DNA from: an uncultured Bacteroidota bacterium
Lineage (GTDB): Bacteria > Bacteroidota > Bacteroidia > Flavobacteriales > Flavobacteriaceae
DNA: 34,387 nucleotides
Assembly: GCA_902560065.1 (NCBI GenBank)
Contig: CACEKG010000013.1
Coordinates: forward strand, 1-34,387
Direction of reading: 5' to 3'
The position numbers were made by a program, and so were the translations under genes. This document shows, one piece after another, positions 1-34,387 of the stretch. Positions within the stretch are counted from its first letter, which is position 1; each line of letters begins with the position of its first letter. The notes beneath the pieces are model-generated. The model saw nothing but the letters and a program-made list of their open reading frames with translations, made no database searches and was not told the origin of the DNA.

Positions 1-107
1 AAAGTCAATGGTAAACTTAATGCAATTAAAAAATAAAAATGGTCTAAACCATTAATGTCTAAAACATGACTAAACCCTAGATTAAAATAAAACCAAAATT
101 GATCCAT
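1..107 (-). CDS. HupE/UreJ-family membrane protein, N-terminal fragment
   Basis: A reading frame opens at an ATG at 107 on the minus strand, five bases after the stop of the J-domain gene, and stays open to the window edge (35 codons). It starts MDQFWFYFNLGFSHVLD and continues with an N-G-L-D-H segment followed by a hydrophobic stretch. This opening, a short amphipathic start with 'GFxHVLDxxxxDHxxFLIAL', is characteristic of the HupE/UreJ-2 family of small multi-pass membrane proteins found in Flavobacteriia; the founding members are linked to nickel or cobalt uptake, but the flavobacterial ones have no proven substrate. It probably forms an operon with the upstream djlA-like gene. The 3' end is outside the window, so the length and the remaining membrane segments cannot be judged. 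Confidence 0.7.
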   Translation of the reverse strand, partial: MDQFWFYFNLGFSHVLDINGLDHFYFLIALSLPLT

Positions 108-112
108 AAAAT

Positions 113-817
113 TTAAATTCCTCTTTCTTTTTGAATAATCTCATAAGCCTTTTGAACTTCTTGAAATTTTTCTTTTGCCCCTTTTATCATTGCAGGGTCT
201 TTACTATATATTCTGTCTGGATGATATTTTTTTGCCATATTTCTATACGCAGTTTTTACCTGTTCATCCGATGCATCAGATTCAATCTCAAGAATTTTAT
301 AAGCATTATCTGAAGATTTAATAAACATAGCCTTTATACTTTCAACATCTAGTAAATTTATACCCAAAGCAATAGCGATTTGATTTATTTTGTCTAGTTC
401 TTGATTTGCTATTTTGCCATCAGAATTTGCCACTCCATATAAAAAATGAATAATTTGCAATCTTGTTTCATACCTTGTTCTCTTAATAAAAACTTTTGAT
501 AATTTTTCAATATTCTGTATTTCATTTTTAACTTGTTCATTAAATATTTTAAAAATTTTCTTTGCTTTATCTTGTCCATAATGACCAATAAAAAAATTTC
601 TTACAAATTCCAATTCCTGTTTTTTAACACTCCCATCAGCTTTGATAACGGTTGAAGCTAGGGCTAAAAGATTAATTTCAAAATCAGCAGGATTTATAGA
701 ATTAAAAAAGTTTCTTCGACTATATTGCTCTAAAAGAACACCTGTAAAATATCCTAAAATGGCTCCTGGAAATCTAAAGTAATAATATCCCACTAACGCT
801 GCTATCCACTTATACAT
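113..817 (-). CDS. TerB / DnaJ-domain membrane-anchored co-chaperone (DjlA-like)
   Basis: A protein of 234 residues. Residues about 5-30 form a glycine-rich hydrophobic segment that likely anchors it in the inner membrane, as in DjlA. Residues about 45-165 are helical with two 'A-D-G' / 'S-D-G' turns (near 60 and 132), the pattern of the TerB-like domain. Residues about 170-234 are a J domain with the HPD motif at H199-P200-D201, which stimulates the ATPase of a DnaK-type chaperone. The domain order (membrane segment, TerB, C-terminal J) is that of DjlA. The client is unknown. Its start lies 100 bp from the divergent bacilliredoxin start, and the HupE-like gene follows after five bases, so the two are probably co-transcribed. 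Confidence 0.85.
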
Positions 818-896
818 TAGATAATCTTTTAAATTATAAATGCAAATTTCTGAAATTTAATCTTTGCCACAAAACTATATCTTAACCTTTGTTTTA

Positions 897-904
897 TATA
901 TTTG
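897..904 (+). promoter_or_regulatory. Candidate -7 promoter box (TATATTTG) for the bacilliredoxin gene
   Basis: TATATTTG matches the Bacteroidota -7 consensus TAnnTTTG in all fixed positions and ends 13 bases before the ATG at 918. No TTG/TTTG is placed at the usual -33 spacing, so only the -7 element is supported. Its position inside the longer possible reading frame argues for the ATG at 918 as the real start. Confidence 0.45.
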
Positions 905-917
905 TCAAAAAAATATT

Positions 918-1328
918 ATGTATCCAGAGGAAATAGTTAAACCTATGAAGGAAGAGTTAACTTCAATAGGTTTTATAGAATTAGAAACAGAGGAAGATGT
1001 TTCAAAAGCCATATCAAAAAATGGAACAACTCTTGTTGCAGTAAACTCTGTATGTGGTTGTGCAGCTGCAAATGCTCGGCCTGGAATTAGAAATTCTTTG
1101 TTAAATGAAAAAAAACCGGATCATTTAGTTACCGTTTTTGCTGGGGTTGATAAAGAGGCTACTCAAGCAGCAAGAGACTTAATGGTTCCATTTCCCCCCT
1201 CTTCACCTAGTATTGCTCTTTTTAGAGATGGGAGTTTAGTTCATATGGTAGAAAGACATCACATAGAAGGTAGACCTGCTGAATTAATTGCTGAAAATTT
1301 AAAATCTGCTTTTAACGAATTTTGTTAA
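918..1328 (+). CDS. BrxA/BrxB-type bacilliredoxin
   Basis: A 136-residue protein from the ATG at 918 (MYPEEIVKPMK...), a length and N-terminus typical of the YphP/YqiW family. The active site C46-G47-C48 lies in VNSVCGCAAANARPG, the CGC motif of bacilliredoxins, which remove bacillithiol from mixed disulfides on proteins after oxidative stress; in Bacteroidota the same fold is common. A second conserved stretch 'FPPSSPSIALF' follows, and the chain ends with an extra cysteine. The frame is open upstream to 864, but those 18 codons are not family-like and overlap the probable promoter, so I reject that start. The acyltransferase gene follows after 23 bp in the same direction. Confidence 0.88.
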   Translation: MYPEEIVKPMKEELTSIGFIELETEEDVSKAISKNGTTLVAVNSVCGCAAANARPGIRNSLLNEKKPDHLVTVFAGVDKEATQAARDLMVPFPPSSPSIALFRDGSLVHMVERHHIEGRPAELIAENLKSAFNEFC

Positions 1329-1351
1329 TTCTTAAGTTGTAATTAAATAAA

Positions 1352-2089
1352 ATGTATTTAAAAAAATTTGTTGAATACATATTATCAGTTACATATTATT
1401 TTTTCTTTTTTCAATTACTCATAATTTTTCAACCAATACAATGGTTGTGTTATAATTTAATTGGGTATAATGCACAAAAAAAAAGTGTTGATATACTAAA
1501 TTTTTTTTTATTGTTGTGCCTCAAAATTCTTGGTACTAGGATAATTTTTAAATATGAATCCGAAATTCCAAAAAATTGTCCTTTAATATTTGTTTCAAAT
1601 CATCAGAGCACTTATGATGTTTCTCCTATAATTTGGAATTTAAGAAAATTCCATCCAAAGTTTGTGAGTAAAAAAGAATTAGGAAAAGGCATTCCTAGTA
1701 TTTCATATAATTTAAAAAAAGGGGGGTCAGTTTTAATAGACAGAAATGGAGAAAAAGGTGTTTTAGATCAAATCAAAATATTTGGAGAAAATATAGAGAA
1801 AAATAAATGGTCAGCTGTAATATTTCCTGAAGGAACTAGAAGTAAAGATGGAAATATGAAAAATTTTCGTCACGGAGGGCTTAATACTTTAATTCAATCG
1901 ATTCCATCTGCATATATTATACCTGTTTCTATTAATAATTCATGGAAATTTGGAAAAAAAAATTATTTTCCACTTCCTCTAGGAGTTAAAATAAAGTTTT
2001 TGATTGGTAAACCTATAAAAATTGATCAAACAAATTCAAAAAATATTATAAGTGACATTGAAAAAAACATCAAAAAAAATATATTATAG
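1352..2089 (+). CDS. 1-acyl-sn-glycerol-3-phosphate acyltransferase (PlsC-like)
   Basis: A 245-residue membrane-bound acyltransferase expected to transfer an acyl chain to lysophosphatidate at the inner face of the cytoplasmic membrane during phospholipid synthesis. A long hydrophobic segment covers residues about 10-32 and another about 50-60. The catalytic HX4D box is H84-Q-S-T-Y-D89, preceded by N83, and the FPEGTRS block follows at 158-164 (E160), the substrate-binding motif of the PlsC/LPLAT family. A G6 run and two A9 runs occur within the gene without breaking the frame. It converges on the sensor kinase gene, with only 13 bp between the stop codons. Family assignment is firm; the exact acyl acceptor is inferred. 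Confidence 0.88.
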   Translation: MYLKKFVEYILSVTYYFFFFQLLIIFQPIQWLCYNLIGYNAQKKSVDILNFFLLLCLKILGTRIIFKYESEIPKNCPLIFVSNHQSTYDVSPIIWNLRKFHPKFVSKKELGKGIPSISYNLKKGGSVLIDRNGEKGVLDQIKIFGENIEKNKWSAVIFPEGTRSKDGNMKNFRHGGLNTLIQSIPSAYIIPVSINNSWKFGKKNYFPLPLGVKIKFLIGKPIKIDQTNSKNIISDIEKNIKKNIL

Positions 2090-2102
2090 ATAAATTAAAA
2101 TT

Positions 2103-3557
2103 CTACTTTTTTAATTCAATTATAAAAGTTGTCCCTTTTTTTAAATTTGAATTAAATGAAATTGATCCATTATTTGAGTCTATAATATTTTTAACTATTC
2201 CAAGTCCTAATCCCATTCCAGAAGTTTTAGTGGTAAACTTAGGTTCAAAAACCTTTTCTCCCAACTCCTTAGAAATACCCTGTCCATTATCAATTATCTT
2301 AATCTTTGTGGATCTATTATTTGAATTGATTTCAATTTTTATCTTGGGCTTAATATTTTGTTCAATAGATTGAATAGAGTTTTTAATTAGGTTCGTAATT
2401 ACTCTTATCCACTGGTTTTTATCAAATTGGTGAATTATTTTATCAGAATTATATTTAAAAGAAATATTAAATTCTTTAAATAAACCAATAGCTTGTTTTG
2501 TGATTTTAACCAAATTACATTTTTCCATTTTTGTTTTTGGCAGAGTTGCAAAATCAGAAAAAGCAGTTGCAACTTGACTCATAGTATCTATCTGCTGGAT
2601 TAAAGTATTAGATAATTCATTAATTTTATTAATATTTTTAGGATCCTTGTGATTAAAGTTTTGTTGAAAACTTTGAATAGTTAGTCTCATAGGGGTTAAG
2701 GGATTTTTAATTTCATGAGCAACTTGTCTAGCCATTTCTTGCCAGGCACTTTCACGTTCACTTTTTGCTAATTTAGAAGCACTAACCTCCAAATCATCAA
2801 TCATTCTATTGTACGAATTCACCAAACTATCAATTTCTGTAGTTGCATTTTTTAAAAATATTTTTTCATTTCTTTTCAAAAGTCCTGTTTGATCCATTTT
2901 CATCCTAATAGTTTCTAAGGATCTAGTAACATATTTTGATAAAAAATAGGCAATAAGAATAACTCCAATAAATAATAAAATATATATTTGATAAAGGTTT
3001 TGAAGAAAAATATTTAATTCATTTTCCGAGAAAGAAACATCTTCAAAATATGGAAACAAAAGAATCCCATATGCTCTTCCAAAATTATCTTTAAGAACTC
3101 TATATGAAGCATGAAATTTATCAACATCAGAATTGTAATCTTCATTAAACCTGTTATTCTCTGAAGTTCTTAATTTTTTTAAAATTTCATTATCTAAATT
3201 ATAGTTATTAGCAATTATTTTAAGTGGTGTATGGTATAAAAATAAAGGTGTTCCTTTGATTGTGAAAAGAGAATATTGAACGTTATGAATTTTATTAATA
3301 TTTTCAAAATCATTTTCATATTTCTTCCAAATACTATCCTCTTTATTATAAAGATCGTTTTTATTTACAATAAAATTTAAATGAGTTTCAATTTGATTGA
3401 CTTTTCTATTTAATCTACTTAAATGATAATTTTCTTGCTGAGATGTATATTGAATTGTAGTTGATCCTAAAATCATTACTCCTGCGATCAGCAAAAGCAA
3501 AGTCATAACTATGAAAAGTCGAGCTCTTAAAGAAATCTTAGGAATCATATTAAACAA
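2103..3557 (-). CDS. Sensor histidine kinase (NtrY-like), orphan
   Basis: A 484-residue membrane sensor kinase. A first membrane helix (about 13-32) is followed by a periplasmic or extracytoplasmic sensor region (about 35-185), a second helix (about 188-207) and a HAMP-like linker. The phospho-acceptor is H281 in HEIKNPLTPMRL, the HisKA H-box of the NtrY/PAS-kinase type. The ATP-binding domain shows the N box (NLIKNSIQSIEQN), the D-N-G-Q-G-I-S box and the glycine-rich lid TSGMGLGLGIVKNII. No response regulator is encoded in the window, so the partner is unknown. It is the last gene of a minus-strand row (exoprotein, hemJ, kinase) and starts 7 bp after the hemJ stop. In-frame methionines at positions 1 and 4 are both possible starts. 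Confidence 0.88.
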   Translation of the reverse strand: MFNMIPKISLRARLFIVMTLLLLIAGVMILGSTTIQYTSQQENYHLSRLNRKVNQIETHLNFIVNKNDLYNKEDSIWKKYENDFENINKIHNVQYSLFTIKGTPLFLYHTPLKIIANNYNLDNEILKKLRTSENNRFNEDYNSDVDKFHASYRVLKDNFGRAYGILLFPYFEDVSFSENELNIFLQNLYQIYILLFIGVILIAYFLSKYVTRSLETIRMKMDQTGLLKRNEKIFLKNATTEIDSLVNSYNRMIDDLEVSASKLAKSERESAWQEMARQVAHEIKNPLTPMRLTIQSFQQNFNHKDPKNINKINELSNTLIQQIDTMSQVATAFSDFATLPKTKMEKCNLVKITKQAIGLFKEFNISFKYNSDKIIHQFDKNQWIRVITNLIKNSIQSIEQNIKPKIKIEINSNNRSTKIKIIDNGQGISKELGEKVFEPKFTTKTSGMGLGLGIVKNIIDSNNGSISFNSNLKKGTTFIIELKK

Positions 3558-3564
3558 ACTTTAT

Positions 3565-4101
3565 TCATTTATTTTTTCTGATTTTTTCGTAAAATTTTAC
3601 TGAAAAAAACAAAACTAAAGCTAAACAAATTAATCCAACTAAAAGATAAAAGGATTGAATACTATCTTTTAATGAAACTAAAAAAATAATCGCAAAAAGT
3701 AATAAAGTTGCTCCTTCATTCCAAAATCGAAAAAAATTAGATGAATATGAGCACTTATCCTTTTGCAAGGACAAAAAAATCATGTGAGTTTTTAAATGAT
3801 ATATAATTAATAATAAAACAAATCCTATTTTTAAAATCATCCAATTCTGATTCAACAAAGATTGGTTGATTACAATTAATGACACACCAAAAAAACTTGC
3901 TAAAATAGCAGAAGGCCATGTAATTATATACCACAATCTCCATGACATTAATTTGAATTGTTTTATAAACTCCAGTCTTATATTTTCATTTTTTTTATAA
4001 GCTTCAATCTGATACATAAATAATCTAGGAACATAGAAAAGACCTGCAAACCATGTTATAATAAAAATTAAATGAAAGGCTTTTATATAATTGTAAAACA
4101 A
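3565..4101 (-). CDS. hemJ: Protoporphyrinogen IX oxidase HemJ
   Basis: A 178-residue integral membrane protein of the HemJ (UPF0093) family, often labelled CopD-like in databases. It would oxidise protoporphyrinogen IX to protoporphyrin IX, the step before ferrochelatase. The N-terminus AFHLIFIITWFAGLFYVPRLF carries the family's invariant histidine (H10) and the W-F-A-G-L-F-Y-x-P-R-L-F signature. A second invariant region, W-x-x-L-K (K91) followed by Y-H-L-K, is also present. Four to five membrane helices can be counted. The remaining heme genes lie a few kb away, and no HemG or HemY is visible in the window, which supports the role. The start is 3 bp after the stop of the Asp-box exoprotein gene, and the sensor kinase follows closely, so the three are likely co-transcribed. 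Confidence 0.82.
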   Translation of the reverse strand: MFYNYIKAFHLIFIITWFAGLFYVPRLFMYQIEAYKKNENIRLEFIKQFKLMSWRLWYIITWPSAILASFFGVSLIVINQSLLNQNWMILKIGFVLLLIIYHLKTHMIFLSLQKDKCSYSSNFFRFWNEGATLLLFAIIFLVSLKDSIQSFYLLVGLICLALVLFFSVKFYEKIRKNK

Positions 4102-4104
4102 ATT

Positions 4105-7100
4105 TTATTTTTTTATGATCAAATAATCAAGTTCAAGTTCAGAAAATTCCTCATTGAATTTTTTTAAATCATTTTCAATTAAACTATCATATTTATTTAA
4201 CTCAGCTTGAATTAAATTTGACAACTCATTTTTTACCATTAAATCTTGATTAGTTGGAGGAAAATCATTCATTGTTACTAATCTATTTAAATGAGCTAAT
4301 TTATTTGTTAGTTTAATTGGAAAATTTAAAGGATCCTGATTACTTCTATTTTTTGTTTGATAAAGGGTTTTTTCAATTTCAGAAAAACTCTTTCTTAACT
4401 TTATTGAAAACGCCATTAATTTTTCATAAGACTTATCTGAATAATTTTCTTCAAATTCTATCAATTTTTTAATTATTGATCTTATTGATTTTATAGTTTT
4501 ATGAGCTTTGTCAACTGTCTTGTTTACTTCATTAACAAAATCAAATTGTAATTTCATATCAGAAATAGATGATTCACTTCTTGGATCAGGAAGTATTGTG
4601 AATTGTTGGGATTCTTTTAAATTGTTTTTTTGAAGAGTAACAATATAATCTCCAGGAACGGCTTTAGGCCCTTTAAAAGAAGTGCTCCAAAAAATCATTC
4701 CCTCTAGAGTTTCAGCACCATTATATCTTGTATCCCAAACTAACTGATTCCCCCCTTTTTTTAATTTTAACTTATTCTTATCAGAATAATTGCTAAAGCT
4801 TTTAATCAAATTACCTTTATTATCAGAAAAGGTTAATTTAATTGTATCCTTTTTTTTGTTGTAGTTTTTCAAATAAAAATTAATTATAGAACCATTAGGA
4901 AGATTAGTTCCTTTTGTTAAAGATTTTGATTCATCAGAATTAATAAATTTAACAGCTAACCCAATTTCAGAACCCTTAAATCTGTAGCTGTCTTTTGGTT
5001 TAAATAATATCATTTCGGAATTATCCATTTTATTATTCAATTGGTGTAGAACAGTTAAATCATCAAGTACCCATAGACTTCTTCCTTGAGTTGCAACTAT
5101 CAAGCTATTATCTTTTATAGTTAAATCAGTAATAGGAACTATAGGTAAGTTCAATTGAAAACTTTTCCAAGACATTCCATCATCAAAAGAAATATAGATT
5201 CCTGATTCTGTACCTGCATATAATAAACCCTTTCTTTTAGGATCAGCTCTTACAACTCTTGTAAAATGATTTTCATTTATACCTGAAGTTATTTTTTTCC
5301 AGCTTTTTCCATAATCATCAGTTTTATATATATATGGACTAAAATCTCCAGTTTTATATAATGTTCCTGCAACATAAGAGGTTCCAGCATCAAAAGGTGA
5401 TGAATCAATACTATTTATCATCATCCATTTATTCATATTTTTAGGTGTAACATTTCTCCAATTTTTACCCCCATCATTTGTTATATGTATCAAACCATCA
5501 TCACTTCCAATCCACATAATTCCTTCTTTAATGGGAGATTCGTCAACAGCAAAAATTGTACAATAATATTCAACACCTGTGTTATCCTGAGTAATAGGAC
5601 CTCCAGATGATTTAAGCAATTCAGGGTCATTTCGTGTAAGATCAGGACTTATAATTTCCCATTTTTGACCCTCATTTTCAGATACATGAACATAATTAGA
5701 AAAAGTGTACAGTTTTTTCGGGTTGTGTTTGCTAAAAATAATTGGAAAGTTCCATTGGAAACGATATTTCATTCCTTCTGCTCCATATCCCATTGGATTA
5801 TCTGGCCAAACATTGATAGCTCTTACACTTTTGTTATTATGATTTACTCGAGTCAAATATCCTCCATAACTGCCTCCATATACTATATCATTATTTAAAG
5901 GATCTACAGCTATATGAGCAGACTCTCCTCCAGCAGTTTCTTCCCAATCATTTTCTGTTATGTATGATTTATCTGATCGATATCTGATTCTAATAGTAGA
6001 GTTATCTTGTTGAGCAGCATATATCCTGTATGGGAAATCATTATCAGTAGTTACCCTATAAAACTGAGCTGTCGGTTGATTATAGTATGTACTCCATGTT
6101 TTTCCTCCATCATAACTAACCTGAGCACCGCCATCATCAGCAATAATCATCCTTTTATTATTTTCAGGCGCTATCCATAAATCATGATGATCAATATGAG
6201 GAGCATTGTATTTCTTAAATGTCTTTCCTCCGTCCTCAGACTTATGATAAAAAACATTCATAACATAAATGATATCTTCATTTTGAGTGTCTGCATAAAT
6301 TTTTGAATAATACCATGCTCTTTGTCTTAAATCTCTACTATCATTTATATGTTTCCATGAAAGACCTGCATCATTAGAAAAATATATACCCCCATTTTCT
6401 TTATTTTCAACAATTGCCCATACTTTTTTTGAATTTAGAGGAGAAACTGTTACTCCTATAATACCCAAAATACCATCTGCAAATCCGTTATTATCACTTA
6501 TTTTTTCCCATGATTCACCCCCATCTATGCTTTTCCATAAAGCTGAACCTTTTCCTCCACTGCTCAAGCTGTAAGGAGTTCTCTGTAATCTCCATGTAGA
6601 AGCATACAATATTCTTGAGTTGTTAGGATCCATTACAAGTTCAACTGCTCCAGACATAGAATTTGAAAAAAGAGTTTTTTTCCATGTTTTACCTCCATCA
6701 ACACTCTTGTATACCCCTCTATTATTATCCTGTTTATAAATGTTTCCAAGGACTGCCGCATAAACTATATCTGAATTATTTGGATCAACAACAATTCGAG
6801 GAACATGTTTTGAGTTAGGTAATCCAGAAAAAATCCAACTTTCACCTGCATCAAGAGATTTCCAAATTCCATAACCTGAAGAAACGTTTCCTCTTACTGT
6901 AACCTCTCCACCCCCAACATAAATAATATTTGGATTCGAATTTGAAACAACAATAGAACCTATACTACCTCCAAAATAACCATCAGAAATATTTTTATAA
7001 GTCTTACCCCCGTTCTCTGTTTTCCACACTCCTCCGCCAGTGGCTCCAAAATAATATAGATCAGGCTTATTTTTTACACCAGTTACTGCAGCTGATCTAC

Positions 7101-7269
7101 CTCCTCTAAAAGGACCAATAGATCTGTATTTAAGAGACTCATATATATTTTCAGAAAAACTTAAGATTTTATTTTTATTTCCTTTTTTTTGAGAAAAAAT
7201 ATTTTGAGAAAAAATAAATAATAATGCACAAAAAATAACTTTACTATTTATACTATATAAAAATCTCAT
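4105..7269 (-). CDS. Secreted Asp-box (BNR/VPS10-like) beta-propeller protein
   Basis: A 1054-residue exported protein. Residues 1-27 form a signal peptide ending in NIFSQ. From about residue 80 to 710 there are about eleven Asp-box repeats of the form S-x-D-x-G-x-x-W (for example SLDAGESW, SVDGGKTW, SIDGGESW, SNDAGLSW, SYDGGKTW, TNDGGKNW, SFDDGMSW), which predicts one or two beta-propellers like those of sortilin/VPS10 and photosynthesis stability factor proteins. After about residue 760 comes a beta-rich segment, then a mostly helical tail (about 890-1054). Such proteins are frequently called glycosyl hydrolases, but no sialidase catalytic set (arginine triad, Tyr/Glu) is evident, so no enzymatic role is claimed. 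No type IX secretion C-terminal domain is seen. It leads the exoprotein-hemJ-kinase row. Confidence 0.82.
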   Translation of the reverse strand: MRFLYSINSKVIFCALLFIFSQNIFSQKKGNKNKILSFSENIYESLKYRSIGPFRGGRSAAVTGVKNKPDLYYFGATGGGVWKTENGGKTYKNISDGYFGGSIGSIVVSNSNPNIIYVGGGEVTVRGNVSSGYGIWKSLDAGESWIFSGLPNSKHVPRIVVDPNNSDIVYAAVLGNIYKQDNNRGVYKSVDGGKTWKKTLFSNSMSGAVELVMDPNNSRILYASTWRLQRTPYSLSSGGKGSALWKSIDGGESWEKISDNNGFADGILGIIGVTVSPLNSKKVWAIVENKENGGIYFSNDAGLSWKHINDSRDLRQRAWYYSKIYADTQNEDIIYVMNVFYHKSEDGGKTFKKYNAPHIDHHDLWIAPENNKRMIIADDGGAQVSYDGGKTWSTYYNQPTAQFYRVTTDNDFPYRIYAAQQDNSTIRIRYRSDKSYITENDWEETAGGESAHIAVDPLNNDIVYGGSYGGYLTRVNHNNKSVRAINVWPDNPMGYGAEGMKYRFQWNFPIIFSKHNPKKLYTFSNYVHVSENEGQKWEIISPDLTRNDPELLKSSGGPITQDNTGVEYYCTIFAVDESPIKEGIMWIGSDDGLIHITNDGGKNWRNVTPKNMNKWMMINSIDSSPFDAGTSYVAGTLYKTGDFSPYIYKTDDYGKSWKKITSGINENHFTRVVRADPKRKGLLYAGTESGIYISFDDGMSWKSFQLNLPIVPITDLTIKDNSLIVATQGRSLWVLDDLTVLHQLNNKMDNSEMILFKPKDSYRFKGSEIGLAVKFINSDESKSLTKGTNLPNGSIINFYLKNYNKKKDTIKLTFSDNKGNLIKSFSNYSDKNKLKLKKGGNQLVWDTRYNGAETLEGMIFWSTSFKGPKAVPGDYIVTLQKNNLKESQQFTILPDPRSESSISDMKLQFDFVNEVNKTVDKAHKTIKSIRSIIKKLIEFEENYSDKSYEKLMAFSIKLRKSFSEIEKTLYQTKNRSNQDPLNFPIKLTNKLAHLNRLVTMNDFPPTNQDLMVKNELSNLIQAELNKYDSLIENDLKKFNEEFSELELDYLIIKK

Positions 7270-7353
7270 TTTTTATGATTTAGAAAAACATAAATTTACA
7301 AAAACTAAATAATCAGTGATTGAATAATCGCAAACAAATTAATTTAAAAAAAA

Positions 7354-8688
7354 TTACAATTTTTTAATTTCACGGTTAAGATAATAAACCGTAACAATCA
7401 TTGCCAAAAACTCAGAAGCTGGAAAAGAAATCCAAACGCCTAAAATTCCCATCTTATATGAAAAGAAAAAAACTAAGGGTATAAAAAAGAAAGCTTGTCT
7501 TGTTAATGTTAGTAAAAGTGCAGGAAGTGCTTTTCCAATAGCCTGAAAATATGCAGCTCCTATCAATTGTATTCCAACAATAGGTAATAATGAAAAAACT
7601 ATTTTTAAAGCGATTGGAGCTTCTTTATTTATTAATTCATCAGATGTAAATATTTTTGGAATCTGATTTGCAAGAAAAAAAATCAATATTGAAATAACAA
7701 CTGCTAAAATTGAAGCATACTTAAAAGAAACCCTTATCACCTCTTTAACTCTTGCAAACTTTTTTGCACCATAATTAAACCCTGCAATTGGAAGAAATCC
7801 TTGAGTTATTCCTAAAATGGGGAAAGTAGCAAACATCAACATTCTACTAATTATTGCGTATACAGCAACAATAGATTCTCCCCCCAATTCAAATAAAATA
7901 TTATTAAGCAAAAGTACTGTTACACTAACCATTGCTTGCCTAACTAAAGTAACAATACCTAAAGAAGAAATTTGTTGTACTATACTTTTTTTTAGTTTTA
8001 AATCTATAATCTTTAATTTCAATTCTGATCCACCTGAAATAAAAAACAACAAAATATATGATGCGCAAACTATATAAGAGATTGTAGTAGCCCAAGCAGC
8101 ACCATACATACCCATGTCTAAAATATAAATGAAAATATAATCTAAAAATAAATTTGAAATTGATGGCAATAACATTGCATACATTGCTATTTTTGGCTTT
8201 CCTTCTGCTCTAATTGAGTTATTTGCCATCATACAAAATGCTAAAACAGGAACTCCATATAGAATAATAGTATAATAAATCTTAGCTGGCAAAAACAGAT
8301 TCCCTTTACCGCCAAATAAAGGAATAATAAAATCAACAAAAAGTAAACCAAAGAAAACCAAAACAATTGTCATTAATAGAGTCATTGTAAGCTGATTTCC
8401 AAAAGTTACTATTGCTTTTTCCTTTTCATTATTTCCTAAAGCTCTTGAAATAATTGATGCACCCCCTACTCCTATAGACATTCCAAGTGCTGCAATAAAA
8501 AAAGAAACAGGTAATACAACATTAATAGCCGCTATTGCATCAGGGCCAATCCATTGTCCTACAAAAATAGTATCAATTAAAATATTAAGAGACATTACCA
8601 AAATTCCAATTGAAGATGGTACTGCATGACGAATCAATAATTTAGGAACTAAAGCTGTTCCTAAATCACTTGAAACTTCCTTTTTCAT
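7354..8688 (-). CDS. MATE-family multidrug/cation exporter
   Basis: A 444-residue protein with twelve predicted membrane helices arranged as two similar halves, as in the multidrug and toxin extrusion family. Recognisable stretches include LVMSLNILIDTIFVGQWIGPDAIAA-type sequence in helices 1-2 (residues about 30-57), the G-V-G-G-A-S-I-I-S-R-ALG segment near residue 77-89, and its counterpart G-I-T-Q-G-F-L-P-I-A-GFNYGA around 300. These proteins move organic cations or other small molecules outward using a Na+ or H+ gradient; the substrate cannot be told from sequence. The start lies only 2 bp after the hemH stop, so it is very likely translated from the araC-hemH-MATE transcript. A role in porphyrin or heme-intermediate export would fit that context but is speculation. 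Confidence 0.9.
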   Translation of the reverse strand: MKKEVSSDLGTALVPKLLIRHAVPSSIGILVMSLNILIDTIFVGQWIGPDAIAAINVVLPVSFFIAALGMSIGVGGASIISRALGNNEKEKAIVTFGNQLTMTLLMTIVLVFFGLLFVDFIIPLFGGKGNLFLPAKIYYTIILYGVPVLAFCMMANNSIRAEGKPKIAMYAMLLPSISNLFLDYIFIYILDMGMYGAAWATTISYIVCASYILLFFISGGSELKLKIIDLKLKKSIVQQISSLGIVTLVRQAMVSVTVLLLNNILFELGGESIVAVYAIISRMLMFATFPILGITQGFLPIAGFNYGAKKFARVKEVIRVSFKYASILAVVISILIFFLANQIPKIFTSDELINKEAPIALKIVFSLLPIVGIQLIGAAYFQAIGKALPALLLTLTRQAFFFIPLVFFFSYKMGILGVWISFPASEFLAMIVTVYYLNREIKKL

Positions 8689-8690
8689 AA

Positions 8691-9716
8691 TTAACTTTTA
8701 TTTAAGGCCCATTCATTAATCCAGTTAGAAGCAACTTTTACCCAATCATCTCTAAAATTTAGGCATGGAATCAAGTATAATTCTTTTCCACCATTATTTT
8801 TAAAATCTTCAGAGGCTTCCATTCCTATTTCTTCCAATGTTTCCAAACAATCTGAAACAAAAGCAGGAGTTACAACTGCAATATTTTTATATCCTTTATT
8901 AGCAAATTCAAGAATTGTTTTATCAGTATATGGTTTTAACCAAGAACCAATTATAGTAACTCTGGATTGATAAGAAGTTGAAAAACTTCCTTTCTTAAGA
9001 CCTAATTTTTTTGCAACATTTAATGTTGTAATTTCACATTGATGTCTATAACAATATTTGTGAGCTTCCGATTTTTTAAAACAACATATTCCATTCATTT
9101 TACAATGAGATCCAGTTATATCAGATTTTAAAATATGTCTGTTTGGAATACCATGATATGAGAATAATAAATGATCTATTTTTTTATCTTTTAAAAAATC
9201 TCTTATTGAATTTGACAAAACCTCTATGTAATCAGGTTTATTATAAAATGAAGGAAAATGGAATAAATTCATTTTCGGAAAAAATTTATTTTTTATATCT
9301 TCTGTTTCAACCGTTATTGTCTCAACAGATGACATTGCGAATTGTGGATAAAGAGGAATTACTAAAACTTCTTTAACCCCTTTATTTTTTAGGTCTTGAA
9401 GTCCAGATTTAATTGAAGGATTTCCATATCTCATAGAAAGCGAAACAGGAACTTTACTTTTTTTTTGAATTTTACTGTGAAATTTTTTCGATATGACTAT
9501 TAAAGGAGAGCCTTCTTTCCACCAAATTCTTTTATATGCATTAGATGATTTTTTAGGTCTAATATTTAAAATTAATCCTTTAACCAAAATCTTCCTGATC
9601 AACTTTGGAAAATCAATTACTCTTTCATCCATTAAAAATTGATCAAGATACTTTCTTACATCATTAACTTCAGTGCTATTTGGGGAACCCAAATTAACAA
9701 TTAAAACTCCTTTCAT
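8691..9716 (-). CDS. hemH: Ferrochelatase
   Basis: A 341-residue ferrochelatase, which inserts Fe2+ into protoporphyrin IX (or coproporphyrin in other lineages) as the last step of heme synthesis. The start MKGVLIVNLGSPNS is the classic family opening. The catalytic histidine is H188 in FSYHGIPNRH, and the acidic partner segment SDCLETLEEIGME lies at about 288-300. An internal segment has five cysteines in 23 residues (C205, C211, C212, C222, C227), ending C-Y-R-H-Q-C; comparable internal cysteine segments ligate a [2Fe-2S] cluster in some bacterial ferrochelatases. With HemE, HemF and HemJ present the protoporphyrin route is implied. The gene follows the AraC regulator after 8 bp and precedes the MATE gene. 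Confidence 0.95.
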   Translation of the reverse strand: MKGVLIVNLGSPNSTEVNDVRKYLDQFLMDERVIDFPKLIRKILVKGLILNIRPKKSSNAYKRIWWKEGSPLIVISKKFHSKIQKKSKVPVSLSMRYGNPSIKSGLQDLKNKGVKEVLVIPLYPQFAMSSVETITVETEDIKNKFFPKMNLFHFPSFYNKPDYIEVLSNSIRDFLKDKKIDHLLFSYHGIPNRHILKSDITGSHCKMNGICCFKKSEAHKYCYRHQCEITTLNVAKKLGLKKGSFSTSYQSRVTIIGSWLKPYTDKTILEFANKGYKNIAVVTPAFVSDCLETLEEIGMEASEDFKNNGGKELYLIPCLNFRDDWVKVASNWINEWALNKS

Positions 9717-9724
9717 CTTAATTG

Positions 9725-10609
9725 CTAAGATACAGACATTAAATATTTTTTTGGGGTAGTTCCGTATTTCTTTTTGAAAGCAGTTATAAAATGACTAGCA
9801 GTGCTATAGCCCAAATTGTGTCCAATTTCATTTATGTTACTTTTTTTAGACTCAAGCATCCTCCTTGCTTCCTCCATCTTATAATCTAAAAGATATGAAT
9901 AAATTGTATTTCCATAAATTTTCTTAAATCCCTCTTTAAGTTTTGATGCACTTAAACCAATTTCAGAGGCCAAATCATCTATGGTTGGAGGATTAGCCAT
10001 TCTATCTAAAACAATGTCCTTTGCCAACTTGATCTTTATGACATTTTCTTCAATCAAGAGAAAAGGACAATTTTCTATAGATTTGTTTTCACTTCTATTA
10101 AAATATAATCCTAAAAGTTCATAAACTTTTCCCTTAAAGTATAGAACTTTGATACTGTCGTGTATATTAGTGTTTAAAATCTGACTTAAAACTACAGCCA
10201 TTGAGGGTGGAAAACTTACACTATCATAAAATTTTTTTGCATTATTATCAGGGTTTAAAAAAGATATATGGTTAGCAGATTCAGAAAAAAAAGAATGAAA
10301 TTTCTTTATTGGAACTAAAATACTAATTAACCAAGATCGAGGAAAAATATTTACTTCAATTGGCAAATTTTTATCTGGATTAAAAAGTAAGATAGCATTT
10401 TCTTCATTTACATTGAAAGTATAAGTTGAATTATTATACATAAAATCTAATTGTCCTTTCAAACAAAAATGAAACTGAATATGATCAATATTAGTGTTAT
10501 GTTTTTTTGTTAATTTTTTAGATGATTCGTTTTTAGCTCTTAAAACAAAAAAATCTTTTTCTAATTCACAAACATCCCATAAACTTTTGTCGACATTTTG
10601 ATTTTTCAT
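9725..10609 (-). CDS. AraC-family transcriptional regulator of the heme cluster (PchR-like)
   Basis: A 294-residue regulator. The C-terminal third (about 200-294) is a two-part helix-turn-helix of the AraC/XylS family: PPTIDDLASEIGLSASKLKEGF for the first and NINEIGHNLGYSTASHFITAF for the second, ending K-K-Y-G-T-T-P-K-K-Y. The N-terminal part (about 1-180) is a beta-rich sensing domain with H-F-x-L-x-G, and the linker YFKGKVYELLGLYF resembles the one in siderophore-sensing regulators of the PchR/YbtA type; that resemblance is a judgement by eye. It sits between hemH (downstream, 8 bp) and the divergent hemA operon, so control of heme synthesis in response to iron, heme or a precursor is the natural inference. 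The ligand is unknown. Confidence 0.9.
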   Translation of the reverse strand: MKNQNVDKSLWDVCELEKDFFVLRAKNESSKKLTKKHNTNIDHIQFHFCLKGQLDFMYNNSTYTFNVNEENAILLFNPDKNLPIEVNIFPRSWLISILVPIKKFHSFFSESANHISFLNPDNNAKKFYDSVSFPPSMAVVLSQILNTNIHDSIKVLYFKGKVYELLGLYFNRSENKSIENCPFLLIEENVIKIKLAKDIVLDRMANPPTIDDLASEIGLSASKLKEGFKKIYGNTIYSYLLDYKMEEARRMLESKKSNINEIGHNLGYSTASHFITAFKKKYGTTPKKYLMSVS

Positions 10610-10630
10610 TACAGAAATTAAAAAATTAAA

Positions 10631-10646
10631 ATTTCTTTCAAAGATA
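10631..10646. repeat. First copy of ATTTCTTTnAAAGA in the araC-hemA divergent region
   Basis: ATTTCTTTCAAAGATA contains the 14-base element ATTTCTTTnAAAGA, which recurs 48 bp away. Its core TCTTT-C-AAAGA is an inverted repeat. It overlaps the candidate -7 box of the araC gene on the minus strand, so a protein bound here could repress that promoter. Confidence 0.45.
10639..10646 (-). promoter_or_regulatory. Candidate -7 box (TATCTTTG) for the araC-hemH-MATE operon
   Basis: On the minus strand this reads TATCTTTG, a full match to TAnnTTTG, ending 29 bases before the araC ATG. No -33 TTG is found at the expected distance, so the assignment rests on the -7 element and on position. Confidence 0.4.
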
Positions 10647-10678
10647 AGCTATTTAGAACGATTATTAATTAGATGTTT

Positions 10679-10695
10679 ATTTCTTTAAAAGAAAT
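10679..10695. repeat. Second copy: 17-bp palindrome in the araC-hemA divergent region
   Basis: ATTTCTTTAAAAGAAAT is a palindrome with perfect 8-bp arms around a central A, and shares ATTTCTTTnAAAGA with the element 48 bp to its left. It lies about 40-60 bp upstream of the candidate hemA -7 box, where activators commonly bind. It is a candidate operator for the adjacent AraC regulator or for another regulator such as Fur. AT-rich palindromes also arise by chance in this genome. Confidence 0.45.
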
Positions 10696-10736
10696 TAATA
10701 TTACTTTTTGCGTTATTTTTTAATTCCACACTACTT

Positions 10737-10744
10737 TATTTTTG
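10737..10744 (+). promoter_or_regulatory. Candidate -7 box (TATTTTTG) for the hemACDEF operon
   Basis: TATTTTTG fits TAnnTTTG and ends 21 bases before the TTG start codon of hemA. A TTTG at 10707-10710 is 26 bp upstream, longer than the usual 17-23 bp spacing, so the -33 element is doubtful. Confidence 0.45.
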
Positions 10745-10765
10745 TGAAAAATTAAACTTACTGGT

Positions 10766-11989
10766 TTGGATAATAGTAAAAATTGTCAAGTAATTGGTAT
10801 TAGTTATAAAAACGCAGATCTAGATACTAGGGGTCTTTTTAGCTTAAGTGACCTTCAATTACATTCTCTTTTTTTAGAAGCTAAAGAAAAAAAATTCGAT
10901 GAACTTATGATTATAAATACATGTAATCGAACGGAAATTTTTGGATGGAATAATAACACCGATGATTTTATAAACCTATTATGTAAACACTCTAATGGAG
11001 ATATTAAAACTTTTGAAAAATATGGGTATATAATAACTGGGAAAAAAGCTATAAAACATTTATTCAGAGTTGGGACAGGACTGGACAGTCAAATTTTAGG
11101 GGATTTTGAAATAATAGGTCAAATTAAACAAAGTTTAAATCGCTCCAAAAGATTAAATTTAATTAGTGGAAGACTTGAAAGACTTGTTAATTCTGTTATT
11201 CATGCAAGTAAGAAAATTAAAAATCAAACAAAATTATCTAGCGGGGCAACATCTGTTGCTTATGCCTCTGTTCAATATATAATTAAAAATGTAAAAAATA
11301 TTTCTAAGAAAAAGATTGTTCTTTTTGGTATTGGAAAAATTGGAAGAAACACATGTGAAAATCTTTTAAAACATACAAAAAACGAACACATAGTATTAAT
11401 AAATAGGACTCAAGAAAAAGCTGAAAAAATTGCCTTAAAATTTCCTGTTTTAGTTAAGCCATATGGAGAATTAACTAGTGAGATTAGCAATGCTGATGTT
11501 TTAATTGTTGCAACAAGTAGTTCAAATCCAACAATAACAAAAGATTTGATTTTCAACTCAAAAAATCTTTTAATTCTTGATCTCTCTATTCCAAGAAATG
11601 TAGAAACTCAGATTAATGAATTAAATAATATAAAAGTTGTTCACTTAGATGAATTATCTCAGATAACCGATTCTACTATTGAAAAAAGAAAAAAACATAT
11701 TCCAAAAGCCGAATTAATAATTAATTCAAATATTAAAGACTATATTTTATGGCTTTCACAAAGAAAATTTTCTCCAACTTTAAAATCCTTTAAAGAACAA
11801 GTTACACAATTAAAAAAAGAAAAATTAAACTGTCCTCATAACAATTTTTTTAGCGATAAAGCTGAAGAGATAGCTGAGAAAATTACTGGCCAAGTTGCTT
11901 CTTTTTTAAAAGAAAATCCAAATAAAGTTCCTGAAACAATTGACCTAATTAATAAATTTTTAAAAGTTGAATCCAATAAAAATGAATAA
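10766..11989 (+). CDS. hemA: Glutamyl-tRNA reductase
   Basis: A 407-residue enzyme that reduces glutamyl-tRNA(Glu) with NADPH to glutamate-1-semialdehyde, the committed step of the C5 heme route. The nucleophile C53 lies in IINTCNRTEIFG, the canonical HemA motif, followed by the G-x-x-S-Q-I-L-G-D-x-E-I-x-G-Q-I-K segment. The NADPH domain has F-G-I-G-K-I-G near 187-193, and the C-terminus is the dimerisation helix region. The start must be a TTG at 10766: an in-frame TGA at 10745-10747 blocks upstream extension, the next in-frame ATG is 48 codons in and would remove catalytic sequence, and family members have about ten residues before the I-G-I-S-Y-K block. It heads the operon; hemC overlaps its end by 8 bp. 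Confidence 0.95.
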   Translation: MDNSKNCQVIGISYKNADLDTRGLFSLSDLQLHSLFLEAKEKKFDELMIINTCNRTEIFGWNNNTDDFINLLCKHSNGDIKTFEKYGYIITGKKAIKHLFRVGTGLDSQILGDFEIIGQIKQSLNRSKRLNLISGRLERLVNSVIHASKKIKNQTKLSSGATSVAYASVQYIIKNVKNISKKKIVLFGIGKIGRNTCENLLKHTKNEHIVLINRTQEKAEKIALKFPVLVKPYGELTSEISNADVLIVATSSSNPTITKDLIFNSKNLLILDLSIPRNVETQINELNNIKVVHLDELSQITDSTIEKRKKHIPKAELIINSNIKDYILWLSQRKFSPTLKSFKEQVTQLKKEKLNCPHNNFFSDKAEEIAEKITGQVASFLKENPNKVPETIDLINKFLKVESNKNE

Positions 11990-12899
11990 AATTTTAAGAA
12001 TTGGAACTAGAGATAGTGAACTAGCAATTTGTCAAGCAAAGAAAGTTCAAAAAGCTATAAAAAAACTTGGCAAGAATTCAGAATTAAAACTTATAAAAAG
12101 CAGTGGAGATAAAAACTTAATACAACCAATTTACAAAATGGGAATTCAAGGAGTCTTTACAAAAGCTCTGGATACTGCTTTAATTAATAACAAGATAGAT
12201 ATTGCTGTTCATAGTTTAAAAGATATTCCAACTAAAATTCCTAAAGAACTTTCAATTTCGGCAATTTTAAAAAGAGAATCTCCTTATGACAGCTTGGTTT
12301 TCTCAAAAAAATTTAAAAAATTTTCAGATAAATCAATAATTGGAACCGGAAGTTTGAGAAGAAAAGCTCAATGGTTGAGAAAACATCCTTATCACAAAAC
12401 GGAAAACCTTAGAGGAAATATTTTAACAAGAATTAAAAAACTTGACAACTCTTTTTGGGATGGTGCTATATTTTCTGAAGCTGGAATTAATAGGCTAAAA
12501 ATAAAAGATATTAAATATCAGGTTTTAGACTGGATGATTCCCTCCCCAGGTCAGGGAGTAATTGCTATATGCTCAAAAAAAGAACAATTAAAATTGACAA
12601 AATTTTTAAATAATCTTAATTGTGAAAAAACAGAGATGTGTGTAAAAATTGAGAGAAATTTTCTAAATATTTTAGAAGGTGGTTGTAAAGCTCCAATTGC
12701 TGCTTTTGCAAAAATTGAGAATAAAAAAATTATGTTCAAATCAGGTCTATTTTCCCTAGATGGTTCAATTGCATATATTGAAAATCAAGAAATTGATCTT
12801 GATAATTCAAAAGATTGTGGAATAAATGCGGCAAAAATTATATTGAAAAAAGGTGGAAAAAAATTAATTGAAAAAATAAAAAATGAATTAGAAAAATGA
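11982..12899 (+). CDS. hemC: Porphobilinogen deaminase (hydroxymethylbilane synthase)
   Basis: A 305-residue enzyme that joins four porphobilinogen units into hydroxymethylbilane. The dipyrromethane cofactor would be attached to C235 in LEGGCKAPIAAF, and the catalytic aspartate is D81 in HSLKDIPT. The arginine-rich substrate-binding segment G-T-G-S-L-R-R-K-A-Q is at 121-130, and PSPGQGVIAI at about 188-196. I place the start at the ATG at 11982 (MNKILRIGTRDSE), which gives the normal N-terminus; a TTG five codons upstream would add MNPIK-like sequence deeper inside hemA and is not needed. The gene overlaps hemA by 8 bp and hemD by 4 bp, suggesting translational coupling. Confidence 0.95.
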   Translation: MNKILRIGTRDSELAICQAKKVQKAIKKLGKNSELKLIKSSGDKNLIQPIYKMGIQGVFTKALDTALINNKIDIAVHSLKDIPTKIPKELSISAILKRESPYDSLVFSKKFKKFSDKSIIGTGSLRRKAQWLRKHPYHKTENLRGNILTRIKKLDNSFWDGAIFSEAGINRLKIKDIKYQVLDWMIPSPGQGVIAICSKKEQLKLTKFLNNLNCEKTEMCVKIERNFLNILEGGCKAPIAAFAKIENKKIMFKSGLFSLDGSIAYIENQEIDLDNSKDCGINAAKIILKKGGKKLIEKIKNELEK

Positions 12900-13564
12900 A
12901 ATTACTTTCTACAAAAATTGTTTCAAAGAAATTTAAAGATTTATTGATTAAAAATAATTATCAAATAGAAGAAAAATCATTCATAAAAATATTACCCTTT
13001 AAATCAAAATCTAATATTTCTATTTTAGAAAATATAATTTTTACTAGTAAAAATGCCGTTAAAATAATTTTAAGAAATTCTATAATCAAAAATAACCTAG
13101 CAAATAAAAATATATACTGTGTTGGTAAATCTACTGCAGAATTAGTAAAAAAAAATAACCTTAATCTAATCAAATCAGAAGATAATTCTAAAAACCTTTC
13201 TAAATTTATTTTAGCTAATTTCAAAAACTCCAAGAATTCATTTACATATTTCTCAGGAAAAAAAAGAATTAGAGAGTTAGAAAACAACTTGAAAAAAAAT
13301 AATATTAATATAATTGTTCATGAAGTTTATGATACTCTTCTAACTCCAAAAAAAATTAATGATTTATATGATGGTGTCATTTTCTATAGTCCCTCTGCGG
13401 TAAAAAGTTTTTTTAAAGGAAATAATTCTCTAAATAACACTCATGGCTTTTGTATTGGAAATACTACTGCAAAAGAATTATATAATTATTCAAATCGTTT
13501 TTCAGTTGCTAAATCAAATTCAGAAGAAAACATGTTAGAATCTATAAATAAATATTTTAAATAA
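12896..13564 (+). CDS. hemD: Uroporphyrinogen-III synthase
   Basis: A 222-residue protein placed exactly where HemD is expected, starting in an ATGA overlap with the hemC stop. HemD closes hydroxymethylbilane with inversion of ring D to give uroporphyrinogen III. The family is poorly conserved; what can be seen is the pattern [10 protein letters not shown] near residue 45-53, Y-C-V-G-K-S-T-A at about 73-80, F-T-Y-F-S-G-K in the middle, a Y-D-T motif near 143, and [11 protein letters not shown] plus C-I-G-N-T-T-A toward the end, which follow the two-lobed HemD fold. It is shorter than most (about 220-260) and very rich in Asn, Lys and Ile. Context raises the confidence more than the sequence does. 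Confidence 0.88.
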
Positions 13565-13574
13565 TTATTCTGCA

Positions 13575-14597
13575 ATGAAAAATGATCTTTTTTTAAGAGC
13601 TTTAAAAGGTGAGAAAGTAGATAGACCTCCTGTATGGATGATGAGACAAGCTGGAAGATATTTGCCAGATTTTATGAAAATTAAAAGAAAATATGATTTT
13701 TTTACTAGATGCCAAACGCCTGAACTTGCTACAGAAATAACTTTAATGCCCATAAATCAAGTTGGTCCTGATGCAGCTATTATATTCAGTGATATTCTTG
13801 TTGTTTTACAAGCAATGGGTATAAAAGTTGAAATGAAAGATAACATTGGTCCATGGATAAATTCTCCAATTAGAAAAAATGACGATATTAAAAAAGTTCG
13901 AGTTCCAGAAGTTAAAGCAGAATTAGATTATGTCTTCAAGGCAATAAAAATGTCAAAAAAAGAATTAAACGAAAATGTTCCTTTAATAGGTTTTGCTGGA
14001 TCTCCATGGACTCTATTGTGTTATGCTGTTCAAGGTAGCGGATCAAAAGATTTCAATTTAGCTAAGGAGTTTTGTTTTTCCCAATCAGAATATTCAAAAA
14101 TTTTACTGCAGAAAATTACTGAAACAACAATTTCCTATTTAAAAGAACAAGTAAACTCTGGAGTAAATGCTATTCAAATTTTTGATTCCTGGGGTGGCTT
14201 ACTCTCTCCAATAGATTATGAAGTTTTTTCTTGGAAATATATAGATCAAATAATTAAGGAATTAAGTCCATTAATTCCTGTCATTGTTTTTGGAAAAGGA
14301 TGTTGGTTTCACCTAAATGAAATGAGCAAATCTAAAGTTTCAGCTATAGGTATTGATTGGACTTGTTCCGCAAGAAACGCTCGATATTTAACTGGAGGAA
14401 AAATTACTCTTCAAGGAAACCTTGACCCTTCAAAACTATTATCTCCAATATATGAAATTAAAAAATCTGTTAAAAATATGATTGATGAGTTTGGCAAAGA
14501 TAATTACATAGTCAATTTGGGGCATGGAATACTGCCTAATACCCCTGTTGATAATGCAAAAGCATTTATTGATTCAGTCAAAGAATATAATTCTTAA
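13575..14597 (+). CDS. hemE: Uroporphyrinogen decarboxylase
   Basis: A 340-residue enzyme that removes the four acetate carboxyls of uroporphyrinogen III to give coproporphyrinogen III. The N-terminal signature [15 protein letters not shown] is at about 17-31, with the conserved arginines that bind substrate carboxylates. The [12 protein letters not shown] segment supplies the catalytic aspartate, and the second family signature G-F-A-G-S-P-W-T-L follows. The C-terminus shows [14 protein letters not shown]. Length is normal. It lies 10 bp after hemD, and its stop shares one base with the hemF ATG (TAATG), so the two are translationally coupled. Confidence 0.96.
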
Positions 14598-15502
14598 TGA
14601 AAGAAAAATTTTATACATACATTAAAAGTCTACAAAACAAAATTACAGATAGAATTGAGGAAATTGACCAGTTAGAGAAATTTAAAGAAGATATTTGGAA
14701 AAGAAAAGAAGGTGGAGGGGGAAAAACTAGAATTTTACAGAATGGTAAAGTCTTTGAAAAAGCAGGGGTTAATATTTCTGCAGTAAATGGTAAGTTACCT
14801 GAAAGTATTATGAATTATCTTAAAGTAAATGAGTCAAGATTTTTTGCATGTGGTTTAAGTGTAGTTATTCATCCATTAAATCCTATGATTCCAACTTGTC
14901 ATGCTAATTGGCGATATTTTGAATTATATAATGAAAAATCTGAAATAATTGATCAATGGTTTGGAGGAGGTCAAGATCTAACTCCATACTATCTGTATGA
15001 AGAAGATGCAGTTCATTTTCATAAAGTTTGTAAAAACTCATGTGATAAATTTGGAAAAAATTTATATAATGATTTTAAAAAAAAATGTGACAATTATTTT
15101 TGGAATTCTCATCGAAATGAGGCGAGAGGAATAGGTGGGATATTTTTTGATTACTTAAGAGCCAATTCAAAAAAAAGTATACAAGATTGGCACAAATTTA
15201 CTGTTGAAGTTGGTAATAATTTTATTGAATCTTATTTTCCTATAGTTGAAAAGAGAAAAAATATACCTTACAATAAAAAACAAAAAAATTGGCAAGAAAT
15301 TAGAAGAGGTCGTTATGTAGAATTTAATTTAATTCATGACAAAGGAACAATGTTTGGCCTAAAGACTAATGGGAGAACTGAAAGTATTTTAATGAGTTTG
15401 CCTCCTATGGTCAAATGGTTTTATAAATATCAAATAAAACCAAGATCAAAAGAAGAAACATTAATTAATGTTTTAAAAAAACCAAGGAAATGGATAAATT
15501 AA
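14597..15502 (+). CDS. hemF: Oxygen-dependent coproporphyrinogen-III oxidase
   Basis: A 301-residue cytoplasmic enzyme that uses O2 to convert two propionates of coproporphyrinogen III to vinyl groups, giving protoporphyrinogen IX. Motifs are P-M-I-P-T-C-H-A-N-W-R-Y-F-E, W-F-G-G-G-Q-D-L-T-P-Y-Y, G-I-G-G-I-F-F-D-Y-L, and near the end Y-V-E-F-N-L-I-H-D-K-G-T followed by N-G-R-T-E-S-I-L-M-S-L-P-P, all diagnostic for HemF. Being the aerobic isozyme, it points to an oxic lifestyle; no radical-SAM HemN is in the window. The start overlaps the hemE stop by one base. The antiporter gene follows after 40 bp. Confidence 0.96.
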   Translation: MKEKFYTYIKSLQNKITDRIEEIDQLEKFKEDIWKRKEGGGGKTRILQNGKVFEKAGVNISAVNGKLPESIMNYLKVNESRFFACGLSVVIHPLNPMIPTCHANWRYFELYNEKSEIIDQWFGGGQDLTPYYLYEEDAVHFHKVCKNSCDKFGKNLYNDFKKKCDNYFWNSHRNEARGIGGIFFDYLRANSKKSIQDWHKFTVEVGNNFIESYFPIVEKRKNIPYNKKQKNWQEIRRGRYVEFNLIHDKGTMFGLKTNGRTESILMSLPPMVKWFYKYQIKPRSKEETLINVLKKPRKWIN

Positions 15503-15542
15503 TAAATAGTTATTATTTAAAAATTAATTAACTTAAAGTTTT

Positions 15543-16829
15543 ATGGGTACTTTAACTATTCTTTTTGTTCTTCCTTTACTAATAATATTTTCATATTTAT
15601 TTGATTCATATGCGAGAAAAACAAAATTTCCTGCAGTTATTTTATTAATGTTAACTGGAATGATAATTAGAGTAATCTCAAATCTATATGGCTTCAATGA
15701 TTTCAGTTTTCTTGATAACCTGGTTCCAGTTATTGGCACAATTGGTTTAATTTTAATAGTTCTTGAAGGTGCTCTTGAACTAGAAATTAGTATTGAAAAA
15801 TTACCTATTATTTTAAAAGGATTTTTTGCCGCCTTTATAATTTTAGTTGTTAATATTTTTGCGCTAACTTTTGTTTTTAATGAAATATTGGGAATGAATT
15901 ATACAAATTCTGTAATTTATTCTATTCCTTTATCTATTATTAGTAGTGCAGTTGCCATCCCATCTGCTGCAAGTCTATTGAACCATCAGAAAGAGTTTGT
16001 CATCTATGAATCCACTTTTTCAGATATTTTAGGAATAATGATATTTAATTATGCGATTAAGCAATATAAAAATGATAATCCTTTAATTTCCTCCGAATCA
16101 ATTATTTCATTAATTATTCAAGTAATTGGTGTAATTGTAATTTCATTAATTATAACTTATTTACTTTTTCGTTTAATTCAAAAGATTGAACAAAAAGTAA
16201 AATTTTTCTTAATACTTGCGCTCCTTATATTAGTTTATGCTTTTGGAAAACTATTCCATCTACCAGCTCTTGTTACAATTTTTATTTTTGGGATATTTTT
16301 AAGTAATGTAAGAGTTTTGTTGCCAAAATTTTTAAGAGAGAATTTAAACTTAGAGCAAAATAAAAAAGAATTGAGTGATTTTCATATTCTAACTGCTGAA
16401 TCAACATTTATAGTAAGAACATTCTTTTTTTTATTTTTTGGGTTTTCTGTCAATTTAGAGAATTTTTTAAGCTTTTCTCCTTTTATATATGGTTTTTTAA
16501 TATTTCTCACAATGTTTATAATAAGATATTTATATCTAGGATTAACCACTTTTAAATTAAATCCCTCTCCATTAGTTTTCATGGGCCCTAGAGGATTAAT
16601 TAGCATTTTATTATTTCTACAAATTAAAGACCTTGACTTTGTAAATATATCAGACTCTATAATCGATGAAAAAGTTCTTTTAATTGTTATTCTTTCATCA
16701 ATGTTAGCTATGTTGTTTGGTACAATAAAAAAAGATAATAAAAAGAATGATTTAAATCTAGATGAAGATATATCAGAGAGTATTTCATTGCCTGTTGAAC
16801 CTATAGATTCATCTAAAAACAACGAATAA
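15543..16829 (+). CDS. Cation:proton antiporter (CPA family) inside the heme operon
   Basis: A 428-residue membrane protein with about twelve to thirteen helices, expected to exchange Na+ or K+ for H+ across the inner membrane. Recognisable are F-P-A-V-I-L-L-M-L-T-G-M near residue 28-39, the L-I-V-L-E-G-A-L-E-L segment (residues about 70-79) matching the 'F-x-x-G-L-E' stretch of NhaP/KefB-type antiporters, I-I-S-S-A-V-A-I-P-S-A (about 133-143), F-S-D-I-L-G-I-M-I-F-N (about 159-169) and G-P-R-G-L-I-S-I-L-L-F near residue 350. The tail (after about 395) is acidic and hydrophilic. It sits between hemF (40 bp) and hemB (9 bp) on the same strand, so it probably rides on the heme transcript. Ion specificity cannot be read from the sequence. 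Confidence 0.82.
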   Translation: MGTLTILFVLPLLIIFSYLFDSYARKTKFPAVILLMLTGMIIRVISNLYGFNDFSFLDNLVPVIGTIGLILIVLEGALELEISIEKLPIILKGFFAAFIILVVNIFALTFVFNEILGMNYTNSVIYSIPLSIISSAVAIPSAASLLNHQKEFVIYESTFSDILGIMIFNYAIKQYKNDNPLISSESIISLIIQVIGVIVISLIITYLLFRLIQKIEQKVKFFLILALLILVYAFGKLFHLPALVTIFIFGIFLSNVRVLLPKFLRENLNLEQNKKELSDFHILTAESTFIVRTFFFLFFGFSVNLENFLSFSPFIYGFLIFLTMFIIRYLYLGLTTFKLNPSPLVFMGPRGLISILLFLQIKDLDFVNISDSIIDEKVLLIVILSSMLAMLFGTIKKDNKKNDLNLDEDISESISLPVEPIDSSKNNE

Positions 16830-16838
16830 ATATAAAAT

Positions 16839-17810
16839 ATGTTTCCAATAAATAGAAATAGAAGATTAAGAAGCTCAAAAGTTATAAGAGATCTAGTGTC
16901 TGAAAATAAAATTAATTTAACTGATTTAATTGTTCCATTATTTATAAAAGATGGTAAAAACATAAAGGAGGAAATTGAATCTATGCCTAGTTATTATAGA
17001 ATGAGCTTAGATGTTATTGAAAAAGAAGTGAAATTTTTATATGAAATTGGCTTAAAATCTGTTCTTCTTTTTGTTAAAGTTTCTGAAAACTTAAAAGATA
17101 ATAAAGGCTTAGAGGCCATAAATCCAAACGGTTTAATGCAAAGAGCTATTAAGACAATTAAAAATTCTGTGCCTGAAATGGTAGTAATTACTGATGTTGC
17201 TTTAGATCCCTACTCTATTTATGGTCATGATGGAATTGTTAAGAACAATAAAATATTAAATGACTCAACAAATGATGTGCTTTCAAAAATGGCTCTTTCG
17301 CATGCTAAGTCAGGAGCTGATATAATTGCTCCAAGTGATATGATGGACGGAAGAATAAAAAAAATTAGAGAAACACTTGAATTAAATAAATTCCATGAAA
17401 CTGCAATCATGAGCTATTCTATCAAATATGCTTCAAATTTTTATGGTCCCTTTAGAGATGCATTAAACTCAAAACCTAATTTTGGTGATAAAAAAACTTA
17501 TCAAATGGATTTTAGAAATAGAGATGAGGCTTTTTTAGAAGTTAAAAATGACATAGAAGAAGGAGCTGATATAATAATGATTAAACCTGGATTACCCTAT
17601 TTAGATATCATAAGAGATATAAAAGAAAATTTTTCTTGTCCAATAGCAGTTTATCAAGTAAGTGGAGAATATTCAATGTTAAAAGCTGCTGCAGAAAAAG
17701 GATGGCTTGATGAAAAAAAAGTAATTATCGAACAACTTACTGCTTTTAAAAGAGCTGGAGCTTCCATGATTGTAAGTTACCATTCAATTGATATTGCTAA
17801 AAGTTTATAG
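16839..17810 (+). CDS. hemB: Delta-aminolevulinic acid dehydratase (porphobilinogen synthase), non-zinc active-site type
   Basis: A 323-residue enzyme that condenses two aminolevulinate molecules to porphobilinogen. The Schiff-base lysines are K196 (MSYSIKYASNFYGPF) and K249 (IIMIKPGLPYLD). The metal segment reads D-V-A-L-D-P-Y-S-I-Y-G-H-D-G: the three cysteines that hold catalytic zinc in the E. coli and human enzymes are replaced by A121, D123 and D131, the aspartate-type site of enzymes that do not need the zinc. The gene is 9 bp after the antiporter and ends 6 bp from the convergent FAD oxidase gene, so it closes the heme operon. Confidence 0.96.
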   Translation: MFPINRNRRLRSSKVIRDLVSENKINLTDLIVPLFIKDGKNIKEEIESMPSYYRMSLDVIEKEVKFLYEIGLKSVLLFVKVSENLKDNKGLEAINPNGLMQRAIKTIKNSVPEMVVITDVALDPYSIYGHDGIVKNNKILNDSTNDVLSKMALSHAKSGADIIAPSDMMDGRIKKIRETLELNKFHETAIMSYSIKYASNFYGPFRDALNSKPNFGDKKTYQMDFRNRDEAFLEVKNDIEEGADIIMIKPGLPYLDIIRDIKENFSCPIAVYQVSGEYSMLKAAAEKGWLDEKKVIIEQLTAFKRAGASMIVSYHSIDIAKSL

Positions 17811-17816
17811 TGAAGT

Positions 17817-19070
17817 TTAATATCCAAATTTTCTTTCAGGATTAAAAGGCTCAATAGAAATTGATTTTTTTTTGTTTGAAATTATTTCCGATACTAATTT
17901 TCCAGTAACTGGTCCCAAACTCCACCCCATCATTGAATGGCCACTAGCTATAACTAAATTTTTATAAGAAGAATGTCTACCAATAAAGGGTAGGCCATCT
18001 GGAGAAAGGGGTCTTAATCCACATTTTGCATCATTAATATTTTCAAATGGAATTTTTAAACCGTGATAATATTTTTCAGATGATTTTGCAACTGCATTTA
18101 CTCTTTTAAGGTTAATTTTAGTATTTAAGCCTGATATTTCCATGGTGCCTCCAAACCTTGTAAATCCATCCATTGGAGTTACAGCAACTTTATCTTCTAA
18201 TAAAATTGCCGGATAAGAAATTCCAGTTTTCTTAAAAAAATCTATACTATAACCTTTACCAGACTGAATCAAAAGTTTTATTTTTAATTTTTTTAATAAA
18301 TTTTCTGACCAAGCTCCTGCGGCTACTACAAATTCATCTCCAATAATTTCATTTTTATTTGTTTTTATTGAATCAATGACTGATGAGTCATAATCAAAGG
18401 ATTCTACTAAATTTTCATTATATACTTTAAGACCTTTTTTTAATAAATAAGATTTTAAATTAATCATAAAGCTTTGTGGAGTCAAATGAGCATCAGATTT
18501 ATACCAAAAAGCTCCCTTAATATTCATTCTAATTTTAGGTTGCATTAAATTTACCTGTTCCTTTGATAATTCTTGAACATTCATTTCTAATTCTCTTGCA
18601 ATTTTAGCTGTTTTTAATTCTTCTTTTTCAGCTTCTGATGTTTTAAAAGCCATTAACAATCCTTTTTCGTATATCTCAAAATCAATTTTTTTTGAATCCC
18701 TTAATTCAAAATATAATTCTTTACTTAATTCATTTATATCCTTTATAACTCTAATTGAACGATTAACATGTTCTGAACTAGAGGACTTAATAAAATTATA
18801 TCCCCAATTAATTAAATCTCTATTAAATCTTGGTTTAATGTAAAAAGGACTATTAGAATTTAACATCCATTTTATTCCCTTTTTTAGAACTTCTGGAGAA
18901 GCCAAAGGTATTATATGACTTGGAATTAAGTACCCTGCATTAACAATGGAAGCCCCTGAATTAAAAGAATTTTTTTCAATTAGAACAACCTCATGACCAT
19001 CTTCAATTAAATAATAAGCACATGAAAGACCAATTATTCCACCTCCAACTATTATAACTTTTTTTTTCAA
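17817..19070 (-). CDS. FAD-dependent D-amino-acid oxidase/dehydrogenase (DadA-like), probable D-hydroxyproline oxidation
   Basis: A 417-residue flavoprotein. The N-terminal Rossmann motif VGGGIIGLSCAYYL (about 8-21) with the acidic E34 binds FAD, and the C-terminal block C-G-L-R-P-L-S-P-D-G-L-P-F-I-G-R and G-H-S-M-M-G-W-S-L-G-P are the DAO/DadA family signature. It starts 9 bp after the hydroxyproline epimerase stop. In known trans-4-hydroxy-L-proline pathways the epimer cis-4-hydroxy-D-proline is oxidised by such an enzyme to pyrroline-4-hydroxy-2-carboxylate, so the same role is inferred here. The later pathway enzymes (deaminase, semialdehyde dehydrogenase) are not in the window. A general D-amino acid dehydrogenase is the alternative. 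Confidence 0.85.
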   Translation of the reverse strand: MKKKVIIVGGGIIGLSCAYYLIEDGHEVVLIEKNSFNSGASIVNAGYLIPSHIIPLASPEVLKKGIKWMLNSNSPFYIKPRFNRDLINWGYNFIKSSSSEHVNRSIRVIKDINELSKELYFELRDSKKIDFEIYEKGLLMAFKTSEAEKEELKTAKIARELEMNVQELSKEQVNLMQPKIRMNIKGAFWYKSDAHLTPQSFMINLKSYLLKKGLKVYNENLVESFDYDSSVIDSIKTNKNEIIGDEFVVAAGAWSENLLKKLKIKLLIQSGKGYSIDFFKKTGISYPAILLEDKVAVTPMDGFTRFGGTMEISGLNTKINLKRVNAVAKSSEKYYHGLKIPFENINDAKCGLRPLSPDGLPFIGRHSSYKNLVIASGHSMMGWSLGPVTGKLVSEIISNKKKSISIEPFNPERKFGY

Positions 19071-19079
19071 TGTTTAGAT

Positions 19080-20090
19080 TTATATAACCTGAAATCCGCT
19101 TAAATAAGGATCTGATGGATGAAAAATCAATTTATTATATCCAATAATTCTTGCATTTCCTTCAATACTTGGAATAATACCTTTAAAATTTCCTATCGAA
19201 ACTTCCTCTTCAACACATCCGACAAACTTTGAATCAATAATACTTTTATGAATAAATTTTTGACCTAAAGTTAACTCTCCTTTAAAATATTTCTGCGCTA
19301 ATCTTGCAGATGTACCAGTTCCACAAGGTGACCTGTCAATAGCTTTTTCTCCATAAAAAACCGCATTTGAAGAACACAACTTATCAGAAGAAGACTTACC
19401 ACTCCATAAAACATGAGTACACATCTTAATATTTTCATCAAGTGGATGAACAAAATTTTGAAGATTATTAATTTTAATTCTTAAATCTCTTCCAAAAGAA
19501 ATTAAATCACTAGCTGAATAATATTCAATCCCTTTAAAATTGGATTGTATATCAACAATTGCATAAAAATTTCCTCCATAAGCAACATCAACTTTCAACT
19601 TACCTAAAAAATCACTTTGGACATATAAGTTTGATACTGCAAGAAAAGAAGCAACGTTATTAAACTTAACTGAAATAACCTTATTATTCTTTTTCTTATA
19701 TAATGCTTTAACAAGTCCTGCAGGTGTTTCTACATTGATTTTTCCTTCAACTTTAGGGATAACTAAACCTTCCTCAATTAACACTGTAATAGCACCTATG
19801 AGTCCATGACCACACATTGGTAAACATCCACTTGTTTCAATAAATAAAATTGAAACATCATTTTTAATGTCTGATGGATCATAAAAAAAACTTCCACTCA
19901 TCATATCATGTCCATGAGGCTCAAACATTAAACCTGTTCTAATCCAATCAAAATTATTTATAAAATTTAACCGTTTTTCTGCAATATTTTTTCCCTTTAA
20001 ATCTGGTTTGGGTCCAACAACTAATCGAACAGGGTTTCCAGCTGTATATGCATCTATACATTCAAATTCAATTAATTTACTTTTATCCAT
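19080..20090 (-). CDS. 4-hydroxyproline 2-epimerase (proline racemase family)
   Basis: A 336-residue cytoplasmic enzyme expected to interconvert trans-4-hydroxy-L-proline and cis-4-hydroxy-D-proline by a two-base mechanism. Both catalytic cysteines are present, C93 in LPMCGHGLIGA and C256 in DRSPCGTGTSARLA, which separates it from the dehydratase branch, where the first cysteine is threonine. Other family stretches are R-T-G-L-M-F-E-P-H-G-H-D-M-M-S-G, A-Y-G-G-N-F-Y-A-I-V-D and the C-terminal D-P-Y-L-S-G-F-Q-V. The N-terminal motif reads D-A-Y-T-A-G-N-P-V-R, with tyrosine where most homologues have histidine. Hydroxyproline is abundant in collagen and algal cell-wall proteins, so this fits a marine particle feeder. 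It leads a two-gene operon with the FAD oxidase. Confidence 0.9.
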   Translation of the reverse strand: MDKSKLIEFECIDAYTAGNPVRLVVGPKPDLKGKNIAEKRLNFINNFDWIRTGLMFEPHGHDMMSGSFFYDPSDIKNDVSILFIETSGCLPMCGHGLIGAITVLIEEGLVIPKVEGKINVETPAGLVKALYKKKNNKVISVKFNNVASFLAVSNLYVQSDFLGKLKVDVAYGGNFYAIVDIQSNFKGIEYYSASDLISFGRDLRIKINNLQNFVHPLDENIKMCTHVLWSGKSSSDKLCSSNAVFYGEKAIDRSPCGTGTSARLAQKYFKGELTLGQKFIHKSIIDSKFVGCVEEEVSIGNFKGIIPSIEGNARIIGYNKLIFHPSDPYLSGFQVI

Positions 20091-20199
20091 CTTTTTAAAA
20101 TATACAATTTTTGTTTAATTTATTTAATAGCTTCTTGTATAAACTAATTTATAATAAAATAAAGTTATTTAGTCAATAATTTTATACTTATAAAAAAGT

Positions 20200-20207
20200 T
20201 AAATTTG
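20200..20207 (+). promoter_or_regulatory. Candidate -7 box (TAAATTTG) for the serine hydrolase gene
   Basis: TAAATTTG fits TAnnTTTG and ends 19 bases before the ATG at 20227. A -33 TTG at normal spacing is missing. The remainder of the 136-bp divergent region (20091-20226) is AT-rich with no other structure that I can support. Confidence 0.4.
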
Positions 20208-20226
20208 CATAAATTATCTACGGTAC

Positions 20227-21372
20227 ATGAAAATTTTTTTTAACAGCTTTATATTTTTAGTTTTAGTATGTTTTGGATTATTATATATCTCTAAATATAA
20301 TTATATTTTAGAAGGGGTTTCAAAAATATATCTCAAAGGATATACAACAGCATATTTAGACGATTATAAAACATTTGAAAATAGAGAAATTCCAATTTCA
20401 CAAAACCCTAATCCATGGAACTTACATGTTAATTATAATCACACTGAAATTCCAAAAGATTTTGAATCATATAATAAAAAAAGTGGAACAGTAGCATTTT
20501 TAGTAATTAAAAATGATTCTATCTTATTTGAAAAATATTATAATGGATATGGAATAAAATCAATGAGTAACTCTTTTTCAATGGCAAAAAGTATAGTTTC
20601 TGCACTATTAGGAAAATCTATAATGCAAGGACATATTAAAGGTCTAGATCAAAAAGTAAAAGATTTTTTTCCTGAAATCAAAGGTGAATTTGCAGATAAA
20701 TTAGAGGTAGGTCATTTATCAAATATGTCCTCAGGAATGGTATGGAAAGAAGATTATTTTAACCCTTTTGAAGTGACTGCATCCGCATATTTTGTAGAAG
20801 ATATAAGTAAACTTATTTTAAATCAACCCATAAAATATAAACCTGGAAAAGAATTTAAATATAAAAGTGGAGCTACTCAACTATTAGGAATGGTAATTTC
20901 AAAAGCTACTGGAAAAAATTTATCTGATTATTTATATGAAAGCTTTTGGAATCCAATGGGATTCGAAAATAAAGCTTTATGGCAAATAGATAGTGAAAAA
21001 TTTGGCATGGAAAAAGCTTATTGTTGTATCGCTTCAAATGCAAGAGATTTTGCAAGATTTGGTAAACTTTATAAAAATTTTGGCAAATGGAATAATAAAG
21101 TATTGTTAGATTCTACTTTTGTAAATAAGTCTTTAAATCCGGTTTTTGATGAAGAATCTGAATATGGTTACGGATGGTGGATTGATAATTACAAAAATCA
21201 AAAAATATTATTAATGAGAGGACACCTGGGTCAATATGTAATTTTATTACCTGAAAAAAATTTAATTTTTGTCAGATTAGGCCAACAGAAAGAAGGTAAA
21301 AAGGTTAAAAAAAGTTTTACTGAAGATATATATGCATATATAGATTTTGGAATTGAAATAGCAAAAAAATAA
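20227..21372 (+). CDS. Membrane-anchored beta-lactamase-fold serine hydrolase (class C / EstB type)
   Basis: A 381-residue protein with an N-terminal hydrophobic segment (about 4-21) that acts as signal anchor, placing the enzyme outside the inner membrane. The SxxK nucleophile motif is S118-M-A-K121, the second motif is Y212-K-S214, and the third is H333-L-G335 in place of K-T-G, a pattern of esterases, D-aminopeptidases and class C-like hydrolases rather than true beta-lactamases. The substrate is unknown; peptides, cell-wall fragments and esters are all possible. The double-ABC peptide-type ATPase follows after 29 bp, which mildly favours a peptide-related role. The start ATG follows a -7 box closely. 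Confidence 0.83.
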   Translation: MKIFFNSFIFLVLVCFGLLYISKYNYILEGVSKIYLKGYTTAYLDDYKTFENREIPISQNPNPWNLHVNYNHTEIPKDFESYNKKSGTVAFLVIKNDSILFEKYYNGYGIKSMSNSFSMAKSIVSALLGKSIMQGHIKGLDQKVKDFFPEIKGEFADKLEVGHLSNMSSGMVWKEDYFNPFEVTASAYFVEDISKLILNQPIKYKPGKEFKYKSGATQLLGMVISKATGKNLSDYLYESFWNPMGFENKALWQIDSEKFGMEKAYCCIASNARDFARFGKLYKNFGKWNNKVLLDSTFVNKSLNPVFDEESEYGYGWWIDNYKNQKILLMRGHLGQYVILLPEKNLIFVRLGQQKEGKKVKKSFTEDIYAYIDFGIEIAKK

Positions 21373-21401
21373 AACTTCATTAAAAGCTATTAATACTTTA
21401 T

Positions 21402-23084
21402 ATGAACAAAAAAAATAACAGAAGTAAGTTTATAGTAGAAGTTCAAAATCTAAGTCTAAAAATTCAAAATAAACAAATATTAAAGAACATTTCATTTTCA
21501 ATTCTAACTAATGAAACTGTTGCAATAGTTGGTGAATCAGGAAGTGGAAAAACATTAACTGCTCTATCCTTAATAGGTCTAATTCCTAACAAATCATTTA
21601 TTTCAAGTAATAAAATGAGTTTTTTAAATAAGTCTCTGACTAATAATTCAGAAAAAGTTTGGAGATCAATACGTGGTAAAGAAATTGGAGTTATTTTTCA
21701 GGAACCTCACTCAAGCTTAAATCCATCAATGAAATGTGGAAAACAACTATTAGAGGTTTTAGAAACTCATTATCTTAAAAATAAAAATGAAAATAAAAAG
21801 ATAATTTTTTCAGCTTTAAAAGATGTTCAACTTGACGATTTAGAAAGAATTTACAATTCTTATCCTCATCAATTAAGTGGTGGACAAAAACAAAGAGTCA
21901 TGATTGCAATGGCTATTCTATGTAAGCCCAAACTTTTGATTGCAGATGAACCTACTACAGCACTGGATGTTACTGTTCAAAAAGAAATAATTTTTTTATT
22001 AAAATCGTTACAAAAAAAATACAAGATTAGCATATTGTTTATATCTCATGATTTAAATTTAGTAAAGCTCTTGGCTGATAAAGTTTTTGTAATGAAAAAT
22101 GGAAAAATTATTGAATCTGAAGTCAAGGAAAAATTGTTTAATAATCCTAAAAAATCATATACTAAAGGTCTATTATTTGCAAGACCATCTCTGAATAAAA
22201 GACTCAAAACCTTACCTACAATTTCAGATTTTAATTCTGGTAATTTTATAGAAAAAATAATTACTGAAAAAGAAAGAAAAGAAAAACATAAAGTTTTATA
22301 CTCTAAACTCCCTATTCTGGAAATTATAGATTTAGAAAAAAAGTTCTTTAAACAAACTCTTTTATTTAAGAAAAAAAAATTTTTTCATGCCATAAAATCT
22401 TTTAATTTCAAATTATATAAAGGAGAAACTCTTGGTTTAGTTGGAGAATCGGGATGTGGAAAATCAACTCTAGGAAGAGCCATTATTCATTTAGATCCTC
22501 CTTCATCTGGTAAAATTATTTATAATGGTAAATTACTAACAAAAAAGGATTTTAGCTATTATAATAATCTCAGAAAAGAAATTCAATTTATTTTTCAAGA
22601 TCCGCATTCTTCTATGAATCCTATCAAAACAATAGGAGATTCAATAATGGAAGTTTTGAAAGTACATAATATTTTAAAAACTAGAAAAGACAGGAAAAAA
22701 AGAGTCAATGATTTACTTGATAAAGTAGGTCTTTCAAATTATTATTTTAACAGACACCCCCATGAACTCTCTGGAGGACAAAAACAAAGAGCAGTTATAG
22801 CAAGAGCTCTTGCAACAAATCCAAAGGTTATTATTTGTGATGAGTGTGTTGCAGCACTAGACATTTCAATTCAAGCAAAAATTCTTAACCTATTAAATGA
22901 TCTTAAACAAGAATTAAACTTAAGTTATATTTTCATATCGCATGACCTTTCTATTGTAAAGTTTATGTCAGACAGAATTATGGTTATGAAATCAGGGGAA
23001 TTAATTGAATTTGAAGAATCAGATTTACTTTACAGTAATCCCAAAAAAAATTATACTAAAAAATTAATTTCTTCTATAATTTAA
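21402..23084 (+). CDS. Fused double ABC ATPase of the oligopeptide transporter type (DppD-DppF / YejF-like)
   Basis: A 560-residue protein with two complete ABC domains. Domain 1 has Walker A GESGSGKT (44-51), signature LSGGQ (158-162), Walker B LLIADEPTTALD (178-189) and the switch H216. Domain 2 has Walker A GESGCGKST (348-356), LSGGQ (456-460), Walker B IICDEC (E481, with cysteine at 482 where proline is usual) and a switch histidine near 514. Each domain ends in the region typical of oligopeptide/dipeptide importers, with the 'NPxxxYTxxL' stretch seen at about 248-257 and again at the end. It would power peptide uptake through an inner-membrane permease, but no permease or binding protein is in the window. 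It probably shares a transcript with the serine hydrolase. Confidence 0.9.
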   Translation: MNKKNNRSKFIVEVQNLSLKIQNKQILKNISFSILTNETVAIVGESGSGKTLTALSLIGLIPNKSFISSNKMSFLNKSLTNNSEKVWRSIRGKEIGVIFQEPHSSLNPSMKCGKQLLEVLETHYLKNKNENKKIIFSALKDVQLDDLERIYNSYPHQLSGGQKQRVMIAMAILCKPKLLIADEPTTALDVTVQKEIIFLLKSLQKKYKISILFISHDLNLVKLLADKVFVMKNGKIIESEVKEKLFNNPKKSYTKGLLFARPSLNKRLKTLPTISDFNSGNFIEKIITEKERKEKHKVLYSKLPILEIIDLEKKFFKQTLLFKKKKFFHAIKSFNFKLYKGETLGLVGESGCGKSTLGRAIIHLDPPSSGKIIYNGKLLTKKDFSYYNNLRKEIQFIFQDPHSSMNPIKTIGDSIMEVLKVHNILKTRKDRKKRVNDLLDKVGLSNYYFNRHPHELSGGQKQRAVIARALATNPKVIICDECVAALDISIQAKILNLLNDLKQELNLSYIFISHDLSIVKFMSDRIMVMKSGELIEFEESDLLYSNPKKNYTKKLISSII

Positions 23085-23116
23085 TTCATCTAATTTGTAA
23101 ATTATAAAGATTAACT

Positions 23117-24154
23117 CTAGGGAGCTGGGTTAGGTTGATTATTATGAATAATGTTTATTTTATCTAAAAGCTCATCACTTAAAAAAACTTTATAACTATC
23201 TATATTCTCTTTAAGCTGATCAATTGAGGTTGCTCCAATAATATTACTTGTCACAAATGATCTATCATTTACAAATGATAATGCCATTGTTGTTAAACTC
23301 ATTCCATTTTCTTTAGCCAGATCATAATATTTTTGAATAGCTTTTTTAGATTCTTTATTACTAAACCTATCATAATGAGGAAAAAGTGTAAGCCTGGCAT
23401 TTTTAGGCATATTTCCACCTAGATACTTTCCTGTTAAAGTCCCAAAACCAAGAGGTGAATATGCTAACAATCCAATATTTTCTTTATGACAAACTTCTGA
23501 ATTTCCAATCTCAAAAGTTCTGTTTAATAATGAATAAGGATTTTGAATAGAAATTATTTTTGGTCTATTCTCGTTTGACTCGTTAACATATTTCATTAGT
23601 CCCCAAGGTGTTTCATTAGAAATTCCAATATTTCTTATTTTACCTTCTTTAATGTTATCATTTAATACGTCTAAAATTAAATCAAAGTTATACTTCCATT
23701 GATCTTCCTTATGAAATTCAAATCCTCTTTTTCCAAAAAAATTAGTAACTCTTTCGGGCCAATGGATTTGATATAAATCTATATAATCAGTTCTTAACCT
23801 TTTCAAACTATTATTGATTGCCTCATTTATTGTAGCTTTTGAATAAGACATGTTTTTTCTTATATGTTGGCTAAAACTTGATGGACCTGCTACTTTAGAA
23901 GCTATAATAATTTTATCTCTTTTCCCTGTTTTATTTAACCATGATCCAATTATTTTTTCTGTTTCTCCCTGAGTTTCTGGCGAGGGAGGAACAGGGTATA
24001 ATTCAGCAGTATCAAAAAAATTAATTCCTCGATCATAAGAATAGTCCATCTGATGATGACCTTCTTTTTCATTATTCTGTCTGCCAAAAGTCATTGTTCC
24101 AAGACATATTTTACTGACTTTTATTTCTGTTCCTGGTAATAAATTATAATCCAT
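23117..24154 (-). CDS. Aldo/keto reductase (Tas/YajO-like)
   Basis: A 345-residue NADPH-dependent oxidoreductase of the AKR fold. The catalytic tetrad is visible: D48 and Y53 in FFDTAELYPVPP, K87 in IIASKVAG, and H131 in YQIHWPER. The long loop after Y53 (P-V-P-P-S-P-E-T-Q-G-x-T-E) and the N-P-Y-S-L-L-N-R stretch are characteristic of the E. coli Tas group. The physiological substrate is unknown. It is the last gene of a minus-strand row glyRS-exonuclease III-AKR with gaps of 6 and 3 bp. Confidence 0.9.
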   Translation of the reverse strand: MDYNLLPGTEIKVSKICLGTMTFGRQNNEKEGHHQMDYSYDRGINFFDTAELYPVPPSPETQGETEKIIGSWLNKTGKRDKIIIASKVAGPSSFSQHIRKNMSYSKATINEAINNSLKRLRTDYIDLYQIHWPERVTNFFGKRGFEFHKEDQWKYNFDLILDVLNDNIKEGKIRNIGISNETPWGLMKYVNESNENRPKIISIQNPYSLLNRTFEIGNSEVCHKENIGLLAYSPLGFGTLTGKYLGGNMPKNARLTLFPHYDRFSNKESKKAIQKYYDLAKENGMSLTTMALSFVNDRSFVTSNIIGATSIDQLKENIDSYKVFLSDELLDKINIIHNNQPNPAP

Positions 24155-24157
24155 TTT

Positions 24158-24919
24158 TTAAAATTTAATATCAACTCCTACAGGACAATGATCAGAGTGT
24201 TTAACTGAATTTAATATAAAAGAATTATTAATATTCTTTTTCAAAGACTCAGAAACTAAAGCATAATCTATTCTCCAACCTTTATTATTGACTCTTGAAT
24301 TTGCCCTATAACTCCACCAACTATAATTATGAGGTTCTGAATTTAAATGTCTAAATGAATCTATAAATCCAGAGTTAATAAATTTGTCTAACCATTGTCT
24401 CTCTTCAGGTAAAAACCCTGAGACATTTTTATTTCTTATAGGGTCATGAATATCTATTTCTTTATGACATATATTATAATCACCACATATAATCAATTTA
24501 GGATATCTTATTTTTAAATCATCAATATATTCCTTAAAATCTTTCATAAATTTGAACTTATATTCTAAACGATCTATATTTGTTCCCGATGGTAAATAAA
24601 GACTTATAATAGATAGCTCATCATAATCTACTTGAATTACTCTACCTTCATAATCAATATGATTTATTTTTGTGCCATAAATTACATTGTTAGGTGGTTT
24701 TTTAGAAAAAATAGCAACGCCACTATATCCTTTTTTTTGTGCTGAAAACCAATAATTGTGATATCCTATTTTTTCTAAAAGGTTGATTTCAACCTGTTCT
24801 TTATTAGCTTTGGTTTCTTGAATACAAATTACATCTATATTTGATTCTCTTAGCCATTCTATAAATCCCTTATTTATAGCTGCACGAATACCGTTTACAT
24901 TATATGAAATTATTTTCAA
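24158..24919 (-). CDS. xth: Exodeoxyribonuclease III / AP endonuclease
   Basis: A 253-residue enzyme of the EEP nuclease fold that cleaves DNA 5' of abasic sites and removes 3' blocks in base excision repair. Catalytic and metal residues can be placed: N7 and N9 in SYNVNGIRA, E35 in CIQETKA, Y108 in SLYLPSG, D147 and N149 in CGDYNICH, and D243-H244 in KHSDHCPV. The segment W-R-I-D-Y-A-L-V-S just before the C-terminus is typical of the Xth family. Length is normal. The start is 6 bp downstream of the glyRS stop, and the AKR gene follows after 3 bp. Confidence 0.93.
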   Translation of the reverse strand: MKIISYNVNGIRAAINKGFIEWLRESNIDVICIQETKANKEQVEINLLEKIGYHNYWFSAQKKGYSGVAIFSKKPPNNVIYGTKINHIDYEGRVIQVDYDELSIISLYLPSGTNIDRLEYKFKFMKDFKEYIDDLKIRYPKLIICGDYNICHKEIDIHDPIRNKNVSGFLPEERQWLDKFINSGFIDSFRHLNSEPHNYSWWSYRANSRVNNKGWRIDYALVSESLKKNINNSFILNSVKHSDHCPVGVDIKF

Positions 24920-24925
24920 TACTTT

Positions 24926-26467
24926 TTACAACGTTTTTAGGATATTAGTAATACTTACTTTTTGAGTAATTTCATTAAGGGCTTTTTCTATTTTAACTCT
25001 TTTTTGTTTCATGCTATCACGTTCTCTTATTGTAACTGTTTGATCTTCTATACTTTTGTGATCAACTGTAATACAAAAAGGAGTTCCTATCGCATCTTGT
25101 CTTCTATACCTCCTACCAATAGCATCCTTGTCATCATATACACTTTTTATCTCAGATCTAAATTTTTTAAAAATTTCCTTAGCCATCTCTGGCAAATTAT
25201 CTTTTTTTAAAAGAGGTAAAATTGCAACTTTGTTTGGAGCTAATTCTTTTGGAATTTTTAGTACTGTACGTAAACTTCCATCCTCCAGTTTTTCTTCTAT
25301 TAAAGAATTACAAAATACTGATAAAAACATACGGTCAAGCCCTATGGAAGTTTCAACTACGTATGGGACATAACTTTCATTTAATTCTGGATCAAAATAT
25401 TGAATTTTTTTGCCTGTATATTTTTGGTGATTACCAAGGTCAAAATCTGTTCTAGAATGTATTCCCTCTAATTCTTTAAAACCAAATGGAAAATTAAATT
25501 CAATATCACAAGCAGCATCTGCATAATGAGCTAATTTTTCATGATCATGAAAACGATAATTTTCTTTACCCATTCCTAAAGAAATATGCCAATTAAGTCT
25601 TTTCTTTTTCCAATCTTCATAATATTGTTTTTGAGTTCCCGGTGGAATAAAAAATTGCATTTCCATTTGTTCAAATTCTCTCATTCTAAAAATAAATTGA
25701 CGTGCAACAATTTCATTTCTAAAAGCTTTTCCAATTTGAGCAATTCCAAAAGGCAACTTCATTCTTCCAGTTTTTTGAACGTTTAAAAAATTAACAAAAA
25801 TTCCTTGAGCAGTTTCAGGTCTTAAAAATAATTCTGTTGCTGAATCAACAGATGCTCCTAATTTAGTGCCAAACATTAAATTAAACTGCTTTACATCTGT
25901 CCAGTTTTTTGATCCAGATTCAGGACAAGCAATCCCAAGCTCTTCAATTAATTTTTTTACATCTTTCAAATTATCTTTATCTAAAGATTCATTTAATCTC
26001 TTTAAAATAATTTTAATTCTATTTTTATATTCTTTAACCTTTTCATTAGTTTCAAGAAATTTGTCTTCATTAAAAGTTTCTTTAAATCTTTTAGATGCTT
26101 TTTCAACTTCTTTATTTATTTTAGATTCAATCTTTGAAATATAATCTTCAACCAAAACATCAGCTCTATATCTCTTCTTGGAATCCTTGTTATCTATTAA
26201 AGGGTCATTAAATGCATCAACATGACCTGAAGCCTTCCAAGTGGTTGGGTGCATAAAAATAGAAGCATCAATTCCAACTATATTGTCATTAAATAGTGTC
26301 ATTGATTTCCACCAATATTCTTTAATATTATTTTTTAATTCTACTCCATTTTGACCATAATCATATACGGCACTTAAACCATCATATATCTCACTTGAAG
26401 GGAAAACAAATCCATATTCTTTAGCATGTGATATTACATTTTTGAAAGATTGAAATTTTTTTGACAT
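24926..26467 (-). CDS. glyS: Glycyl-tRNA synthetase, homodimeric eukaryotic-like type
   Basis: A 513-residue class II aminoacyl-tRNA synthetase that charges tRNA(Gly). The start region KNVISHAKEYGFVFPSSEIY and G-L-S-A-V-Y-D-Y-G are diagnostic for the single-chain (alpha2) glycyl enzyme, as are the catalytic stretch F-L-R-P-E-T-A-Q-G-I-F-V-N-F (motif 2 region), F-R-M-R-E-F-E-Q-M-E-M-Q-F-F, and motif 3 V-V-E-T-S-I-G-L-D-R. The C-terminal anticodon-binding domain begins after about residue 415 (A-P-N-K-V-A-I-L-P-L). Bacteroidota carry this type instead of the alpha2beta2 enzyme. It heads the row with exonuclease III and AKR. A possible -7 box, CAAAAATA read on the minus strand as TATTTTTG, lies at 26472-26479, so the message may be almost leaderless. 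Confidence 0.95.
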   Translation of the reverse strand: MSKKFQSFKNVISHAKEYGFVFPSSEIYDGLSAVYDYGQNGVELKNNIKEYWWKSMTLFNDNIVGIDASIFMHPTTWKASGHVDAFNDPLIDNKDSKKRYRADVLVEDYISKIESKINKEVEKASKRFKETFNEDKFLETNEKVKEYKNRIKIILKRLNESLDKDNLKDVKKLIEELGIACPESGSKNWTDVKQFNLMFGTKLGASVDSATELFLRPETAQGIFVNFLNVQKTGRMKLPFGIAQIGKAFRNEIVARQFIFRMREFEQMEMQFFIPPGTQKQYYEDWKKKRLNWHISLGMGKENYRFHDHEKLAHYADAACDIEFNFPFGFKELEGIHSRTDFDLGNHQKYTGKKIQYFDPELNESYVPYVVETSIGLDRMFLSVFCNSLIEEKLEDGSLRTVLKIPKELAPNKVAILPLLKKDNLPEMAKEIFKKFRSEIKSVYDDKDAIGRRYRRQDAIGTPFCITVDHKSIEDQTVTIRERDSMKQKRVKIEKALNEITQKVSITNILKTL

Positions 26468-26471
26468 AGCG

Positions 26472-26479
26472 CAAAAATA
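26472..26479 (-). promoter_or_regulatory. Candidate -7 box (TATTTTTG) just upstream of the glyRS start
   Basis: The minus strand reads TATTTTTG four bases before the ATG at 26467. If used, transcription would begin at or very near the start codon, giving a leaderless message. No -33 element is seen at 17-23 bp. The remaining divergent region to 26592 is AT-rich without other recognisable sites. Confidence 0.3.
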
Positions 26480-26592
26480 ATTCTTTTTGTTATCTTTTTA
26501 TTATATCATTAAATATTCTGTAAATTTTATTATTTATATATAACTTTATTTACTTATTTTTTATTTTGATATTTAGCAACTAAAATAGTGCA

Positions 26593-28261
26593 ATGAAGTT
26601 TTTTTTAAATTACTTTTTATACATCATTCTTTTTTTTTCTTTAATAAATTGCGCAAAAAAAGCAAGTCCTACTGGAGGGCCAAAAGATACTATTCCTCCT
26701 GTTCTTATTAGTGCATCCCCAAAATTGAATACTACTTTTTTCGATAAAGAAGAAGTTAAATTTGTTTTTAATGAGTATGTTCAACTTGAAGATATAGATA
26801 AACAATTAATTATTTCCCCCCCCATTAAGAATTGGAGGCTATAAGTTACATCCTACTATGAGTGCATCAAAAAAAATAACTCTTTCAATTCTAGATACAC
26901 TTTTAGAAAACACTACTTATACTTTTAATTTTGGAGAAGGAATTAAAGATTATAATGAAGGTAATAAAATGTCTTTTTTTTCATATACAATATCGACTGG
27001 AGCAGAAATTGATTCTTTAAATTTAAAAGGTCTAATAAAAGATGCTATTGAGATGGAGCCTGATGATTTTATATCTCTTCAACTTTATCCAATAGACAGC
27101 TCATTTAATGATTCTGCTATATATAGAAAAAAACCTTTTTATGTCACAAGCACTTTAGATTCAACTGTTTTTGAATTTAAAAATCTCAAAGCTGGAAAAT
27201 ACGAGTTAATCGCCTTAAAAGATTTTTCAAACAATTATTATTTTGATCAAAATGTTGATCAGATCGGGTTTTTAAATACCCCTATAACCCTTCCATTAGA
27301 TAGTATTATAGAATTAAAAATATTTAAAGAAAAAACTATTTTCTCTTGGGCTGATCCTTTTTTTATAAATAATCATCATATAGGACATGGTTATTATGGT
27401 GATTATGAAAACCAAAAATTTAAATTATTAAGTGATGTGCCAAAATCGTTTGAATATTTAATAACTAAAAATAGAGAAACAGATACTTTAAATTATTGGT
27501 TTAAAGGAATTAAAACTGATTCTTTAAAATTTGAGTATCCTATTAATGATACTATAAAAACTGAATTAGTAAATTTTAAAAATCCAATAAAAGATTCATT
27601 AGTTATAAATCAAATGACTATTGGTTCAATAGATTTGACTGAAAAATTTAAATTATCCTCAAATCTTCCAATAATTTCATCTGATTCCTCACTTGTCAAA
27701 ATTAGAAAAAAGGATTCAACATTAGTCTCTTCTAAAATTAGCATTGATGAAAATTACGATAGAGTTGAAATTGATTTTAAATTAATACCAAATGATACCT
27801 ATAACATCCAACTACTTCCAAATGCAATAAAAGATTTTTGGGGTAATACCCATGATACTCTTAACTATAGAGTGTCTACAAAAAAGATTGAGGATTATGG
27901 TAATATTTTTATTCAACTTATATATGAAGAGTCATATGAATTTATTCTAGAATTATTAAAAGATGGTAAAGTTGTTAGATCCTATAATAAACCTAATGAA
28001 GATTCAAATTACTCATTTAAACTTCTTGATCCTGGAAAATATTTTTTAAGACTTATAAAAGATAAAAACAATAATGATAAATGGGATACAGGAAATTATC
28101 TTGAAAAGATTCAACCTGAAGAAGTAATTTACTTTCCTTTTGAATTAGAATTAAGAGCAAATTGGGATTTAAATGAATCCTTTAACACAACTCAAAACTA
28201 TCTTGATCTTTTAAAAACCCAAACTTCTTCCGATACTTTAAAAGAGACTGAAGATCAATAG
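26593..28261 (+). pseudogene. Big_5 (Ig-like) lipoprotein, reading frame broken at a C8 tract
   Basis: The gene starts MKFFLNYFLY with a lipoprotein signal ending L-I-N-C20, then A-K-K-A-S-P-T-G-G-P-K-D-T-x-P-P-V, the hallmark opening of the Bacteroidota Ig-like (Big_5) lipoproteins. The first frame stops at 26844. The family sequence resumes in the next frame and runs to 28261; it includes T-Y-T-F-N-F-G-E-G-I-K-D-Y-N-E-G-N, the usual end of the Big_5 domain, and then a long beta-rich region. Removing one C from the eight at 26816-26823 joins both parts into a 555-residue protein (...IISPPLRIGGYKLHP...). So this is a sequencing error, a real recent mutation, or a slip-strand switch. The last 80 bp overlap the end of the convergent nitrilase gene. 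The lipoprotein's function is unknown; it should sit at the outer membrane. Confidence 0.8.
26816..26823 (+). repeat. C8 homopolymer at the lipoprotein frame break
   Basis: Eight consecutive C, the longest G/C run seen in this very AT-rich window (elsewhere at most six). Seven C would restore the lipoprotein frame. Confidence 0.9.
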
Positions 28262-28961
28262 AAATATTTATATTTTCTGAATTATTAGATAGTTTATCAG
28301 AAATTAAATTTCCATAATAATCATATGCACTAGAGTGGCCAGGATATTTATTTTTATTAGGATCTTCACCAATACAGTTTACACCAACTGAATAACAACA
28401 ATTTTCAATTGCTCTTGCACATAAAAGTCTATCCCAAGCATTAATTCTAGGAGAGGGCCAATTAGCAACATAAATTAATAAATCATAATTTTCATTATTT
28501 CTTGACCATACAGGAAATCTTAAATCATAACATACCCTGAGACATATTTTCCATTCATTGTATTTAATTATGCCTTTATTTTTTCCAGAAAAATATTTTT
28601 TATCTTCTCCTACATATGTAAAAGTGTGTCTTTTATCATAAAATTCCACTTTTCCTGAAGGTTTTACAAATAAAAATCTATTATAAAATTTATTTCTTTC
28701 TTTTATAACTATACTTCCTCCAATAGCAGAATTATACTTTAGTGCCATATCTTTCATCCATGAAATTGTTTTGCCATCCATTTTTTCATAAACATTTTCT
28801 GGATTCATTGTAAAACCAGTAGAAAACATTTCTGGCAATAAAATAATATCAACTTTACCATTAATCCCTTCCAGTCTTTTTGATATTTGATTTATATTTT
28901 TTGAAATATCTTTCCAAAAAATATTTGTCTGAATTAAAGTAATAGACAATTCAGATTTCAT
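28182..28961 (-). CDS. Nitrilase-superfamily amidase (omega-amidase / YafV-like)
   Basis: A 259-residue carbon-nitrogen hydrolase. The catalytic triad is E44 in LLPEMFSTGF, K110 in EFYDKRHTF, and C144 in RVCYDLRFP, the arrangement of the YafV/Nit2 omega-amidase branch, which hydrolyses alpha-ketoglutaramate and alpha-ketosuccinamate to the 2-oxoacids. A product of that reaction feeds the TCA cycle, which suits its place 7 bp behind sdhB at the end of the sdh row. The last 80 bp of the gene overlap the tail of the convergent lipoprotein gene; the C-terminal sequence K-F-G-F-L-K-D-Q-D-S-F matches the usual family end, so the stop looks right. Confidence 0.9.
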   Translation of the reverse strand: MKSELSITLIQTNIFWKDISKNINQISKRLEGINGKVDIILLPEMFSTGFTMNPENVYEKMDGKTISWMKDMALKYNSAIGGSIVIKERNKFYNRFLFVKPSGKVEFYDKRHTFTYVGEDKKYFSGKNKGIIKYNEWKICLRVCYDLRFPVWSRNNENYDLLIYVANWPSPRINAWDRLLCARAIENCCYSVGVNCIGEDPNKNKYPGHSSAYDYYGNLISDKLSNNSENINISIDLQSLLKYRKKFGFLKDQDSFELC

Positions 28962-28968
28962 ACGAAAT

Positions 28969-29715
28969 TTAATCTTTTATGCTAGCGGCTAAATACTCTC
29001 TGTTCAATCTTGCAATATTCTCAAGAGATATTCCTTTTGGACATTCAATCTCACAAGCACCAGTATTAGTGCAATTTCCAAAACCTTCTTCATCCATTTG
29101 ATTAACCATATTTAAAACTCGGTCAGTTGCTTCGACTTTTCCTTGAGGCAACAAAGAATATTGAGAAACTTTTGCAGAAACAAATAACATGGCAGATGCA
29201 TTTTTACACGATGCTACGCAAGCTCCACAACCTATACAAGTAGCAGCATCAAAAGCCTTGTCTGCATCATGTTTATCAATAGGAATGGCATTTGCGTCTT
29301 GAGTATTTCCTGAAGTATTAACACTAACAAAACCCCCAGCTTGCTGAATTCTATCAAATGATGAACGATCAACAATTAAATCCTTAATTACAGGGAAAGC
29401 TCTTGCTCTAAAGGGTTCAATAACGATAGTATCCCCATCTTTAAACTTTCTCATGTGAAGTTGACAGGTTGTAACAAGTCTATCTGGACCATGTGCTTCT
29501 CCATTAATAAACATAGAACACATACCACAAATTCCTTCTCTACAATCATGATCAAAGGAAACAGGATCGATTCCTTTTGAAATTAAATTTTCATTTAAAA
29601 CATCCATCATTTCAAGAAAAGACATATCAGGAGAAATATCAGATATAGGATAAGTTTCTATTTTACCCTTTTCATCTCTACTTGATTGCCTCCATACTTT
29701 TAATATTAAATTCAT
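28969..29715 (-). CDS. sdhB: Succinate dehydrogenase iron-sulfur subunit
   Basis: A 248-residue electron-transfer subunit linking the flavin of SdhA to the membrane quinone site. The N-terminal [2Fe-2S] ligands are C58, C63, C66 and C84 (CREGICGMC...C). The C-terminal clusters use C160-x-x-C163-x-x-C166-x-x-x-C170 and C215, C221, C225 ([14 protein letters not shown]), fitting one [4Fe-4S] and one [3Fe-4S] cluster. Gene order sdhC-sdhA-sdhB and the cysteine pattern are those of the Bacteroidota/Bacillus-like (type B) enzyme. It starts 16 bp after sdhA and is followed after 7 bp by the amidase gene. Confidence 0.97.
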
Positions 29716-29731
29716 ATCCTATGTAATATAT

Positions 29732-31735
29732 TTATTTATATGATCTAGTTTTAACTTCAATTTCTTCAAAATTAAGTTTTTCTTTAATAAGTTTAGCCTT
29801 TGAAGGTTCTCCTTTGTACTCCCATACAGAGACAAATGTGAAATTTTTATCATCTCTTACAGCTTCTCCTTCAGTAGTTTGAGACTCTTCTCTAAAATGT
29901 CCTCCGCAAGACTCTGTTCTTTCAAGTCCATCTTTGGCAAAAAGCTCACCTAATTCAAGAAAATCAGCAAGTCTTCCAGCTTTAGCTAACTCTTCATTAT
30001 ATTCATCTGCAGATCCTGGCACTTTTACATTTTTATAAAAATCACTTCTTAATTCTTTAATTTCTTTCATTGCCTCTTTTAAACCCTTTTCATTTCTTGA
30101 CATTCCACATTTATTCCACATTATTTTTCCTAACTTTTTATGATAATAATCAACTGAATGCTTTCCTTTATTATTTATAAATAAATTAATTTGATTTTGA
30201 ACTGTTTTTTCTGCTTTCTCAAACTCTAATTGATCAGTAGAAATTTTACCTGTTCTAATATCATCAGCTAAATAATCCCCAATGGTATAAGGTAGAACAA
30301 AATATCCATCTGCTAATCCTTGCATTAAGGCAGAAGCACCTAATCTATTAGCTCCATGGTCTGAAAAATTTGCTTCTCCAATAGAATAACAACCTGGAAT
30401 CGATGTCATTAAATTGTAATCCACCCAAGTTCCTCCCATAGTATAATGTACTGCAGGATAAATCATCATTGGTGTTTCATAAGGATTTTGGTCAACAATT
30501 TTTTCATACATCTGAAAAAGATTTCCATATTTAGACCTTATAACATCTTGGCCTAATTTTTTTACTAATATCTTATCATTTTCATCTAAACCTTTAACAT
30601 GCGCTTGTTCTTTTCCATATCTTATTATTGCAGAAGAAAAATCTAGAAAAACAGCCTCTCCAGTCTTGTTTACTCCATAACCTTCATCGCATCTTTCCTT
30701 TGCAGCTCTTGAAGCAACATCTCTTGGAACTAAATTACCAAACGCAGGATATCTTCTTTCCAAATAATAATCTCTATTTTCTTCTTTTATATCAGTAGGC
30801 TTAAGCTTACCTTCTCTAATAAGTTTAACATCCTCAATTTTTTTTGGAACCCAAATTCTTCCATCATTTCTTAAAGATTCTGACATTAAAGTAAGTTTGG
30901 ATTGATGATCTCCAGAAACTGGAATACAAGTTGGGTGAATTTGAGTAAAACAAGGATTTGCAAAATGGGCTCCTTTTTTATGAATTTTCCATGCAGCAGA
31001 AACGTTACTTCCCATAGCATTTGTAGATAGAAAAAAAACATTCCCATAACCACCAGAGGCAATTACAACAGCATGAGCTCCATGCCTTTCTAACTTACCT
31101 GTAATTAAATTTCTTGCAATAATTCCCCTTGCTTTTCCATCTATTATAACTAGATCCATCATCTCATGTCTATTGAACATTTTAATCTGCCCTCTTCCTA
31201 TTTGTCTATTCATTGCAGAATAGGCCCCTAGTAATAATTGCTGACCCGTTTGACCTTTAGCATAAAAAGTTCTAGATACTAGTACTCCTCCAAATGATCT
31301 ATTATCTAGTAAACCTCCATAATCTCTAGCAAAAGGAACACCCTGAGCAACACATTGATCAATTATATTCGTTGATACTTCAGCTAAACGATATACATTA
31401 GCTTCTCTCGATCTGTAGTCTCCTCCTTTAATAGTATCATAAAATAACCTAAAAGTTGAATCACCATCTCCCTGATAATTTTTTGCTGCATTAATTCCTC
31501 CTTGGGCTGCAATTGAATGAGCTCTTCTGGGAGAATCTTGAAAACAAAAAGTTTTAACATTATAACCAAGTTCTGCTAAAGTAGCGGATGCTGACGCCCC
31601 AGCTAATCCAGTTCCAACAACAATTATATCAATCAATCTTTTATTAGCAGGACTTACAAGATTAATGTCACTTTTATGTTTGATCCATTTTTCAGAAATG
31701 GGTCCTTTTGGAATTTTAGATTTTAAAACTGTCAT
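29732..31735 (-). CDS. sdhA: Succinate dehydrogenase flavoprotein subunit
   Basis: A 667-residue catalytic subunit that oxidises succinate to fumarate. FAD is bound by the Rossmann motif I-V-V-G-T-G-L-A-G (38-46) and should be attached covalently to H73 in [13 protein letters not shown]. Active-site stretches include [16 protein letters not shown] near residue 250-265 and [11 protein letters not shown], which carries the catalytic arginine. The length and the [11 protein letters not shown] segment fit the Bacteroidota/epsilon-type SdhA/FrdA. It begins 3 bp after sdhC and precedes sdhB by 16 bp. Direction (SDH rather than fumarate reductase) is inferred from the aerobic context. Confidence 0.97.
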
Positions 31736-31738
31736 CCT

Positions 31739-32395
31739 CTATGCTTTTAAATGATGAAAAATAGCTATAAATATAAAACCTAAAGGAATTATTATTGAAA
31801 ATCCATTTGCAAATAATCTTAATGCGGAAGAATATTTATTATTAAAACCTACTGACTGAAAAGATGAAGAAAAACCATGATATAAATGTAAGGCTAAAAA
31901 AACAAAGGATACAGAATAAATAGTTGTTCTTATTGGACTTTCAAACTTATGAACTAACTCCTGATAATATCTGTCCTGATCTAAAGGTAAAACTTCTACA
32001 TATTTATAATTTATCTCTGGAATCCAAAAATCATAAAAATGAAGACCTAAAAATGATAGAATAACAATACCTGAATATATCATATTTCTTGACATCCAAT
32101 TTGAGTTTGAACTTCCTTTAAAAGTCACATAACTAGTATCTCTAGATTTTCTATTTATATATTCTAAAATAAATCCCATTATAAAATGAAAAACAACACC
32201 AAAAATTAATATTGGCTGAAGAATAAATTGTACAAGAAAATTGTTTCCCATAAAGTGAGATATCTTATTAAATATATTTTCGCTGAATACTGAGGTGAGA
32301 TTAATTGTAAAATGTTGAGTTAAAAAAACAACTAAAAATAATCCTGAAAGAGCCATGGAAACCTTTCTAATAATTGAAGATGTTTTTAAACTCAT
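31739..32395 (-). CDS. sdhC: Succinate dehydrogenase cytochrome b558 subunit
   Basis: A 218-residue single membrane anchor with five helices, which passes electrons to menaquinone. Histidines H28, H70, H119 and H170 or H173 fall in successive membrane helices, the pattern of the di-heme cytochrome b558 described in Bacillus subtilis, where positions 28 and 70 are also ligands. A single-subunit anchor with sdhC-A-B order identifies the type B enzyme of Bacteroidota. It is the first gene of the operon and has the best promoter in the window directly upstream. Because it binds heme b, it depends on the heme pathway encoded nearby. Confidence 0.94.
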   Translation of the reverse strand: MSLKTSSIIRKVSMALSGLFLVVFLTQHFTINLTSVFSENIFNKISHFMGNNFLVQFILQPILIFGVVFHFIMGFILEYINRKSRDTSYVTFKGSSNSNWMSRNMIYSGIVILSFLGLHFYDFWIPEINYKYVEVLPLDQDRYYQELVHKFESPIRTTIYSVSFVFLALHLYHGFSSSFQSVGFNNKYSSALRLFANGFSIIIPLGFIFIAIFHHLKA

Positions 32396-32411
32396 AATTA
32401 ATTTTATTTTA

Positions 32412-32442
32412 CAAAATTAAGTCATAATGATTTATGCGCAAA
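32412..32442 (-). promoter_or_regulatory. Full Bacteroidota-type promoter of the sdhCAB operon
   Basis: Read on the minus strand, TTTG at 32442-32439 is followed by a 19-bp spacer and TAATTTTG at 32419-32412, matching TTTG-N19-TAnnTTTG in both elements. The box ends 17 bases before the sdhC ATG, so the leader would be about 10 bases. No ribosome-binding sequence is seen, as usual for this phylum. Confidence 0.7.
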
Positions 32443-32535
32443 CTCAATTTTAATTTTTATTGACAAACTATTCTTATTTTTATATGTTAATTTGCCTAAA
32501 TTAAATAAAAACCAAATTAGATTTTTTTACAAATA

Positions 32536-33829
32536 ATGAGATATAAACCCCTGTCATCCAAGTTTTATAAACTAAATAGACAGAACTTCATGTCTTACAT
32601 GAAAAGTAATAGTCTGGCAATATTTAACTCTAATGATATTTATCCAATTGGTGCTGACAGTACTTTCCCTTTTCAACAGCATAGAGACATCTTTTATTTA
32701 AGTGGAATTGATCAAGAAGAATCTATTTTAATTCTTTTTCCTAATGCAATAAATAAAAATCATAGAGAAATTCTATTTATAAAAAAAACAAATAAAAACT
32801 TAATGATATGGGAAGGTGAAAAACTAAATAAAAAACAAGCACAAGATCTTAGCGGAATTTCATCAATTTACTGGTTAAATAAATTTGAGGATATTTTTAA
32901 ATCATTATGTTCAGAGTGTGAAACATTTTACTTTAATACAAATGAGCATTATAGACAAAATGTAGAGACTCAAACAAGGGAAGATCGTTTTATTATTGAT
33001 TGTAAAAAAAAATTTCCTGCTCATAAATCAGAAAAAAGTAATCCAATTCTCCAAAAATTAAGATCTATTAAATCCAATGAAGAAATATCTCAAATTCAAA
33101 CTGCTTGTGACATAACAGAAAAGGGTTTTAGAAGAATTCTTAATTATGTTAAACCTGGAGTATGGGAATATGAAATTGAAGCAGAATTTTCTCATGAATT
33201 TATAAAAAATAAATCTAAAGGATTTGCCTATTCTCCGATAATAGCCTCTGGAAAAAATTCAAATGTTCTTCATTATATTCAAAACAATAAACAGTGTAAA
33301 AAAGGAGATGTCTTACTTTTAGATGTTGGAGCAGAATATGGAAATTATTCAAGTGATATGACTAGAACAATTCCTGTTTCAGGTAGATTTTCAGATTTTC
33401 AAAAAAAAATATATAGTTCGGTCTTAAAAGTTAAAAATGAAGCAACTAAATTACTTGTTCCTGGGGCAAAATGGAAAGAATATCATAAAGAAGTAGGCGA
33501 AATAATGACTTCAGAATTAATTAAACTAAAATTAATTGATAAAATTGATGTAAAAAATCAAAATCCAGAAAAACCTGCTTATAAAAAATACTTTATGCAT
33601 GGGACCTCTCACCATCTAGGACTTGATACTCACGATTATGGTCTTTTAGATATGCCAATGGAATCTAATATGGTTTTTACAGTAGAACCTGGTATTTATA
33701 TACCTGAAAAAAACTTTGGTATTCGTTTAGAGGACGATGTAGTTATCCAAAAAAAAAGGTAGCCCAGATAATCTGATGAAAAATATTCCTATCGAAATTG
33801 AGGAAATTGAGGATCTAATGAATAATTAA
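32536..33829 (+). CDS. pepP: Xaa-Pro aminopeptidase (aminopeptidase P), C-terminus frame-broken at an A9 tract
   Basis: A metallopeptidase that removes the N-terminal residue ahead of proline. The metal ligands are all present: D263 (LLLDVGAEYG), D274 (SSDMTRT), H359 (HGTSHHLGLDTHD), E384 (FTVEPGIYI) and E399 (IRLEDDVV). Residues 1-170 form the usual N-terminal domain. As written, the frame ends at 33762 after 408 residues (...VVIQKKR). The normal tail, G-S-P-D-N-L-M-K-N-I-P followed by I-E-x-E-E-I-E-D-L-M, continues in the next frame to 33829. Removing one A from the nine at 33749-33757 restores a 430-residue protein of normal length. Only the short C-terminus is affected, so the enzyme might work either way. 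Confidence 0.9.
33749..33757 (+). repeat. A9 homopolymer at the pepP frame break
   Basis: Nine A immediately before GGTAGCCC. Eight would keep the aminopeptidase frame open to the normal stop at 33829. A9 tracts elsewhere in the window (for example twice in the PlsC gene) do not break their frames. Confidence 0.85.
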
Positions 33830-33837
33830 AACTTTCT

Positions 33838-34387
33838 TTAAATAGCAACTTCCTTAACTTTTCTCTGCCAAAAATATAATATAGTAAATAAAACAATTAA
33901 AATCCCTGGAAAACTTATCATAAGAGATAGAGTTGACTGACCTGCAGCAAGTTCCATTAAATCCCCTGTTAAACCAAGAGCTGCTTGATCTGCCCTTGCG
34001 CTATCAATCCAAGACCCAATTACAGGTTGAAAAATTGAGGTAGAAAACATTCCAACAGCTCCAACAATTGACATTCCAAAAGCACCGCTTGAAGGAATTT
34101 TTTCTGCAACAAAACCAATCATATTAGGCCAAAAATAAGTAACTCCTAATGCAAATAAAGTTGCAGCAACATAAACCATTGAACCTGTTTGGGTGGATAA
34201 TAAATAAATTCCTAATGCTGCAGTTACTGCTCCTCCCAAAAGTACTCCAGTTTGATCGAATTTATGAACCAATTCTCCTCCCCAATATCTTGCTGCTGCC
34301 ATAATTCCAGTTATTAAAGCTAAAACTATCATTGGGTGTGCTCCGCTATTACTTAGAATTAGACTTGTCCATTGTTGAGGTCCAAAT
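33838..34387 (-). CDS. MFS transporter, C-terminal part
   Basis: A frame open from the right window edge to a stop at 33838, giving 182 residues of a larger membrane protein; the visible part starts F-G-P-Q-Q-W-T-S-L-I-L-S. Five to six hydrophobic helices are present, with the inter-helix G-x-x-x-A-A-R-Y-W-G-G-x-L-V-H-K-F segment that corresponds to the conserved loop 8-9 of the major facilitator superfamily, and F-W-P-N-M-I-G-F-V-A-E-K in a later helix. An internal ATG at 34332 is not the true start. Sugar-type MFS carriers of Bacteroidota look similar, but the substrate cannot be told from this half. It converges on pepP, 8 bp between stops. Confidence 0.8.
   Translation of the reverse strand, partial: FGPQQWTSLILSNSGAHPMIVLALITGIMAAARYWGGELVHKFDQTGVLLGGAVTAALGIYLLSTQTGSMVYVAATLFALGVTYFWPNMIGFVAEKIPSSGAFGMSIVGAVGMFSTSIFQPVIGSWIDSARADQAALGLTGDLMELAAGQSTLSLMISFPGILIVLFTILYFWQRKVKEVAI

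Follow-up and report, generated by a model that had tools for sequence, protein, structure and literature searches.

In the haem cluster of a member of the Flavobacteriaceae, the spacer between araC and hemA carries an element, hereafter E3, whose position, recurrence and tie to the adjoining AraC-family protein and to haem genes are apparent from comparison of the locus among relatives, and it is probable that this protein binds E3 to set the haem supply, either by synthesis or by import. The locus lies in the window, i.e. the whole stretch of 34,387 nt analysed here (contig CACEKG010000013.1, assembly GCA_902560065.1), whose own genome, labelled G000, comprises 1.3 Mb and is 66% complete. 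The sequence-only reading had described the 156-bp spacer (10610–10765) as the only long regulatory gap of the cluster, and in the ORF list it is the longest intergenic gap from hemH (8691) to hemB (17810). Its role as a conserved control region is borne out by the recurrence there of E3 and, in most genera, of a second element, E1, and AraC very probably governs haem genes. Two units that diverge from the spacer, araC-hemH and hemA-hemCDEF, would be under its control. The features are listed in Table 1. A Na+/H+ exchanger gene (PF00999, 15543–16829) is located between hemF and hemB within the cluster, the hemA ORF begins with a TTG start at 10766 in the ORF list, and the hemA and hemC ORFs share 23 bp (11967–11989).

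Table 1 Features of the haem cluster and its control region, in window coordinates
Feature	Position	Strand	Basis or remark
hemH, ferrochelatase, immediately 3′ of araC	8691..9716	-	PF00762 E 7.1e-91
araC, AraC-family regulator, 294 aa	9725..10609	-	PF12833 E 5.8e-20, PF00165 E 1.9e-12; two-domain AraC-type model
Copy 1, ATTTCTTTCAAAGA	10631..10644	+	near-palindrome of the sequence-only reading; without conservation
Putative araC -7 box TATCTTTG (plus strand CAAAGATA)	10639..10646	-	fits TAnnTTTG
E1, degenerate TTTAGAnnnnnTCTAAA as TTTAGAACGATTATTAA	10652..10668	.	2 mismatches; 58 bp from E3
Copy 2, ATTTCTTTAAAAGAAAT	10679..10695	+	palindrome of the sequence-only reading; without conservation; right arm shares 6 bp with E3
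E3, candidate AraC operator at hemA	10690..10723	+	direct repeat, 21-bp spacing; matrix score 21.4
hemA -7 box TATTTTTG	10737..10744	+	27 bp from G of GCGTTA
hemA, glutamyl-tRNA reductase	10766..11989	+	PF05201 E 5.9e-38
hemC, hemD, hemE, hemF	11967..15502	+	PF01379, PF02602, PF01208, PF01218
hemB, ALA dehydratase	16839..17810	+	PF00490 E 1.8e-140

AraC was sought in 99 relatives and hemA in 397 genomes of the family. The first set consists of 90 loci taken from the matches, 86 of which, from 82 distinct genomes, have both araC and hemA, and the second of named loci from the best 80 of 477 relatives, in each of which araC and hemA are divergent. As the sets have some species in common, the number of spacers (162) is not a number of species. 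One record titled as a Deltaproteobacteria MAG (L233, SMWS01000158.1) contains an araC|hemA locus with E1 and E3 almost identical to those of the flavobacterial loci L232 and L235 and is probably mislabelled or a mixed bin.

E3 follows a pattern near CGATACTAA..GTTC.TTTAGCGTTATTTTT and consists of two half-sites forming a direct repeat with a 21-bp spacing, a trait of AraC/XylS operators beside a promoter, although in the window only the proximal half, GCGTTATTTTTT, is intact (from 10710), while the distal half is worn and has 6 bp in common with copy 2 of the palindromes. In 74 of the 82 genomes, a distance of 27 bp separates the G of GCGTTA from the downstream hemA -7 box of the type TAnnTTTG, the consensus given for such boxes in an excerpt of a published study (PMC9723704). 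When G000 and its close relative G001 are left out of the matrix, the window E3 scores 21.4 as against 0.7 for the next best place, being the single position above 5 out of 68,708 in the window, and none of the 431,202 positions in 67 control loci (some overlapping) exceeds 8. Scores above 10 were obtained in 75/80 named loci with a matrix that included the window, some species being present in both sets. The nearest relatives (14 of the loci L173–L187) possess an E3 variant (e.g. AGCTATTTAAAAACTTTTTAGCGTTATTTTT) with scores from -5 to 20. AraC is expected to occupy the two half-sites, the proximal one beside the hemA promoter, and from there it would activate hemA.

As E3 abuts the promoter, it might instead be bound by another regulator or be a special -33 region, with araC a mere neighbour. 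Searching 18 genomes with the strict half-site pattern gave 18 zero-mismatch matches, found in 17 of the genomes (G000 having none) and all situated at araC|hemA, so E3 is not a general promoter part. The presence of E3 also follows that of araC. In genus g24, the hemA locus of G024 lacks both araC and E3 (-13.5), whereas that of G291 has araC and an E3 scoring 41.8; G036 has no AraC match at E<=1e-3 and no E3 (-13.6), and nine of ten more loci, nearly all from other families and without araC adjoining hemA, score from -21.3 to 3.6. In contrast, the hemA locus of G292 has an E3-like site (15.6) without araC, which means that such a site can persist in the absence of an adjoining araC; the related G026 carries an AraC homologue elsewhere in its genome. 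Both genomes of genus g56 retain AraC and have no E3. Taken with the occurrence of E3 beside araC at haem uptake genes (see below), binding by another regulator seems unlikely. At one mismatch, the half-site gave 35 strand-matches in the 18 genomes, five of which, being copies of a further element (E4) in the spacer, were removed; the remaining 30 matches elsewhere compare with 21 for the control, and for this reason no wider E3 regulon is claimed.

The sequence-only reading had proposed a different operator, namely the two related near-palindromes listed as copies 1 and 2. Both are present, 48 bp apart from start to start, copy 2 being a 17-bp palindrome with perfect 8-bp arms and a 1-nt centre and copy 1 overlapping the araC -7 box. 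Among 2000 dinucleotide-preserving shuffles of the spacer, palindrome arms of at least 8 occurred in 125, a 14-mer pair with at most one mismatch in 120, and both together in 11, a figure not corrected for the choice of pattern in hindsight. The window as a whole contains eight perfect palindromes with arms of at least 8, and exact ATTTCTTTnAAAGA gives four strand-matches at three places in G000, two of them in the araC-hemA spacer, as against four for the reversed pattern. Judging by these counts, the letters are real and their clustering is mildly unusual, with an overall frequency at the level of chance. Their proposed part as operator of the haem cluster did not survive the comparison with relatives: exact copies exist in 2/162 araC|hemA spacers and copies with at most one mismatch in 3/162, and among the 15 named relatives of highest rank (L173–L187, 58–63% AraC identity) the 14-mer was not found at up to one mismatch and was found at two mismatches in one (L184). 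The exact copies belong to the window and to G001, which are about 99% identical outside N positions, so that G001 was ruled out as a test of conservation; the protein identity of 77% listed for it is due to Ns. Both outcomes that the sequence-only reading had named as refuting it, lack of conservation in relatives and a chance frequency in the genome, were thus observed. It is therefore highly improbable that the ATTTCTTTnAAAGA palindromes serve the regulator as an operator newly arisen in the lineage of the window, considering also the overlap of copy 1 with a -7 box and of copy 2 with E3.

The regulator is a member of the AraC/XylS family by its domains, with the C-terminal double HTH recognized by both Pfam models given in Table 1. 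Pfam detected nothing beyond the HTH, and there was no NCBIfam match above the cut-off among the 25 matches listed. The predicted structure (pLDDT 82.7, pTM 0.54) has a strand-rich N-terminal domain (strands 12–100) and a C-terminal HTH domain, and the model together with Foldseek indicates an N-terminal barrel domain of the ligand-binding or dimerisation type. The best Foldseek hits were ToxT and Rns, followed at a lower rank by the AraC dimerisation domain and BgaR; since the complete chains superpose poorly (TM about 0.3, rmsd about 21), the domains match and the pose does not. All of 176 orthologue sequences (some species being counted twice) have H105 and C181, H47 is conserved in 95%, and P182 is invariant in the 30 sequences of alignment A2, while in a low-identity alignment covering 14 of 15 paralogues H105 was found in none, C181 in one and P182 in two. 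Cys-Pro pairs are known to bind haem, as in Irr, according to the portion of a 2024 review at hand (PMC11442138). As a guess, the ligand of the regulator may be haem, bound via H105 and C181-P182.

The association of E3 with haem extends to genomes that appear to have lost the synthesis pathway. Among the 397 genomes, 20 hemA-less ones were named and checked, with 21 more outside the sample, and AraC was retained at E<=1e-30 in 10 of the 20 as well as in the two g56 genomes with weak hemA matches. None of the ten AraC-keeping hemA-less genomes has hemB (PF00490), and neither do G155, G185 and G255, which are hemA-less and have no AraC, whereas the two g56 genomes and 5/5 controls possess it. 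The ten drafts are 73–99% complete, and because hemA and hemB belong to one cluster that can be lost with one contig, their joint absence does not amount to two independent facts. In seven of the ten, there is an E3 scoring from 18.0 to 34.0 near araC, and in five (G049, G186, G145, G102 and G260, of which G145 only is more than 90% complete) it is located between araC and a gene coding for a TonB-dependent receptor, followed by a HmuY-family gene (PF14064, E-values of 2.3e-12, 5.8e-12, 1.1e-9, 3.2e-10 and 2.6e-13, respectively). A TAnnTTTG box lies 27 bp from E3 in G049 and G102, with near-matches recognized by eye in G186, G145 and G260. Three of the five share an ORF adjoining araC on its other side, and the arrangement may therefore go back to a single event. 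As to the other genomes, E3 precedes a gene for a protein without a Pfam match and a serpin gene in G253, and lies upstream of araC with no divergent gene nearby in G167; no E3 was detected near araC in G236 (best score 2.3), where araC adjoins a hemC-hemD fusion, or in G225 (2.7), and the contig of G009 stops at araC. In genus g56 (L278 = G056, L287 = G314), hemB and hemH are present and hemA matches are weak, and an exact E1 is situated directly upstream of an operon of solute-binding protein, permease and ATPase genes, read as being of the ferric-iron type.

Where the pathway is present, AraC would drive hemA, and in the apparent auxotrophs AraC and E3 would act at the HmuR/HmuY-type uptake genes, with low haem as the trigger and the protein answering to haem or to the demand for it. 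A more specific version, which we put forward only tentatively, is that a dedicated AraC-family haem sensor (H105, Cys181-Pro182) runs the haem supply of Flavobacteriaceae via one operator, while the ICE-like E1, served by another regulator, links in a respiratory cytochrome gene. Such a sensor would direct haem synthesis where the pathway exists and haem import where it has been lost; lineages losing the pathway would accordingly retain both sensor and operator and exchange the output.

It is also possible, if short of probable, that the AraC-E3 pair is real and responds not to haem but to iron, to a porphyrin precursor, to oxygen or to a ferric siderophore, the last being what the PchR-like character proposed in the sequence-only reading would imply. 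AraC-family proteins have very diverse ligands, which counts in favour of such a signal. The parts of the F. psychrophilum literature at hand report that its haem synthesis genes rise under oxygen limitation (PMC9723704) and that its HmuY-type hfp genes respond to iron (PMC9331221). On the other hand, haem is the common denominator of the synthesis and uptake genes at which the pair is found, and H105 and the Cys-Pro pair are specific to the orthologues; iron would still be compatible with both observations.

E1, a palindrome of the form TTTAGAnnnnnTCTAAA, was found exactly in 59/82 and with at most one mismatch in 73/82 araC|hemA spacers, at least one of the latter matches (L067) lying merely inside E3. 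With G000 and G001 excluded from the matrix, the degenerate copy in the window scores 16.5 (10647–10673) and the second-best place that does not overlap it 5.1, whereas in the nearest loci E1 scores at most 1 in 13 of the 14 scored of L173–L187, being kept in L174 only (22). A box of the same type, TATTTAGAAnnnT[A/C]TAAATTA, occurs before a multihaem cytochrome gene (L289–L318, L314 being from the genome of the window). This gene, with the Pfam domains Cytochrom_C and Cytochrome_C7, was found in 30/30 chosen genomes and is read as actA of alternative complex III; E1 with at most one mismatch is located upstream of it in 29 of them, including G000, the sole miss being a fragment match in G024. 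E1 is thus a candidate box common to haem synthesis and respiration. The strict form is not enriched genome-wide (28 forward sites in 12 genomes, 11 of them in the araC|hemA spacer, as against 44 for the control), and the looser TATTTAGAnnnnnTMTAAA is enriched, with 60 strand-matches as against 13 in 14 genomes, palindromic sites counting twice. Each of the 60 f1 genomes searched has one to five Fur-family matches, and several E1-bearing genomes (e.g. G033, G057 and G035) have one Fur-family protein.

Further E1 sites include an exact palindrome in G000 (C9:38786-38806, L322) just upstream of a lycopene-cyclase-like gene, the name being a reading, and sites before nqrA-like genes (G117, G160), a PepSY-like gene (G280) and an Mrp-type NTPase gene (G041), among which names Pfam backs that of the Mrp-type only. 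Another inverted repeat, TATGACATTTATCATA, which we take to resemble a Crp/Fnr-like site, was noticed in the araC|hemA spacers of relatives (e.g. L005, L007, L014) and occurs with at most two mismatches in 16/82 genomes; it is not found in the window.

A third element, E4, is an E3-like half-site near the start of araC, scoring above 8 in 149/162 spacers and in 0/162 shuffled ones. E1 and E3 both exceed 10 in 135/162 spacers, where the distance between them is 120–124 bp in 111, 117 bp in one, 111–115 bp in 15, 101 bp in two and 56–58 bp in six (the window, G001, G034, G004, G048 and G017), and in 107 of the 111 spacers with a distance of 120–124 bp, E4 is 165–170 bp from E3. In most relatives, E4 and the intervening E1 suggest a loop or a second input; the window has a degenerate E1 and no recognisable E4 (best score -2.7). 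The steps in the E1-E3 spacing resemble helical turns. Helical phasing was rejected as proof of looping, being significant when counted per genome and lost when every distance is entered a single time (the value is then reached by 1742 and 1548 out of 20,000 null draws). In G034, G003, G004 and G048, E1 is 124–134 bp from the nearest listed CAAAnnTA box and 56–58 bp from E3, which hints that E1 may serve hemA rather than araC.

Control of haem synthesis appears to be little described in this phylum, and a regulator with its operator occurring at haem synthesis as well as haem import genes would offer a handle on the haem economy of a widespread bacterial family and would help to infer haem auxotrophy from sequence. 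With one protein and one 34-bp site the pair is directly testable, and E1 provides a second lead as a box common to haem synthesis and the multihaem cytochrome gene. No report of an AraC-type haem regulator was found in the open-access literature, which does not prove its absence: 'AraC' is not mentioned in the consulted part of the F. psychrophilum hfp paper (PMC9331221), nor are 'AraC', 'Bacteroid' or 'Flavobacteri' in that of the 2024 review of bacterial haem regulators (PMC11442138).

As for known systems, the uptake genes resemble HmuR/HmuY of Porphyromonas and HfpR/HfpY of F. psychrophilum, which, as far as the extract at hand goes, likewise consist of a TonB receptor and a HmuY-family lipoprotein (PMC9331221). 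Unlike those systems, they are divergent from araC with E3 in between. E1 presumably resembles the ICE consensus TTTAGAAnnnTTCTAAA of the alphaproteobacterial Irr, a member of the Fur family. Both systems have haem synthesis as a target, and the Cys-Pro pair of the regulator recalls the haem-binding Cys-Pro motif attributed to Irr in the same portion of the review (PMC11442138), the differences being that Irr belongs to another phylum and that no Irr was identified in the genomes studied here.

The AraC protein of E. coli uses the direct-repeat half-sites araI1-I2, about 21 bp apart at the araBAD promoter, and the distant araO2. The system described here differs from it in acting on haem genes instead of sugar use, in having the palindrome E1 between the sites and in the lack of a recognisable E4 in the window, and shares with it the divergent regulator gene, the promoter-side half-sites with their spacing of about 21 bp and the AraC-type domains, while the E4 of the relatives, near the start of araC and mostly 165–169 bp from E3, might be a counterpart of araO2.
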